DNA from: Vulcanisaeta distributa JCM 11217
Lineage (GTDB): Archaea; Thermoproteota; Thermoprotei; Thermoproteales; Thermocladiaceae
Length of the DNA stretch: 64,000 nt
Assembly: GCF_001316005.1 (NCBI RefSeq)
Contig: NZ_BBBJ01000009.1
Coordinates: 1-64,000, forward strand
Direction of reading: 5' to 3'
Shown: positions 1 to 64,000 of the stretch, piece by piece
Layout of the letters: each line of letters begins with the position of its first letter
How positions within the stretch are numbered: position 1 is the first letter of the stretch
The notes under the pieces: model-generated
What the model was told of the DNA's origin: nothing
The model's input: only the letters and a program-made list of their open reading frames with translations
Databases searched by the model: none
Position numbers and translations under genes: made by a program

Positions 1-2
1 TC

Positions 3-104
3 GAGGAGGCAGTGAGCGAGGGTAAGGCGAGTAGAATGAAGGTAATAACCAAGGCAATGACAAAACTAAACTGCCCCCCCACCCAAAGCCCACGGGCACA
101 ATAA
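3..104 (+). CDS. C-terminal end of an unidentified gene entering from upstream
   Basis: A reading frame open from base 3 ends at TAA 102-104, giving about 33 residues rich in Lys, Arg, Ser and Glu. I do not recognise the family. A C7 tract at 74-80 near the end codes for two prolines and is one of the lengthened tracts common in this window, so the last dozen residues may be out of their true frame. It runs towards the oppositely oriented tRNA gene that follows. Confidence 0.3.
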   Translation, partial: EEAVSEGKASRMKVITKAMTKLNCPPTQSPRAQ

Positions 105-128
105 AACCACAAAAAACCAACACCATGG

Positions 129-239
129 TGGTGCCGGGGCCGGGATTTGAACCCGGGCCCCCCCCTTGCGGGGACGGACTTTAAGGTTCCCTGCGGAATC
201 TCCAGGCCCGCGCCTTGGACCTGGCTCGGCCACCCCGGC
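129..239 (-). tRNA. tRNA with intron, anticodon probably GGA (Ser), isotype uncertain
   Basis: On the minus strand the gene starts GCCGGGG and closes with CCCCGGC, a perfect seven-pair acceptor stem, followed by discriminator A and an encoded CCA (129-131). The T arm is CCGGG-TTCAAAT-CCCGG and there is a long type II variable arm. The anticodon stem CGGGC/GTCCG is interrupted by about 19 extra bases holding a TTCC/GGAA hairpin, as for an intron at position 37/38 cut by the archaeal splicing endonuclease. The spliced loop reads CTGGAGA, anticodon GGA (Ser). Discriminator A is more typical of tRNA-Leu, so the isotype is open. The variable arm carries a G8 tract where four or five G would pair. 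Confidence 0.8.
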
Positions 240-284
240 GTGTCAATAAGCCATTAACTGCGATTTAAAACTTTTCTTCATGGA

Positions 285-1176
285 TTACGGCTTCACTATG
301 GCTTTTTCAGTCTCTAGTTCTCTCTTGAATATTGATAATGCGTAGTTTATGTCGTTAAGTGGTATTCCTAGCAACTCAATTGCTTTCCTGTTGTTTAGGC
401 TACTATCTTTGGGCCTTCTAGCTCTGTAATTTACGTCGATGAGCCTTATTGGCTTTATCAATTCCTCACTAAACCCAAAGTACTTAGCTATGGCTCTTGC
501 GAATTCGTACCTGCTTAATCTTGGCCCAACCACGTGTATCACTCCATTGAATTTAACATCAAGTAGCTTTGTAAAGGCCTCGCCAATTATCGTATTCAAT
601 GTGGGTGATGACCACTGATCAGTTATTGCAGTGACCACCTCACTCCTCATTAACTTCTCAACCACGGTTTTGCCGAAGTTCGGCCTTCCGGGCCCAGTGC
701 CGTAGATCCAGGCAACCCTGACTATGGAACCGCCTAAGGCTCTCGTGATTTCCTCCGCGAGGAGCTTCGTCAATCCATAGTAATTAACGGGCCTCGGCAC
801 ATCATCCTCCGAGTACATGCCCCCCTCTCACCATCGAATACGTAGTCCGTGGATAGGTAATAAATGGCGGCGCCAACCTTATAGGCCGCCGTGAGCAATT
901 CCCTACTTGCCACCACATTAACCCTATAACAAAGCTCTAACTGTTCCTCACACTGATCAACATTGCCTATCGCGGCCATGTGAATAACCACGTCAGGCCT
1001 ATAATCATTAATTAACCTAGTTGAATCCCTCGTTATGTCAGCTTTAACAATGGTAATGCCAGGTATGTTAATGGGATGCTCGTTATAAGTACCGACAACC
1101 TCATACCTATTAGCCAGACTAATGGCTGTTTTGTATCCTGCGATGAACTAACGCCGGTGATTAATACAATCATCAT
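285..1176 (-). CDS. rfbD: dTDP-4-dehydrorhamnose reductase (RmlD/RfbD family), frame broken twice
   Basis: Reduces dTDP-4-dehydro-L-rhamnose to dTDP-L-rhamnose, a cytoplasmic NAD(P)H-dependent step that supplies rhamnose for glycans. The N-terminus is a Rossmann segment (MIVLITGV); later segments typical of the family are VVIHMAAIGNVDQCE, the STDYVFDG block and YYGLTK with the catalytic Tyr and Lys. The full chain of about 297 residues is recovered only by joining three frames: a likely lost T near 1148 and a C6 tract at 820-825 where four would restore the frame between DYVFDGERG and MYSEDDVPRP. Start is one of two adjacent ATGs (1176 or 1173). No other rml gene is in the window. Family assignment is firm; the substrate is inferred. 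Confidence 0.85.
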
Positions 1177-1284
1177 TGAATAGGTTAAGTCGATTCTTTA
1201 TAAGGAATTTCAGGAAAACCATGGCACAGTCTCACGATTATTAATGAGTAAGGTTAATTAAACCATAAAATTACTAAGTGGTTT

Positions 1285-1351
1285 GAGGGAGGACTCGAGA
1301 GCCGTGAAGCCCACGGCCCGATGAACTGTCACTCCTCCGGAGCGGCCACAT
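1285..1351. ncRNA. GC-rich structured element, possible small RNA
   Basis: A GC-rich island of about 65 bases in an otherwise AT-rich gap (1177-1531). It can fold into an outer stem, GGAGGA at 1288-1293 with TCCTCC at 1333-1338, and an inner stem, GCCGTG at 1301-1306 with CACGGC at 1312-1317. ATAAAATTA at about 1266 could be a TATA box for plus-strand transcription, and an ACA triplet follows at 1349-1351. The fold resembles archaeal guide RNAs but I cannot assign a class, and the strand is not certain. The rest of the gap holds only two G7 tracts (1495-1501 and 1517-1523) just before the next gene. Confidence 0.4.
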
Positions 1352-1531
1352 CATATTTCTATTTTTCAATTTACTCATCTATCATTATTATGTAGGGTTC
1401 CTAAACATTCCTTTTCATCAGTAATACATTAATTAATACATTAATTCTGTTGTATGAAGATTATGATGCATTTTCTCGACTGGAATATTTATTAGGGGGG
1501 GTACTACAAATAATTTGGGGGGGTTATCTAA

Positions 1532-2615
1532 ATGTTATTTAGTATCGAGCCTAAGAGCAGGAGGGAGGATCTCTATGATTTTGATCATGAGTTGGGAATG
1601 CTTGTGAGGTTTCTAAGGGGTTCGAGGTTGACGTTGGTTACTGGCCTTAGGAGGACTGGTAAGACGTCATTATTAAAGGTTGCACTTAATGAGGCTGGCA
1701 TTGATTATGTATACGTAGATGTTAGGTTAAGCATGTACGCGGGTTACCGTGACGTGATTGACTTATTCGTTCAAGCGCTTAATGAGCTTCTGCGTAGGAG
1801 GTCCTCGATTAGGGATAGAGTAATTAATGCGTTTAGAGGCGTCGAGGGTTTAAAGGTTTCTATTAATCCGCCTGAAATATCGGTTAGGTTCAGGGGTAAG
1901 CCGCGGGTTAGCATTGCCGACCTACTTACTAGGCTTAATGAGATTGGAGAGCCCATGATAATAGCGATTGATGAGGCTCAGGAGTTGAGGAGGGTTAATT
2001 GGCTTAGGTTTGATAGGCTGTTTGCTATATCTTTGATAATCTACCGAACATAAGGCTTGCACTATCAGGTTCGCAGGTTGGTCTCCTTTACGACTTCCTA
2101 GGGCTTCATGATCCAAAGGCACCACTCTTCGGTAGGGCGTACATGGAGGTTAGGACTAGGAGGTTAAGCCCTGACGAATCCCTCGACTTTCTTGAGCGTG
2201 GTTTCAATCAATTAGGCATTAATTGTCCTAGGGATGTCCTTGAGAGGGCTGTGGAGACTTTTGATGGGATTATTGGTTGGTTGACATACTTTGGTTATGC
2301 GTACTCAATGAGGGGTTCCGTGGACTTTAATGAAATAATGAAAGATGCTGTGCAACTGGCGCTTAATGAATTACGAAACCTGATATCCTCACTCAGGAGC
2401 GTTAGGTATGCAGTGATTTTAAGGGTGTTGGCCAGGGAACCAATGCCCTGGAGGTTAATTAAGCGTAGACTTGAGGACTATGAGGCAGGGAAATAAATGC
2501 CGCGACGGTTTCCGAATTATTAAGCAACCTGGTGGGCCTGGGCATTATCGAGAAGGCTGATGATTATTATAGGATTTCCGACCCCGTGTACAGACTCGCT
2601 GCCGAGCACCTGTAA
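1532..2615 (+). CDS. Archaeal AAA-type ATPase with C-terminal winged helix, frame broken twice
   Basis: Belongs to the archaeal ATPase group typified by Sulfolobus/Thermococcus stand-alone P-loop ATPases (PF01637 type). Walker A is GLRRTGKTS at about residues 39-47 and Walker B is MIIAIDEAQE at about 142-151; the C-terminus, ending ISDPVYRLAAEHL, looks like the winged-helix end of this family. The whole protein of about 360 residues needs two repairs: a lost T near 2022 (LFAY/IFDNLPN) and a lost G near 2488 (YEAGEINAAT). Function in the family is mostly unknown; roles in DNA handling or mobile elements have been proposed. It stands alone, with a putative small RNA upstream and a radical SAM gene 39 bases downstream. 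Confidence 0.8.
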
Positions 2616-2654
2616 GGGTTTAATACGGGCTGTGATTAAATACAGTCGCCATAA

Positions 2655-3818
2655 ATGGACCTAATCAAGTACCTGGAGTTTAAGGAAGAGTTAAGGAATA
2701 AGTTGGAGAATGAGTTGAGTGCTGAGTCAATAGAGAGGGCGAGAAGGGACCCACATGCAAGGAGGTATCCAAGGCCATGTGGTATGACAATACACACTGG
2801 GATTGGATGCACATACTCATGCACCTACTGCTACATCTATGACATGGGATTTCCGCACAAAGCACGACCATACCCACTAAGTGGTAAGGAGTTACTCTAT
2901 GCATTGACATTGAACCCATACGTGGTGCTCGGGCCTGGTGGTACGATGCTTGCCATGGGGGGGTCCGTAACCGAGCCATTCCTACCCGAGACCAGGGATA
3001 AGGCCCTTGAGTACATAGAGGTTCTTGGTCCATTGGGTAATCCGTTGCAGGTTAGTTCCAAGTCTGTGCTTGGTGATGATTACATAGTTAGGATTAGGGA
3101 GTATGCGCCTCGCATTAGCTTTCTCGAGACTGTGGTGTGCCTTAGGGATTGCAGGAGGATAGAACCCCCCCTAGCCCCCCCAGACCCAATGGATAGGCTG
3201 AGGTTTGCAGGTAAACTCATCAAGGCAGGGATAAACACATCCCTATTCATAAGACCAATAATACCCAACATAACCGATAGGGATGCCCGTGAAATACTAT
3301 TAATGGCTAAGGAAATGGGCGTTAAGTCCGTAGTACTTGGTACACTTAGGGTTACCGCAAGCATCTATGAGAGGCTCAAATCAATCGGTATTGACCTAAG
3401 CCTGAGGTTACCGAGCAGCAGGTTAGGTAGGGAGCAGGTTCCCATTAGGGCCAGGGATTTGAAGGACAAGATTGCCTCGTTGGCTAGGGAAATGAGTTTT
3501 AGGGTCTATGAGTCTGCGTGCGGAGCGAATATCGAGGCTGCCGGGTTGGGGTGCTATGCCTGTAAATGGGGGCCATGCGGCGACTTAAGTAGGTTACCCA
3601 ATGTTGATGTTGGTGATGTTAATGAGTTCATCAAGTACCTGGGTTACTCCGGGCGTGTTGAGCAGTTGAGGGATAACAAAATCGTTATTAGACTTGATAA
3701 GGGTGATGCACGTAGAGTCGAGGCGCTGCTCAGGGAGTTGCTTAGGCGTGAGGTCGTTATTAGGGGGGGTTTCACGAAGCATCACTGCGTAGGTGGCGTA
3801 TGTGGCGATTCTGATTAA
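2655..3818 (+). CDS. Radical SAM protein related to spore photoproduct lyase
   Basis: 387 residues in one frame. The radical SAM cluster motif CTYSCTYC lies at about residues 52-59 and is followed by YIYDMG, an SPL-like pattern. A second Cys group sits near the C-terminus (CYACKWGPC at about 299-307) and the chain ends HHCVGGVCGDSD, so additional Fe-S ligands are likely. The family catalyses adenosyl-radical chemistry; the substrate of this archaeal branch is unknown to me. Three C7/G7 tracts inside (2957, 3165 and 3175, 3763) probably each add a Gly or Pro, for example LAMGGSVTEP where related proteins have GSVTEP. ATG 2655 is 39 bases after the ATPase stop, so co-transcription is possible. 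Confidence 0.85.
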   Translation: MDLIKYLEFKEELRNKLENELSAESIERARRDPHARRYPRPCGMTIHTGIGCTYSCTYCYIYDMGFPHKARPYPLSGKELLYALTLNPYVVLGPGGTMLAMGGSVTEPFLPETRDKALEYIEVLGPLGNPLQVSSKSVLGDDYIVRIREYAPRISFLETVVCLRDCRRIEPPLAPPDPMDRLRFAGKLIKAGINTSLFIRPIIPNITDRDAREILLMAKEMGVKSVVLGTLRVTASIYERLKSIGIDLSLRLPSSRLGREQVPIRARDLKDKIASLAREMSFRVYESACGANIEAAGLGCYACKWGPCGDLSRLPNVDVGDVNEFIKYLGYSGRVEQLRDNKIVIRLDKGDARRVEALLRELLRREVVIRGGFTKHHCVGGVCGDSD

Positions 3819-4068
3819 TTAGGTAACCTGGCAGTACTGTTTAATCGATATCAATACAATAGGCTGGATAAGCAGGGAACGTTCACTCAGCATCGGGATG
3901 ATGAATCAGCCAGAGCCATCATCACCCAGTTATTAAGTGTTATTGAGGGGGGGTTATTACGTGAAAAGGGTGTTTAGGCATGTTTATCAATCTCGAAACC
4001 ACTCCTCATTTAAGTACCGTTTCTATCCGCGTGATAAAGGCTTAAATAATACGTGATGTTGCTTTACG

Positions 4069-5522
4069 GTGTCTTCGTTCAAGTACTCAGACGTTTATAG
4101 GATTGTGTATCCGAGGAGACATGAGGGTATTTATAAGAACCGTGGCGATAATCCCTGGGTATCAATAAGGATTAGGCAGGGTGTTGGTCGCGACCCAAGC
4201 AAGTGGTTTTCAAATCAACTAAGGGTTATTGCTGAGGTCAGTAGGGTTTATGGTGATGGTAGGGCGATGCTCGGTACAAGGGGGGGTGATATAGAGATCT
4301 TCAAGGTTGATTTTAGGCTTTTTGACGAGGTTGTGGCTAAGCTCAAGGAGGTTGGTCTCGACCCAAGGGACTCCTGCGGTAATTCCGTTAGGAACCCAAT
4401 ACCATGCGCATCCCAATTCTGCCCATACGCCCACGTCAATGCTGAGGCGCTATCAACATTCATAGGCGATTACTTTAGGTATAGGAGTGAGTATGAGCAA
4501 CCATCACTTCCGCATAGGATTAAGATATCAATATCAGCCTGTGAGAGGGCTTGCGCAGTGCCCGTGGCTCAGGACATAGGCATTGTGGCTAAGCCCAACG
4601 GTAAATTTGACATTTACCTAGGTGGCGGCGTGGGCGAGCATGCCTTCAGCGCTAAATTGGCGTTTGTTGATGTTGATGCGGAGGATCTGCTACCAATCTG
4701 CGTGGGTGTTGCTGAGGTCTTTAGGAGATCTGGTGAGAGGAGGGGGGGGTTCAAGTGGGTGGTTAAGTTACGCGGCCTTGATAAGGTTAAGGAGGAGGTA
4801 ATGGCGATTGCCAGGGAGGTCAAGCCCAAGCTACCCAAGCCCCCTGATTTAGCGCCTAGGTTCGTTAAATCGAGGATTGTGAAGGTCCCATACCCAACTG
4901 GCTGGGTTACTGCCGATGAATTGGTTAAACTGGCTGATGTGGCTGAGAGGTATGGGTTTGGCTATGTATTACTGTTTAACAACCAAAGCGTTTACATACC
5001 TGTTCATGAGGGGGTTAGTAGGATTGAGGAATTGAGTAATTATGAGGTTAGGGATCCAGGGTCCATGTATCCCGAGGGTCCAATAACCGTTGCATGCCTA
5101 GGGAATGAACTATGTCCGCCGGGCCTAATAGATACCACGGGGCTCGGTCGTAAAATACACGTGCACTTAAGCAATTTCAATGAGCCGATTAGGGTTGGCA
5201 TTAGTGGGTGCACGCATGATTGTGGTATGTCGTGGGTTTCGGATATTGGGCTTGAACCATTCGGTTCTAAGATAGGATATTAATAACGATGGGTGGTTCA
5301 CCAACGGCGTTGGGCTTTGCCATTGGTACGGTTGATCCAGGGAATGCAGAGCTCGCGGCGCAGGTTCTACTTGACATGTATAGGAGTTCGGGCATTCACG
5401 GGGGGGTTAGGAACTTCGTGACTAAGGTTGGCGTTGATGCCATTAGGAGTGAGTTAGCTAGGCGCGTGCCCTCCTTTAAACCGCCGGATAAGGATATCAA
5501 TATCGTATTCGGGCCAGACTAA
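4069..5522 (+). CDS. Siroheme-dependent sulfite/nitrite reductase, frame broken once
   Basis: About 484 residues. Two ferredoxin-reductase-like halves are visible. In the second, CLGNELC and SGCTHDCGMSWVSDIGL form the Cx5C...Cx3C pattern that binds the siroheme-linked [4Fe-4S] cluster. The first half carries its own Cys sets, CASQFC and ACERACAVPVAQDIGIV. The family reduces sulfite to sulfide or nitrite to ammonia; which is used here cannot be read from sequence. Translation stops at 5281-5283 because one A is missing near 5272; the frame then continues SKDRILITMGGSPTALGF to 5522. The start is GTG 4069, with an AT-rich TATA-like stretch about 30 bases upstream. No siroheme synthesis genes are nearby. 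Confidence 0.85.
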
Positions 5523-5570
5523 CCTATGGGGAATATGCTTTAAAGCGCGGTTTACTTTTATTTTCAGCTT

Positions 5571-6412
5571 ATGATTATTGAGGACTTACCCGCATTGTCA
5601 ACGGCCATTATCTGGGCCTGGGCGTCAATAATGTATGGGGACTTCATGAGGAGAATGCATCCGCTGGTTGTAAACTTCCTCAGGATGTTCTACGCCTCGG
5701 TAATACTCCTAATCCCAGCAATTGTGTTAGGGCTTAATTATGGAGCCGTGTGGGGGGCTCCCTGAGCGGTTTATTATCCCTAGTGATTGGCGACTCGCTA
5801 TACCTATTCTCAATCAATTACTCAGGGGTCTCAATCGCAGCCCCCCCTGTGTCGTACACCTACATCCCACTGACCGTGGTGTTTGCGGTATTCCTAGGTG
5901 AGCAGTTAACCATAACGAAATTACTAGCGAGCATACTACTGATACCCGGCGTTTACCTGCTATCTCGTAGTGGTGGCTCAAGGAGGGAGATTAAGGGCTT
6001 ATTCCTTGGTCTTGGAGCGGCCCTTGCATGGGCTGCTGGTCAGTCAATGATTAAGGTTGCCGACATAACGGGGGGGCTTAACCCAATCTCCATAGCCTTT
6101 ACGAGGGTTGCAGCGGCAGGTATTGTACTGCTTGTGATTAATTATTTCATGGGAAACAACATTGCAGGGGCCATTAGAGGGACGGTACGTAGCTACCTGC
6201 CCATTATTGCCGTACTTGACCTGGGCCTTGGCGTTGCCCTATTCGCCTTCTCAATGGATTTAATAGGCCTTGGGCTTACCGTGATATTGACGGGCACGAT
6301 GCCATTAATAGCCCAGCTCATGTCGAGTGCCATGGGTAGGGAGAAATTTAGTGTTGTTAAGTTCCTTGGTGCATTAGTGATAGTAATGGCGATTGTTTTA
6401 GTGGTTCTTTAA
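5571..6412 (+). CDS. EamA/DMT-family membrane transporter, frame broken once
   Basis: A drug/metabolite-superfamily exporter of about 280 residues with about ten hydrophobic helices and two EamA repeats (the first about residues 5-130, the second about 145-278). Both halves show the short loops and Gly/Ala-rich helices of the family. The substrate is unknown. The frame changes at a G6 tract (5752-5757): removing two G gives YGAVWGSLSGLLSLVIGDSLYL, which fits the conserved GDSLY region. ATG 5571 lies 48 bases after the sulfite reductase stop; TTTAAAG at about 5539 may be its TATA box. Export of a sulfur or amino-acid metabolite would be pure guesswork. Confidence 0.8.
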
Positions 6413-6447
6413 TGATTGCCATGATTAACGACTATATTTGTAATTCT

Positions 6448-6819
6448 CTAACGCTTATCGCTATATTGGGGGAACTTAGCTATTAACTCTCTATCCTCGG
6501 TTACCAGCTTTGCATTGAGTTTCATCGTTAGATAAACATAGGACGCGTCATAATAGGTTATGTTCATCCTTCTGGCTAGGTCGATGACATCGCTGTTTAG
6601 GCTTATTGGTACGACATTCATAAATCCAATGACATTATTAAATACTTTAAGCAGCAGTTCCACATTTACAGTGGTTAACTTGCTAATTCTCCATAGGTAA
6701 TTACCAATCTCATAATATGCTAAGTCGATGGTGTATTGATTCCTTAAGGCATTAACTGCCTTATCTGGTTTAAGCTCTACCAGCCTGATAATGGCGCTTG
6801 CGTCAAATACGAGGCTCAT
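6448..6819 (-). CDS. vapC: VapC-type PIN-domain toxin
   Basis: 123 residues with the PIN ribonuclease pattern: DASAIIRLVE at the N-terminus (Asp6), AYYEIGNYLWR with a mid-domain Glu, NITYYDASYVYLTMKLNAKLVTEDREL with the last acidic residues. These four acidic positions bind Mg or Mn for RNA cleavage. The start codon overlaps the stop of the upstream antitoxin gene by four bases, the usual translationally coupled VapB-VapC arrangement. The gene lies convergent to the DMT transporter. The identity of the cleaved RNA cannot be told from sequence. Confidence 0.88.
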   Translation of the reverse strand: MSLVFDASAIIRLVELKPDKAVNALRNQYTIDLAYYEIGNYLWRISKLTTVNVELLLKVFNNVIGFMNVVPISLNSDVIDLARRMNITYYDASYVYLTMKLNAKLVTEDRELIAKFPQYSDKR

Positions 6820-7058
6820 CTTGAATCACGGTCTGCGCGTATACTTCTTATGACGAAATCATTGCCATAAATCTCGCTAATTTTCCTAAGCTCCTTGGAA
6901 GCCTCCTTAAGCAATTCAATTAGTTCCTCATTTTCCCTACGCATTACTTCCTCCTCGAGAGCTTTACGTAAAACCTCAGAAACATTAATACCATACCTCC
7001 TAGCCTTCTCAAGAACCTCTCTCCTGACCTTAGTTGATACTGTAACCCAATTACCCAC
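6816..7058 (-). CDS. vapB: VapB-type antitoxin, ribbon-helix-helix
   Basis: 80 residues. The first about 45 (VTVSTKVRREVLEKARRYGINVSEVLRKALEEE, quoted in part) look like a ribbon-helix-helix DNA-binding fold of the VapB/CopG type, followed by a charged helix that normally wraps the toxin. It is the first gene of a two-gene operon with the PIN toxin. Family behaviour implies repression of its own promoter, in the AT-rich stretch 7059-7110, by the toxin-antitoxin complex; I see no clear operator there. Confidence 0.85.
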   Translation of the reverse strand: MGNWVTVSTKVRREVLEKARRYGINVSEVLRKALEEEVMRRENEELIELLKEASKELRKISEIYGNDFVIRSIRADRDSR

Positions 7059-7200
7059 GTTACTACATTATAAATTCCTACCTATAAACATTACTCCATT
7101 ATTGGTAATACACTTCCCTAACTACCAGTTATTATTAAGTGAGGAGAGGAAATTGACATATGACGGCATGAGTATTACGGGAGGTGCACAGTCCTAATTA

Positions 7201-7695
7201 TTATGCCTTGACCCTTTCCCTGAGGTACTTAATCAACTTCTCAATATCCACCCGTGCCATTTCATCATTAACGTACCTGCTCAACACGCCCAATGGGTCA
7301 GGCCCATTATATTGATATTCATGCAGATCTATCGCCAACTCGGTGTAATAGGCTATATCCTCCCCCCCATGCCGTGTAGCTAATGTTTGGGCAACGGCCT
7401 TCATGAGTGTCGTGGGCATTACGGCTATGACTAAGTCGACGTAATCCACCACCTTACCATTCCTCAACCTCTTCCTACCCTTAAATACATTAATTAATAA
7501 GTCCCTACTACCCAACGCTAAGTATGATAAGTACGCCTTCCAAGCCTGAAATGCCTTACCCGCGGCATTCCTGTAAAGGTCTCTCTTCAGGAATTCCTCA
7601 GCTAATTCCGTCTTAACGGCAATCCCCCCCTTAGCCCTGGCCCTGGAAATCTCGTTCAGATTAGTGGCGCGTATAGTTTTGTGGCTTGAATTCAA
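7201..7695 (-). CDS. PaREP1-family protein
   Basis: 164 residues. The core ELAEEFLKRDLYRNAAGKAF and following QAWKAYLSYLAL match the PaREP1 family (named from Pyrobaculum aerophilum repeats), helical proteins that occur in many copies in Thermoproteales and whose fold I recall as HEPN-like. The C-terminal segment HEYQYNGPDPLGVLSRYVNDEMARVDIEKLI is shared with the other copies here. Molecular function is unknown. C7 tracts at 7362-7368 and 7624-7630 probably insert single Gly residues. The N-terminal start is uncertain: ATG 7695 gives an N-terminus not shared by the other copies. Confidence 0.75.
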   Translation of the reverse strand: MNSSHKTIRATNLNEISRARAKGGIAVKTELAEEFLKRDLYRNAAGKAFQAWKAYLSYLALGSRDLLINVFKGRKRLRNGKVVDYVDLVIAVMPTTLMKAVAQTLATRHGGEDIAYYTELAIDLHEYQYNGPDPLGVLSRYVNDEMARVDIEKLIKYLRERVKA

Positions 7696-7770
7696 AAACT
7701 AAACGCGCATTAAGGATTGTGTATATTATTCCATTAAAAATAGTTAAGGGTTCGAGCCTTAAACCAGTAA

Positions 7771-8300
7771 TTAGTCTTGACCTAGCACCTTGATAGCTTC
7801 TTCAATCATTCTATGAATTCTCTCGATTAATGGTTCCACATCCTCAATTGCTAATTTAGTCTCATGAAAACCCCCCCACACATGCAATGAGTAACCTGCA
7901 TTCCAACCATCCAATACCCAGTCACCAAGGGTCTTGGATAACCTCGAACAAGCCTTAAGCAGTAGGTGCGTATACCACCTGCCCTCCTAATTGCCTGTTG
8001 GTTTTCGGGCGTGTTGTACTTTTCGGCCAATGCCTTAACAATTTCCTCGGCGGCCTTATACGCCTTCTCACTGGCTTGAACAGCATCACCTTTATTCATG
8101 TACTCCCTGGCCTCATTGAGGTATTTCCTGGCCAACTCAAGCCTAAGCCTGATACTCTCCGTTGGGTCCTTTAAGTATAGTTGGTTTAAAATCACGTCAG
8201 TGACATCAATACCAAGTCTCTCTGCAGTCTCAATTACCTCCTTAGGTATCTCCACATATATGTTAAATGCATTCCTTGCTTTAAATACTAACCGTTTCAC
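7771..8300 (-). CDS. PaREP1-family protein (long subgroup), frame broken once
   Basis: About 176 residues after repair. The N-terminal part predicts a helical region (VIETAERLGIDVTDVILNQL), followed by the PaREP1 hallmark YLNEAREYMNKGDAVQASEKAYKAAEEIVKALAE at about residues 60-93. One G is missing near 7976; restoring it gives AIREGRWYTHLLLKACSRLS and then GDWVLDGWNAGYSLHVWGFH, the conserved end of this subgroup, with a stop at 7771-7773. Without repair the frame reads nonsense to 7851. The C7 tract at 7871-7877 adds a Gly to the LHVWGFH motif. Possible partner of the neighbouring PaREP1 genes; function unknown. Confidence 0.8.
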
Positions 8301-8370
8301 TTAGTTACCCCCCCAAATTTTGACAGAGTCAATTTAATTAAATGCGCCCTATGATATTAGTTCATACCCT

Positions 8371-8679
8371 ATGGATGGACTCACGAATAAGGACCTTGCC
8401 GTGCTCATGCACCTGAAGAGGGCCAATGTGGATTACGGTAAGTCAATAGCCATAAACACGGGCATCCCACTTGAGGAGGTTCTGCAGATACTCGATAAGC
8501 TTGAGGCGATGGGCTTGATCGAGAGGGTCAGGGGGGGTGGTAAGACGCTTAAGAGGAGTGTTGCACGTTTCAAGCTTAGTAATGAGGTTCGTAAACACCA
8601 CGTTTATTACAGGCTTTCGAGACGCGGAGAACTGCTCATTAGGAGTATTAAGAGGAGTAATAGTGCGGGGAAGGGCTAA
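8371..8679 (+). CDS. DUF2250 winged-helix protein
   Basis: 102 residues matching the archaeal DUF2250 family: MHLKRANVDYGKSIA near the N-terminus, GIPLEEVLQILDKLEAMGLIER as the recognition part of a winged helix, then ARFKLSNEVRKHHVYYRLSRRGE. The architecture is that of a small MarR/ArsR-like DNA-binding protein, presumed a transcription regulator; its target is unknown. It is flanked by oppositely oriented PaREP1 genes. A G7 tract at 8531-8537 (VRGGGKT) probably adds one Gly. Confidence 0.8.
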   Translation: MDGLTNKDLAVLMHLKRANVDYGKSIAINTGIPLEEVLQILDKLEAMGLIERVRGGGKTLKRSVARFKLSNEVRKHHVYYRLSRRGELLIRSIKRSNSAGKG

Positions 8680-8692
8680 TCCTAGTGATTCA

Positions 8693-9195
8693 TCAGGACG
8701 TTGAGTGTTCAGTGAATGAGGATAGGATCTTCTGTCTCCCTCAATTATCGTGGTAATGCCCTGTTTAACCATGTCGAGATCCAGGTAACGACTTAATGCG
8801 CTCTCCCTATCCAAACCGTTGTATTGGAACTCATGAACGTCCAGGGCTAACTCAGTCAGTAGTACCACGTCATTGCCGTACTTACGCCCCCAGTATCATG
8901 GCCACCTTCTTCATGCGTGTCGTGGGCATGATAGCTATTATGAAATCCACGGTCTCAACCCTAATCCTCTCCCTAAGCCTGGCGAAACCCTTAAACTCAC
9001 TCGCCAACTCATTACGGGAATTAGCTGCCAAAACCACTAAGGTGGCTTTCCATCCCTGGAAGGCCTCGCCAGCGGCATTCCTGTAGAGACCATTCTCCAA
9101 GAACTTCTCGGCTAACTCGAATTCATAGAGTGCCTCCTTCGCCCTGACTTCCACGTACTTACTTATGTCCTTCCAGGGTGTACTATGGGTTCCAT
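8693..9195 (-). CDS. PaREP1-family protein, frame broken up to three times
   Basis: A third PaREP1 copy. The core FELAEKFLENGLYRNAAGEAF and following QGWKATLVVLAA lies at about residues 28-60, and ELALDVHEFQYNGLDRESALSRY follows after a frame change at a G5 tract (8887-8891 on the plus strand is C5) where four would give MILGRKYGNDVVLLTE. Upstream, PWKDISKYVEVRAKEALYE can be joined to ATG 9195 by one base. The 3' end is uncertain: the simplest frame gives a short tail ending at 8693-8695. The gene tail-to-tail faces DUF2250. Confidence 0.65.
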
Positions 9196-9291
9196 CTAGG
9201 CAGCAAATAGTTGTTTTAAGTTAATGAATATATGCCTTTATTCATGAACTGGCTTCGTAAGATTTATCTGAGCCCGCGCCTTACTTAGTCA

Positions 9292-9801
9292 ATGGTTGAG
9301 TATGTATTCAAACCCATTGGTTATGTGGAGAGAGGTTTTCCAAGGCCGGGTGAACCCGAGAAAGATAGGTATGAAACCAGGTATGACTTTATAGGCGTTG
9401 TTCGCATTTATGATGAGTATGTCGATGGTCTACGCGGTCTTGAGGAGTACTCGCACATAATCCTAATTTACGTATTCCATGAGCAGAGGGAGGCGAGGCT
9501 CAGGGTTAGGTTAAAGGGTACGGATAAGGAGGTCGGCGTCTTCGCCACGAGGTACCCGATCAGGCCAAATCCAATTGGTTTGTCGGTGCTCGAGCTCGTG
9601 AGGCTTGAACCTCCTAGGCTGTGGTTACGAGGTCTTGATGCATGGACTGGGACTCCCATAATCGATATTAAGCCTTATGATTATTACGATGTTGTTAAGA
9701 AGCCGAGGGTTCCCAGGGAGTTTGAGGATGAGTGGGTAAGGAGCTACGTTGAGAAGGGGTATGGCGAGAAGGTTCCGTGGTTGGGCCCGTGCCCCCCCTA
9801 A
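9292..9801 (+). CDS. trmO: tRNA (adenine-N6)-methyltransferase TrmO family
   Basis: 169 residues with the complete TrmO/YaeB (UPF0066) pattern: PIGYVERGFPRPGEPEKD, GLRGLEEYSHIILIYVFHE, then FATRYPIRPNPIGLSVLEL and GTPIIDIKPYDYYD. Bacterial TrmO uses AdoMet to methylate N6 of t6A37 in tRNA-Thr; the archaeal members are presumed to act on tRNA in the same way. The gene is in one frame. A C7 tract just before the stop (9792-9798) makes the end read CPP and could be one Pro too long. TATA-like TTTATCTG precedes ATG 9292 by about 35 bases. Isolated between PaREP1 genes. Confidence 0.88.
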   Translation: MVEYVFKPIGYVERGFPRPGEPEKDRYETRYDFIGVVRIYDEYVDGLRGLEEYSHIILIYVFHEQREARLRVRLKGTDKEVGVFATRYPIRPNPIGLSVLELVRLEPPRLWLRGLDAWTGTPIIDIKPYDYYDVVKKPRVPREFEDEWVRSYVEKGYGEKVPWLGPCPP

Positions 9802-9876
9802 TGCCTTAAGGGTTAATTAATCTCGTGCACATCACTTTATCAATGGGCCATGTGTGGGTTAACGCCAAGGTTAGTA

Positions 9877-10452
9877 ATGCTGACCCTTATTGAAAGCGCG
9901 GATCATTTAATGACTAGGATTAATGATAAGGCTTTTATTGAGGAATGGCATTACCTTAGACGGAGGTTCCTGTTGCCTGAATAACTTAGTAAGCCTTGGA
10001 AGGATTTACGGGCGTATATCGAAGCCAGGAGGGCTGAGGCATCAGTCGAGGCTAGATTGGCATTGAGGTTGTTGGTTGAGGGTTATACCAGGAACGCCGC
10101 TGGCAAGGCGTTTCAAGCATTTAAATCGTTGCTTGCGGCATTGGCTGGTGAGAGGAGGGAGGAGCTTCGCGGTAGTGTTAAGAATATTGATAGGGTAATA
10201 GCCCACATGCCCACATCCATGATTCGTGAAGTGGGTAAACTACTTGGTCTTGAGAGGGAATCCTTGATAGCGCTGGCGCTTCATCAGTATCAATACAATG
10301 GCGCTGATCCTGAGGGTGTCATGAGTATATACCCATCAAGGGACGCCGCAGCGAAAGACATATGTAACTTATTGAGTAATGTGGCTAGGGTTCTTGGCGA
10401 TGAATCACTAAAGCAGGAATTAGATAGTACATGCAGGTCTTTTCAGGTGTAA
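9877..10452 (+). pseudogene. PaREP1-family gene interrupted by an in-frame stop
   Basis: The segment 10057-10452 encodes a PaREP1 core (NAAGKAFQAFKSLLAAL, then LALHQYQYNGADPEGVMSIY). The same frame extends upstream as LSKPWKDLRAYIEARRAEASVEARLALRLL, the usual start of the family, but no start codon lies between this and a TAA at 9982-9984. Across that stop the frame continues back to ATG 9877, giving a 35-residue segment that ends RRRFLLPE. Either the stop is a base error and the protein begins near 9973 or 9877, or the gene is decaying. The upstream segment may alternatively be a separate tiny gene. Confidence 0.5.
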
Positions 10453-10483
10453 TTTTAAACTTCGATGGATTGCGTAAGCCTCC

Positions 10484-10781
10484 TTAACTGACCATTGGCA
10501 CCTCCTCAGGCGCGACTTCGTCGGGCATGAACCTGTTAGTCAATACGTGACCCCCCCTCCTTAAGTGTTCGAGAGCCTCCTCAAGGTCAAAGATTGGGTG
10601 CTTACAGTCTATGCAGTATACCCAACCATACGTTGATAATACCTCTTAGTCGATTCTCGGCATCCTTCGAGAAATGACTGTGCTTAGCGCCCTCCTCCTT
10701 CAGGACTATGCGGTCTTTATAATAACCAAACCACATATGGATGGCATGGGGGGGTATGAATTCCTCCTCACCCTCGTTCAT
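10484..10781 (-). CDS. Conserved-looking hypothetical protein with CxxC pair, frame broken once
   Basis: Minus-strand ATG 10781 opens MNEGEEEFIPPHAIHMWFGY and runs KDRIVLKEEGAKHSHFSKDAENRLR; after a one-base shift near 10655 the frame continues VLSTYGWVYCIDCKHPIFDL and EEALEHLRRG, ending at TAA 10484-10486. Together about 99 residues with one CIDC pair, perhaps a metal site. Composition and codon use look like coding sequence in both halves, and the two G7/C7 tracts (10551, 10748) fit added Gly/Pro. I do not recognise the family. The gap from here to 11060 is AT-rich and holds the promoter region of the next operon. Confidence 0.55.
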
Positions 10782-11060
10782 TAACCTTATATAGATTAAG
10801 GATGTGTTTAAGTTTTTATTAAGAAGTTTTTCAATAATTTATTAATAATTTCATAAATTATTTCGAATCATTACCCGATTTAAGAGAATATTGTTCATTA
10901 TATGATGGATTTTTATGCTAATAATTCTTAAATTATCTATGTCAATTTAAAATAATTAATAATTAACAACTGTATTCTAACTGGTAACTGAAGGACACTT
11001 TTTATATTGGGTATTGATGGTTTCCCTGATAGGTATGATGTACGTGGTGGGTGATGTAGT

Positions 11061-13913
<2,853 letters not shown>

Positions 13914-13956
13914 GGAGTCGTTTCGGCTTCCGATTCTTTAAAATGGTGTCCGCAAT

Positions 13957-13967
13957 CTTTATATTTA
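13957..13967 (+). promoter_or_regulatory. TATA box of the KaiC/RadA-like gene
   Basis: CTTTATATTTA centred about 27 bases before ATG 13989, the spacing expected for an archaeal TATA box feeding a leaderless mRNA. Confidence 0.55.
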
Positions 13968-13988
13968 ACCAACTGTGTTATTGACGCA

Positions 13989-14757
13989 ATGTCATTATAT
14001 TACGATTTAGTACCGACAGGGATTCCAGGGCTTGATGAGGCACTGGGTGGCGGGTTGATTAGGGGGGGTAGGACATACCTAATTAGTGGTGAGACTGGCA
14101 CGGGTAAGACCTTGCTATCGCTGTCCTTCCTGATAAATGGTATTTATAAGTACGGTGAGCCCGGCATCTATGTATCCGTTGATGAGACCTATGACCAACT
14201 AATGAATGGCGTTAGGAGGTTTGGTTGGGACCTTGAGGCGCTTAGGGAGCAGGGTTACCTGGAGGTACTTATACCCGAGATGGACATTATCGAGAAGATT
14301 AGGGAGAAGGACCCAATAACCATAGCCAGATCCCTGGTATACACAATAGCCGATTACGCCAAGTCCCTGGAGGCCCAGAGACTGGTCATTGACCCAATAG
14401 CGCCTCTAGTCACGCTGGAGAAGGATGTGCAGGTTCTTAGGGAGTACATTAGGGCATTGGTCATGGGTATTGAGAGGGAGGTTGGTGTGACGACGATAAT
14501 AACCACGGAAATACCGACGGGGGGCCAGGGTAATCTCGAGATATGGAGTTGAGGAGTTCCTGGCAGCCGGCGTATTCGTAATGGGGCTAGCCCAAACAAC
14601 CGAGGGCGACTTCAAGAGGTACCTATTCATTAGGAAGATGAGGTGGCAAGCAGTACAACCAACAATACTTGAGGTCGAGATACAACCAAAGGTTGGCGTG
14701 GTCGTTAAAGGACCACTTAAGGATGTCCACATACCATTCTACGCATTAATGATTTGA
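13989..14757 (+). CDS. KaiC/RadA-like RecA-superfamily ATPase, frame broken once
   Basis: About 256 residues, a single RecA-type domain. TGIPGLDEALGGGLIRGG leads to Walker A GETGTGKT at about residues 35-42; RLVIDPIAPLV is Walker B. Such stand-alone archaeal proteins (GvpD/KaiC/RadA-like) are signalling or DNA-related ATPases without a settled role. At a G6 tract (14519-14524) the frame slips; with five G it continues IPTGARVISRYGVEEFLAAG and ends ILEVEIQPKVGVVVKG...FYALMI at TGA 14755-14757. SRYGVEEFL and the following hydrophobic strand are family-typical, which supports the repair. The gene has its own TATA box. Confidence 0.85.
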
Positions 14758-14830
14758 TTTAATTCACCTTTTATGAATGATAAAAGTGCATGAATATGAA
14801 TTCTTATAGAAGACACTAATAATTCGATTA

Positions 14831-14852
14831 TGCAACATGTGCGTATATATAC
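14831..14852 (+). promoter_or_regulatory. Palindromic operator half plus TATA box of the sugar dehydrogenase operon
   Basis: TGCAACATGT at 14831-14840 is followed directly by GTATATATAC (14843-14852), a TATA box about 33 bases before ATG 14883. The same decamer occurs in front of two other promoters of the cluster (18964 and 20457). The ideal palindrome would be TGCAACATGTTGCA; this copy keeps the left arm and centre. Position just upstream of TATA is that of an archaeal activator site. Confidence 0.6.
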
Positions 14853-14882
14853 TTATTTACCTAACACGTATTTTTAACTACA

Positions 14883-15898
14883 ATGAAGGCATTGGTTTGG
14901 ACTGCAATTAAAAGAATGGAGATTAAGGATGTTGAAAAACCTAAGCCAGGTCCTGGTTGGGTTCTGCTTAAGGTAAGGTATACTGGTATATGCGGTTCTG
15001 ACGTGTCCGGTTTCTTAGGATTGAACGAATTGCGTAAACCACCATTAATAATGGGACATGAATTTACGGGCGTTGTTGAGGACGTGGGCCCTGGCGTTCC
15101 TAAGGATGTGGTTGGTAAGTTATTTGCCGTGAATCCAATTGTTGGCTGTGGTCATTGTAGGTATTGTAAGATGGGTCTTAAGAATCTATGTGTTGAGAGG
15201 AAGATAATAGGCATTGATTATCCAGGCGCATATGCTGAATACGTATTAGCGCCATATGACAATTTATACCCAGTAACTGATCCCATTAGGGGTGCATTAG
15301 CTGAGCCATTAGCAACATCATTAAGGCTGTCAGATTATCGGGCGCTGCTCTTGGTGATTCAGTCCTGGTTCTTGGGGCTGGGCCTGTTGGTGCATTCGCA
15401 ATAAAGCTTCTATCAGCTGGCGGTATTAGGGACTTAACGGTTGTTGAAATTAATAAAAACAGGCTTGAGTGGGCTCGTAGGTTTGGAGCCACAAGGCTTG
15501 TTGAGAAGAGTGGTGATGAGGCATTAAAGGAAATTAGGGAGTTATACCCTGAGGGTGTTGATGTAGTCATTGATGCTGTTGGTTCCGAAATTACAAGACG
15601 ATTAGCAATAAATGCAGTACGTAGGGGGGGTGGTAGGATTATCTTCGTTGGTTTACATGATAATGAAGTTAAGATACCAGGTAATGTAATAGTTAGGAAT
15701 GAAATTGAAATAAAGGGTTCCTTCTCATACACAGATGAGGACTTCAGGAGGGCAGTTAATTTATTAGAGCAGGGACTTCTTGATCCACGCGAGGGTTGGA
15801 TTGATATTAGGCCTCTTGAACGTGGCCAAGAGTCCTTTGAGGAGTTAACAGGAACATACACGAAATACGTCAAGATAATGCTTACACCAGGTGAGTAA
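14883..15898 (+). CDS. Zinc-dependent sugar or sugar-acid dehydrogenase (MDR family), frame broken once
   Basis: About 338 residues. GroES-like domain with YTGICGSDVSG and IMGHEFTGVVEDVGPGV (catalytic zinc), then NPIVGCGHCRYCKMGLKNLC, a four-Cys structural zinc lobe, and after repair LVLGAGPVGAFAIKLL, the nucleotide-binding Rossmann motif. One A is missing near 15324; adding it gives ATSLKAVRLSGAALGDSV. The family includes glucose, threonine and polyol dehydrogenases; its place directly before an L-rhamnonate dehydratase suggests oxidation of L-rhamnose or of the 2-keto-3-deoxy acid. ATG 14883, stop two bases before the next ATG. Under the shared palindrome. Confidence 0.85.
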
Positions 15899-15900
15899 GT

Positions 15901-17091
15901 ATGGGTAATGGTGAGGTTGAAACTTTTAGAATTAAGGATGTTAGAGCTTATGTCGTTAAAGGCGGTGGTGCTGATTACCATGATCAATCAACTAACCACT
16001 GGATACTTGGTTACATAGCAACGCCAATATCAATATATCCAGAGTATAGAGCTAGTAGAGCATCATGGGGGGGTTTAAATGTACTTGGTTCACTCGTTGT
16101 TGAAGTTGAGGACTCAAGAGGTGAGGTAGGTTTTGGCGTGAGTACTGGCGGCTATCCAGCGGCTTGGATAGTAGAGAATCACCTGAAGAGGTTTGTTGTT
16201 GGTAAGTATGTTGGTGAAATAGAAAAGACTTGGGATCAGATGTTTAAGGCAACGATATTCTATGGGAGAAGAGGGCTCGTTATGAATGCCATATCCGCAG
16301 TTGATCTCGCGCTATGGGATTTGGCAGGTAAGGTTAGGGGATTACCTGTTTATGATCTACTTGGTGGCCCTGTTAGAGATGAAATAGTGTTTTATGCCAC
16401 AGGTCCTCGACCCGATATTGCAAAGAAGAAGGGTTTCATAGGTGGTAAGTTACCACTTAAGCATGGACCTGCTGATGGTATAGAGGGATTGAAGGAAAAC
16501 GTGAAGATATTCAAGGAGTGGAGAGAGCAACTTGGCGATGATTTCTTACTTATGTATGATTGTTGGATGAGTCTTGATTTACCATACGCAATGAGACTCG
16601 TAAATGAACTAAAGCCATATGGTCTTTATTGGATTGAGGAGCCATTCATACCAGATGATTATTGGTCATATGGTGCTCTTGCTCAGATATTACCACCAAC
16701 ATTATTAGCCAGTGGTGAGCATGAATCAACACTTCACGGCTTTAGAATGCTTCTTGAGGTTGGTAGGGTTAATGTCATTCAACCGGACATAACCTGGGTT
16801 GGTGGTATAACACCGATGATAAAGATATCAGCGCTTGCTGAAGCGTATGGTGCATACGTAATACCACACGGTTCAAGTGTATATGGTTATCACTTTATAA
16901 TAACCAGGGTTAATAGCCCATTTGCTGAATACCTCGTCGTATCTCCAGACGCCACAGAGATAATTCCTCAATTTAGTCCGCTATTGCTTAACGAACCGGT
17001 TCCAGAGAATGGAAGAATTAAACTTAGTAGAAGACCTGGCTTTGGGGGGGTTGAGCTTAATAGAAGGATTGAATTAGTGAGGGTTAAGTGA
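15901..17091 (+). CDS. rhmD: L-rhamnonate dehydratase-type enolase-superfamily enzyme
   Basis: 396 residues in one frame. It carries the RhmD-type signature: GGGADYHDQSTNHWI near the N-terminus, an IATPISIYPEYRASRASWG block, then GFGVSTGGYPAAWIVENHL. MYDCWMSLD, WIEEPFIPDDY and ASGEHE supply the three Mg ligands of the barrel, and PHGSSVYGYHF has the catalytic His region. It dehydrates an aldonate, most likely L-rhamnonate, to the 2-keto-3-deoxy acid. G7 tracts at 16067 and 17044 add one Gly each (SWGGLNVLG, GFGGVELNR). It follows the dehydrogenase by two bases and clearly shares its operon. Related acids such as L-fuconate or D-gluconate are possible substrates. Confidence 0.85.
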   Translation: MGNGEVETFRIKDVRAYVVKGGGADYHDQSTNHWILGYIATPISIYPEYRASRASWGGLNVLGSLVVEVEDSRGEVGFGVSTGGYPAAWIVENHLKRFVVGKYVGEIEKTWDQMFKATIFYGRRGLVMNAISAVDLALWDLAGKVRGLPVYDLLGGPVRDEIVFYATGPRPDIAKKKGFIGGKLPLKHGPADGIEGLKENVKIFKEWREQLGDDFLLMYDCWMSLDLPYAMRLVNELKPYGLYWIEEPFIPDDYWSYGALAQILPPTLLASGEHESTLHGFRMLLEVGRVNVIQPDITWVGGITPMIKISALAEAYGAYVIPHGSSVYGYHFIITRVNSPFAEYLVVSPDATEIIPQFSPLLLNEPVPENGRIKLSRRPGFGGVELNRRIELVRVK

Positions 17092-17100
17092 TTTTAAATA

Positions 17101-17879
17101 TTAAATGATCCATTGTTTGTATCTATTTATGTTTTCTGGATCGTAGGCTGGTATTATGTATTTACTAATTCTCCTTAAGTATTCATAGGCGTCAAGGCAT
17201 TCATAAATGTCTTCAGCGATTCCAATGGGTATATTCTCGGTTATGTTTCTCATGGTGAACGCGGCATCCGTGTAGCTGACAATGCCATCCTTAGTCTCGA
17301 GTATTATAGCCATGGAGCTCCTATGGTGACACCCAGTCCACTTTACTCTAACGCCAGGGACTACGGCATCCTCATCGTTTAAGAGGACGATCCTATTCCA
17401 AGCCTCCTCGAACAAATACTCCCTAACATACCTGGGCAGGTAAATGTCCCTATTGAGGAATGGTGATGGTCTTGGGTTAACCACATCCTCGAACCAACCC
17501 TCCTCGAGAAATAAATCCTCGCCTTTTTAAATAGGTCTATATTGCCCACGGTGTAATCCTGCACAGGCGTTATTACCACATGCGCAATATCATCTGGCTT
17601 TAAATTCAACCTCTTAAGAACATTCTCAATCCTCTCATCATCACCAACTGTAAAGCGACATCTATCACTACCAGCCCACTCCCTAAGGAACTTATTTCTA
17701 AGCGTTAAATCCCTAACAAGGCCCGTACCAACTAATACGTACCCATCATCCGTGTCAATAATCAATGAATAGAAGGAAAGCCTAACCCACTTATCAAACC
17801 ACTGCATCCAATAAACCTCAGGTCCAGGAACTTCACCATGTTCTCCAACCTTGGCAAGCCAAAATCGTTTGACACCCAT
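17101..17879 (-). CDS. Metallo-beta-lactamase-fold protein with degenerate metal site, frame broken once
   Basis: About 259 residues of the lactonase-like MBL fold (SLIIDTDDGYVLVGTGL, then TGCHHRSSMAIILETKDG and SYTDAAFTMRNIT). Where active members have THxHxDH, this protein reads TPVQDYT, so the four main ligands are absent; a later His and Asp remain. One G is missing near 17530: restored, KKARDLFLEEGWFEDVVNPR links both parts. Being the second gene after a zinc dehydrogenase in a sugar-acid cluster, it would be expected to open an aldonolactone, yet the metal site looks lost. ATG 17879 is preferred over GTG 17888. It ends nine bases from the convergent dehydratase. Confidence 0.75.
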
Positions 17880-17889
17880 GCTGACCACC

Positions 17890-18924
17890 CTATGGCGTTA
17901 TCACAAATCTGCCTAATATTTTACCCTCCGCTAATCTATTTAAAGCATTATTAACAGCGTCTTCCTCAAGAGGTACCTTCTCTATGTAAGACTTTATTCC
18001 ATGTTCCTTCACGAATTTAACCATTTCCTCCATCTCACTTATAGAGCCATAATTACTACCAATAACTACGTACTGCCAAACCGTAGTTTCAAACACGGGT
18101 ATTGGATAAGACTTACCCTCCATGCCAACGAGTATTACGGCACCGCCTGGTTCTAATAAAGGTATCATTTTTGCAGAATCCTCATTACCCACGAAATCGA
18201 GCATTACAGCTGCGCCATCTGGATTTAAATCTTTAATTACTTTATTAACATCACTGGGATGTACGGCATAATGAGCCCCTAACTCCATAGCCCACTTAAG
18301 CTTACTATCACTCCTAGAGACAGCTACTATTTTTACATAGGGTACTAAGTGCTTGAGAAACTGAATTGCATATGAAGCCAGACCACCAACACCATAAACA
18401 ATAACTACTGAATCCGGTTTTAAGTAAGGCAGCGCCTTTTTCACTGCTGAGTATGAAGTTAAACCTGCATCAGCTAAAGGTGCAGCCTCTATGGGGGGGT
18501 CAATATCTATCTTAACTAAGTACCTGTAATTAGGTACATATAAATACTCAGCGTACCCACCATAATAATATGATTGACCTGGAATAGCATGGCCTTTGCA
18601 CATCATGCACTTATCAATGCGGCAATACTTACAATTTAAATCAGCCCATATTGCGTAAACAAGGACCTTATCACCAGGATTTAGCCCTTTAACTCTCTTT
18701 CCGACAGCCTCAATAATGCCTGCATTTTCATGACCAAGAACGAAAGGTGTTCCAAACCCTTCTCTAGGTTCCTCACCTTTCCATAACCTTATGTCTGTTT
18801 TGCACATACCGGCACCTATGATTTTAATAAGTACTGATTCATCATCACCTGGTTCCGGAATATCTACATAACCTATCTTTAATGGTTTACCGAATTCCTG
18901 AAGTATTGCCGCCTTTACTTTCAC
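17890..18924 (-). CDS. Zinc-dependent alcohol/sugar dehydrogenase (MDR family)
   Basis: 344 residues in one frame. GAGMCKTDIRLWKG holds the first zinc Cys, LGHENAGIIEAVG the His-Glu pair, CKYCRIDKCMMC the structural zinc Cys cluster, and IVYGVGGLASYAIQFLK the NAD(P)-binding loop. It resembles the archaeal alcohol dehydrogenases; in this cluster a role on lactaldehyde or on a deoxy-keto sugar acid is plausible but inferred. A G7 tract on the plus strand (18493-18499) makes IDPPIEAAPLADAG one Pro longer than the usual DPxEAAPL. Its promoter has TATA (about 18950-18957) with the cluster palindrome directly upstream. The MBL-fold gene follows without a gap. Confidence 0.88.
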   Translation of the reverse strand: MKVKAAILQEFGKPLKIGYVDIPEPGDDESVLIKIIGAGMCKTDIRLWKGEEPREGFGTPFVLGHENAGIIEAVGKRVKGLNPGDKVLVYAIWADLNCKYCRIDKCMMCKGHAIPGQSYYYGGYAEYLYVPNYRYLVKIDIDPPIEAAPLADAGLTSYSAVKKALPYLKPDSVVIVYGVGGLASYAIQFLKHLVPYVKIVAVSRSDSKLKWAMELGAHYAVHPSDVNKVIKDLNPDGAAVMLDFVGNEDSAKMIPLLEPGGAVILVGMEGKSYPIPVFETTVWQYVVIGSNYGSISEMEEMVKFVKEHGIKSYIEKVPLEEDAVNNALNRLAEGKILGRFVITP

Positions 18925-18949
18925 ATTTTAATTTAAGATATAAAGTACC

Positions 18950-18974
18950 TTATAAATCATGACTGCAACATGTT
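18950..18974 (-). promoter_or_regulatory. TATA box and palindromic operator of the zinc dehydrogenase operon
   Basis: Read on the minus strand, AACATGTTGCA (18974-18964) lies a few bases upstream of TTTATAAGG (18957-18949), which is about 29 bases before ATG 18924. The palindrome is the same as at 14831 and 20457, with the same distance to TATA, so it is probably the binding site of the cluster's regulator. Confidence 0.6.
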
Positions 18975-19043
18975 AGATATAAATAATTGAAACTTGAGTC
19001 TATTGATTTTAAGAATATTTTTTAAATTACTTTATCAATCTAT

Positions 19044-20416
19044 TTATGGAATTTTGCCTCCATAGAAATCTCTCAGAACTTCTTCTAATGATTTGCCCTG
19101 TGACTTAGGTCCATACAAATAGCCTATTATTATATTTAGTATAAAGAATGTCGTAGCAACAGCAGCGATGGCTTTATATCCAATTATAGCTATTAAAGTC
19201 GGTACTATTAAGCTCCATACACCTAGGGCAAACCTCATCCAAGACCATGCAAAGCCCTGAGCACTATTCCTCACCTCAGTTGGGAATAACTCAGTTGACC
19301 AAACCCTTGTCTGCGGCCAAAGCCACATACCATGTCCAAATCCGAATCCTATTACGTTAAGTAATGCGACCCATAATATACTGAATGGTAGGAATATGGG
19401 TACTGCAAATGATATGGCGCAGATCGCAGCAGCTACTGCGTACATTACATTCCTATTTAGCTTATCAGATAATTGCATATAAACAGCTACTACACCTATT
19501 ATTGCGGTTATAAACCACAGTATATCACCTACATAAGCCATCGTGGTCGTTGTGAATCCAATATCCTTAAAGAAGTAAGGTAGGAAGAACCCGAATGTTC
19601 CCGCTGGTACACCCCAGAATATATAAATTGGTATTATGAACGCTAATCCCTTCTTATACTTAAAGATGTCGCTCCACTTATACTTATATTGAGATTGTTG
19701 AGGCTGCGCGCCCTGAGGAGTATTTGCTTGCGTAGTTGTTTGTTCACCAAGCTGTTTTAAAGCTTCTTGAACTATGTTTGTCTTGCCAGCTACTAACCCC
19801 CCCACCTAGGTGATTCAATTAGGCCTCTTCTGAGGATCCAGGTTATTATTGCAACGGCAGCCAATACACTGAACACAACCCTAAAGGTTAATGCTCCATA
19901 GGGCTCAAAGGCTATACCTAATAGGAGCATGACTATAGGTCCTATATACCAAAAGACGTTGGTAAATGCCATTAAAAATCCTCTTTTATACTTTGGTGCG
20001 TATTCTGCTATTAACGACCAGGATGTAGGCACATCAAGACCAACAGCGATACCTACAATTATATACCCTATTAAAAGCATTATATAATTAACAGCTGCAG
20101 CCATTATTAATGCACCTACGAAGTACGCAAGTAGGTCATACATATAGATTGTTTTTCTACCATATCTATCACCAAGAGGCCCTGCTATTATTGCTCCAAC
20201 AAATGCCGCAAATGCGTTAGGGCTAAACGCAGCAATGATTCCTAATAAAAGTGACGTTAAATGAAATGTTGAGATCCAATATATCGTGGATACCGCACCA
20301 GCGACTATCGAACCTGCATCTAAGAAATCACCCATTGCAGCCAAAACAGTCCATCTATAGTGGGCTAAAGTTAACCTTGCCTCATCAAACCTCCTTATTA
20401 CATCCCACGAACTCAT
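19044..20416 (-). CDS. MFS sugar-porter-type transporter, frame broken once
   Basis: About 457 residues with twelve hydrophobic helices. GPLGDRYGRKTIY is the MFS loop motif between helices 2 and 3; the RRGLIESPRW segment ends the first half, as in sugar and organic-acid porters. The frame slips at a C7 tract (19797-19803 on the plus strand): with two or five bases in place of seven the chain continues RW...LVAGKTNIVQEALKQ. The cytoplasmic loop carries a Gln/Thr-rich stretch (about residues 215-240). Its promoter contains the cluster palindrome, so it is the likely uptake system for the sugar or sugar acid. Confidence 0.85.
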
Positions 20417-20440
20417 ACAATATTAATAAGAATACACTAT

Positions 20441-20470
20441 GAATATAAAGCATCTATGCAACATGTTGTA
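20441..20470. promoter_or_regulatory. Divergent promoter region with the best copy of the palindromic operator
   Basis: TGCAACATGTTGTA at 20457-20470 contains the perfect ten-base palindrome CAACATGTTG. On the minus side it lies just upstream of CTTTATATTC (20450-20441), the TATA box of the transporter. On the plus side it is about 80 bases before the regulator gene, so autoregulation is also possible. Confidence 0.62.
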
Positions 20471-20548
20471 TGATGATTATAAAAAACTATGTTAGTTATG
20501 TAAAATGGAAGAAAAACTTAATAATAGGAATTACGCATTATCAATGCC

Positions 20549-21247
20549 GTGAGAAATATCAATTATTATAATTTAATATTGTTAGATTTAAGCTATGTCC
20601 ATGAAGTTGATTGGACAGCAAATCTTACAGATTTTGATTGGGTCTATAGGGTTACACAGGCTGGTTTTGATTATTCTAGGGGCGAGGTCGTCGAGGTTGC
20701 TACATTGAGGATTAACCGTAAGGATGACTTAAGGCAAGTCTTTAATTCATTGCGTAAACATGATATTGATATAGTATATTTTATGGGTATAAACCCGGGT
20801 TATCCTAAGTATGTTAAGGTTATTGTTAAAGGTAATATAGATTTATCCACTCGTTTTCTGGCTCAGGAGCTTGGGCTTCTTGAGGTTTATGCGTACTATA
20901 CTAATGGTGTTGAGCATTGGGGGGGTTTCTTAGCTTTTAATCGTGAATCCATTGATCAATTCCTTAAAGAAGTTATTAATTATGGCAAAGTCATTAATGA
21001 GAGTCTTAAGGCTTTAAAAATTGAGGATTTAATTGCAGCAAATACATCAAAACTTGATGTATTTTTAAACTCGAGTGAGTACAGAGTGCTTAAGTATGCC
21101 TTTGAACGCGGCTTTTTCAACATACCACGATCAATAAGTATGGATGAGCTATCTAAAGAGCTTGGCCTTTCGAAGTCCACGATAGATCGTTATATACGAT
21201 CATCATTAAGTAAGATACTTAAGGCTATAATATGGAGAGAAAATTGA
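20549..21247 (+). CDS. Bat-type HTH_10 transcription regulator
   Basis: 232 residues. The C-terminal about 55 residues (LNSSEYRVLKYAFERGFFNI, SMDELSKELGLSKSTIDRYI) are the HTH_10 domain known from bacterio-opsin activator Bat and other archaeal regulators, where an N-terminal sensory part controls activity. The N-terminal 170 residues are not a domain I can name and may bind a sugar acid. Divergent from the MFS gene and sharing its operator region, it is the obvious candidate to bind the TGCAACATGTTGCA palindrome. GTG 20549 start; one G7 tract (20919-20925) in the middle adds a Gly. Confidence 0.82.
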   Translation: MRNINYYNLILLDLSYVHEVDWTANLTDFDWVYRVTQAGFDYSRGEVVEVATLRINRKDDLRQVFNSLRKHDIDIVYFMGINPGYPKYVKVIVKGNIDLSTRFLAQELGLLEVYAYYTNGVEHWGGFLAFNRESIDQFLKEVINYGKVINESLKALKIEDLIAANTSKLDVFLNSSEYRVLKYAFERGFFNIPRSISMDELSKELGLSKSTIDRYIRSSLSKILKAIIWREN

Positions 21248-21293
21248 CTATACTTTATCTACTACATCACCATAACCATATATTAAATTTAAA

Positions 21294-22357
21294 CTATCTA
21301 CTCCTTTTGCCTTCGATGAATTCCACGAGCCATTGGTAGGCTATGTCGGGTGGTGCATGGACTGGTGGGTTCTTGAATGCCCATGCGGATAGCTGATGAG
21401 CGGCCCACCAACCTCTCTATCCATTGCCAGTTTCATGACCCTGACTATGTCGATCATAACGCCGGCGTTGTTAAATGGATCGTAAACCTCTAGATCAATC
21501 CTAATCCTGATTGGTACGTTTGCGAATCCGCGGGCTTCAATGAGCATGTGCGCAATCTTCCTACTGCCGAGGAACTTTATGTAGGCTACCGGCGATATGT
21601 ATGCGTCGAAGTCCTCACCATCCGCCATCCTCTTCACAGCCTCCGTCTTAGTCCTTTCCTTCTGTCCCTTCCTATACATTAGGTTTAGGAAGTCTGGCGT
21701 GCCGCCAACGTTTAGTTGGTACGTGCCTCTATCTTAACGCCCCCCCTTAACGCCAATAGCCTAATTATGGTCTTGTGGAGGACTGTGGCGCCTAATTGAT
21801 TTTGGACATCATCACCAGCGAGAGGTAACTTTGCCTTCTCGAACTTTTCCTGCCACTCTCTAGATGTCGCTATTACTGACGGCATGGCATTCACAAAGGC
21901 AGTCCCACTCCTTAGGGCAGCCTCAGCATAGGCCTCACTGGCTCTTTGGGCTCCCGTTGGTAGGTAATTAATGAGGACATGCGCATTAGTACTTTCTAAC
22001 TCCCTAATAACATCCTCGATGGAACCCTCTGTAATTGGTATGAAGGTATTTCTTAATTGCTCAGCGACACCGTCAAGTAATGGGCCTGCCCTCACGATAA
22101 CGCCCAATTTACCAACATCAACTATCTTAAGCGCATTGTTAGGCTCTGTGAATATTGCCTCGCCTAGGTCCTTACCGACCTTACGTGAGTCAACGTCAAA
22201 GGCAGCAACAATCCTTATGTCCCTTGGCTCGTATGGCCCGATGCGTTGGAATGCGAGCCCGACGCTCAGTCTCGACCTCGCAGTATTTAAGTCCCTGGAT
22301 AAAGGCTGAGGCCGTATTACCAACACCGGCTATTGCTACGTTGATGCTCGACTTCAT
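21294..22357 (-). CDS. ino1: Inositol-3-phosphate synthase, frame broken three times
   Basis: Converts glucose 6-phosphate to L-myo-inositol 1-phosphate with NAD, for archaetidylinositol lipids or di-inositol-phosphate solutes. Recovered chain about 355 residues: MKSSINVAIAGVGNTASAFI (NAD site), AFQRIGPYEPRDIRIVAAFD, AHVLINYLPTGAQRASEAYA, LPLAGDDVQNQLGATVLHKT, and ISPVAYIKFLGSRKIAHMLI. Breaks: near 22272 in the N-terminus, near 21700 (before YQLNVGGTPDFLNLMYRKG), and a lost G near 21399, after which the true tail reads HQLSAWAFKNPPVHAPPDI and stops at 21294-21296. The D-D-Q and Lys-rich active-site segments are present. Confidence 0.85.
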
Positions 22358-22405
22358 TGTTCACGTAATATTAACAGTTATTAATAAAGGTTTCTCCCGA
22401 TCAAT

Positions 22406-22897
22406 TCACTTACTCTTCAAAACCGCACCCAGTATCAGGAGTACTACGCCAGCTATCACGAGGCCTATGCTTACGATGGAGGATAGTACGAAGGGCATGA
22501 GCGTATTAACATTAATCGTGCCGTAGGTATAATAAACCATCACACTCTCACTATAATTATTTACCATTGATAACGTGCCTGGGCTTGTTTCGGGTACGTA
22601 CACAACCACGTATTGGCCCTCAACATTCTCGGTCTCTAACTGGCCCGGCCCTGATGTAACCACCTGTAATGGCTTTCCTAAGGTGTCATTGTAGATAATC
22701 ATTATTGCAGCACCGTTTTCTGGAACGGCTATCGTTATTGATGAGTTTGGTGGGACCAGGGTCTCATTGCGTACCCCCCCAGTAACTAGGGCTTCAACGC
22801 CGCTTGTTATTCCTGAGCTTAGGTAAATACCTATGAAGAATATGGCAATCCCAAGCACTATTAATGCACCGCCCGTTATCAATAATCCCTTCCTCAT
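22406..22897 (-). CDS. Membrane protein with extracytoplasmic domain, unknown
   Basis: 163 residues. Two hydrophobic segments, about residues 5-27 and 133-158, flank a central region of about 100 residues rich in Val, Asn, Thr and Tyr, probably a beta-rich domain outside the membrane with N-glycosylation sequons (NET, NDT, NYS). No family recognised. C7 at 22774-22780 adds a Gly near residue 41. ATG 22897 lies divergent to thymidylate kinase with only 15 bases between the ATG and the upstream reading frame opening. Confidence 0.6.
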   Translation of the reverse strand: MRKGLLITGGALIVLGIAIFFIGIYLSSGITSGVEALVTGGVRNETLVPPNSSITIAVPENGAAIMIIYNDTLGKPLQVVTSGPGQLETENVEGQYVVVYVPETSPGTLSMVNNYSESVMVYYTYGTINVNTLMPFVLSSIVSIGLVIAGVVLLILGAVLKSK

Positions 22898-22960
22898 TAT
22901 TTCATTACTAGAATGAATTATTTAATAAGTAATTCTCACTCTGATGGGTTAGGATTAGGC

Positions 22961-23562
22961 ATGTTCGTGGCTATCGAGGGTATAGACGGTGTTGGTAAGT
23001 CAACGGTAATATCCATGTTAAGGAAGAAGCTGGAGGAAGATGGTTATAGGGTGTACACCACGGCTGAGCCTAGTCAATCACCCATTGGCAGGTTAATAAG
23101 GGATTGGCTCCTTAAGCCTGGCTCTAACGTGGCTCACCCATCAATATTTGCCCTACTCTTCACGGCTGATAGGGTTCAGCATTACTATGGTGAGGTTAAG
23201 CCTATGCTTGACGGCGGTTACTTAGTCATTACTGAGCGTTATATGGAGTCGACACTGGCTTATCAAGGTGCAATGGGGGGGCTGCAGCAGGAGTGGTTAA
23301 TGGAGCTTCACAGGTTTGTGCCTAAGCCAGACTTAACAATAATTCTTGATGCACCCATCGATACTGTGATTAGTAGGCTACGTAGTAGGCGTGAGCTTGA
23401 GGTTTTTGAGGTCAATAGGGAATTCCTCGTTAAGGTTAGGGAGATCCTGCTGAGGCGGGCGTGATGAATAACTACCCGGTGGTCAATGCGGATAGAGAGC
23501 TGGGCGTTGTTGTTGATGATGTTTACGGGTTAATAATTAATGCATTGAGGAGGGTAGCTTAA
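22961..23562 (+). CDS. tmk: Thymidylate kinase, frame broken once
   Basis: Phosphorylates dTMP to dTDP. About 200 residues. MFVAIEGIDGVGKST is the P-loop; TAEPSQSPIGRLIRDWL the LID-related segment; FTADRVQHY and ITERYMESTLAYQGAMGG the dTMP site; PKPDLTIILDAP the family's D-x-D region. I start at ATG 22961, directly before this P-loop, although the frame is open from 22913. Near 23450 one base must be changed for the end AGVMNNYPVVNADRELGVVV, the usual last strand, with stop 23560-23562. G7 at 23275-23281 adds a Gly after YQGAMG. Confidence 0.88.
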
Positions 23563-23589
23563 ATAGGCGTAATGTGGTAGTACCTTGCT

Positions 23590-24574
23590 ATGTCTGTTAA
23601 GATGATTGACATAACAAGTAAGGAACCTGTCTATAGGGAGGCCATTGCCACAGGCTTCCTGAGAGTCGACGAGGATACCATGGGCGAACTAATGAAGACT
23701 GGCGTTAGCGGTCTTGGTAATGCGGCGGCCATAGCTAAGGTAACGGCAATAAACGCAACAAAGACTGCTTGGAAATACATACCGCTTCTTCACCCGGTGC
23801 CAATTACGTATATCGAGGCCAGGACGCGCTATGAAAAGGATGGAATTAGGATGGCCGTGTTGGCTAGGACGAAGGCTCAGACCGGCGTTGAGATGGATGC
23901 ATTGTTCGGCCTATTCACGGGTCTGCTGGCTGCGTGGAACACGATTAAGGGATGCAGTAGGACATGCACGCCTGAGTGGGTCACAAACTTCATGGGTAAG
24001 CAGGTACAGACCTGTGGTTCAAGCCGTGTTGATGGTATGTTCGACATTAAAGTCGTTAGTAAGGTTAAGTCTGAGGACGGGGGGGTAAGCCTTTCACTAG
24101 GTGATTTTGAGGATAATGCGGGTGGCGCACCTGTTGTCACGATGTTTGACGTTACCACCGAGCCCACGTATTACGGCGAAGCATCGGCTAAGGGCTTCAT
24201 AAAGCTTAGGGAGGGCACTATCGAATTGATTAGGCAGGGTAAGGTGGAGAAAGGCGATGTGGTGACCGTGGCTAAGGCAGCGTCAATAATGGCCACCAAG
24301 AAGACCTGGGAGGTGTTACCCCTCGTGCACCTTAATTATATAACCTATGTTAATGCTGATGTTAAGGTTGTTGAGGATGGCGTTGAGGTTACCGTGGACA
24401 CGCGTAACGTATCAAACACGGGCTCCGCGATGGAGCGGTCTTCGCCGTAGCGTCGGTCTACTGACTGTTTGGGATATGGTCAAGAAGTATGAGAAGGATG
24501 AGAATGGTCAATACCCGTACACAGTTATTAAGGAGGTCAGGGTATTAAAGGCCCTAAAAACGCCCGTTGTTTAG
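23590..24574 (+). CDS. moaC: Tandem MoaC-domain protein (molybdenum/tungsten cofactor synthesis), frame broken once
   Basis: About 328 residues holding two MoaC domains. MoaC with MoaA turns GTP into cyclic pyranopterin phosphate. Domain 1 (about 1-120): [44 protein letters not shown], then AAWNTIKGC. Domain 2 (about 178-328): [44 protein letters not shown], then [11 protein letters not shown]. Each domain keeps only part of the usual active-site set: domain 1 has the HP and GVEM pieces but lacks the Asp of D-M-x-K, and domain 2 has DMVK but a changed HP. One G is missing near 24430; restored, the end is [14 protein letters not shown]. The pterin product would serve the tungsten AOR encoded at 28.4 kb. 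Confidence 0.87.
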
Positions 24575-25263
24575 GCGTAGACCTCGGTTATCACCTTCTC
24601 AACTTCCTCAACATCCTTGACAGTGTCAACGGACTTCCAATAAACATCCCTATAGATAACGCCCCTAATCCTCCTCTCACTTGCTAGCTTTGGGAATGCC
24701 GTGACCTCAATATCGCCCTTATCAGGTAAGTACTTAAAGATGTCCTTGGTGAAGGCGTAGACACCCGCGTTTATTAGGTAATCAAGCAGTGGCTTCTCCC
24801 TGAACTCCGTTATGAAGCCCTCATGGTCAACGTGAACAATTCCATAGGGACTCCTCATGGGGGGGACGAGGGCTATCGTTGAGATGACATTACCATTCAA
24901 CTGTTCTATTAATGGCTTAATCGATAGGTTCGTTATTATATCGCCATTAAGCACTATGAATACCTCATCCTCAAGGAACTTCATGGCGTTCTTAATGGCG
25001 CCACCCGTACCAAGGGGTTCCTCCTCAACGCTGTAGAATAGCCTAACGCCGAATTTGGAGCCATCGCCCATGACTTCAAAGACCTTGGTCCTTAGGTAAC
25101 CAACGGCGAGGACTATATCCTTAATACCCTGCCTACTAAGCCACTCAATCTGCCATTGAAGTATTGGCTTACCACCAACCTCAATGAGTGGTTTTGGTCT
25201 ATCCAACGTTAGTGGTTGGAGCCTCTTTCCAAAGCCTCCAGCCAGGATTAATGCCCTAACCAT
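24571..25263 (-). CDS. Sugar-1-phosphate nucleotidylyltransferase
   Basis: 230 residues in one frame. [20 protein letters not shown] is the nucleotide-binding signature of glucose/mannose-1-phosphate nucleotidyltransferases; FIVLNGDI supplies the metal Asp and [19 protein letters not shown] the sugar-binding region. It forms NDP-sugars for glycans or dolichol-linked sugars. Which sugar and nucleotide cannot be told. Its stop overlaps the end of the convergent moaC gene by four bases. The G7 tract (24859-24865) makes VPPMRSPYG one Pro longer. Confidence 0.88.
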
Positions 25264-25360
25264 TAATTGAGAATTAAGTTAGCTCTATTAATGCATTAAG
25301 CATCATAAACCTGCATTTAAAGTTAAACTTATTAACTTAAACTTTAGGTTTAAGGAGCGT

Positions 25361-26034
25361 ATGATTGATAAGGCATTGGAACTGCTTAGGCAGGGCAAGG
25401 TAATATTCATACACGATTCCGATAATAGGGAGAATGAGGTTGACGCAGTGATTAGGCTGATTACGTAACGCCATCCGTAATTACCTGGATGAGAAGGAAT
25501 GCCGGTGGTTTAATATGCTTCGTGACGGAGGACTCAATAGGTAGGCAATTAGGTCTTGACTTTATGAGTAATGTATTACGTAAAATAGGCTTTAACGGGC
25601 TAGTGAAGAGGCCCGGCTATGGTGATGACCCAGCATTTTCAATATATGTTAACCACGTGAAGACAATAACGGGCATTAGGGATAGGGATAGGGCATTAAC
25701 GATCACGAGACTTGCCGATGTGGTTAAGATGATTAGTGAGGGTAGGGTAATGGATGCCCGTAAGGTCTTCTATGAGGAGTTCTACGCGCCAGGCCACGTG
25801 CCAATATTGCTGGGCAGGGTGGGGGGGCACAGGTTCGGGCATACCGAGTTATCCCTAATGCTCTCAAGGATGGCGGGAATACCGCCAGCGCTGGTAATTG
25901 TTGAGATGCTCAGCGATGATGGTGGGGGGGCATTAAGTAAGGATACTGTAAGTAAGATAGCCAATGAATTAGGCACAGCTCTCATAAGTGGCGATGAAAT
26001 AATTAATGAGGCTAAGAGGTATGGAATTATTTAA
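25361..26034 (+). CDS. ribB: 3,4-dihydroxy-2-butanone-4-phosphate synthase, frame broken once
   Basis: Makes the four-carbon precursor of riboflavin from ribulose 5-phosphate. MIDKALELLRQGKVIFIHDS and DNRENEVDAVIR are the Mg and substrate loop; later GGLICFVTEDSIGRQLGLDF, APGHVPILLGR and GHTELSLMLSRMAGIPPALV are characteristic, the last with the conserved E-x-M-S-D (EMLSDDGG). One G is missing near 25454: restored, it reads VIRADYVTPSVITWMRRNAG. Start ATG 25361, near a TTTAAGGA sequence. About 224 residues, normal for archaeal RibB. G7 tracts at 25821 and 25924 add single Gly. Confidence 0.9.
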
Positions 26035-26226
26035 ATATATTTATCTAAATAATAAATCATATAAGTGAATATCGTATTAACTCACGTATTACTAATATAC
26101 CTCCTGCCTTGATATTGTTTAATCTCAACTTGTCATAATTATCATAAAATTTGATATTAGTAAAGAAATTATGTGAGATTTAGCGTATTGAGACCGATAT
26201 ATTCGTCCGTTGCATTTCCAAGCGAT

Positions 26227-26237
26227 GTTTTTAAATA
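26227..26237 (+). promoter_or_regulatory. TATA box of the Cren7-type gene
   Basis: TTTTTAAATAC about 30 bases before ATG 26267. It falls inside the upstream extension of the reading frame, which is the main reason for preferring the downstream start. The gap 26035-26226 before it is AT-rich and shows nothing else. Confidence 0.5.
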
Positions 26238-26266
26238 CTCCCGAATCAATGAACTTATTGACCAAT

Positions 26267-26458
26267 ATGGTCACACTAGAGGACCTAGCAAAGAAGGAAT
26301 ATGATGTGGAGGGTAGGAAGCTTAAGCCTACGAAGGTTTGGAAGGTTCAGCCTAAGGGTAGGAAGGGCTTCGTAATGGCGTTGTTCAAGACGCCCGATGG
26401 CAAGACAGTGAGGAAAGTAATAGCCAAAGTAGACGAACAAGGAAACATAATAACCTAA
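26267..26458 (+). CDS. cren7: Cren7-type chromatin protein
   Basis: 63 residues. [20 protein letters not shown] and [16 protein letters not shown] match the Cren7 pattern of an SH3-like beta-barrel that coats and bends crenarchaeal DNA; the basic loop PKGRKG and the Trp are the DNA-contacting features. The reading frame is open further upstream to 26210, but a TATA-like TTTTTAAATA lies at about 26228-26236, so ATG 26267 (or 26249) is the likely start. A T-rich stretch follows the stop. Single-gene transcript, likely highly expressed. Confidence 0.82.
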
Positions 26459-26496
26459 GTACTTAATACGTTCAAATAAAAATTCATAAAAACTAT

Positions 26497-26520
26497 CCAT
26501 TTTTCCCTTTTTATTTCCTT
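26497..26520 (+). terminator. T-rich terminator after the Cren7-type gene
   Basis: Three T runs (TTTTT, TTTTT and TTT with spacing C or A) within 25 bases, about 45 bases after the stop. Archaeal RNA polymerase terminates at such T tracts without a hairpin. Confidence 0.4.
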
Positions 26521-26544
26521 ACCTAAAAATCATATTAATTGCGT

Positions 26545-26757
26545 ATGAATTGCTGGCTAGTCTTTATTGAGGACTGCTCAAGGCCATGCAATTGCGTAAG
26601 TGAGCACCCATTGGTTTTAAATTCGAATCCTGGTATTAATAAGGACGATAACGTGATAATTGTAGATGAAGAGACAAGGGTTCCCTGTTGCATGGCTACG
26701 GTTAATAACATTAAGTCTCTGTTATCAATAATACACCGAGAATATACATTTATCTAA
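26545..26757 (+). CDS. Small Cys-rich protein, unknown
   Basis: 70 residues from ATG 26545 (a TTG at 26539 is also possible). Six cysteines: MNCW, EDCS, PCNC and PCCM, spaced so that two metal-binding or disulfide clusters are possible, with a hydrophobic segment VIIVDEETRV between. No family recognised and no zinc-finger pattern fits well. The following gap to 26935 is very AT-rich and contains the promoter of the next gene. Confidence 0.45.
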   Translation: MNCWLVFIEDCSRPCNCVSEHPLVLNSNPGINKDDNVIIVDEETRVPCCMATVNNIKSLLSIIHREYTFI

Positions 26758-26935
26758 AGGACTGTAAGACTCCCAGCGAGAATAGTATGTATGAAATTAT
26801 GAGAGTTATAAGGTCTGTGAGCTATATGATTAAGATTATGAATATAAGTCAAAATTTATGTGGATACGATATTGATTAAATTGAACAAAAATATGATAAT
26901 AAAAATTAAAAATACATTAAATATAAGGTATTTTT

Positions 26936-28315
26936 ATGACAGAGTCTAAGGAGCAAAGGCAATCAATTAGGAGAAGTAATGTTAGGTGGCTCATTGTCGC
27001 TTTAATGTTTATCGCAATAACATTTAACTATGCTGATAGGGAGATATGGGTTTTAACAGAACCGGCATTCTCAGCATCCTTTGGATGGTCAAAGCCAGGT
27101 GCCCCCCCGCTATCTCATTATGCATTAATGAATATAAGCCTAATACTATTCATATGGTCCCTTGCATATGCAATCTTCAATTTCCCTGGTGGCTGGATCA
27201 CGGATATGCTAGGAATAAGGAAGGCCATGGCAGCATTCTTTGGTCTATGGTCGGCATTCACGGCATTAACGGCATCAGCCTTCAACTTCATATCAATGGC
27301 AATTGTGAGAGGATTAATGGGTGCGTCAGAGGGGGGGCCTGTATGGCCAATAAATTCCCCAGTATAAGGGATCCGTCTAAGGCATTTACGTGGGCTGGGT
27401 CAGGGCAGGCATTAGGGCCTATAATTGGCTTGGCGGGTGGTGCGGCGTTATATGCATTATGGGGGGGTTGGAGGGGGGGCGTGTTTCTATTCTTCGGTAT
27501 ACTAGGTATATTATTAGCAATTGCTTGGTATGCACTTTCTAGGGATAAGCCTGAGGAGCATCCTTGGGTCAATAAGGCGGAGCTTGATTACATTAGGGAG
27601 GGTAAGGCCATGGCTACGGAACCAACGCTTAAGTCCAGCGATACATGGAAAATAGCACTCCGTATAGTATTTACGACACAGGCCGGTATTGGCGTCCTAT
27701 TAACATTTATATCGTTTGGATATATACTTTATACATTCCTATATTGGTTACCACCGTTGATGTAGGTGAATTCGCCCACTCAGTAACTAAATCAGGTTAT
27801 TACTCAGCGGCAATAGATACGGCACTCTTTATTGGTTTTATAGCGTCTGGTCCATTTAATGACTGGTTGGTTGCTCGTTATGGTAAAGTAATGGGTAAGA
27901 GACTCGGTTCGATAGTGCCCATGTCGTTAATGATAGTGGCAGTTGCCTTATCATACTTTACGGGGATTGCCCATGAATTATTGCCAACGGCGTTATTACT
28001 TGCGACGGCAGCGGGATTAATGAACTTAACCGTGGGTTCTTATGCCGTTAATGGCTTTGATATAGCACCACCTGGAACCACTGCTACTGTGATGGGATAT
28101 ACAATGGTATTCTTAATTTGATGAGTGCTTTCAACTCTATAATAATTGGTTACCTCTTTATTAAGTATGGACCCTTCGTCGGTTTCACAAGTGCTGTGTT
28201 CTTCATGGCACTATTCTTAGCTGGTTACCTAGTGTTTATTAGGGAGGGTACCTGGAAAAGGGCCATTGAGTATGGTTACTCACTCGTTCAGGAGACGTTA
28301 AGTAGGTACCACTGA
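26936..28315 (+). CDS. MFS transporter of the anion:cation symporter type, frame broken three times
   Basis: About 460 residues, twelve helices. TFNYADREIWVL in helix 1 and FPGGWITDMLGIRKAM in the first loop are typical of ACS-family uptake systems for hexuronates and other organic acids. Breaks: near 27357 (C4 tract after VWPINS), a lost T near 27763 (PPLMLGEFAHSV) and a lost A near 28119 (VFLNLMSAFNSII). Five lengthened tracts are present; WGGWRGGVFLFFGILG shows two, where the family has WGWRGVF. The stop is 78 bases before the AOR gene, so it probably brings in the acid or its precursor metabolised there. Confidence 0.85.
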
Positions 28316-28393
28316 GCGCTTTAATTAGTTATTATTAGTTAAAATACGTGTTACGTAATATTTATATCCACGATGTATTACCGTAGACTCACT

Positions 28394-30257
28394 ATGTTTG
28401 GTTATGCAGGTAAGATTGCCAGGATTGATTTATCCAGTGGTAAAGTATTGATTGAGGAAACACCCAATTGGTTGGTGGAGTTGTTTTATGGAGGTAAGGG
28501 CTTTGTCTATGGAATACTGTCAAGGGAGTTAAGGCCAGGTATAGACCCATTATCAGGTAGCAATAAGATAGTCATTGCGGCCGGTGCCTTAGCTGGTTTG
28601 GCGCCTGCATCGTCTAAGACAATAGTTGGCGCCATTAGTCCACTCTCTGGCTTAATACATGACACCAGTGTTGGTGAGTGGTTTTCATACATGCTCAGGG
28701 GGGGTGCGGGTTTTGACGCGCTCGTGATTGAAGGCGCCTCAAGCGAACCTGTGTATCTATGGGTTAGTAAGGGTAGGGTCGAGATTAGGGATGCCGGGAG
28801 GATTTGGGGGGGATTAACAACTAGGGATTCCGTTAAGTTGATTAGGGAGGAGACGAGTAAGGCGGCTTCTATAATGGTCATTGGACCTGCTGGCGAGAAT
28901 CTCGTGAAAATAGCGAATATTATGGTTGATGGCGAGAGAGCTGGTGGTAGAGGCGGATTAGGCGCAGTCTTTGGTAGTAAGGGACTTAAGGCAATCGCGA
29001 CGTACGGGATCCCCCCAATATACCCATTGCCGATAAGTATGGTTTCATGAAGAAAGCCCTTGAGTTATATAGGAAGTTTCAGTCATCGGTTGATACGGCT
29101 GAGCATAGGGATTTCGGTACGACGAATGGGCTTCTATATAGTGGCTTAATAGGTACATCACCGGCATTTAATTACGGTAGGCCAAAGCTTGAGGATGAGC
29201 TCGCCTATAAACTGTCTGGGTCGCGGTTCAGGGAGTTAGGTCTTGAGAAGGGATTTCCTAATAAGCCTATTAAGATAATTGGTGCCTTATGCCCAATTAA
29301 GTGCTCGAGGTGGGTAAGAATACCTGGTGAGGAGGATTACGTTAAGCCAGAATACGAGACTCTAGCCCTATTGGGCGCCGCGACTGGGGTCTTTGATGAG
29401 AAGTACGTGCTTGAGGCTAATAGATTAGTTAACGACCTTGGTTTAGACGCCATAAGTACGGGCAATGTTATTGCCTGGGCCATGGAGCTTTATGAAAGGG
29501 GGGGTCTCATTACGAGGGAGGAGGTTGGAAATATTGATTTAAGGTTTGGTAATGGTGAGGCATTAATTAAGTTAATTAATGATATTGCCTATCAAAGGGG
29601 GGGTTTTGGCAAGATACTCGCTCAGGGCGTTGCTGATGCATCTAAAATACTAGGTAAGGGAAGTGAGTACGCAGTTCATTTCAAGGGTCTCGGATTACCC
29701 GCTTGGTATCCAAACACGGTATTAAGGGGGGGATTAGTTATTTCGTACTTAACGGCTGACGTTGGAGGTAGCCACCTCAGAGGTTGGCCAAGGCTTCATG
29801 ACGCGGAGACGCCGCTTAGGGATACCGTTGCTTCAATGGTTGAAGATAGAGATCGTAAAGCCGTGATGGATTCAATGGGGGGCTTTGCGTTTTTAATCCA
29901 TACACCCTGGACGATATTGAGATGCTGTATAGACTTGCTACTGGTAGGGATGTTACTAAGAATGACCTGGTTAAGGTTAGTGTTAGGATTGATACCATAG
30001 CCAGGATTTGGCATGTTCTGAGTGGTTATATTGACCCATGGGCTGAAGTACCAAGGAAGATGATAGATGACGTGAATGGCCCAAAATTTAGACGTGAAGA
30101 AATAATTGATGGTGTTAGGGAATTCTACAGGATTAGGGGGGGTTGGGACGTTGAAACTGGGCTTCCAAGCCGTGAGTATTTAAGGGATTTGAAAATTGAA
30201 TGGATAACAGATCTAAGAGACAAAGCTGAAAAAGTACTAAGAGGGCATAAACCTTAA
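28394..30257 (+). CDS. aor: Tungsten-dependent aldehyde:ferredoxin oxidoreductase family, frame broken twice
   Basis: About 620 residues. The N-terminal domain starts MFGYAGKIARIDLSSGK, then GGKGFVYGILSREL, and AISPLSGLIHDTSVG and GERAGGRGGLGAVFGSKGLK are the pterin-binding segments. ALCPIKCSRW gives two of the three Cys of the usual Cx2Cx3C; the first is replaced by Gly. The fourth, in SMGLCVFNPY, appears once the G6 tract at 29877-29882 is read as four. The C6 tract at 29011-29016 also breaks the frame (YGIPNIPIADKYGF). It oxidises an aldehyde to an acid with ferredoxin; the substrate is unknown. Seven further G7 tracts lie inside. Start ATG 28394 rather than 28373. Confidence 0.9.
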
Positions 30258-30472
30258 TCTCCAGTGTTAAGCATTGTCAATACTGATTAATGCTGCCGTA
30301 TCCTTACCAAAATCAATGCCGTGTTGTAAGAGGTTATAGCTTAGACATGATATGCATTATTGTAATACCCGGTGAGTTAACTACCCATCGCTGCTCTAGG
30401 GTCTTTTAATGCCCCTAATTTAATTACGGCCCTTGAGTGAATCAATAGGTAATGTGCAATTGAAAGAAAAAT

Positions 30473-30551
30473 TGGCGGCCCCCCGGTGGGATTCGAACCC
30501 ACGACCTACGGCTCCGAAGGCCGCCGCTCTTCCTGACTGAGCTACGGGGCC
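30473..30551 (-). tRNA. tRNA-Arg (anticodon UCG)
   Basis: Minus strand: GGCCCCG acceptor, D arm GCTC...GAGC, anticodon stem GCGGC/GCCGT with loop CTTCGGA (UCG), T arm GTGGG-TTCGAAT-CCCAC, discriminator G and encoded CCA (30473-30475). No intron. The 3' acceptor strand should be CGGGGCC but reads C, six G, CC: two extra G (plus-strand C6 at 30479-30484). A real tRNA could not carry this bulge at the end of its acceptor stem, so the tract is an internal proof of sequence error. The surrounding gap (30258-30472) shows nothing else. Confidence 0.93.
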
Positions 30552-30593
30552 GTAGTATTACTCCTATATTTCCCTTTTATTTTTTAGGTGCAC

Positions 30594-31676
30594 CTATGGT
30601 ATTACCTCTGTTGAGTCGAGTATTGGGTCGTAAATTAATTCGTTACTATTGATGATGCCCTTATTCATAAGCTCCTTTATCTGAGGTGCTATCGCCAGCA
30701 CTATCCTTATCGTTTCCTTGGTCACATAGTCCACGGCCTCAACACCATCTTTGCCCCAGTACTTCTCACCCTCCATTAACGCGTATAGACACCTACCACC
30801 ACAATAAGGCCTAAACTCGCACTTCATGCACATCTCGGGCAGCTTTATTTCCATTAGTCTAAATCCATTGTTAATATCACCAAGGACTGCCCACTTCTCC
30901 CTGACGGCTATTGGGCATGCCAGTACCCTGCCATCGGTTGATACGGCGACCGCCCTATAACCTGCACCGCAGGGTGGTCCCTCGTATGGCTTGAATAAGT
31001 ATGCATTTAATATACCGAGTATTGGCACCATACCTAGTATTCTACCTCCTCTGCGTTTTTCAGAAATAAGCTCACTAATTTCTTGATGCCTGGCAGGTAA
31101 TTATTATTGGCCCAGGTCCTAACATCCCACTTATCGGTCCATATGACGTTCAACTGCCAATGAACATAGTTAAAACCAAGGCTCAGCAGGTGTGTGACGT
31201 CTTCGTAGATGTCCGTTAACTTGGTAACGGTCATCCTGGCAATAATTCTCCTAACGCCAATATTCCTCAGGTGATTTAATGCATTAACAACGGCCCTATA
31301 AACACCCCTACCCCCCCCTATTGGCGTCAGTAACGCTTTCTCTACCGTCAATGGATAGTAAAACTACGTCCATCCTCCTCCAATAATCCCTGGGCAGTAA
31401 ATTAACGAGGGTACCATTAGTTTGGATTCCGAACCTCCTCGCCTTAATGTTATCCATGACCCACATTATGAAGCGTGGATTAAGCAGTGGCTCACCACCG
31501 TAAAAGATCACGGTAGCATCGGCATCCCTCTCAATCAATTGTTTCAGCCTATTAACATCATAAGTCACCCTCCAGGGTACGACATATGGTTCAAAGGATC
31601 CTCCACAGTATGAGCACTTTAAGTTGCATGCGCCCGTTGTAAATAGAAGCCACAGCATCCTTAACACCCTTACCAA
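30594..31676 (-). CDS. Radical SAM/SPASM protein, likely peptide-modifying, frame broken twice
   Basis: About 360 residues. [13 protein letters not shown] is the CxxxCxxC radical SAM motif at about residues 15-28; YGGEPLLNP the AdoMet-binding GGE; the SPASM-like C-terminus carries [20 protein letters not shown] and [18 protein letters not shown]. The arrangement resembles an archaeal group I recall as the AF_0577 family, annotated as putative peptide-modifying. Breaks: C8 at 31311-31318 (with four, [12 protein letters not shown]) and a lost C near 31037 ([13 protein letters not shown]). No candidate substrate peptide is evident adjacent. Divergent from DUF1512. Confidence 0.85.
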
Positions 31677-31732
31677 TTTTGATCGCTCATACTCAGAATG
31701 CTTTTAAAACTAGCACCTATTATTGTTAATTG

Positions 31733-32923
31733 ATGGACATACTCACGATTTCACTTCAGGTGCTACTGCAGGCTGGATTAAGCAATCAGAGTAGCTTCTG
31801 GAGCTTTATATCTACGATAATTTGGCTCATAATATTCGTATTACTCCTCACACCATACTTCCAGAATTACATGGCAATAATGTGGTACTCATACAGTGTG
31901 GGAAACTTCCTCACTAACCTAAGTAGGTTGATAACTAATAATGTCAACCTAGTTATTAGCCATATTAACCAACTACTAAGGTCAAATGGGTCATCCCAAC
32001 CAACAAATAAGGACTTAATTGAGAAAACGATACAAGATCTCATGGAGTTTGTGGTTATAGAACCAGTTAGCGCCGAACCTACAGGATTAATGAAGACCCT
32101 TAAGTTACTTGTGACCTCCTATAATGAAAAACTTGAGGACTCAATAAGGACTTTATTACCAAATATCGATAGGCCCCTCGTCCAGAATGTTGTTGATGCT
32201 GTTGATGGTTTAAGGGAATTGAATTACATATATAAAGTAATCATGCATTACTATAGGTTGAGTAATAAGTATAAGAATCCATACTTAATGATGCAGGTAT
32301 ATATGTTATTACCGATCATTAGGGAGTATGTTAATGCATTAAATGGTGCAATAACAACATTCTTAAAGGGACAGCCTGTTGGTGATGCCGCCGGCCCCCC
32401 CTTAACGGCATATAGGTTCATGAGGAGTTGTTCAGGTTTAACGGAGCTTACGCATAATATTAAGGACACGTACATAGGGCTTTGTGATTTTGAGGGTAGG
32501 AGGGTTTATGTTATTAAGGCTAGGGGGGGTCCTGGAGGTACGGTTGGTAATCTCGATGATGGCATAATATACCTAGTAGAGAGGGTTGGTGTTAAGCCGA
32601 GGATGATAATCACCGTGGATGCCGCATTGAAATTTGAGGGTGAGAAGACGGGATCAATAGCGGAGGGTGTTGGCGTTGCCATGGGTGGTATTGGTGTTGA
32701 GAGGTTCAACATAGAAAGGACCGCTAGTAAGTATGGAATACCGCTCTACGCCATATTGATCAAGATGGGATTGCCTGAGGCTTTATCGGCGATGACTAAG
32801 GATGTGGAGGGTGCGGTTAATGAGGCTGTGGAGAGGGTTAAGAGGGCTATTAGGGAGAATGTTAGGGAGGGTGAGGAGGTAATACTCATTGGTGTTGGTA
32901 ATACTGGCGGTGTTGCCCAGTAG
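31733..32923 (+). CDS. DUF1512 archaeal membrane-anchored protein
   Basis: About 396 residues in one frame matching the archaeal DUF1512 family. A single N-terminal transmembrane helix (about 27-45) is followed by a helical region and a conserved C-terminal half with KARGGPGGTVGNLDDGIIYL, GVKPRMIITVDAALKFEGE, and GVGVAMGGIGVERFNIE. The C-terminal pattern of Gly-rich turns and Asp suggests a hydrolase-like fold, but no function is established. C7 at 32395-32401 and G7 at 32523-32529 add single residues. ATG 31733; the preceding TTG is in frame. Confidence 0.8.
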   Translation: MDILTISLQVLLQAGLSNQSSFWSFISTIIWLIIFVLLLTPYFQNYMAIMWYSYSVGNFLTNLSRLITNNVNLVISHINQLLRSNGSSQPTNKDLIEKTIQDLMEFVVIEPVSAEPTGLMKTLKLLVTSYNEKLEDSIRTLLPNIDRPLVQNVVDAVDGLRELNYIYKVIMHYYRLSNKYKNPYLMMQVYMLLPIIREYVNALNGAITTFLKGQPVGDAAGPPLTAYRFMRSCSGLTELTHNIKDTYIGLCDFEGRRVYVIKARGGPGGTVGNLDDGIIYLVERVGVKPRMIITVDAALKFEGEKTGSIAEGVGVAMGGIGVERFNIERTASKYGIPLYAILIKMGLPEALSAMTKDVEGAVNEAVERVKRAIRENVREGEEVILIGVGNTGGVAQ

Positions 32924-32952
32924 TTAGTAATTTATTTAAATGCTCAGTTGTC

Positions 32953-33287
32953 ATGCATGCAGTGAGTTTCGAGTATTACTACATAACGGTTGTGAGTCTC
33001 GTAATTTTTATAGTGGCTTTGCTAATTGGGTTAATAATGAATAATAGGTACTATAGAGTTATTAAAGAGTTATTTGCGCAATTAGGGAGACAGAGTCCAA
33101 GGGGCAATTGGCAATTGGTGGTGATGTTGAGGTTTTAACGTGCCCTCGCTGTGGCTATTCTAAGACAATACCGTATAGGCTCGGGGATTATGTGGGTAAG
33201 GTTGTTGATGAGACGTGTCCCAATGATGGTGAGAGACTCGTGGTTCACGCAATATATTCTTCAAGGCCCACTGAGCAGTACTCATGA
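32953..33287 (+). CDS. Small membrane-anchored zinc-ribbon protein, frame broken once
   Basis: About 111 residues. An N-terminal helix (VVSLVIFIVALLIGLIM) spans the membrane; after a one-base repair near 33105 the frame gives AIGGDVEVLTCPRCGYSKTI and DETCPNDGERLVVHAIY, the first with a CPRC pair and the second with a single Cys. This is consistent with a zinc ribbon facing the cytoplasm, although a fourth Cys is not obvious. Unrepaired it ends at 33136-33138. It follows DUF1512 by 29 bases and may be co-transcribed with it. Confidence 0.6.
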
Positions 33288-33354
33288 AGATAAGCTTTAT
33301 AACTGGTTGGTTTGTTTACAAGATTCGTGACCCATTTTAATATGGAATAAGGCA

Positions 33355-34657
33355 ATGAGCATAAAAGATGTCTTTAGCCTAAGTGATGGTGCGGAGGTCA
33401 CGATAAGGGGGGGTTGGGTTTATAGGAAGAGAGAGTTGAAGGATAAGATATTCCTGGTAATTAGGGATGGGAGTGGTATAATTCAGACGGTCATTAGTAA
33501 GTCTGACCCGAACGTGGCGGGTATAGCATCTAAACTCAATATAGAGTCGTCACTCGTATTAACGGGTACTGTCAAGAGGGAACCAAGGGCGCCAGGTGGT
33601 GCCGAGATTCACGTTAGAAGCATTGATTGGTATTACGTTGGTGATGCATTTCCAATAAATGAGGATGCCGCTAAGGCAGATAGTGAGTACCTACTTGATG
33701 TTAGGCATTTATGGGTCAGGAGTAGGAGGATGTGGGCTGTGCTCAGGGTTAGGCATACAGTGTTTGGTGCTATTCATGAATTCTTTAGGTCTAGGGGGGG
33801 TTATTACGAGGTTCAGGGACCAATGTTTGTATCAGCGGCTGTCGAGGGCGGTGCCACACTATTTCCTGTTAAGTACTTTGATAGGGAGGACGTATACTTA
33901 ACGCAGTCATCTCAATTCTACCTTGAGGTTTTGATCTACGCCCTTGAGAAGGTTTACACAGTGGCGCCAAGCTTTAGCTGAGCCTTCAAGGACTAGGAGG
34001 CATTTGACGGAGTTTTGGCATGCGGAGGCTGAGGAGGCTTGGCTTCAATTCGATGGTTTACTTAACCTGCTTGAGGACTTGATTACGTACGTCGTTAATA
34101 AGGTCCTTGAGGAGAGGCAGGATGAGTTGAAATTGCTGAATAGGGATACGAAGATCCTGGAGAATGTGAAACCACCATTCTATAGGGTTAGTTATGATGA
34201 GGCTATTGAGATTCTTCAGTCTAAGGGATTGAACATTAAATGGGGGGGCGATGACATCGGAGCTGATGAAGAGAGGGTGCTAACAATGCAATTCGATAAG
34301 CCAATCCTCCTACACCACTTCCCCGAGCAGGTTAAGGCCTTCTACCATAGAAACGACCCAAGTAGGCCGGAGACAACACTGAGCGTTGATGTACTTGCAC
34401 CGGAGGGTTATGGGGGGGAAATCGTTGGTGGTGGGGGGGAGCGTATTTACGACTATGAGGAATTACTCGGTAAGATTAAGAAGTTTGGACTTAAGCCTGA
34501 GGATTATGATTGGTACCTGGACCTTAGGAGGTACGGTTCAGTGCCGCATGCGGGTTTTGGGCTTGGCATTGATAGGTTGGTAATGTGGGTTTGCGGACTT
34601 GATCACATTAGGGATGCAATACCATTCCCAAGGGATATAAGGCGTGTCAAACCATAG
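33355..34657 (+). CDS. asnS: Asparaginyl-tRNA synthetase, frame broken once
   Basis: Class IIb synthetase, about 434 residues. OB fold anticodon-binding domain (RGGWVYRKRELKDKIFLVIR), then motif 2 FRAEPSRTRRHLTEFWHAEAE and motif 3 GFGLGIDRLVMWVCGLDHIRDAI ending in PFPR. The YGSVPHAGFGLGIDR context is that of archaeal AsnRS rather than AspRS, but AspRS is not excluded. Two G are missing near 33974; restored, it reads APSFRAEPS. Five G7 tracts insert Gly where the family has none: RGGWVY, SRGGYYE, KWGGDD, GYGGEI, VGGGGER. Start ATG 33355. Confidence 0.9.
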
Positions 34658-34677
34658 TATGTAAGTGATGATTTAAA

Positions 34678-35258
34678 ATGGTTCGATTACTAATAACCGG
34701 TTCCCCTGGTGTTGGGAAAACCACGGTGGCGATAGAGCTTTCGAAAACACTTAATACAGCATTGATAGACATAAACGAAATAATAAAACCTCTCCTTAGG
34801 TGGGACCCTAGATTGCTCACGAATTACGTAGTGGATGAGGAGGAGGCACGTGAGCTAATTAAGAGGAGTTTACGTGGCCTAGACTCTTACGTTATTGATA
34901 CTGTGGCTATAAACCTAATTGATAAGGCATTGATTGATTGGTGCATCGTACTTAGGCTCAACCCCCCCACTGAGTTAATGCGTAGGTTATTGATGAGGAA
35001 TTGGCCTAAATGCAAGATTGTTGAGAATGTGTTAGCTGAGGCCGTGGTTCTTCATTGAGTATGGCCATTGACTTATTTGGTAAGGATAGGGTGATCGAGG
35101 TTGATACAACGGGTAAGGATGTTCAGGATATTGTTAAATACATAATTAATCATGTATTGAGTGGTAATGGTGTTATTGGCGTGGTTGACTGGCTTGATGC
35201 GCTCGATACGGATTTTCTAATAGGCCTTAGTAAGGAAATGGATGAGTGTGTGGCTTAA
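34678..35258 (+). CDS. AK6/Fap7-type adenylate kinase-like NTPase, frame broken once
   Basis: About 193 residues. P-loop GSPGVGKTT at residues 8-16, then IDINEIIKPLL and VIDTVAINLI as in the Fap7/AK6 family, which acts in small-subunit rRNA maturation in eukaryotes and archaea and has weak adenylate kinase activity. One G is missing near 35047: with it the chain reads EAVGSSLSMAIDLFGKDRVIEV. The family's conserved C-terminal helix and WL-D-L end follow. C7 at 34972-34978 (LNPPTELM) adds a Pro. It begins 20 bases after asnS, so an operon is likely. Confidence 0.82.
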
Positions 35259-35644
35259 TGGTCTGTATACTTAATACTTCTCATTAACCTCTTAATCTCA
35301 AACATGAATAACCTATTCCAGCCAATGTTCTCAAGTCTCTTAACAACACTCCTAAGTGTACCAGCTCTGAGACTCACGAGCAATACCTTACCAACACGCT
35401 TACCCTGCATGAAGAACCTAATGAGTACAAGTCTCTCATTCTCATACTCAAAGACGTAGTCCTTAATTGTCCTATACTTACCAAGCGTGTCGCCGAACTC
35501 CTCCTCAGCCATGTCAAGGTAAGTGGCTAGGTCTGGGTCAATCTCCATGTACTCAAGCCTATGTAGACCGGCATTCTCAAGGTCGAGGATGGCAACGTCG
35601 AGGTCCTTATTGACCTCGAATATGGCAATGCCATAAATGCGCAT
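35255..35644 (-). CDS. Hypothetical protein
   Basis: About 129 residues from ATG 35644 (MRIYGIAIFEVNKDLDVAIL). An upstream in-frame ATG at 35689 would add 15 residues that contain a C7-tract (GMGGIE), so the shorter start is preferred. Mixed alpha/beta character, no recognised motif. The stop overlaps the end of the convergent NTPase gene by four bases. Two hydrophobic strands (YGIAIFEV, KVLLVSLRAG) suggest a small soluble domain. Confidence 0.6.
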   Translation of the reverse strand: MRIYGIAIFEVNKDLDVAILDLENAGLHRLEYMEIDPDLATYLDMAEEEFGDTLGKYRTIKDYVFEYENERLVLIRFFMQGKRVGKVLLVSLRAGTLRSVVKRLENIGWNRLFMFEIKRLMRSIKYTDH

Positions 35645-35718
35645 TTCAATCCCCCCCATGCCAATGGCAGTACTATGCTTTAAAAACATTTTGTTCGCTA
35701 ATTACTGAAAAAACAGAG

Positions 35719-37002
35719 TCAAAGTGATATGTGAACGTAACTTAACCATACATAGTAAACTAGGGTGTTCACGATGGTAATTGGCACTCCATACCTCATG
35801 AATTCTAAAAAGCCAAAGCCTTCACCACCCCCTCTTCTCACTAGCCTCACTAATTATCACGTTACTAGCTGCGCCGATTAACGTTAGATTCCCCGCTATT
35901 GTACTGGATGCCGCAAGCCCAACCCAAATAATTAAGTTGTTAGGCATGACCCCCCCAACTCTCTCATTATTGGTATGTACAGGGCCACCATCGGCACATT
36001 ACTAATAACCTGACTAAGAAGTAAGCCTGATATAAAGACGCCCAATAACGTCGTTGGTTGTGGCAGGTAATGAGCCAATGCATTAAGCACGCCTGACTCA
36101 AGGGCTCCCTCACTGACTATGAATAGGCCTATGAAGAATAGTATTGTTGTCCAATCAACATTATGCGCAACACTCCTCCTATCACCACCACTGAGTAGGT
36201 AGATTATTGAGGCGCCCATGAACGTCAAAGTAACTGGGGGGGTTAGGTATGGGCTTATATTGAAGATATCCGTTATGAAGTAGAGCGGTATTAGTATTAA
36301 CAGTATCGTGATTGCCGTGTAAGCCAACCTCCTATTAACAAGTAACTCCTCAGGCCTTCTAACCTCCTCAATCACCACATCATCATTGTTATTACGAAAC
36401 AAAAACAATAGTAATGGGTACGTCACCAACACGTTAATTATTGTCGGCGGTAGTAAGTAAAGTGCGAATACTATGAATGGCTTCGGCATACCTGACTCAA
36501 GCGCTATGAGTAGATTCTGCGGATTGCCGACCGGTAGCGCTACACTGCCTATGGTTACGCCAAAGGCCAGGGCGTAAAGTAAGGGTTTAATGTTTATCCT
36601 AGCCTGCCTCCTCATGGATACTATTACCGGCGTAAATGAACCAGCAATACCATCATTCGATAGGGCGAGCGATAATAGGGCTGATAGCCCAAATATCCTG
36701 AGTATTAACCTGCCCATACTACGGCTACTAATTAATAACCTATACGCTAGATAACTGAAGAATCCGCTAACCTCAAGCGCCGATGATATTGTGAATAATG
36801 AGATTAGGAATAGAATAACGTCGAGATTTATCGAAGATAGGGCCTGATTAGGCGTAAGTATACCGAGCACTATCGTTAAAGCCGCACCAAATAGCATTGC
36901 TATCCAGGGCTGTACATTAATCCTCCCAACCCCCCCTCAGGCTATCAGGCCATATGTAATTGCTAATACGACACTATCCTCAATGAACTTTATTGACAGC
37001 AT
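35719..37002 (-). CDS. ArsB/CitT-type anion transporter, frame broken three or more times
   Basis: About 428 residues, about ten to twelve helices. SNDGIAGSFTPVIVSM, GVTIGSVALPVGNPQNLLIA and SQVISNVPMVALYIP are the paired loops of the DASS/ArsB ion transporter superfamily; GNLTLIGAASNVIISE is the second NPQN-like hairpin near the C-terminus. Breaks: a C5 tract near 35828, C7 at 35950-35956 (five gives RELGVMPNNLIIWVG) and C7 at 36930-36936 plus a lost base near 36943. The recovered start is ATG 37002 (MLSIKFIEDSVVLAITYGLI). Substrate (arsenite, dicarboxylate, sulfate or silicate-like anion) unknown. Confidence 0.78.
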
Positions 37003-37218
37003 ATCCTGCTTAGTGTCCTTCTACACTAGTATAAGAATTAAAAAGCTTTGTCTCCGGCATTAATTAAAGGAAAGAGAATTGAACAAATAAACTTAATTAG
37101 GAAGATAGATAGTGAGTTATTGATGATGAGGCTCGAGAGGTTTGATTTAATGATAATAACGCAGGCCTTACTGAACATACTTAAGGAAATTAATCTCGTG
37201 ACGAATTGGTGACATTAA

Positions 37219-38002
37219 ATGAGAGTTATGGATTTTATTAATGATTTAAGGGCAGTGATCACGTTCTTTACGGTAATACCCATTGGTGGTCCTCACGATG
37301 TCTCAAGGGCATTGAGAAACGCGTGGCTCGCTATAATAATCGTTCCAGTGATAACTGGGTTATTACCTGGTCTCTTCGGTTACTACTTAAGCCACCTAAT
37401 ACATAGTGGTTTGTTGGTTTCCTCAATCACGTATTTACTATTACTTATTCTAACAGGACTTAATCACATTGATGGCTTTGCTGATGTGATTGATGCATTA
37501 ATGGTTAGGGGGGGATCAGTTGAGGATAGGGTTAGGGTACTTAAGGACCCGCATAGGGGGGGCTCTGCGTCGGTAGCCATGGTCGTATTACTGGTGATAC
37601 TTGCGGTATCGTCATTACCTAATTTAATGAGGATATTATGGCAGTCTCTGTTCATGGCGGAGATAGTGTCCAAGTCCTCGTGCTGTCTATGTGGTGTGGT
37701 TGGTAAAGAGCCTGGCCATAGGGGGGGGTTGGGTTGGCAATTAACTAGGTATAGTAAGGAGAGGGTTCATTTAATTATTATTGCATTAATAATCGGTCTG
37801 GCGATCACTTACTTACTACTGGGTTTAATTGGTGTATTAATAGCCTTGATATCAATTGTCTCTAGTATATTGTTGTTTCTGGCTTTGCAGGAAAGCCTTG
37901 GGGGGCGCTGTTGGTGATCTCTATGGCTTCATACTCGAGGTCTCAAGGGTTATAACTCTAGTACTACTATCACTGCTTATTCCTATGTCTATTTCCATCT
38001 AA
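37219..38002 (+). CDS. cobS: Cobalamin synthase CobS (adenosylcobinamide-GDP ribazoletransferase), frame broken once
   Basis: Joins alpha-ribazole to adenosylcobinamide-GDP at the membrane. About 260 residues with six or seven hydrophobic segments. FFTVIPIGGP, then LTGLNHIDGFADVIDALMVR and LKDPHRGGSASVAMVVLLV are the family's HxDGxxD and DPHRG motifs. A G6 tract at 37900-37905 breaks the end: with five it reads ESLGGAVGDLYGFILEVSRV and stops at 38000-38002. PHRGGSA and PGHRGGLG show Gly additions at 37556 and 37721. No other cobalamin gene is in the window; the gap before it (37003-37218) shows only a possible 30-residue open frame. Confidence 0.88.
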
Positions 38003-38046
38003 TGTTCAGTATTGCTTTAATACACCGCCTTAACCGCATCATTTGT

Positions 38047-39608
38047 ATGAGCAATGACTCAGACGCTATAATAAGTATAACGCCGGACCTAGCATTAGAT
38101 ATGGGGGGGTACACGTATGCCGGTGGGCTTGGTGTTCTTGAGGGTGATAAGTTTTACGGTGCGGCAGCGCTCGGCCTTAATTACTATGTAATCACACTCC
38201 TATACAGGAATGGTTATGTTGACTATGACTTTGATGAGGATGATAATCCAATACCGAAGCCACAACCGCAACCTAAGTCCTTCCTTGAATCATTAAGGCT
38301 TGTGGATACCTTCACGGTTAGGTTAAGAAATGAGAATGTGGAGGTTAATGCGTGGGAGTATCGCCTAGGTTCTGCGCATGCGGTATTCCTAGAGCCTAGG
38401 GGGCCTGAGTGGGCCTTGAGGTTGACGGATAGGATATACATAGAGGGTAGTGTTGAGGAGAAGTTCCTGAAGTACATATTCCTTGCGAGGGGTGCTGTGG
38501 AGTTCATTAGGAGGAATGTGGGGCTTGAGAATGTTAGGTACATAGATCTTCAGGAGGCTTACGCCGCCATGGTGCCAATAACACTTAGAATACCTGGCAG
38601 GTATAGGCTCATTATTCACACGCCAGGTCCCTGGGGGGCATCCATCGTTCCCAAATAGGCTCTTTGAGGAGGAGACTGGTTACAGGTTTATTGAGGACCC
38701 AGTAGTCCTAACGAGCATTGGGGGCGGCAATGGCTTGGGAGGTAATAATGGTATCTTCGAAGCACTACGACATAATGAGGAAGGTAATACCTCAATTCAT
38801 TAGTAAGGCTAGGTTCATAACAAATGGCGTCGACCTAAATAGGTGGATGGACCCAGAAATAAGAATGCTCTATGAGAAGGGGGTCACTAACGAGAGAGAG
38901 CCTTACTCTTATTAAGTCTCGATTAAAGAAGGAGTTGCAGGGTTTAATTAGATCGTATAAATCCATTGAGCTAAACAATGACTCGTTCGTAGTCGCGTGG
39001 GTTAGGAGAATGACGCTGTACAAGAGACCTCACTTTGTGGCTAGGTTAATAGAGGAGGGTGAGTTTAACGATGTCGTTTTCATATTGGGCGGTAAGTCCC
39101 ATCCAATGGATAAGGATGGCTTGATATACATGAAGAAATTCAGGGAGTTACACAGGAAGTATAAAAACGTTGTTTACATACATGATTATGACGTTATTAA
39201 GGCAAAGACAATACTCAAGGGTATTGACGTATTACTATTCACGCCATTCCCCCCCGGCTGGGAGGCCAGTGGTACGAGTTTCATGAAGGCCGCAATAAAT
39301 GGCGTGCCGAGCATAGCGTCTAGGGATGGTGCCGCAGTTGAGTTAATAACGGATGGCGTGAATGGCTGGTTATTCGGTAGTGATATTAGGGAGTTGATAG
39401 ACTTCGCAAACGATCCAAGGGGTAAGGAGATTGATGAGAGGGAGTACACGGAGTTTAAGGCGAAGTTCTCCCAGGTGTACGACTATATAACTCGGATAAG
39501 GAGCGTTTCTACCTAATAAGCCTAAGTGCCATATTTAGTTTTGCACCCAGGGTCGACATCAAGAGGGTTCTTCGTGAGTACTACCCAGACCTCGTCAGGG
39601 GGGGATAA
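38047..39608 (+). CDS. Alpha-glucan phosphorylase family (GT35), frame broken four times
   Basis: Splits storage alpha-glucan to glucose 1-phosphate. About 520 residues, shorter than bacterial phosphorylases but like archaeal ones. GYTYAGGLGVLEGDKFYG at the N-terminus, WVRRMTLYKRPHF, LGGKSHPMDKDG and PFPPGWEASGTSFMKAAING (glucan and PLP region) are recognisable. Breaks: G6 at 38633 (five gives GPWGHPSFPNRLF), G5 at 38720 and at 38879 (four each), and a lost G near 39500; the true end is RFYLISLSAIFSFAPRVDIK with stop 39606-39608. ATG 38047 is preferred over 38002, which overlaps cobS. A G7 tract is also at 38103. Confidence 0.82.
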
Positions 39609-39648
39609 GGTTAAAGCTTTTTAATTCCCCCGGTAGCCTTGGTCGACA

Positions 39649-39855
39649 ATGCCGACATGTAAACTCTGCGGTAGGTCCTTTGATACATTAACCGAGCTAT
39701 ACATGCATTTAAGTAGTGAGTGTAATAAAATCCCGAGGTCCAGGAGATGCCCCGTATGCGGTAATAAGTACAGGTCTATTAGGTTAATGAAGCACCACCT
39801 AATCAATGAGGCTTTCGTTGAGTCCAGGCATATGAACTACTTAATTAGCATTTAA
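39649..39855 (+). CDS. Small C2H2-like zinc-finger protein
   Basis: 68 residues with two finger-like units: CKLCGRSFDTLTELYMHL followed by Cys, and CPVCGNKYRSIRLMKHH. Both have the Cx2C-x12-H pattern of C2H2 fingers, unusual for Archaea but known in several crenarchaeal small proteins. Likely binds nucleic acid. ATG 39649 is 40 bases after the phosphorylase stop. Confidence 0.72.
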   Translation: MPTCKLCGRSFDTLTELYMHLSSECNKIPRSRRCPVCGNKYRSIRLMKHHLINEAFVESRHMNYLISI

Positions 39856-39893
39856 GAATAATATTATTTTTCTACTAAATAAATCATCACACC

Positions 39894-40340
39894 GTGGAGG
39901 TTACCAGGGTTATTAAGGTTATATCTAATTGCAGGGAGTACCTTGATTTAATAGTGAAGGCATTATCAACACTTAATGGAATACTGCTCATGAAGTTCTT
40001 CGGTAATGACCTCGTAATAACCTACGACACCAATAACATTAGTTTCGGTGATATTGCACAGTCAATTCTCTCACTCGGTGTCGGCTTAATACTTAGGAAG
40101 GTCATCATGAATGCGAGCATTAAGGGCAGCATTAATTTTGAGGAGCTGGAGCTAATGATTAGTAGGTCTGTTGACGGTATTGTGAGCTTATTTTACGACC
40201 AAGCAACGTCTAGGCTATCAGTTATTATGCATCCGGATACGGACATAAACGCTATCATTAATAACCTAGTTAATATGGGCGTCACGATTAATGAAATAAC
40301 CACAGATGAAATAACCCAGGTACTAATGGCCCGTTCCTAA
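39894..40340 (+). CDS. Two-domain small alpha/beta protein, perhaps HMA/ACT-like
   Basis: 148 residues. Two repeats of similar pattern, residues about 5-65 and 80-145, each beta-alpha-beta with a hydrophobic strand, a helix and a second strand (VIKVISNCREYLDLIVKALS and SINFEELELMISRSVDGIVS start them). The spacing resembles HMA or ACT ferredoxin-like folds but the metal-binding CxxC is absent. No family recognised. The GTG start at 39894 is 38 bases after the zinc-finger stop; a TTTCTACTAAAT stretch lies in between. The gene is free of G/C tracts. Confidence 0.55.
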   Translation: MEVTRVIKVISNCREYLDLIVKALSTLNGILLMKFFGNDLVITYDTNNISFGDIAQSILSLGVGLILRKVIMNASIKGSINFEELELMISRSVDGIVSLFYDQATSRLSVIMHPDTDINAIINNLVNMGVTINEITTDEITQVLMARS

Positions 40341-40341
40341 C

Positions 40342-41510
40342 CTATGGCGGTGTCGGCCTTACTAAGTCGGTGGGTAGGTTCAACTGCTTAGCCACCCTGG
40401 CTAAATGTCTCAAGTACACGGTTAGTCCCCCCCTATCCCTCTTAGCAGCGTCCACTATTGCCTGCATAATGTCGATAACGGCATCATAAACCTCCCTATC
40501 AACTGGGTATGGCGACCCATCCTTACCACCAAGCGCAAATGCATACCTCCTTGGATCAATATTTGCTGGGTCATCCCAATCAACCGGGCTCCTATAAACC
40601 AACTCAGCTATCAACGCCAGGGCTAACATTGTGCTAGGCCCAAAGCCCCTAACGAGTAGTAATTCCTTAAAGTCATTGGCATCCCTCGCCCTTTTAATGG
40701 CATCCTCATTTATCGATGCCGTGTACGGTCTAAAGGCACCGCTTATGTACGGATTATAGTACTTGGGTGGTTCCTTACCCAGGTACGTAAGTATCGTGGA
40801 GTCACCCCCCCTCATCATAGCCCTAACCAATGCCCAATCCCTAATTACCTTATTAACGTCCTGATGAACAAGGTCAAGTACGGTCTCCCTAGCATCACCA
40901 CTTAACCTACTAACCATGTTAAGCGCATAATCACCCTTAACACCCACAATACCCGTATGAGCTCATTCAATAAGTCATTCTCCATCCAAATATGGTACCT
41001 CCTAGCGTACCTAATCCTCTCATTCATGCCCTGTTGAATTATCGCCCAAGTACCATCAGAACCGATAATCATTGCATGGTGATAAAGCCTATAGCCATCC
41101 TGCAACGCCGTATTATCAATCTTAGCAGAAAGCCTAGACATAAGCTTAAGCCTCTCAACATCGACATCCCAAACCCTACCCAACTCATCAATTTCAACGG
41201 GCGTATTAATTGCGTAAACCCCCCCCTTACCACCAACAACCCTGATACCCACATCCTTCTTCGATAATGCCTCCTTAAGCGCGGCAGTGGTTATCGTAGT
41301 GCTACCTGATGAGTCCCAATCCATACCAATTATGTTATTAAACGCCTGAAAGAAGAGTGGATTAGAGAATAATTTGATGGTGTCCCTGATACCGTGCTCA
41401 TCAACCAATAACTCAACAATAAGTCCGCTAAGCTTAACCATCCTGCTATAGAGCCACGGTGGTACGTGGCCCGTATGTAACGGTAAATCCGCAAACCCTG
41501 AAACACTCAC
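40342..41510 (-). CDS. DUF763 family protein, frame broken once
   Basis: About 390 residues. GFADLPLHTGHVPPWLYSRM and FFQAFNNIIGMDWDSSGSTT are the signature of DUF763, a family found in archaea and some bacteria and thought to act in nucleic-acid metabolism; the biochemical role is not established. The C-terminal part contains ANDFKELLLVRGFGPSTMLA, a helix-hairpin-helix-like segment, and PVDWDDPANIDPRRYAFALG. A one- or two-base change near 40945 joins ELIR to GIVGVKGDYALNM. C7/C8 tracts at 40427, 40805 and 41219 add Gly. Convergent with the preceding gene, two bases apart. Confidence 0.82.
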
Positions 41511-41633
41511 ATAACTGTATTTTTAATGACTAATATATAGTTCTTTCGTTCTTAGTGCATTCCCTAGTGAGTTCTCATTAGTATCAATGGTAATAAGGTT
41601 ATGCTTTTATGCACCCTTAAATCTTGATCATTA

Positions 41634-42861
41634 ATGGATTTCGACTTTAGTAGGGAGGAGGCTCTGTTTAGGGATTCGGTTAGGGAGTTTGGCGAGCGTT
41701 ACATAAAACCGCACTGGGTCGATCTTGACGAGGGCAGGTACTCACTCCTTGACTTAATACCTAGGCTTGCCGAGCATGGTCTAGTTGGTTTAACACTCAG
41801 TTCTAAATATGGTGGTTCGGAGGGTTCCTTTCTAATGGCGGCAATAGCCGCTGAGGAGTTGGCCTACGCAGACCCGAGCCTAGCGGTCCCGGTATACTTC
41901 CTACTGGAGACCGCCTGGCCCTTCATAGTTCAGCGTTACGCTAAGGATAGTGTTAAGGAGGAGGTCTTGACGAGGCTAACTAAGGGTGAGGCTTGGATTG
42001 GTATAGCGTCTACTGAGCCCCAGGGAGGTAGTGACGTGGCTGGTGAAAGGACCGAGGCAAAGCTCGTCAATGGTAAGTGGCTCCTCACGGGTGAGAAGAA
42101 CATGGTGACTGGCGTTTCAATAGCCCTTAGGTTGCCCTATGGTGGTGGCTTCGTAACAATAACGAGGACGGGACCTCTCGAGGCTAAGCATAGGGCCATA
42201 ACGACCATGCTATTCATGGTCAAGAGGAATGGGGGGGTTGTTAACACGGGATTTGAAACGAGGGATTACGAGGAGTGGGGGGGTAGGAGGGGGGGAATAC
42301 CAACCGGTTACCTGAGGCTTAATGGTGCACCTGTGGATCCTGAGTTCGTGCTTGGCGAGGTGAATAATGGGTTTAAGATAGCCATGGAGGCTTCGATGTG
42401 GCCAGGACGTTAATTGGCGCCGCGGCCCTTGGAACTGCCCGTTGGATGCTTGAGCAGGGCAGGGAGTGGATTAGGAGTAGGGTTGTCTTTGGTAAGCCAA
42501 TCTCCTCATACCAATCAGTAAGCTTTAGGTACGCCGAGCTAAGCACAAGGCTTGAGGCTGCCAGGCTCATGGTATATAGGGCTGCCTGGCTTGCGGATAA
42601 GTTCTATAGGGGGGGTGATTCCTCGGTTTCCATACTCGATGTTGCCAATGCAGGGGGCTATGGCCAAGATGCTCGCCGTGGAGTTGGCCATAGACGTTGG
42701 CCTAGAAGTCATGAAGTGGTTTGGCGGCGTTAGCTACTTCAAGGAAACCCCAATAGCCAGGGCATTCCTAGGAGCTGAGCTACTACGTTGGTGCTGAGGG
42801 AACACAGAACATAATGAGATTAATAGTGGCAAGGGGATTAATAGGTAAGGAAGTGGAATAA
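41634..42861 (+). CDS. Acyl-CoA dehydrogenase, frame broken three times
   Basis: FAD-dependent alpha,beta-dehydrogenation of an acyl-CoA. About 408 residues: LTLSSKYGGSEGSFLMAAIA, WIGIASTEPQGGSDVAG with FAD-binding Ser/Thr, LTGEKNMVTGV, and the C-terminal GQGREWIRSRVVFGKPI-like region (EQGREWIRSRVVFGKPISS). The catalytic-Glu region reads GAEGTQNIMRLIVARGLIG at the end. Breaks: a lost G near 42390 (AMEGFDVARTL), G5 at 42653-42657 (ANAGAMAKML) and near 42785 (ELYVGAEG). Five G7 tracts add Gly (for example EEWGGRRGGIP). Substrate unknown. Ends 38 bases before a convergent gene. Confidence 0.85.
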
Positions 42862-42898
42862 TCACGTGCCTCATCGATGAATTATCATTCCTCTAAAA

Positions 42899-43366
42899 TT
42901 ACACAGTTAATAGGGATAGTACGTACATGATCCTCACGTCAACGAAAGCCTCAATAAACGCCGCAACCGCAATAACCATTGCCGTGATTACTACGCACCT
43001 AACAGTGATGGTTTCGGAAGTCATTCTAACTACCCTACCCATCGCGTACAATTCCAGGGTACCATGTGGAATCATTGAGACAAGGCCGGCAATCCCGTAG
43101 GGTGTGGTTAATAATCCAGCCAAGACTCCGTATACATATATAAAAATAGTGACATAACCCCCCCTAGAGTACTGGCTTATTAAGTAAAGTGCCGCAAACG
43201 CCGCGGAATTGGTCACCAACACCCACAGGAATAGCCTAACCTCAAAGCTTATGCTAAGCAATACCGCTGATACCCTAACAACATCAAAGGCCTTAAAGAC
43301 AAGACCTCCAAGCAGTAAGCCCGTCATTACGCCTAATACGAAGAAAGTAACTATGTTCTTAAACAT
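42899..43366 (-). CDS. SpoIIM-like (DUF95) polytopic membrane protein
   Basis: 155 residues, five hydrophobic segments. MIPHGTLELYAMGRV is the HGxxEL signature of the SpoIIM/DUF95 family, members of which occur as conserved membrane components of circular-bacteriocin operons in Firmicutes and as uncharacterised proteins in archaea. ATG 43366 overlaps the stop of the upstream protease gene by eight bases, so the two are translationally coupled; a longer frame to 43396 is open but adds a Cys-rich stretch that is protease coding in another frame. C7 at 43158-43164 adds a Gly. Confidence 0.72.
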   Translation of the reverse strand: MFKNIVTFFVLGVMTGLLLGGLVFKAFDVVRVSAVLLSISFEVRLFLWVLVTNSAAFAALYLISQYSRGGYVTIFIYVYGVLAGLLTTPYGIAGLVSMIPHGTLELYAMGRVVRMTSETITVRCVVITAMVIAVAAFIEAFVDVRIMYVLSLLTV

Positions 43367-44774
43367 GGTAAAACACCAAGAACATCCCAAGGACAACCAG
43401 AGACACTATTACGAGGGTTATGTAGGTGGCCACTGAGACGAGTAGGGATTGTCTCACGGACCTTAGGAATAGCGTTAAGAAGAGGGTTAGGGTCGCGAAG
43501 GCTATTGGTGTAGGCGCTGCTAGGGTCAACAGTGGGTAATGGTTGTCGAGGAATAGCCTAAGTAGTCCAAGGGCTATTGAGTAAGTCATGACGTAGAAGG
43601 CGATAGACCAGGCAGTCATTGAGTAGACACCATAATCATTAATGGGCTTAGTTAGGGCTTTAACAATGGGCTTACCAATAACAGCGAAGAGCATTAGAGT
43701 GCCGAATGAGGCGACGAAGGTAAGGAAGTAAACAACCGTGGCTGAGTAAGGAGGATTCGACGAGTAGGGGGGGAGTAGGGAGATGAACTTAGGACCAAGG
43801 ACCTGGACAGCCAATGATAAGGAGACTGCACTCGATATGGCTGACGCAGGCAGTGCCAATGCCCACGGCGGTAATAGGGAGAATGGATTGCGGGAAATAA
43901 TAAACCTCCTAAAGTCGGGGTGAACAAAGCTTATTAATGAGAGGTCTAGGTACGTAAATGGATAAATCAGGATAAGCGGCACCATGGCTAATTTGCCATA
44001 ACGAGCCCTCACACGCCACATAAACTCCCTAAACCTCTTAGTAAATTCACTCACGTTCATGACGCTTTTCCTCCTTAACAATACCGATGGGGGGGCACGA
44101 CCAACGCTGTAGTAAGCGGTGAGATCCGCAAGCGCCTCATCAAGCATGGGATACACTAAAATGGTTATTGAAAAGAACATAATAAAGCTGCCATAAAGTA
44201 AAAACGTAAGTGAGTAACTCTCTATTACATTGATATGATGGTAAAGCGTCAATAATGCAATTAAATAATCAAAGGGCATTACGAGTACCGCGGCGGTCAT
44301 CGTAATAACCATAGTCCTAATTAACGACCACCTTATATGATGCTCTTCATGCATCAGAACAGCCCTATAATCTATGGGGGGGTCGCCGGCTATATCCTCC
44401 GATACAAATATCACATTGGGAATCCTAAGCACCATACCACCAACGGCCTCGCCTAAATTAGTGGCGCCACTCACGATATACACGGCATCTTTACAGGGAC
44501 CAGGCAAGACACGGCATGGCAGTAGGCGGAAAAGATCAAATACTATGAATATGAGTAAGATAGACATTACATTAATAAAATAAGCCATGAATGAAGTATA
44601 TAAATTAAGTCCCCATTTAATTAAGATTGAGGAAGAAATACTAAATAATGCTGATGCCCATGAAATCTCAACCCCCAACGATCGCGCCATGATAGACAAG
44701 GGTACATAAAGTGTACGATATTTCTTATAAGTATTTAGGTTTATTTTTAATATTTTATACCTATACATAGTCAC
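43359..44774 (-). CDS. Membrane zinc metalloprotease (M48/M56-like)
   Basis: 471 residues, about ten hydrophobic segments. AVLMHEEHHIRW at about residues 138-149 is an HExxH zinc site embedded near transmembrane helices, and LDEALADLTAYYS at about 216-228 has the ExxxD pattern that supplies the third ligand in M48/M56 proteases. Such membrane proteases cut signal or precursor peptides. It lies 14 bases after the small hydrophobic peptide gene and overlaps the SpoIIM-like gene, forming a three-gene operon. Four G7 tracts (43767, 44089, 44376 and C7 43158 downstream) lie in the operon; this frame is intact. Confidence 0.78.
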   Translation of the reverse strand: MTMYRYKILKINLNTYKKYRTLYVPLSIMARSLGVEISWASALFSISSSILIKWGLNLYTSFMAYFINVMSILLIFIVFDLFRLLPCRVLPGPCKDAVYIVSGATNLGEAVGGMVLRIPNVIFVSEDIAGDPPIDYRAVLMHEEHHIRWSLIRTMVITMTAAVLVMPFDYLIALLTLYHHINVIESYSLTFLLYGSFIMFFSITILVYPMLDEALADLTAYYSVGRAPPSVLLRRKSVMNVSEFTKRFREFMWRVRARYGKLAMVPLILIYPFTYLDLSLISFVHPDFRRFIISRNPFSLLPPWALALPASAISSAVSLSLAVQVLGPKFISLLPPYSSNPPYSATVVYFLTFVASFGTLMLFAVIGKPIVKALTKPINDYGVYSMTAWSIAFYVMTYSIALGLLRLFLDNHYPLLTLAAPTPIAFATLTLFLTLFLRSVRQSLLVSVATYITLVIVSLVVLGMFLVFYHV

Positions 44775-44788
44775 ACATCAAATAAGAA

Positions 44789-45106
44789 CTATGCGAGATA
44801 TATACCAAGGCCGATGAGAGCTGCTCCACCCGTACCAAGAGCTACAGCTGCCCATAATGGCAATGTCTCATCAATAGCGATATAAAGTAAAGTGGCTCCT
44901 ACTCCAGCAAACCCGGCGCCTCCCCCCCCAACATAACCTGCACCTGCACTTGCCCAGGCTGGGTTTCCGGTTTGCTGGCTCTCTAAATATAATTCTATCC
45001 CTATTATATGCGGCATCACTGGCATCATTGCTATTGCTATTAATGTCAGCGCAGCCATGGCCTTTATCGCATCTTTCTTAAGATCAGGAATATTACTTCT
45101 CATCAT
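44789..45106 (-). CDS. Gly/Ala-rich hydrophobic small protein, possible bacteriocin-like precursor
   Basis: 105 residues. A charged N-terminal about 15 residues (SNIPDLKKDAIKAM) precedes a hydrophobic helix (about 17-36), then ESQQTGNPAWASAGAGYVGG, a Gly-rich stretch, and two further hydrophobic helices (about 65-78 and 84-104). No Cys. The layout of a leader, helix-rich Ala/Gly core and no charged tail resembles precursors of circular or other membrane-active bacteriocins, and its operon partners are an HExxH protease and a SpoIIM-like protein. No sequence match to a known bacteriocin is claimed. C8 at 44922-44929 probably adds one Gly. A TTTATTAATTA stretch about 35 bases upstream may be its TATA box. 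Confidence 0.6.
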   Translation of the reverse strand: MMRSNIPDLKKDAIKAMAALTLIAIAMMPVMPHIIGIELYLESQQTGNPAWASAGAGYVGGGGAGFAGVGATLLYIAIDETLPLWAAVALGTGGAALIGLGIYLA

Positions 45107-45279
45107 TATAATTATAAAGTTATTTTGACTAATTAATAAACATTACGCCATCATATTTATAATTTTTGTAAATTATTGATAATCACTGATGAGCATAATG
45201 CCACGACTATTCACAATGCTTAGCTCACATAATGCTGTGAGAATAATTTTTAAAGCATAATGTGCATTCTCTCACTAAT

Positions 45280-45687
45280 ATGGGTCAGCAATCCGTAACG
45301 CCGCGTACTGCTTACATACTCTCGTTAATAGGTAGTATATTAATGGTGATAAGCTCGATAGCGGTTCTAATATTTGCGGGGATGTTAATGGCGATGCCCC
45401 CCCACTTCTATGCGTTTCATAGGTTTGGTTATTACCCAATGATGTCCATAATACCGTTGGCGCCTATTTTCTTCGTAGTCATAGGAATAGTGGGTCTCGT
45501 AGTGAGCGTACTAGCTATGTACTTCTCCCTGAGACTTAGTAGGTTGAGTGACGTGAATGCCGTGCATAGTACTGGCATTGTGCTTTTAATACTGGCGATA
45601 ATTGGCTTATTCGTGGCGAATGGCTTCTTCATAGGCTTCATACTACTCCTCATAGGCTCAATACTGGCCATCACGTGGAAACCATAA
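45280..45687 (+). CDS. Four-helix membrane protein, unknown
   Basis: 135 residues from ATG 45280 (a GTG at 45262 is also in frame). Four hydrophobic segments at about 12-34, 50-75, 90-112 and 113-135. TTTTTAAAGCATAA at about 45246-45259 is a probable TATA box, which places the mRNA start near 45280. No family recognised beyond a general resemblance to DUF4064-like archaeal membrane proteins. It is divergent from the peptide/protease operon and may be its immunity partner, but that is only a guess. Confidence 0.62.
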   Translation: MGQQSVTPRTAYILSLIGSILMVISSIAVLIFAGMLMAMPPHFYAFHRFGYYPMMSIIPLAPIFFVVIGIVGLVVSVLAMYFSLRLSRLSDVNAVHSTGIVLLILAIIGLFVANGFFIGFILLLIGSILAITWKP

Positions 45688-45715
45688 ATAATGCCTAAGT
45701 GTAGGCTTTACTTAA

Positions 45716-45958
45716 ATGGTTAATAAGGCCTTAATTAAATACATTGAGGAACTATTAAACCCGTACTCAACCTACTACTCAGATGGAGTATTAAACAGCG
45801 AGGGTATGACGTTACTTAGGATAATAGCTAGGGAAGTCCTTAAGGAGTACCCTGCCCTAAAATCGAGGTTTGCCAAGGCCAGGCGTAGGAGGGATTATGA
45901 GTATGTATCGAGTCTTCTTAATGAGATAATTTCCTATCTTTCGCAGCAGTCTCAATGA
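45716..45958 (+). CDS. Small helical protein, unknown
   Basis: 80 residues, mostly alpha-helical with alternating basic and acidic residues (IKYIEELLNPYSTYY, REVLKEYPALKSRF and RRRRDYEYVSSLLNEIISYL). No hydrophobic membrane segment and no recognised motif. ATG 45716 is 28 bases after the previous stop. Confidence 0.5.
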   Translation: MVNKALIKYIEELLNPYSTYYSDGVLNSEGMTLLRIIAREVLKEYPALKSRFAKARRRRDYEYVSSLLNEIISYLSQQSQ

Positions 45959-46094
45959 ACTTCACGGATTTCCTGTATATCTCGCCTATTCTGAAATTAT
46001 GACCTTTAATGATTATTATGGTAATTAACACTATCAATAATACTGTGGTCATTGCACGTTTATAAAGTGCCGCAATTCTCCTTAAGTGGTTCAT
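45918..46094 (-). CDS. Small single-pass membrane protein, weak call
   Basis: 58 codons, ATG 46094 to TAA 45918-45920: basic N-terminus MNHLRRIAALYKRAM, one long hydrophobic helix (TTVLLIVLITIIIIK) and a charged tail. Overlaps the 3' end of the previous gene on the other strand by 41 bases, which lowers confidence. It resembles a type I single-pass membrane miniprotein of unknown function. Confidence 0.4.
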   Translation of the reverse strand: MNHLRRIAALYKRAMTTVLLIVLITIIIIKGHNFRIGEIYRKSVKFIETAAKDRKLSH

Positions 46095-46148
46095 ACGTAC
46101 CTTTATTCATTACGCTATACTTATATTTATCTTCACATTTAATTAGCC

Positions 46149-47660
46149 GTGCCTGAATTAACAACGGCACTTAGCATTGCTAAGAAGTGCTCTTCATACA
46201 TTGACCTGGCTAGTGGATCCGTTGCTGAGTATGACTTCATAGAATGGCTGCTAAACCAAATAGATAATCCATTATTCTCATATGAATTGCAGCCTGTCAG
46301 CGTCCTTATCTGGAGGGATAGGTTTTCGAGGGTGGTGCACGGTAATAACGAGTTTAAGGCGTTAAGCATGCCACTGACGTTGGGTGGTTCCGATAGGGGT
46401 AAGCTCACCATGGACATAAATGACTCGGAGGGTAAGGTACTGCTTACGGATTTTCCCGAGGACATGGATGATGCGAAGTACATATACATAAAGGCGATGG
46501 AAAAGGGCGCCCTGGCAGTTATCTTTAGGGATAAGTACCCTGGCGTTGTTAGGAGGATTGTAGTGACGGCAACGCCCGACTATTCCTGGGATAGGGCGCC
46601 ACCGCCTGTGATGCCGGCACTCACGGTATCTAAGGAGGTCGGTGATGAGCTGAGCAAGCATGTTGGTGAGGAGGTGGAGTTCGTGAGTGATGTGGAGACT
46701 AAATTGGGAACTGGTTACAATCTCATTGCAAATCTTGAGGGTAATAAGGAGGAATCGGTAATATTAGCCGTGCACCACGATCATTGGTTAACCGGGTATG
46801 CAGACAATTGCCTAGGCGTTGGTTTAGGAGCCTCCATTCTGCTCAATACAGTTAAGGAGAGATCGTCTATGAAGAGGGGCCTAACCTTCATTTCATTTAC
46901 CGCCGAGGAGGCTGGTAATCCAGGATTCGCCAGTCTCTATTGGGCCTATGGATCAACAAGGTATGTTGAGTATCTCGAAAGGAGAAACCTGCTTAATAGT
47001 GTTTATGCCGTGCTCAATTTAGACGTAGTTGGTAGGCAATACGTAATACACACCAGTGAGGACTTATCTATGCAATTAAGCCAACTGATTAGCGCACAGT
47101 GGGAATTACCTAAACCTTATTTTGACTCCCTTAATTTTGAAATGAATGGTATACCGTCAATGACATTATCAAGTCTTGATTATTACTGGGACGTATACCA
47201 CACGGATAAGGACGTAGAGGACAGGGCTAATCAGCAGGATATTGACTCCGCCCTTAAGGTTACAAATCAATTACTTAATTACTTACTAACGAGTGATTTA
47301 ACACCATCGCCATATATATCAGTGTTAAATAGGGACATAATTAGTGTGGGTCTCGGTATAGAGCTCAGGGAGGACTGGGAAACATATAGACTTGTTAAGT
47401 ACTTATTGTCGAAGTACTTGGTTGAGTATAGGCGTGATGGGTCAGTTAAGACGATATATACAAACTCAATACTGTCCTACGTGAGGAGGTTCATAAATAT
47501 TAATGATATAAGCCAGGTACCACTCAGGGTTGAGGAGATGGGCACTGGCAGGGTGATCATGGACACGAGCACCATAAGGAACGTGAGGCAATTAAGTCAG
47601 TATATATCGCAAGTGATTGAATCACTTACTGAGGATATGAGCATAAACCTAGTTGTTTAA
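46149..47660 (+). CDS. M28-family metallopeptidase
   Basis: 503 residues in one frame and free of long G/C tracts. The M28 fold: AVHHDHWLTGYADNCLGVGL has the first zinc His and bridging Asp, FTAEEAGNPGF the catalytic and metal Glu pair, NLDVVGR the next Asp, and YHTDKD the last His. The region before it (about 60-190) is a protease-associated-like domain. Aminopeptidases of this kind release amino acids from peptides; location cannot be told as no signal peptide is seen. GTG 46149 start. It ends overlapping the convergent coaD gene by 12 bases. Confidence 0.85.
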   Translation: MPELTTALSIAKKCSSYIDLASGSVAEYDFIEWLLNQIDNPLFSYELQPVSVLIWRDRFSRVVHGNNEFKALSMPLTLGGSDRGKLTMDINDSEGKVLLTDFPEDMDDAKYIYIKAMEKGALAVIFRDKYPGVVRRIVVTATPDYSWDRAPPPVMPALTVSKEVGDELSKHVGEEVEFVSDVETKLGTGYNLIANLEGNKEESVILAVHHDHWLTGYADNCLGVGLGASILLNTVKERSSMKRGLTFISFTAEEAGNPGFASLYWAYGSTRYVEYLERRNLLNSVYAVLNLDVVGRQYVIHTSEDLSMQLSQLISAQWELPKPYFDSLNFEMNGIPSMTLSSLDYYWDVYHTDKDVEDRANQQDIDSALKVTNQLLNYLLTSDLTPSPYISVLNRDIISVGLGIELREDWETYRLVKYLLSKYLVEYRRDGSVKTIYTNSILSYVRRFININDISQVPLRVEEMGTGRVIMDTSTIRNVRQLSQYISQVIESLTEDMSINLVV

Positions 47661-48123
47661 TTCCTTAGTGCCTGTTCTATCCCTTATTAACGTACTCGAT
47701 ATCTTATTGCCAAATCCATCCTTAATTATTGGCACGGCAATAATATAAAGTGGACGTAGCCCCCTCTCCCTCCTAAGATTATTTATCTCGATAGCCCTCG
47801 CAAGGTCTCTAAACTAACTACTATGGCGTCAATTGTCGGGTCAACGATTGTTGGTCCGTAGGGGGGGTCATTAATAACGTCGATTATCACATCGCGGTCA
47901 TTACCACCCAACTCCTTAATCAAGCTCTTTAGGTTAAGGAACCTAATCTTTAACGCTTTACCTTATACGCCTTATAGGCTTGGGCAAACTCATCGCTAGT
48001 TACGCCTACTAGCACCTTAAGTCCATAATTAAGCGCCGTAAATAGTAACGCCGTGTGCCCCCCCGCGTGCAATGTATCGAATGTGCCTCCAACAGCAACC
48101 TTTCTAAATCTAAGCCCTCGCAT
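47649..48123 (-). CDS. coaD: Archaeal phosphopantetheine adenylyltransferase, frame broken twice
   Basis: Adenylates 4'-phosphopantetheine in CoA synthesis. About 158 residues. MRGLRFRKVAVGGTFDTLHA then GGH: the family motif is GTFDxLHxGH, and here a C7 tract (48058-48064) turns it into HAGGH, one of the clearest proofs that these tracts are too long. Two further breaks (near 47955, and near 47800) separate VKALKIRFLNLKSLIKELGG and RAIEINNLRRERGLRPLYII; the last segment carries the ISST motif (KISSTLIRDR). Not open in any single frame, hence easily missed. Convergent with the M28 gene. Confidence 0.8.
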
Positions 48124-48291
48124 TCTCAGTATAAATGCGTCAGTGCTTAATAAACCTTGAACCAGCGTTTTCCCACTTGGCTATTACTTGCTTAATTCAT
48201 TGGCTATATATTTAATGGCAATCGATATATATGGGGGTAGAAAAATAATACTTGAGACTTAGATTTTTATACCCAGTTATACCCTATATGC

Positions 48292-49284
48292 GTGTCATCA
48301 ATCTACAGGAGGGTTATTAGGATTGGTGAGAAGAGTATTGGAATCACACTACCTAAGCGGTGGCTTGATGTACTTAGCGTTGGTGTTGGTGACGTTGTTG
48401 AGATAAGCCTTGTGGGTAAGGTAATCGTTGTTAAGCCAATCACGCAGGTCGGTGGTGAAACTAATGAGGTCAGCATATCGCTTGGCGGCTCGATTGATGA
48501 GACGACTAGGGTAATCATTGCCAGCTATATAGAGGGTTATGACAATGTTGAGGTTATTGGGCAGAAAGACGTTATTAGGAAGGCATTCTCAAGCGTGGAG
48601 AAGAAGCTTCCTGGCTCGCTCATGCTTGAGGGTGATGGTAGCGTATTAATTAAGGTAGCGACTAGCGAGACTAACGTTGATCTTAACGAGGTGATTAATA
48701 GCATGGCTAATATCCTGAACTCCATGTTTAGTAAGTTCATTGATTACCTGGAATCAAATAAGGAGGATTTGCTAAGGGAGGTTCTTGAACTCGATGATCA
48801 AATGGATAAGCTGTACTTCCTCGCATTAAGGACAATAAAGAAGCTATCCTTCAGGGACCCGAAGAGAGCCATTGATGACACGATAGTTGTTAAGAACCTG
48901 GAACATGCGGCCGACGCCTTGGATAGGCTATCCAACGCCTTCATGAGGGTACAAGCAACTCAATGTAGGCGTGAGATTAGTGAGAAGCTTAAGGATGTGT
49001 GGACTTACATAATGAGGGCTGTGTACTCGTACTTAGACAATAACATTAACAACGCATTGAAGGTATTACTTGATAGGGAGCGAATGCTCAATAACATGCT
49101 TGAACTAGCCAACATGGGGGGGTGCACAGGGCTAAGTGGTTTATTAACGGCCTCGATACATGAGGGTCAGTTAATAGTTGCATTGGCGGCAGACATAGCT
49201 GAGGCAGCCTTTAGTAGGCATGTTAGGAGTATTGCGAAGCCTACGAGGATCATTACGGGTGAGGAGTTAAATAGTGAGGAGTGA
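48292..49284 (+). CDS. Phosphate-uptake regulator, AbrB plus PhoU domains
   Basis: 330 residues. Residues about 1-50 form an AbrB/SpoVT-like DNA-binding domain (IRIGEKSIGITLPKRWLDVL, GDVVEISLVGKVIVVKP); residues about 120-320 form a PhoU-like helical bundle with paired helices (KLYFLALRTIKKLSF, HAADALDRLSNAFM). This archaeal fusion is annotated as a phosphate-uptake regulator and would repress phosphate transport genes; none are nearby. GTG 48292 start. G7 at 49116-49122 adds a Gly. Upstream gap 48124-48291 is AT-rich. Confidence 0.82.
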   Translation: MSSIYRRVIRIGEKSIGITLPKRWLDVLSVGVGDVVEISLVGKVIVVKPITQVGGETNEVSISLGGSIDETTRVIIASYIEGYDNVEVIGQKDVIRKAFSSVEKKLPGSLMLEGDGSVLIKVATSETNVDLNEVINSMANILNSMFSKFIDYLESNKEDLLREVLELDDQMDKLYFLALRTIKKLSFRDPKRAIDDTIVVKNLEHAADALDRLSNAFMRVQATQCRREISEKLKDVWTYIMRAVYSYLDNNINNALKVLLDRERMLNNMLELANMGGCTGLSGLLTASIHEGQLIVALAADIAEAAFSRHVRSIAKPTRIITGEELNSEE

Positions 49285-49326
49285 GACTTATAGGGCTTTT
49301 ATGATGAGCACGTCGGTAGCTGATTA

Positions 49327-49971
49327 ATGAGGATGGTCAGAGGTGCTGATATACGTAGGCTTCGAGATCTTGAACTACTCATCCAGGGTATACCGGGTTA
49401 TAAATCACCGAAGATACACCTTGAGCAGTACATAACCGATGCAAACATAGTTGCTGTGGCTGTGTGGGATGCTTACATGAGGAATTACTTAACGGGCGCC
49501 CGAGTGCTCGATCTTGGTTGTGGCACCGGTAGATTTGCGATAGCCGCGGCACTAATGGGCGCCAGGCAGGTAATATGCATTGATATAGATCCTGAGGCCC
49601 TAAGTATAGCCGTGGAATCGGCAGCCATGTACAAATTAGATAATGTTGATTTTATCGTGAGTGATGCTAGGAATATAAGCGTCACGGGCAGGTTCAACGT
49701 AACCTTTCAAAACCCACCCTTCGGAATACAGTCAGAGAGGGGTCTCGACATTAAGTTCCTAGCCACAGCAATAAGCCATAGCAACGTAGTATATACAATA
49801 CATAAACTAAGCACCCTAGACTACGTAAGCAGCAAGGTCAACTCCTGGGGATGCATAATGAACCTGCTAGACAAGGTAACAATAACAATACCACTGACAT
49901 ACAAACACCACAGAAGAAGAATCTATAAAACCGAGGCATTCCTCGCACGAATAGAATGCCCAGGAAAATGA
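49327..49971 (+). CDS. METTL5-like RNA N6-adenine methyltransferase
   Basis: 214 residues. LLIQGIPGYKSPKIHLEQYI and VLDLGCGTGRFAIAA (AdoMet-binding motif I), VICIDIDPEALSIA (motif II), and FQNPPFG (motif IV, the NPPF catalytic motif) match the METTL5/METL5-like family that methylates a conserved adenosine in small-subunit rRNA. Start ATG 49327; a short gap of 42 bases follows the PhoU-like gene. The gene is intact and low in G/C tracts. The partner TRMT112-like subunit is not in this window. Confidence 0.85.
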   Translation: MRMVRGADIRRLRDLELLIQGIPGYKSPKIHLEQYITDANIVAVAVWDAYMRNYLTGARVLDLGCGTGRFAIAAALMGARQVICIDIDPEALSIAVESAAMYKLDNVDFIVSDARNISVTGRFNVTFQNPPFGIQSERGLDIKFLATAISHSNVVYTIHKLSTLDYVSSKVNSWGCIMNLLDKVTITIPLTYKHHRRRIYKTEAFLARIECPGK

Positions 49972-50009
49972 CCAAAAAGTTAATTTCATCATAGATAGCT
50001 TACTTTATT

Positions 50010-50215
50010 TCATCTTAGCAATGATAATTTTAGTAATTGTTTAAATCCACCAGGTATCCCAAATTCTTGGTTAATCAATCGTCTAAGTACTTCATTCAAT
50101 ATTCCAACAACTTCATTCTAATATTCTCATCAGTTACACGTTCTCTCAGCAAACACTTCTTACCTCGCCTACACTTACCCCAATATATCTCAATTAACTC
50201 TGAAACTCTAGCCAT
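50010..50215 (-). CDS. Short basic protein with Cys pair, frame broken once, weak call
   Basis: ATG 50215 opens MARVSELIEIYWGKCRRGKK then CLLRERVTDENIRMKL; after a one-base shift the frame continues VGILNEVLRRLINQEFGIPG and GFKQLLKLSLLR to TGA 50010-50012. About 69 residues, basic, possibly nucleic-acid binding. Not a recognised family. A long T/A-rich gap lies between this and the tRNA. Confidence 0.4.
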
Positions 50216-50359
50216 GTATTATCAATATTCATTTTATTATTTAACTAATAAATTGCTCTTGAAGCTCGAATAGAAAGCATCAAATAAACCAGGTGCTATG
50301 TAGAATAGATAAATCATCAACAAATAAAAGCTTAAAAATCAATAAGATATGCTATTCCT

Positions 50360-50477
50360 GCGGGGGGGGTGCCCGAGCCAGGTCAAAGGGGGGGACGGGT
50401 TCAGGACGTGCGTACTGCACGTGAGAATCCCGTTGGCGAAGGCCTGCGTGGGTTCAAATCCCACCCCCCCCGCACCA
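50360..50477 (+). tRNA. tRNA-Leu (CAG) with intron
   Basis: Acceptor GC-G-tract pairing with a C-tract-GC, type II variable arm (TGGCGAAGGCC), T arm GTGGG-TTCAAAT-CCCAC, discriminator A and encoded CCA. Anticodon stem ACGGG/CCCGT; the loop TTCAGG is cut by about 22 bases containing ACGTGC...GCACGT, a BHB-like intron at 37/38; the spliced anticodon is CAG (Leu). The 5' acceptor G8 (50362-50369) should be five, the D-arm G7 (50388-50394) four, and the 3' C8 (50464-50471) six, so all three are too long although the acceptor strands still pair. Confidence 0.93.
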
Positions 50478-50651
50478 CGTGCATTACGTTTTAAATGGAG
50501 TATTTCTTAAGTAGGTTAGTTTGGTATTTTGGATTTGAATGACGCTAGTGAAGGTTTACTTATTACCGATGGGCTCCACCTTTACAGTGATCATTTAAGG
50601 ATTAGTCTCTTTTTGAGAAACTGAGCCCTAATGAACAATCCCGTCGCTGAA

Positions 50652-50915
50652 TTAACCATTGCATAGCCTGATTACATGCCTATTCTTAGCTATTTCGTCC
50701 TTTTCAATCATAATCATGGTATAATTAATATCATTACCATTATAATTCCCCACAATCCTCACATTCATGGTATTACTGGCGTTATCTATCTCGTAGTTTT
50801 TATTATGGCTTATGGCAATCAATTGCTGAATCATTATCATAATTATCACTAGTAATGATACGATAATTAATACAGTAATTATTCTGGAGTTCATAGCCCT
50901 ATTTAAATTGCTCAC
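50652..50915 (-). CDS. Small single-pass membrane/secreted protein, unknown
   Basis: 87 residues. Short charged N-terminus (MSNLNRAMNSR) then one hydrophobic helix (about 12-33) and an Asn/Ile-rich tail of about 50 residues, probably outside the cell. A class III (pilin-like) signal was considered but no clear cleavage motif is seen. No family recognised. Confidence 0.5.
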   Translation of the reverse strand: MSNLNRAMNSRIITVLIIVSLLVIIMIMIQQLIAISHNKNYEIDNASNTMNVRIVGNYNGNDINYTMIMIEKDEIAKNRHVIRLCNG

Positions 50916-51007
50916 CGCACCTACTTAAATAACCAACGTATCATGGCAGTAAGCCTGTGGTTACCTAGTAAGGCTTATTTACCATTATGCTTTTCAGAAT
51001 AATAGTT

Positions 51008-51085
51008 CCCCCCCGCGCCGATAAGACCCGCGAAACCGCGGGCCCGTGAGTCGGTATCCGTCGGGTCATGGAGTCCCTCAGCACG
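51008..51085. ncRNA. GC-rich structured element next to the aminotransferase gene
   Basis: A roughly 75-base GC-rich block. CCCGCG at 51027-51032 pairs with CGCGGG at 51037-51042 around an AAAC loop. The same 5' segment, GACCCG (51025-51030), could instead pair with CGGGTC (51062-51067), so two exclusive folds exist. On the plus strand a CTTATTTA-like box lies about 30 bases before; on the minus strand the block directly follows the aminotransferase stop. It could be a small RNA or a 3' end structure. A C7 tract (51008-51014) precedes it. Confidence 0.4.
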
Positions 51086-51086
51086 A

Positions 51087-52109
51087 TTATCTTCGGCATT
51101 TCTCATGAGTTACATTTACTATTATCTTCATGGCTTCCTCAAAGTCCTCACTACCTACAGATCCTAAACCAACCCTAATACCATCATCTCTACCGAAGTA
51201 GTATCCAGGTACTGTTAGGACATTCCTACTCAGTAGTTCGTTTGCGATGGACATTCCCGTAACCTCTCCACACCTGATTCTCATGTATAATATCGGCATG
51301 TGCTCTACGTAACTAATGTCTACGTAATCCCGAATATCGCCAATAATCCTCCTCATGGTATCAACATTCGGCATTATAATGCTCAGATTCCTCTCCCTAA
51401 CCCAGTTCCTATTTCGTATGAGTATTGACGCATACCTCAGGTTTAGGTCGATAACGAGTGGACTAACCAAGTCAATTATCCCATTAACCTCCCTTATCAC
51501 CCTATCATCACCGATTACCCAGCCAACCTTAAGCTCACTCATTGTGTAGAACTTCGACGTGCTGAAGGTGAAGATCACGTTCTCCGTGGGTAAATCCCTG
51601 AGGTTACTTTCCACGAATTCCAGGAATATCGAATCAACAACCGCATAGGCGCCCTTCCTCCTTAACTCATCGCTTAATTCCCAAAGTAATTTCTTGCTAA
51701 GGAAGATGCCAAGTGGGTTATTCGGATTTGAGAAGAAGAGTGCGGAGCCTTTCTCGATGTGGTTAATTAACTCGGATAGTGATTCATTTATGCTTAACTC
51801 AACCTGGCTTAGTCGCAGAAATCTTGGTAACACCCTTATTGGTTCGTACTCAGGCACTACGGTAATTACACGTTCAATAAGCCCTAAATCCCTTAACGCC
51901 GCTAAAGCCGCGAAGTTGCCCTCCTGCGTACCATGCGTGATCGCCAGGTTCTTCCTATCAACACCGTAAACATTCATTAAATCCTCAATGAAATCACCGG
52001 CCTCACCAAGCTTTACCACGTCATCTAGCCGTATTGGCTTAACACCACTACTTGATACATCATACCTAGCCCTATGAGTTCTTAACCACATGAAGTGGCC
52101 AATCTCCAC
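51087..52109 (-). CDS. PLP-dependent aminotransferase, class I/II fold
   Basis: 340 residues in one frame, no long tracts. AITHGTQEGNFAALAAL, ALFFSNPNNPLGIFLSKKLL, AYAVVDSIFLEFVE and FTFSTSKFYTMSELKVGWVI are fold-type I aminotransferase motifs: the Asp in AVVDS binds the PLP nitrogen and Lys in STSKFY forms the Schiff base. The family has many substrates; nothing nearby indicates which. ATG 52109. Divergent from glpK with 79 bases between. Confidence 0.85.
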   Translation of the reverse strand: MEIGHFMWLRTHRARYDVSSSGVKPIRLDDVVKLGEAGDFIEDLMNVYGVDRKNLAITHGTQEGNFAALAALRDLGLIERVITVVPEYEPIRVLPRFLRLSQVELSINESLSELINHIEKGSALFFSNPNNPLGIFLSKKLLWELSDELRRKGAYAVVDSIFLEFVESNLRDLPTENVIFTFSTSKFYTMSELKVGWVIGDDRVIREVNGIIDLVSPLVIDLNLRYASILIRNRNWVRERNLSIIMPNVDTMRRIIGDIRDYVDISYVEHMPILYMRIRCGEVTGMSIANELLSRNVLTVPGYYFGRDDGIRVGLGSVGSEDFEEAMKIIVNVTHEKCRR

Positions 52110-52188
52110 GAGTAGGAGGGCGACACTTCCTTATTAATAAGTACTACGTAGGTAATCCCTAAAATACCATGGCATTAATGATTAAACA

Positions 52189-53768
52189 ATGGCATATGAA
52201 AAGAGGTTTATCCTAGTCATCGATCAGGGAACTACCGGCACGAGGGCGGCGTTGATCTCACGAGATGGCTCAATAATAGGCTATTCATATCATGAGCACA
52301 CGCAGATTTACCCTAAACCAGCATGGGTTGAGCATAACCCACTGGAGATTTGGGAGAAGACGAAGCTCGTGATTAAGGAGGTCCTCGAATTCACGAGGAT
52401 TGACCCCAGGGAAATAGCGGCAATTGGGGGGGTCACCAATCAGCGTGAGACCACGGTTATTTGGGATCCGAGAAATGGCCAGCCTGTTTACAATGCCATT
52501 GTTTGGCAGGATAGGAGACTTCGCCAATGGTTGATTACCTCAAACAAAATTACTTAAGTACTATTCAGGAGAAGACGGGTCTTATTCCTGATGCTTATTT
52601 CTCGGGGACTAAGATTTGGTGGTTACTTGATAATGTACCTGGGCTTAGGGATAAGGCTAGAAGGGGGGGTGAGGTTATCTTTGGTACGATAGATACTTGG
52701 ATAATTTGGAACCTGACCAGGGGCAATAAGGATGTATTAACGCCGGAGAGGGGTGGTGCTCACGTTACAGATTATAGTAATGCGTCTAGAACTATGATCT
52801 TTAATATACATAAGCTTGATTGGGATGATGAATTGCTCGATATTGAGGGCAAAATACCTAGGGATATACTGCCATTACCAAGGCCATCAAGTGATAAGAG
52901 GATATACGGTTATACGGGCCCAGAGGTTTCTCAATTATTAGGCGGTGTAAGCATACCTGTTTGTGGCGATGCTGGCGATCAGCAAGCAGCTCTATTTGGC
53001 CAAGTTGGTTTTGATGTTGGTGAGGTTAAGTCAACATACGGCACTGGCAACTTCATATTAATGAACATCGGTGATTCATCGATAAGATCAAAGGCAAATC
53101 TTCTAACAACTGTTTACTACGCCACAGAGGAGAAGAAGGCTAGGTATGCACTTGAGGGAAGCATATTTATAACGGGTGCTGCTGTGCAATGGTTTAGAGA
53201 TGGTTTGAAAGCTATAGAGGTGTCTGATGAGATTGAGCCACTAGCTGCGTCGGCGCCTGACACTGGTGGTGTATACTTTGTACCGGCATTCGTAGGTTTA
53301 GGAGCACCATACTGGGATCAATACGCTAGAGGTCTCATAATAGGTATAACTCGTGGTACTGAAAGAAAGCATATAGCGAGGGCCATACTTGAATCAATAG
53401 CCTATCTCACACGTGATGTTTTAGAAGCCATGATGGCAGATACCAATATTAGGATTCCCAGGATTAAGGTTGATGGTGGGGCTGCTAAGGATAATTTCCT
53501 AATGCAATTCCAAGCAGATATAACGGGTATTGAGGTTTGGAGGCCTATCGTATTTGAGACAACGTCATTAGGTGCCGGTTACTTAGCTGGGTTAGCGGTT
53601 GGTTTTTGGAGGAGTCTCGATGAAATTAAGCAGAATTGGAAATTGGACAGGGTATTTAAGCCCAAAATGGATCCGGAGACAAGAGAAAGGCTCTATAAGG
53701 GTTGGAAGGCAGCCGTACAAAGGGCCTTAGGTTGGGCTAAGGAAGTACCATGGGCTTATGGGCTGTGA
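52189..53768 (+). CDS. glpK: Glycerol kinase, frame broken once
   Basis: Phosphorylates glycerol to sn-glycerol 3-phosphate. About 525 residues. [18 protein letters not shown] is the phosphate-1 motif, [18 protein letters not shown] the ITNQRE motif with an added Gly from G7 52426-52432, [13 protein letters not shown] the adenosine/Asp loop and [12 protein letters not shown] phosphate-2. One A is missing near 52514; restored, [18 protein letters not shown]. The second G7 (52663) adds a Gly in [15 protein letters not shown]. First gene of a glycerol operon; TATA-like TATGAAAAG is not convincing. Confidence 0.93.
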
Positions 53769-53813
53769 TTTTGGGAATAAGTTTAATTTAATGATTTAAT
53801 AATTAGTTAAAGA

Positions 53814-54542
53814 ATGGTCCTCGTATATGGACATAGGGGTGCCATGGGTTATGCCCCCCCTGAGAATACGTTGCCATCATTTAGGATGGCCATTGACATG
53901 GGTGTTGATGGTGTTGAGCTTGATGTTCACATGACTAGGGATGGTGAGGTTGTGGTTATTCATGATTTCACGGTTGATAGGACGACAAATGGTAGGGGTT
54001 TTATTAAGGACCTGACTCTAGCTGAGATTAAGAAGCTTGATGCCAGTGCCAGGTTTGGTGGTAAGTGGCGTGACGTTAGAGTGCCAACGCTTGAGGAGGT
54101 GTTTAGGGAGTTTGGTAGGAGGGTTAAGTATAAGGTTGAGATTAAGCGTGGTAGTGATTATTATCCCGGCATTGAGAGAAAGGTTGTTGAGTTGATTAGG
54201 AGGTATGGCGTGGATGCCCAGGTAATCTCCTTTGACTTTGATGCCCTGAGTAATGTTAGGGCTATTGATAAGGACATAGAGATTGGCATAATATTTATTG
54301 GCAGGATTACCTGGTTCATTGACATTGCCAGGAAGTTGAATGCGCAATGGCTTCACGCATCTCACGATTTAATCGATGAGAGAGGTATTGAAATGGCTCA
54401 TAGGCTTGGTTTAAGGGTTGGTGCTTGGACTGTGAATGATGAGGAGGAGGCGAGACATCTCGTTGATATGGGTATTGACGATATTACTAGTAATTACCCA
54501 GACAGGATTTTACGGATCGTTAAAACCGGTAAGGTGATTTGA
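53814..54542 (+). CDS. glpQ: Glycerophosphodiester phosphodiesterase
   Basis: 242 residues in one frame. GHRGAMGYAPPENTLPSFRM and GVDGVELDVHMTRDGEVVVI hold the catalytic His and Glu residues and Ca/Mg ligands; VIHDFTVDRTTNG the second His and Asp; VEIKRG and AWTVNDEEEA are the following family strands. It cuts lipid-derived glycerophosphodiesters to glycerol 3-phosphate, fitting between glpK and glpA. C7 at 53854-53860 makes APPENTL one Pro longer than the family. Starts 45 bases after glpK. Confidence 0.92.
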   Translation: MVLVYGHRGAMGYAPPENTLPSFRMAIDMGVDGVELDVHMTRDGEVVVIHDFTVDRTTNGRGFIKDLTLAEIKKLDASARFGGKWRDVRVPTLEEVFREFGRRVKYKVEIKRGSDYYPGIERKVVELIRRYGVDAQVISFDFDALSNVRAIDKDIEIGIIFIGRITWFIDIARKLNAQWLHASHDLIDERGIEMAHRLGLRVGAWTVNDEEEARHLVDMGIDDITSNYPDRILRIVKTGKVI

Positions 54543-54544
54543 TA

Positions 54545-55843
54545 ATGGAGTTTGACGTAGCCGTAATTGGCGGTGGGGTCAATGGAGTATTCACGGCATT
54601 GGACCTAGCCTTAGGGGATTGAAGGTAATACTCCTTGAAAGAGGGGTCATTGGCGGTGGTACATCGGGTAAAATGCATGGTCTACTACATAGCGGTGCTA
54701 GGTACGTGGTTACGGATCCAAAGGCAGCTGTTGAGTGTGCAGAGGAGAATAAGATCATTGCGAGGATAGCCCCCCCTCACGTGGTTGATGATACCGGCGG
54801 TTATTTTGTGGCTATTACTAAGGATGACCTTGAATTCCAGGAGGAATTCATTAGTGGCTTAAGGAGGGCTAACATTGATTATAGAATTGTTGATGTCAAT
54901 GAGGCTATTAGGGAGGAGCCTAACCTGAACCCTGAAGTTAAGGCTGTTATTGAGGTTCCCGATAAGGTCGTGTATGCAAGGGAATTACTAATGAGCGCGG
55001 CTATTTCGGCGTACATCGAGGGTACATTAATAATTCAGGGTGCGGAGGTCGTGGGCTTCGATCTCAATGGTAATGAGATAACAAATGCGAGGATTAAGGA
55101 TAATATTAAGGGTGATGTTAAGCGTGTTAATGCGAGGGTCTTCGTTAATGCGGCTGGTCCCTGGGCTGGGCGTGTTGCTGGTATGGCTGGTATAAGCGTT
55201 GATGTCATGCCTACGATGGGCGTTATGGTGGTTTATAGGCGTAGATTGACGAGGAGGGTTATCAATAGGATGAGACCACCATCAGATGGTGATATACTCG
55301 TGCCCTATGGCTCGGTATCGATCATGGGGGACCACAGCGGTCATCATTGAGGACCCGGATAATATAACGATAACTAAGGACGACATTGAGTTTCTAACGT
55401 CAGAGGGCTCTCAAATGGTCCCTGCACTGGCTAGGGAATCCATTGTTAGGGCTTACGCATCGGTTAGGCCGTTAATAAGCATGCCAGGGGGGGCCACGGG
55501 TAGAGAGGCGACTAGGGACTTCATGGTAGTAAGTCATGAGAGGCCAAGGAACTTGGTGTCGGTCATTGGTGGTAAGTTCACGACAGGAAGATTAGTCGGT
55601 GAGAGATTGGCTGATGAGGTTTCAAAGATGCTGGGTGTAAATAGGGTATCGAGGACTAAGGATTACACGTTATTTGGGGGGGCCGATCTCAATATTAACA
55701 TTAAGGATTTGGACCAGGATATAGTCTCGATTATTAAGTCGTTTAAGGGAAGTATTGATGAGGAGAGGGGTTTAATCGCATCGCTATCGTTAATACTCCA
55801 AGGTATCACCCGTAGGAGTAGGTCATTAATTGGGTGGTCTTAG
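54545..55843 (+). CDS. glpA: FAD-dependent glycerol-3-phosphate dehydrogenase (GlpA type), frame broken twice
   Basis: Oxidises glycerol 3-phosphate to dihydroxyacetone phosphate. About 432 residues. MEFDVAVIGGGVNGVFTALD is the FAD-binding motif, RGVIGGGTSGKMHGLLHSGA the glycine loop and FVNAAGPWAGRVAGM the flavin region. Breaks: an A lost near 54613 (LALRGLKVILLE) and G5 at 55326-55330 (SIMGTTAVIIEDPDN); the C-terminus carries G7 tracts at 55487 and 55676. It starts directly after glpQ and is the third gene of the operon. No GlpB/GlpC partner is present. The stop overlaps the next GTG by one base. Confidence 0.9.
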
Positions 55844-56318
55844 TGGCAAGTGAATTGCATTATAGTGCTCATTTACAATAAGTAAGTCGCCTAATGAGGT
55901 CCTTAGCTTCATAACTGATTTACCTAGGGCTATAACCTGCATATCAAACATCATTAATTACGAGGTGCTTAGTAAGGATAGGGTTAGGGCCAGGTTTAGG
56001 GTTGATTTGGGTAATGAAGTCCCCCCCATTGCTGAGTTAAGGAGAATAACCACAGATGCAATTATTGAATTAATTAATCAATCGGGGGGGAATGAGGTTG
56101 GGTACAGGGTTGATGGCAGGGCCGCGGGTAGCGCAATAAGCGTCTCGTTGACTATAAAGGTTAATGATTTGGGTAATGGTTCTCAGGTTTACTGGGACGC
56201 CACGGCAAGTCTAGGTAGGCTACTTCAGATGATGAGTAGGTTTGTTAACATAGACTCACTGGTTAAGAGGATTTCCGAGGATACTATTCACGGATTTATA
56301 GAATGCCTATTAAAGTAA
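55843..56318 (+). CDS. CoxG-family SRPBCC protein, frame broken once
   Basis: About 158 residues. GTG 55843 (overlapping the glpA stop) gives MASELHYSAHFTISKSPNEV once one T is restored near 55871, then LSFITDLPRAITCISNIINY, DGRAAGSAISVSLTI and VYWDATASLGRLLQMM, the CoxG/START-like fold. In CO dehydrogenase operons CoxG serves membrane attachment; in archaea the family is also found outside them and its function is unclear. C7 at 56021 and G7 at 56084 add residues. Coupled to glpA by overlap. Confidence 0.75.
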
Positions 56319-56368
56319 GTAGTTTATGTATCTCGTAAACTTAAAAGTAGATAATAGGAACTTAACTC

Positions 56369-57208
56369 ATGACTCAGAGGGTTGAGGATAGGATTTCATT
56401 GAGTACGGGCGTTAATGCGTATTACAGGTGTTGGTTGGCTGATAAGCCGTTGGGTCTTGTAATTGGGGGGGTTCATGGCTTCGCAGAACACAGCGGTAGG
56501 TATGGTGATTTCGGTAATTACCTATCGAGTAACGGATACTCTCTATGCATGCAGGACCTGAGGGGGGGTCATGGATTGACGGCGAGCCCTAGGGATCTTG
56601 GTTACGTGGATAGCTTCGATCTATTCCTAAATGACCTTGAGGAATTCATAGAACTAATGCTTAAGAGGACGGGCTTCAACTCGGCATTTCTATTTGGCCA
56701 CTCAATGGGTGGCTTAATAGTGCTTCATTACCTGGGAAGGATTGGTAAGGGAATCCACGCCGCAGTGACGAGCGGCGCAGCTGCGATAGTCAATGTTAGC
56801 GCAGGTTCCTGGTTCATGCTATCACTACTTAATACATTATCACCAAGGTATAGATTAAACTTACCGATAAATCCTGAGCTCCTTACTCACGATAAGAAGG
56901 TAGTGGAGGAGTACGTAAATGACCCACTCGTCTTTAAGAAGCCAACGGTCAGGATACTATACGAGCTCGTTAAGGCATCGAGGAGTGTTTGGAAGTATGT
57001 TGATAACATATCGGTACCCATAATGATGATGCATGGTGGCGAGGATAAGGTGGTACCACTAAGGGCCACCCAGGAGGTATTCAGTAAATTAAGGATTAAT
57101 GATAAGGTGATGAGGATCTACGATGGTATGTACCACGAAATACTAAATGAATTGAACAGGGAGGTTGTTTACAAGGATGTGCTAAACTGGTTGAAAGCCC
57201 ATACTTAA
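56369..57208 (+). CDS. Alpha/beta hydrolase, monoacylglycerol-lipase type
   Basis: 279 residues in one frame. VIGGVHGFAEHSGRYGDFGN is the oxyanion-hole HG motif, MQDLRGGHGLTASPRDLGYV the DxRGHG motif with an added Gly (G7 56562), FLFGHSMGGLIVLHY the nucleophile elbow with Ser111, MHGGEDKVVPL the Asp and MYHEIL the catalytic His. The fold releases fatty or isoprenoid acids from glycerol esters, consistent with the glycerol operon 50 bases upstream. G7 at 56465 also adds a Gly. It ends overlapping the convergent gene by 27 bases. Confidence 0.87.
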   Translation: MTQRVEDRISLSTGVNAYYRCWLADKPLGLVIGGVHGFAEHSGRYGDFGNYLSSNGYSLCMQDLRGGHGLTASPRDLGYVDSFDLFLNDLEEFIELMLKRTGFNSAFLFGHSMGGLIVLHYLGRIGKGIHAAVTSGAAAIVNVSAGSWFMLSLLNTLSPRYRLNLPINPELLTHDKKVVEEYVNDPLVFKKPTVRILYELVKASRSVWKYVDNISVPIMMMHGGEDKVVPLRATQEVFSKLRINDKVMRIYDGMYHEILNELNREVVYKDVLNWLKAHT

Positions 57209-58177
57209 CTCACCGCAGCTTTTATACGCGTCTAATACGGCCTTTAAATCACGTAGTGCAATCTCAGGTGGCATTGGGACATCGGTATTATTAAGCACTG
57301 ATTGAATGAAGAGCTCAATTTCCCTCTCAACAGTATTAACCTTCTCAATAACTACCTCATCCTGCTTACCGTCAATGCTCATTAATAAATCACCGTACGG
57401 CTTACCAGGAACTCGACTACCTGGGTCCTCCGTTATGAAGCCGTGCTCGCCGTAAATCTCAAAGGCCGGTGCCCTATCACCACCTGGTGACGACCAGGAA
57501 TAAAGCAGGACACCCACAGCGCCACTCCTGAACCTAAATATTGATGCACTAATATCCTCACCCTCAAGTCCAGCAAAGCCGTGCGCACATACCGATTTAA
57601 CCTCCGTATAATCACCACCAAGGTTTAACAAAGTATCAACATAGTGAATACCACCATCGATAAGCGCACCACCACCCATTAACTCCCTAATCCTCCTCCA
57701 ACCACCTGGCGAGTTATACTGAAGCTTCCTAACTATTATCATTGAGACCCTGCCCAATTGCCTCATTAGCTCCCTGGCCTTCCATACCGATGGATCAAAG
57801 TAGTGATTCTCAAGTACCATGAACTTCTTACCATTTGACTTGGCAACGTTTATTACGTTCATGGCCTCCTCCACAGTCCTTGCTATTGGCTTCTCAAGCA
57901 TCACGTGTTTACCAGCCTCGAGAGCCGCTATGCTCATGGGCATGTGAGCATCGTGGCTAACCACAAGGTCTACTATATCCACGTCAGACCTAAGTACATC
58001 ACTATACCTCGTGAAGTAGCCATTAGCGCTATACTTTCTATAACAGTCCCTTGCGTACTCCTCAGTCCTACTAAACACGTAAACTTCCAGCCCATACTTA
58101 TCACGAAGTTTTGATAGCGCATTTAAGTGAACCTGACCAAATCCTCTACACCCAACAACCGCAATTTTAAGTGGCAT
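57182..58177 (-). CDS. Gfo/Idh/MocA-family oxidoreductase
   Basis: 331 residues in one frame, no long tracts. KIAVVGCRGFGQVHLNAL is the Rossmann motif; AALEAGKHVMLEKPIART has the EKP motif, and GGALIDGGIHYVDTLLNLGG the C-terminal domain with HxD-type residues. Members oxidise sugars or inositol derivatives with NAD(P)H. No substrate can be inferred from the neighbours. ATG 58177, stop overlapping the convergent lipase gene. Confidence 0.85.
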   Translation of the reverse strand: MPLKIAVVGCRGFGQVHLNALSKLRDKYGLEVYVFSRTEEYARDCYRKYSANGYFTRYSDVLRSDVDIVDLVVSHDAHMPMSIAALEAGKHVMLEKPIARTVEEAMNVINVAKSNGKKFMVLENHYFDPSVWKARELMRQLGRVSMIIVRKLQYNSPGGWRRIRELMGGGALIDGGIHYVDTLLNLGGDYTEVKSVCAHGFAGLEGEDISASIFRFRSGAVGVLLYSWSSPGGDRAPAFEIYGEHGFITEDPGSRVPGKPYGDLLMSIDGKQDEVVIEKVNTVEREIELFIQSVLNNTDVPMPPEIALRDLKAVLDAYKSCGELSMGFQPV

Positions 58178-58199
58178 TCGCTACAACGTTAATGCCATC

Positions 58200-58841
58200 T
58201 TATTTAAGGGATTTCTTGGCAAACACTTTCCTCGGATCAACCCTGTGAAATACCCTGCCAGCCCCCCCATGGAGTGGTATGTTTGTCTTGCTGAAGTCTA
58301 TGCTCCACTCATCGGCAATCCCAGGTTTCACCTTAACCTTTAACACCTCAAAGACAAAGAGCGTACTTTCACCAACATCTAGCCTATTCATAACCCTCAC
58401 CTCATACACGGCAATTGCATCCCTCCAGGTCGGTGCCTTAACAATATCACTCGGTATTAGCTGTACCTTAAATTCCCTTATCTTATCCACGTCCCTACCT
58501 GAGACGGAACCAAGTTGATAAATTAAGTCGACATGCTCAATGCTCGGCACATTAATCGTGGCCTCAGGGTGGTAATTAAGGCATTGATACGTGAATGTCT
58601 CCCTATAAACAGCCACACCAATCGTTGGTGGCTCCTCTGATATTGGTAAATTCCAGCTGGCGGGCATTATATTCACCCTATCACCTGGACATAACGTAAC
58701 CAGTAGGATTGTTGGTCTTGGATGTAGAAGCCTGTAGAATACGCCATTGTATTCTATGAATGACACGCATAGAGAGTCCACGGTACTTAAAAACCTAGTT
58801 CCTCGTTCTCTAGCAATATTACTTACATATTTTCTATACAT
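58200..58841 (-). CDS. Flavin reductase-like FMN-binding split-barrel protein
   Basis: 213 residues from ATG 58841. LLHPRPTILLVTLCPGDRVN then IMPASWNLPISEEPPTIGVA is the FMN-binding barrel of the flavin-reductase-like family, and CLNYHPEATINVPSIEHVD a following segment. Such proteins bind FMN and reduce it with NAD(P)H or act as oxygen-sensing or electron proteins; the specific role here is unknown. C7 at 58262-58268 makes LHGGAGRV one Gly longer. It is 22 bases after the start of the oxidoreductase and may be transcribed with it. Confidence 0.8.
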   Translation of the reverse strand: MYRKYVSNIARERGTRFLSTVDSLCVSFIEYNGVFYRLLHPRPTILLVTLCPGDRVNIMPASWNLPISEEPPTIGVAVYRETFTYQCLNYHPEATINVPSIEHVDLIYQLGSVSGRDVDKIREFKVQLIPSDIVKAPTWRDAIAVYEVRVMNRLDVGESTLFVFEVLKVKVKPGIADEWSIDFSKTNIPLHGGAGRVFHRVDPRKVFAKKSLK

Positions 58842-58896
58842 TATCAATTATTGTAAGTATATGATAATTTTATTTCGTAGAGCCAAGTGATAGTTG

Positions 58897-59529
58897 ATGT
58901 ATGATTACGTAATTAACTGCGGAAGAATCAATGAGGACTCACTGGTCGGCTCATCGATTAAGGAGGTCATTAATTGGGCAGTGAGTAAGGTCATGGGTAA
59001 TGAGAGGGCATTGGTCATAATGGGTGAGTCAGGTAGTGGTAAAACCACGGCATTGCTAGCAATAATGAATAGGTTGAGGAGGTTGAGAATACCTGTGGCC
59101 TACGTAAATACGTATAATGAGCTTGGACTTAGGTCTGTAAAATTCGTTGATTGCCATAATGACCCAGGTGCAAGAGTCCTTCTAATTGACGACATCGACG
59201 CCGTATTCACAGTGCCTAGAATGGCTCAGGGCTTTATTAATAAGGTTCTTGAATTTAATGGTACGGTAATTACCACATTAACGATACCACTACTTGTGGG
59301 TAATGACCTGGAGATACTCGAACCATTAATAAAGTTCCTGCACTCTGCGCAGAGGGTGTTTATTGAGTATCGTGATGAGGACTTAAGGGTCTTTGCCCAG
59401 AGAATTGGTATTAACTATGTGAGACCTGCTATGAAAACGCCGGGCATGGTGCTAAGGAACTTCAGGAAAATGGGTAATAGCGAATCGACAATTAATAACG
59501 TGCTTAATGATAACGACGTAGTACTATAG
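58897..59529 (+). CDS. Small AAA/P-loop ATPase
   Basis: About 210 residues. VIMGESGSGKTTALLAIMNR is the Walker A region and RVLLIDDIDAVFTVP Walker B with a double Asp. It resembles the DnaA/Cdc6-like or phage helper-ATPase type but lacks the winged-helix end. Function unknown. ATG 58897; the TTG three bases before is also open. It faces the hypothetical gene with overlapping ends (59524-59529). Confidence 0.7.
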   Translation: MYDYVINCGRINEDSLVGSSIKEVINWAVSKVMGNERALVIMGESGSGKTTALLAIMNRLRRLRIPVAYVNTYNELGLRSVKFVDCHNDPGARVLLIDDIDAVFTVPRMAQGFINKVLEFNGTVITTLTIPLLVGNDLEILEPLIKFLHSAQRVFIEYRDEDLRVFAQRIGINYVRPAMKTPGMVLRNFRKMGNSESTINNVLNDNDVVL

Positions 59530-60467
59530 GATTCCGCGGAACTCATCCCTAGTTCTCTCAATGAGTAATTCCGAGCAATCAAGTATGTTTGTGCTACCCA
59601 GGTCTATTAGGTTTATGCCAATACCATTTATCTTGAAGATCTCAGGGTCAATCCAAGTTATTTTAAGGAGGTTAGGATTAATACTGCCTTGGATTGTTGA
59701 TGCTGTGAGTGCGTGCTCGCCATTTATCGAATACTCAATAATACTATCCCTCTCATCAAACTTAACGTCAAAATACTCACTGAGGGTGTTAAGATCCTCC
59801 CTCAATACATAGGCTTTGATGTATGTATCACTCAACTTATTATTGCTTATCAAATACTCAGCAGCGTCAGCGTTTGTTGGGACCCTATTCAAGCCCTTAG
59901 TTAGTAGATATATGTACGTGTCAGCGAGAGTGTCTAACCCAAATGTGTCGGGTTTAATACAAAGTATATTGGCAGCGCTATCAGGCTCTCCACCACTATG
60001 TTCGTTGGGTTTTCAAACACTTTCTCGAGGGGGGGCATTAACGATTCGCTATCAATACTCCTTACCCTAACATCAATACCGTACTTTCTCATTAATGATT
60101 TATCGAGATAAGCCACCCTCTCACCCTCACGTATTGACTTATCCTTACACGTCACTGAGAGTACGCCTTCATTTGTGCTTATTGATATGCAATCATTGAA
60201 TTCTGCGTATTTAATATTATCAATTGACCAATTATTTATCTTCGCTAAGTCAGCGAGTAGGGCTACGGAATCCTCCGCAACTATGTAATCAATGTTCTTA
60301 CCATCAACCCTATAATCATAGGCATTGTATGGGTATAGGTTGATTATGTCCTCGGTGCTCAGCGACATTATTGAGCCCTCCTTAATCGCCTTAACTATGA
60401 AGGCTTCCTTAACCATGTCCCCCCCAATTATCCTCTTGATCCTTACTAGGATCTCAAGCGCATTCAT
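59524..60467 (-). CDS. Hypothetical protein, frame broken once
   Basis: About 315 residues after adding one A near 59949 (YFVLKPDTFGLDTLADTYIY). The N-terminal half (MNALEILVRIKRIIGGDMVK and later YRVDGKNIDYIVAEDSVALL) alternates strands and helices; the C-terminal half (AYVLREDLNTLSEYFDVKFD, TWIDPEIFKINGIGINLIDL) is similar, so two related domains are possible. No family recognised; a nucleotidyltransferase-like fold was considered but no GS motif is seen. G7 60029 and C7 60419 add residues. Convergent overlap of six bases with the ATPase. Confidence 0.55.
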
Positions 60468-60590
60468 TTAATTAATGATTGAAATTAAAATTTAAAAACT
60501 TATCAACTGATTTTAGCCATCACTACGTCAATGCCCAAATCCCTGAACCCAAGTATAACTTATTTAAGTTAATAAATTAATTATGCATAC

Positions 60591-61414
60591 GTGGACATCA
60601 CAACGATTAAGGAATTCCTCAGGGAGAACATCGACAAGCTATACAGCGAGTTTAGCGCCTATGAGCCACTCCTTAGGATTACGGCTAATAAAGCCGTAAT
60701 AATTGGGGACTTGCATGGAGATGTTGATACATTATTACGAATAATGAATAAGTTCCCGCCGGATAATTGGACGTACATAATGCTTGGGGATTACGTGGAT
60801 AGGGGTGAGCATCAAATAGAGACGTTGTACCTCACATTAAGGCTATTTCTCGAGCATAAGGCCGTGGTACTAAGGGTAATCATGAATCACCATTAACTAA
60901 TTACGAATATGGATTCTACATGGAATTGCTGAGGAAATTTGGGCCTTACGATGGTGACTCCATCTATGATAGGTTAAAGGACGTATTTTCTCAAATGCCC
61001 ATATCAGCAACCCTGAATGATAAGTACTTCCTAGTCCACGGCGGTTTACCCATAAATAATATTAGCATTGATAATATAGCCAAACTCCCAAAGCCCGATG
61101 AGATACCTAACAATGAAACAACGTTTCAATTACTATGGAATGACCCATCAGACGATATTAAGTATTACGAGCCAAACATCCTTAGAGGGCCGGGCACTTA
61201 CGTTTTTGGACCTGCATTAACGGAGAATTTCCTCAGCAATAGTGGGTTGAAGATGATTATTCGAGGGCATGAATATACGCCACAGGGTTATAAGTGGAAC
61301 CATGGAGGTAAGGTGCTCACGGTATTTTCATCTAAAGCTGGTCCATATAGTGGTACGAAACCTCACGTGGCGGTTCTTGATAATGATTCATTAAATATTG
61401 TTGATGTTTCATAG
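60591..61414 (+). CDS. PPP-family serine/threonine protein phosphatase, frame broken once
   Basis: About 275 residues. IIGDLHGDVDTLLRIM (GDLHGD), MLGDYVDRGEHQIE (GDYVDRG) and, after restoring one G near 60883, VLRGNHESPLTNYEYG (GNHE) are the metal-binding motifs of the PPP superfamily; later HGGLPI and RGHEYTPQG give the remaining His residues. It removes phosphate from serine/threonine (and perhaps other) phosphoproteins. GTG 60591 start. The three motifs in order leave little doubt. Confidence 0.9.
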
Positions 61415-61550
61415 TTATGCCGTGCATTGGTTAATGATTAATTGCTCAGTCTGGGGGGGCTTGGCTCAGTCATTGGTCCTAATCAGAGGTGGTCATCACA
61501 CGCATTAATTGGTTAATAAGGCTGTTTAAATATTAATTGTCTTAGAATGA

Positions 61551-61559
61551 TTTATAAAG
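61551..61559 (+). promoter_or_regulatory. TATA box of the TRAM gene
   Basis: TTTATAAAG about 25 bases before ATG 61579, followed by a G7 tract (61559-61565). Spacing fits a leaderless transcript. The gap 61415-61550 before it holds a further G7 at 61453-61459 and no other feature that I can support. Confidence 0.55.
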
Positions 61560-61581
61560 GGGGGGTCTTTCTTCATTAATG

Positions 61582-61936
61582 ATGTAAGGCGGTTACTACG
61601 TCCGAGTCCGAAAGACCGAGAAGGAGAAACTTCCAAAGAGGTAGGGGCAGAGGTCCAAGAGGTCCTAAGCCTGTAAATGTTGGTGATGTGCTGGAGGTAA
61701 ACATAGTTGAGACGTCCAAGAGGGGTGACGGTATTGCCAGGGTGAAGGGTTTCGTTATCTTCGTGCCCAATACAAAGCCAGGAGATAAGGTTAAGGTTAA
61801 GATAACGAAGATCGGCAGAACATACGCGGTGGCTGAGGTCACGCAGGAGGGAACGCAAACGACGACGCAGGGAGCCACTGAGGGTACGGAGGAAGAGACT
61901 GGAACCGAGGAATTCGAAGAGGAGTCTGAGGAGTAG
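61582..61936 (+). CDS. TRAM-domain RNA-binding protein, start unresolved
   Basis: The frame is open from 61582. A basic start (SERPRRRNFQRGRGRG) leads into VNVGDVLEVNIVETSKRGDG and ARVKGFVIFVPNTKPGDKVK, a TRAM domain as found in archaeal RNA chaperones, then a strongly acidic tail (EGTEEETGTEEFEEESEE). The in-frame ATG is missing just where the TATA box TTTATAAAG (61551-61559) would place the start, near ATGATG 61579; one base seems lost there. TRAM proteins act as cold-response RNA chaperones in other archaea. The acidic tail is unusual for this family. Confidence 0.75.
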
Positions 61937-61971
61937 CGCTTTCATTAACTTAGGTTCCTACTGAATTAAAA

Positions 61972-63113
61972 TTATCTGTGCAGTGTTCTCCTGATTATTA
62001 TCTCAGGTCCTTTCAGTACTGAGAACTTGATCATGGACATAGGCACTTGGTAATACCAAGTACTTCCTCGCATTATCCTCTTAATAAGGTTCCTGGTATT
62101 TGATATGGAAAATGCACTTACACCAAGCCTTCCCATGACTAAGTGATCAATTCCATAAGTACCCAATGATAAGTAATAAGCCAATGATAAGTTCCTAATT
62201 AATGGTCTAATAACCCCCCAGATAATTATTTGCAAACTCCGCTGGATTACTTGAGTGCCTTAAGGCTAATGCCGCTAATGCACCGCTATACATTGCGTAG
62301 AAAATGCCCTCGCCAGTGGTTGGGTCAGCAAGTCCAGCCGCATCACCAACCAGGGCTATGCGCTTAGAGACTAATTTATCGCGGGCTCTAATCGGTATGG
62401 GATGACCACGTACATCCCCCTCTCGTAACCCAAGCTCACCTATATACTTAATTAATTGGGTCTTGTAGTTACCCCAATGTATTGATCCAATACCAACATC
62501 ATACTCTCCATTACCCCGCGGAAATACCCATGAGTAACCCCACTTAATCCTCGTCATATCTATTATACACGCATCATTTAAGTAACTGCCATGCGCTATG
62601 GTCATGAATGCCATCGCCGTATTCCTCCTAATATCATTACCCAGTTGCTTCGCTATTACAGAGTTAGCGCCATCAGCGGCAATCACGTACCTGCCAGTAT
62701 ACGTATTGTTCATACCAACAACATTTACGTACTCTCCATGAACGTTAACCCTAATAACCCTATCAACAAGATACTCAGCGCCGATTTTTAGGGCATTAGA
62801 TAGTAAGTAATTATCGAATTCGTCCCTGGAGACCACGCTTATTATTGGCTCATTATCAGTCAGTAGGAAGGAACCAGCACTATTAATGACAACCACTCTC
62901 CTACATGCATCCCTAATTACGCCATTTAATTCAATACCGAGATTCTTAAGTAGAGTCACAGACTTCTGCGTTAAACCACCCCCACAGTTTAACCCTTGGA
63001 AATCGAAATCTATCTAATACTAATACCCTCAAGCCAAGCCGTGCGGCTATGTACGCGGCTATCGAACCTGATGGGCCGGCACCAATCACTATGGCATCAT
63101 ATATATTGACCAT
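61972..63113 (-). CDS. Geranylgeranyl reductase family FAD enzyme, frame broken twice
   Basis: About 380 residues. MVNIYDAIVIGAGPSGSIAA is the FAD-binding motif; YVIAADGANSVIAKQLGND, SYLNDACIIDMTRIKWGYSW then VFPRGNGEYDVGIGSIHWG and ALVGDAAGLADPTTGEGI (GD motif) are the geranylgeranyl reductase pattern, for saturation of archaeal lipid chains. Breaks: G5 at 62979-62983 (four gives VKLWGGLTQKS) and C6 at 62214-62219 (five gives NYLGVIRPLIRNL). Start ATG 63113, stop 61972-61974. Confidence 0.85.
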
Positions 63114-63173
63114 GCCCACCTAAAATGGAATAGGCACTTTTAATTCATAAACCCTCCATTAATTTCCAGACAA

Positions 63174-64000
63174 TCATCTACGTGGGATTACTAGTCTGAA
63201 CCCATACAAAAGAATTGCTAATATGCTGGCTATGTAAAACGTAGTTAGCAATTGATTATTTAATATCAATATTATCATTACAGTAATTAGCATTAGAATA
63301 ATTGATAATTCATGAATTAAGCCCCCCCTTAGGAATGAGTATCTACGGGTCAGGTAGCCCTTTGGTGTTGGTGTCCACTCCCACTCATCTGTTATTAATG
63401 ACTCTATTGAGTATATGAGCATTGGAAATGACATCAGCGCCGCAAGTAGGGCTGATTTTGCAGCGTTTACCAGGAAGTCCCATGCTTTATAACCAATACC
63501 GCCGCTGATTAACCATAGTATTATAGTCAGTGGCAATGTGACGATTGCGTTTAGCGCCTCAAGGAGTAGTATTGGTATTGGTGGGATTAAAACGCCAATT
63601 ACTGAAAGGACCACGGTTGTAAGTATTGATAATGCGGCAAAGGACATGCTTGGGAATTGAAGCATCCAAAGCACGCCATCCACCTTCTCCCATATAGTGG
63701 CGTCATTGCTCATGAGTAGTAACCTCAGGTTATGCTTCATATTCCAAATGCTATTAAATAACCACCTACTGAACTGCTTCTTGAATGCTAGATACGTACT
63801 CGGCACCTCACTGTAAACGTCAGAATCGATTAGCCCAACCTTATAACCTCTCGATCTCAATCTTATACTAAGATCAAGGTCTTCACCTGTGCACTCGCAA
63901 AAGCCATTAATTGAATTAAGGACTTCCCTCCAAATCACTAGGTTGTTCCCAGTTATTGCCGGAAAACCACCGCTTAGAAATCTACCCCTAATGAAAACTT
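63174..64000 (-). CDS. Family 2 glycosyltransferase, 3' part (runs off the window)
   Basis: At least 275 residues, open to the window end. GFPAITGNNLVIWREVLNSI, CTGEDLDLSIRLRSRGY (ED acid/base motif) and KKQFSRWLFNSIWNM (QxxRW) are the processive GT2 pattern of cellulose-synthase-like enzymes; five to six hydrophobic helices follow (FAALSILTTVVLSVIGVLI and others). It polymerises or transfers sugars at the membrane for surface glycans. C7 at 63322-63328 makes LRGGLIHEL one Gly longer. The N-terminal part with the DxD motif lies beyond base 64000. Confidence 0.85.
   Translation of the reverse strand, partial: VFIRGRFLSGGFPAITGNNLVIWREVLNSINGFCECTGEDLDLSIRLRSRGYKVGLIDSDVYSEVPSTYLAFKKQFSRWLFNSIWNMKHNLRLLLMSNDATIWEKVDGVLWMLQFPSMSFAALSILTTVVLSVIGVLIPPIPILLLEALNAIVTLPLTIILWLISGGIGYKAWDFLVNAAKSALLAALMSFPMLIYSIESLITDEWEWTPTPKGYLTRRYSFLRGGLIHELSIILMLITVMIILILNNQLLTTFYIASILAILLYGFRLVIPRR

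Follow-up and report, generated by a model that had tools for sequence, protein, structure and literature searches.

A co-conserved accessory cassette of Vulcanisaeta encoding a small hydrophobic protein, an M48-type membrane protease and a SpoIIM-like protein, best read as a peptide-maturation unit

The stretch of DNA analysed here (the window; 64,000 nucleotides) belongs to Vulcanisaeta draft genome G000, which is 67% complete, and its nearest named relative found was V. distributa JCM 11216. Three minus-strand open reading frames in the ORF list span positions 45106 to 42899 and encode, in this order, a putative precursor of 105 aa (44789-45106), a multi-pass membrane metalloprotease of 471 aa (43359-44774) and a SpoIIM/DUF95-like membrane protein of 155 aa counted from its ATG (42899-43366). 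A preliminary description of this DNA had proposed a Cys-free precursor-like protein with a charged leader, followed after 14 bases by a protease with HEEHH and DEALAD motifs and, across an eight-base overlap, by a protein with a SpoIIM/DUF95 signature, and we found the genes, spacing and motifs as it described them. The eight-base overlap holds for a SpoIIM start at ATG 43366; the frame can also reach an upstream TTG at 43396 (ORF 42899-43396), which gives an overlap of 38 bp. The ATG is the better start, because the G055 orthologue starts at the same codon. None of the three window proteins significantly matched Pfam on its own sequence, and their family assignment could be settled because paralogous cassettes exist in other Vulcanisaeta genomes.

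The three genes lie within an inserted segment (42858-45235) that is absent from the related genome G051. By blastn of the window against G051, homology ended at position 42857 and restarted at 45236, with about 15 bp between these points in G051. An acyl-CoA dehydrogenase gene (41634-42733, split by a frameshift at about 42400) and a divergent four-helix ORF (45262-45687, plus strand) flank the segment, and these two genes adjoin without a cassette in seven other Vulcanisaeta genomes (G051, G053, G054, G056, G058, G059 and G060); G061 lacks the acyl-CoA dehydrogenase gene too. The four-helix gene is therefore a constant neighbour of the site, at which about 2.4 kb carrying the cassette has been gained or lost. 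This gene had been noted earlier together with the cassette, and its position and orientation stand; it does not belong to the system, because genomes that lack the cassette have it too. In its gains and losses the cassette resembles a conflict system.

The SpoIIM-like protein was assigned with a jackknife profile built without the window protein or its close orthologues. Among the 120 window ORFs, the SpoIIM-like ORF was the top and only significant match to this profile (E=3.4e-12), and it carries the motif PHGTLEL, so that both the profile match to PF01944 through relatives and the PHGxxE motif are present and its place in SpoIIM is firm at the level of the family. Cassette SpoIIM proteins from other loci exceeded the PF01944 cut-off directly (L025, 1.5e-15; L027, 5.4e-9; L026, 7e-8). 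G000 also contains a second, ordinary SpoIIM gene (C5:64198-64665), apart from the cassette copy.

The membrane protease carries HEEHH at residues 142-146 and DEALAD around residues 212-217, the HExxH and downstream Glu zinc ligand of family M48. H142, E143, H146, E213, A216 and D217 were invariant across 17 relatives. Pfam Peptidase_M48 (PF01435) was matched by 6 of 10 protease relatives (best 3.4e-8; the L130 protease scored 21.2 bits against a cut-off of 20.3), and the window protease, too diverged to match Pfam alone, joins M48 only via these relatives. It aligned with the cassette-protease profile over residues 98-465 with the zinc motifs in register (hhalign E=2e-12, probability 97.7). 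A wider profile from 12 relatives scored the window ORF at 25.9 bits, and a seven-member jackknife profile did not list it. Single-sequence queries with the window protease found essentially only close Vulcanisaeta copies; this query was too narrow, and paralogue profiles were therefore used. The AlphaFold model of the protease was weak (pLDDT 64.6), with no significant PDB relative. In G061 and in Thermoproteaceae-like genomes, relatives of the protease occur alone, with neither precursor nor SpoIIM. Those of the Thermoproteaceae-like genomes (L067-L070), a possible housekeeping form, mostly adjoin a conserved gene pair encoding a 210-aa and a 9-TM protein.

Protease profiles were run against 398 Thermoproteota genomes, the 31 genomes of a Sulfolobaceae-like family and the 229 genomes of its class, and returned a narrow, patchy set of genomes. 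Co-occurrence of the three genes elsewhere had been suggested as a check on the preliminary description, and we found about 14 precursor-protease-SpoIIM cassettes, all with one order and strand, in Vulcanisaeta and the Sulfolobaceae-like family. The three-gene cassette is a real, co-conserved accessory unit. Vulcanisaeta copies occur in the window (one), G052 (three; C24, C2, C1) and G055 (two; C11, C18), and the other copies in G297 (two, with L131 decayed), G377 (two), G228 (one), G336 (two, with the L076 SpoIIM truncated) and G412 (one, L130, with SpoIIM damaged). In the Sulfolobaceae-like family 5 of the 31 genomes carry cassettes, and the class search recovered the same five. Precursor-protease gaps range from 0 to 14 bp and protease-SpoIIM spacings from -38 to 99 bp, the -38 becoming -8 with the ATG start. 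All three frames are open in seven cassettes (window, L025, L071, L072, L073, L074 and L129). Frameshifts in the other Vulcanisaeta copies, among them those in the L027, L028 and L062 precursors, look like homopolymer sequencing errors, because ordinary neighbouring genes are broken alike; such frameshifts affect many genes of G000, G052 and G055 and are probably sequencing errors. Decaying copies comprise L131 and the SpoIIM genes of L076 and L130. At L131:2881-5255 (G297), a truncated precursor and a protease in three pieces lie beside an intact SpoIIM-like gene. G056 has precursor and protease, and no SpoIIM was found there.

Nothing besides SpoIIM, one protease and one precursor recurs in the cassettes. 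We found no ABC transporter in the cassette or adjacent to it in the window and recognised none among the flanking ORFs read at L071-L074, L129 and L130, and we identified no separate immunity gene in the cassette. At L129:1377-2975(-) and L074:1666-3263(-), a second small hydrophobic leader-bearing protein (MITTVV..EETEIDIKKAIK.SLLMTFFLVA.P) is encoded divergently to the cassette, with a gene for a nine-helix protein of about 400 aa behind it; this pair is possibly a second peptide module. A patchy, decaying, insertion-type distribution would also suit an antiviral or toxin-antitoxin-like module, in which the protease, upon infection, would free the small membrane protein to act as a toxin inside the cell. 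However, a PADLOC search, which gave no match and led us to reject a known defence system, no meaningful PHROG match, and no relative in the viral contigs or plasmids searched leave such a module only a very slim chance of being correct.

The small protein of the window contains no Cys and has orthologues in L008 (94%) and L003 (49%). It consists of a charged hydrophobic leader of about residues 1-33, ending in MMPVMPH, and a Gly/Ala-rich acidic core of about 72 aa that ends in LGIYLA; the division was placed after the proline region, at a predicted cleavage site. Precursors of other cassettes share this build: a short positive start leads into a hydrophobic helix that stops close to a proline, and the core after it often has a Gly-rich hydrophobic end. 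With cuts placed by the same prediction, all 10 precursors measured have a leader-like part of 28-36 aa with charge +1 to +3 and a core of 51-82 aa with charge -1 to -6 and GRAVY 0.9-1.6. In a test of homology between the Sulfolobaceae-like and Vulcanisaeta precursors, an HMM did not pick out the window precursor, and hhalign of the precursors of the two lineages gave 26% probability, over the leader alone. Judged from their sequences, the precursors of Vulcanisaeta and of the Sulfolobaceae-like family are equivalent by position and build, with homology not demonstrable. AlphaFold gave an all-helical, four-helix model of poor quality (pLDDT 61.5, pTM 0.36), and fold comparison with this low-confidence model returned no significant PDB match. 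Holin, light-harvesting and pilin-type matches were rejected as weak and WD-repeat PDB matches with the core as chance; a TrbC/VirB2-like pilin identity was discarded, there being no VirB4/VirB6 neighbours and no significant match.

These features bear on whether the locus encodes a circular bacteriocin proper, a special case of peptide maturation in which the two ends of the core would be linked, as they are in gassericin A and AS-48, and the M48 protease would serve as leader peptidase and perhaps also as ligase. SpoIIM counts as the partner that defines the class of circular bacteriocins (PMC13289728), and the core resembles that of group ii members in its size of about 70 residues, its hydrophobicity and its low pI (PMC6131525). 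The window core ends in Ala, as in group 4, and a Pro precedes the possible cut by a few residues, a feature of group 3 (PMC8659200). However, PF12173, PF09221 and TIGR03651 found no match at E up to 10 among 8 precursors, no precursor was similar to any known bacteriocin family, an ABC transporter is missing, no confident saposin-like fold was obtained, and the last core residue varies across cassettes (A, V, G, L, C). We consider a circular bacteriocin in this strict sense unlikely.

Upstream of the precursor, a promoter-like element (TATTAATTAGTCAAAATAA; 45120-45138, minus strand) lies 13 bp 5' of the ATG and is conserved in Vulcanisaeta cassettes. The pattern TATWWATYAGWYRAAAYAA is found about 7-18 bp 5' of the precursor start in the Vulcanisaeta cassettes for which upstream DNA was available, and it has a single match within the window when up to 2 mismatches are allowed. 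Across 12 Vulcanisaeta genomes there were 14 exact matches, compared with 1 for a reversed control, and 7 of the 14 lie at cassette precursors. Recovery of cassettes is by construction, because the pattern was derived from them, and the finding is its rarity elsewhere. The seven non-cassette matches precede mainly small or signal-bearing proteins. These include a conserved peptide of 64-78 aa (..LLPxYRAPPPxLGGGTW..; L184:2838-3567, L181:6383-7091 and L183:5398-6029), which has its own two-helix partner and, in L184 and L181, lies about 2.6-2.9 kb upstream of a cassette.

The sharing of this 19-bp element across copies suggests co-regulation. Together with the adjacency of protease and precursor, it is what would be expected if the protease freed a peptide pheromone sensed by kin. 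We think such a signalling role very unlikely, as no receptor or regulator was seen beside the cassette copies read, at 50-80 residues the core would be a large pheromone and a very hydrophobic one, and single genomes (G052, G055) carry several different cores.

We compared evolutionary rates among the parts of the cassette. Between the window and G055, identity is 75% in the leader, 38% in the core and 71% in SpoIIM. The core had a dN/dS of 2.35 for the pair L072/L073 and 1.09 for L074/L129; in these two Sulfolobaceae-like pairs, SpoIIM gave 0.11 and 0.12 and the protease 0.54 and 0.33. Pooled replacement:silent counts were 48:14 for the core, 32:51 for SpoIIM and 233:165 for the protease (Fisher, core vs SpoIIM p=4e-6; core vs protease p=0.005). 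The pair of the window and JCM 11216 alone gave no rate contrast between core and SpoIIM. A test for a core ratio beyond the neutral value gave no significance (p=0.38), and both diversifying selection and relaxed constraint could therefore underlie the divergence of the core.

M48 proteases such as HtpX serve membrane quality control, and the small protein could instead stay unprocessed and serve the protease as an integral subunit or adaptor in a membrane proteostasis or regulatory complex, with SpoIIM as scaffold. It is hydrophobic enough to remain in the membrane, its poor model is that of a four-helix protein, and stand-alone relatives of the protease exist. However, the small protein changes more quickly than the protease and far more quickly than SpoIIM, no homology could be detected between its versions in the two lineages, and genomes can do without the whole unit, as the clean empty site shows. 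This makes a complex of this kind rather unlikely in our view.

The three-gene cassette is best read as a peptide-maturation cassette with a putative antimicrobial action. On balance, at slightly better than even confidence, we take it for an accessory maturation unit for a ribosomally made hydrophobic peptide whose core would act on competitor membranes. The positively charged N-terminal helix of the leader would insert the precursor into the membrane, the dedicated M48-type membrane protease would cut the leader off near its terminal proline, and the SpoIIM-like protein would assist in the release or folding of the core (roughly 70 residues, acidic, Gly/Ala-rich) or in tolerance to it. Export, toxicity and self-protection are predicted steps of this scheme, and an action of the core on the membranes of competing archaea would explain why the core changes fast and why the cassette is patchily distributed. 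The product is best read from the genes as a secreted or membrane-active peptide, probably antagonistic in function and matured by its own protease. Counting against maturation are the missing bacteriocin-family match, ABC ATPase and separate immunity gene, the poor precursor model, the two lineages' precursors that are not homologous by HMM, a core dN/dS that relaxed constraint would also explain, the missing rate contrast in the pair of the window and JCM 11216, and the stand-alone protease relatives. The earlier proposal of a peptide-antimicrobial or signalling system gains from the co-conservation, the conserved leader with variable core, the SpoIIM partner and the gain and loss of the unit; its parallel with circular bacteriocins is weakened by the same lack of family match and transporter. 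If the maturation reading is true, it would add an unstudied peptide-weapon system to hot-spring archaea.

In the literature searched, which does not include the likeliest prior survey of such systems (Makarova et al. 2019, mBio), we found no description of the cassette, and its novelty is provisional. Bacterial circular-bacteriocin clusters comprise a precursor, an ABC transporter, SpoIIM and an immunity gene (PMC8659200, PMC6131525), SpoIIM being found in every cluster (PMC6131525). Members such as AS-48, gassericin A and enterocin NKR-5-3B share with the cassette a small hydrophobic leader-bearing precursor and a SpoIIM/DUF95 gene, as well as an accessory distribution, and in group ii the core is alike in size, hydrophobicity and low pI (PMC6131525). 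Their leaders have 2-48 residues and their cores about 60-70, compared with 28-36 and 51-82 predicted for the cassettes. In contrast, every archaeal cassette adds an M48-type protease and lacks an ABC transporter and a separate immunity gene, and archaeal precursors have no sequence-family match; the archaeal leader is conserved and the core variable, whereas bacterial groups show the reverse pattern (PMC8659200). We did not file the cassette as a circular bacteriocin because it failed both the sequence-family and the transporter tests.

Archaeal SpoIIM proteins (arCOG01994/PF01944) share family and PHGxxE motif with the cassette member, but are mostly stand-alone or, in euryarchaea, paired with the 7-TM protein arCOG02177 (PMC5898192), whereas the cassette form is short and tied to a protease and a peptide. 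With HtpX/Ste24 M48 peptidases the cassette protease shares the HExxH ... E arrangement with a following AD and a multi-pass membrane build; it differs in its long C-terminal membrane half, which has its own conserved positions, and in its operon link to one substrate candidate. The epipeptide system EpeX/EpeP likewise encodes a peptide with a membrane metalloprotease thought to cleave and export it (PMC10885120), but EpeP belongs to family M50 and its substrate is a short modified peptide, and no modifying enzyme was seen in the cassette.

M48 or M50 peptidases occur in a few circular-bacteriocin clusters (PMC8659200), and according to reviews no leader peptidase or cyclase is known for circular bacteriocins (PMC8659200, PMC6131525). 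The cassette protease is a candidate for the cutting enzyme that bacterial circular-bacteriocin operons lack. One version of a minimal archaeal circular-peptide system, in which the M48-type protease removes the leader and, with SpoIIM, joins the core ends without an ABC transporter, appears quite improbable; if true, it would identify the long-missing maturase of SpoIIM-dependent peptides. The cassette may work like the SpoIIM-dependent circular bacteriocins, and the maturation of SpoIIM-associated peptides is testable here because SpoIIM recurs with a single dedicated protease and a single precursor and with no other gene.
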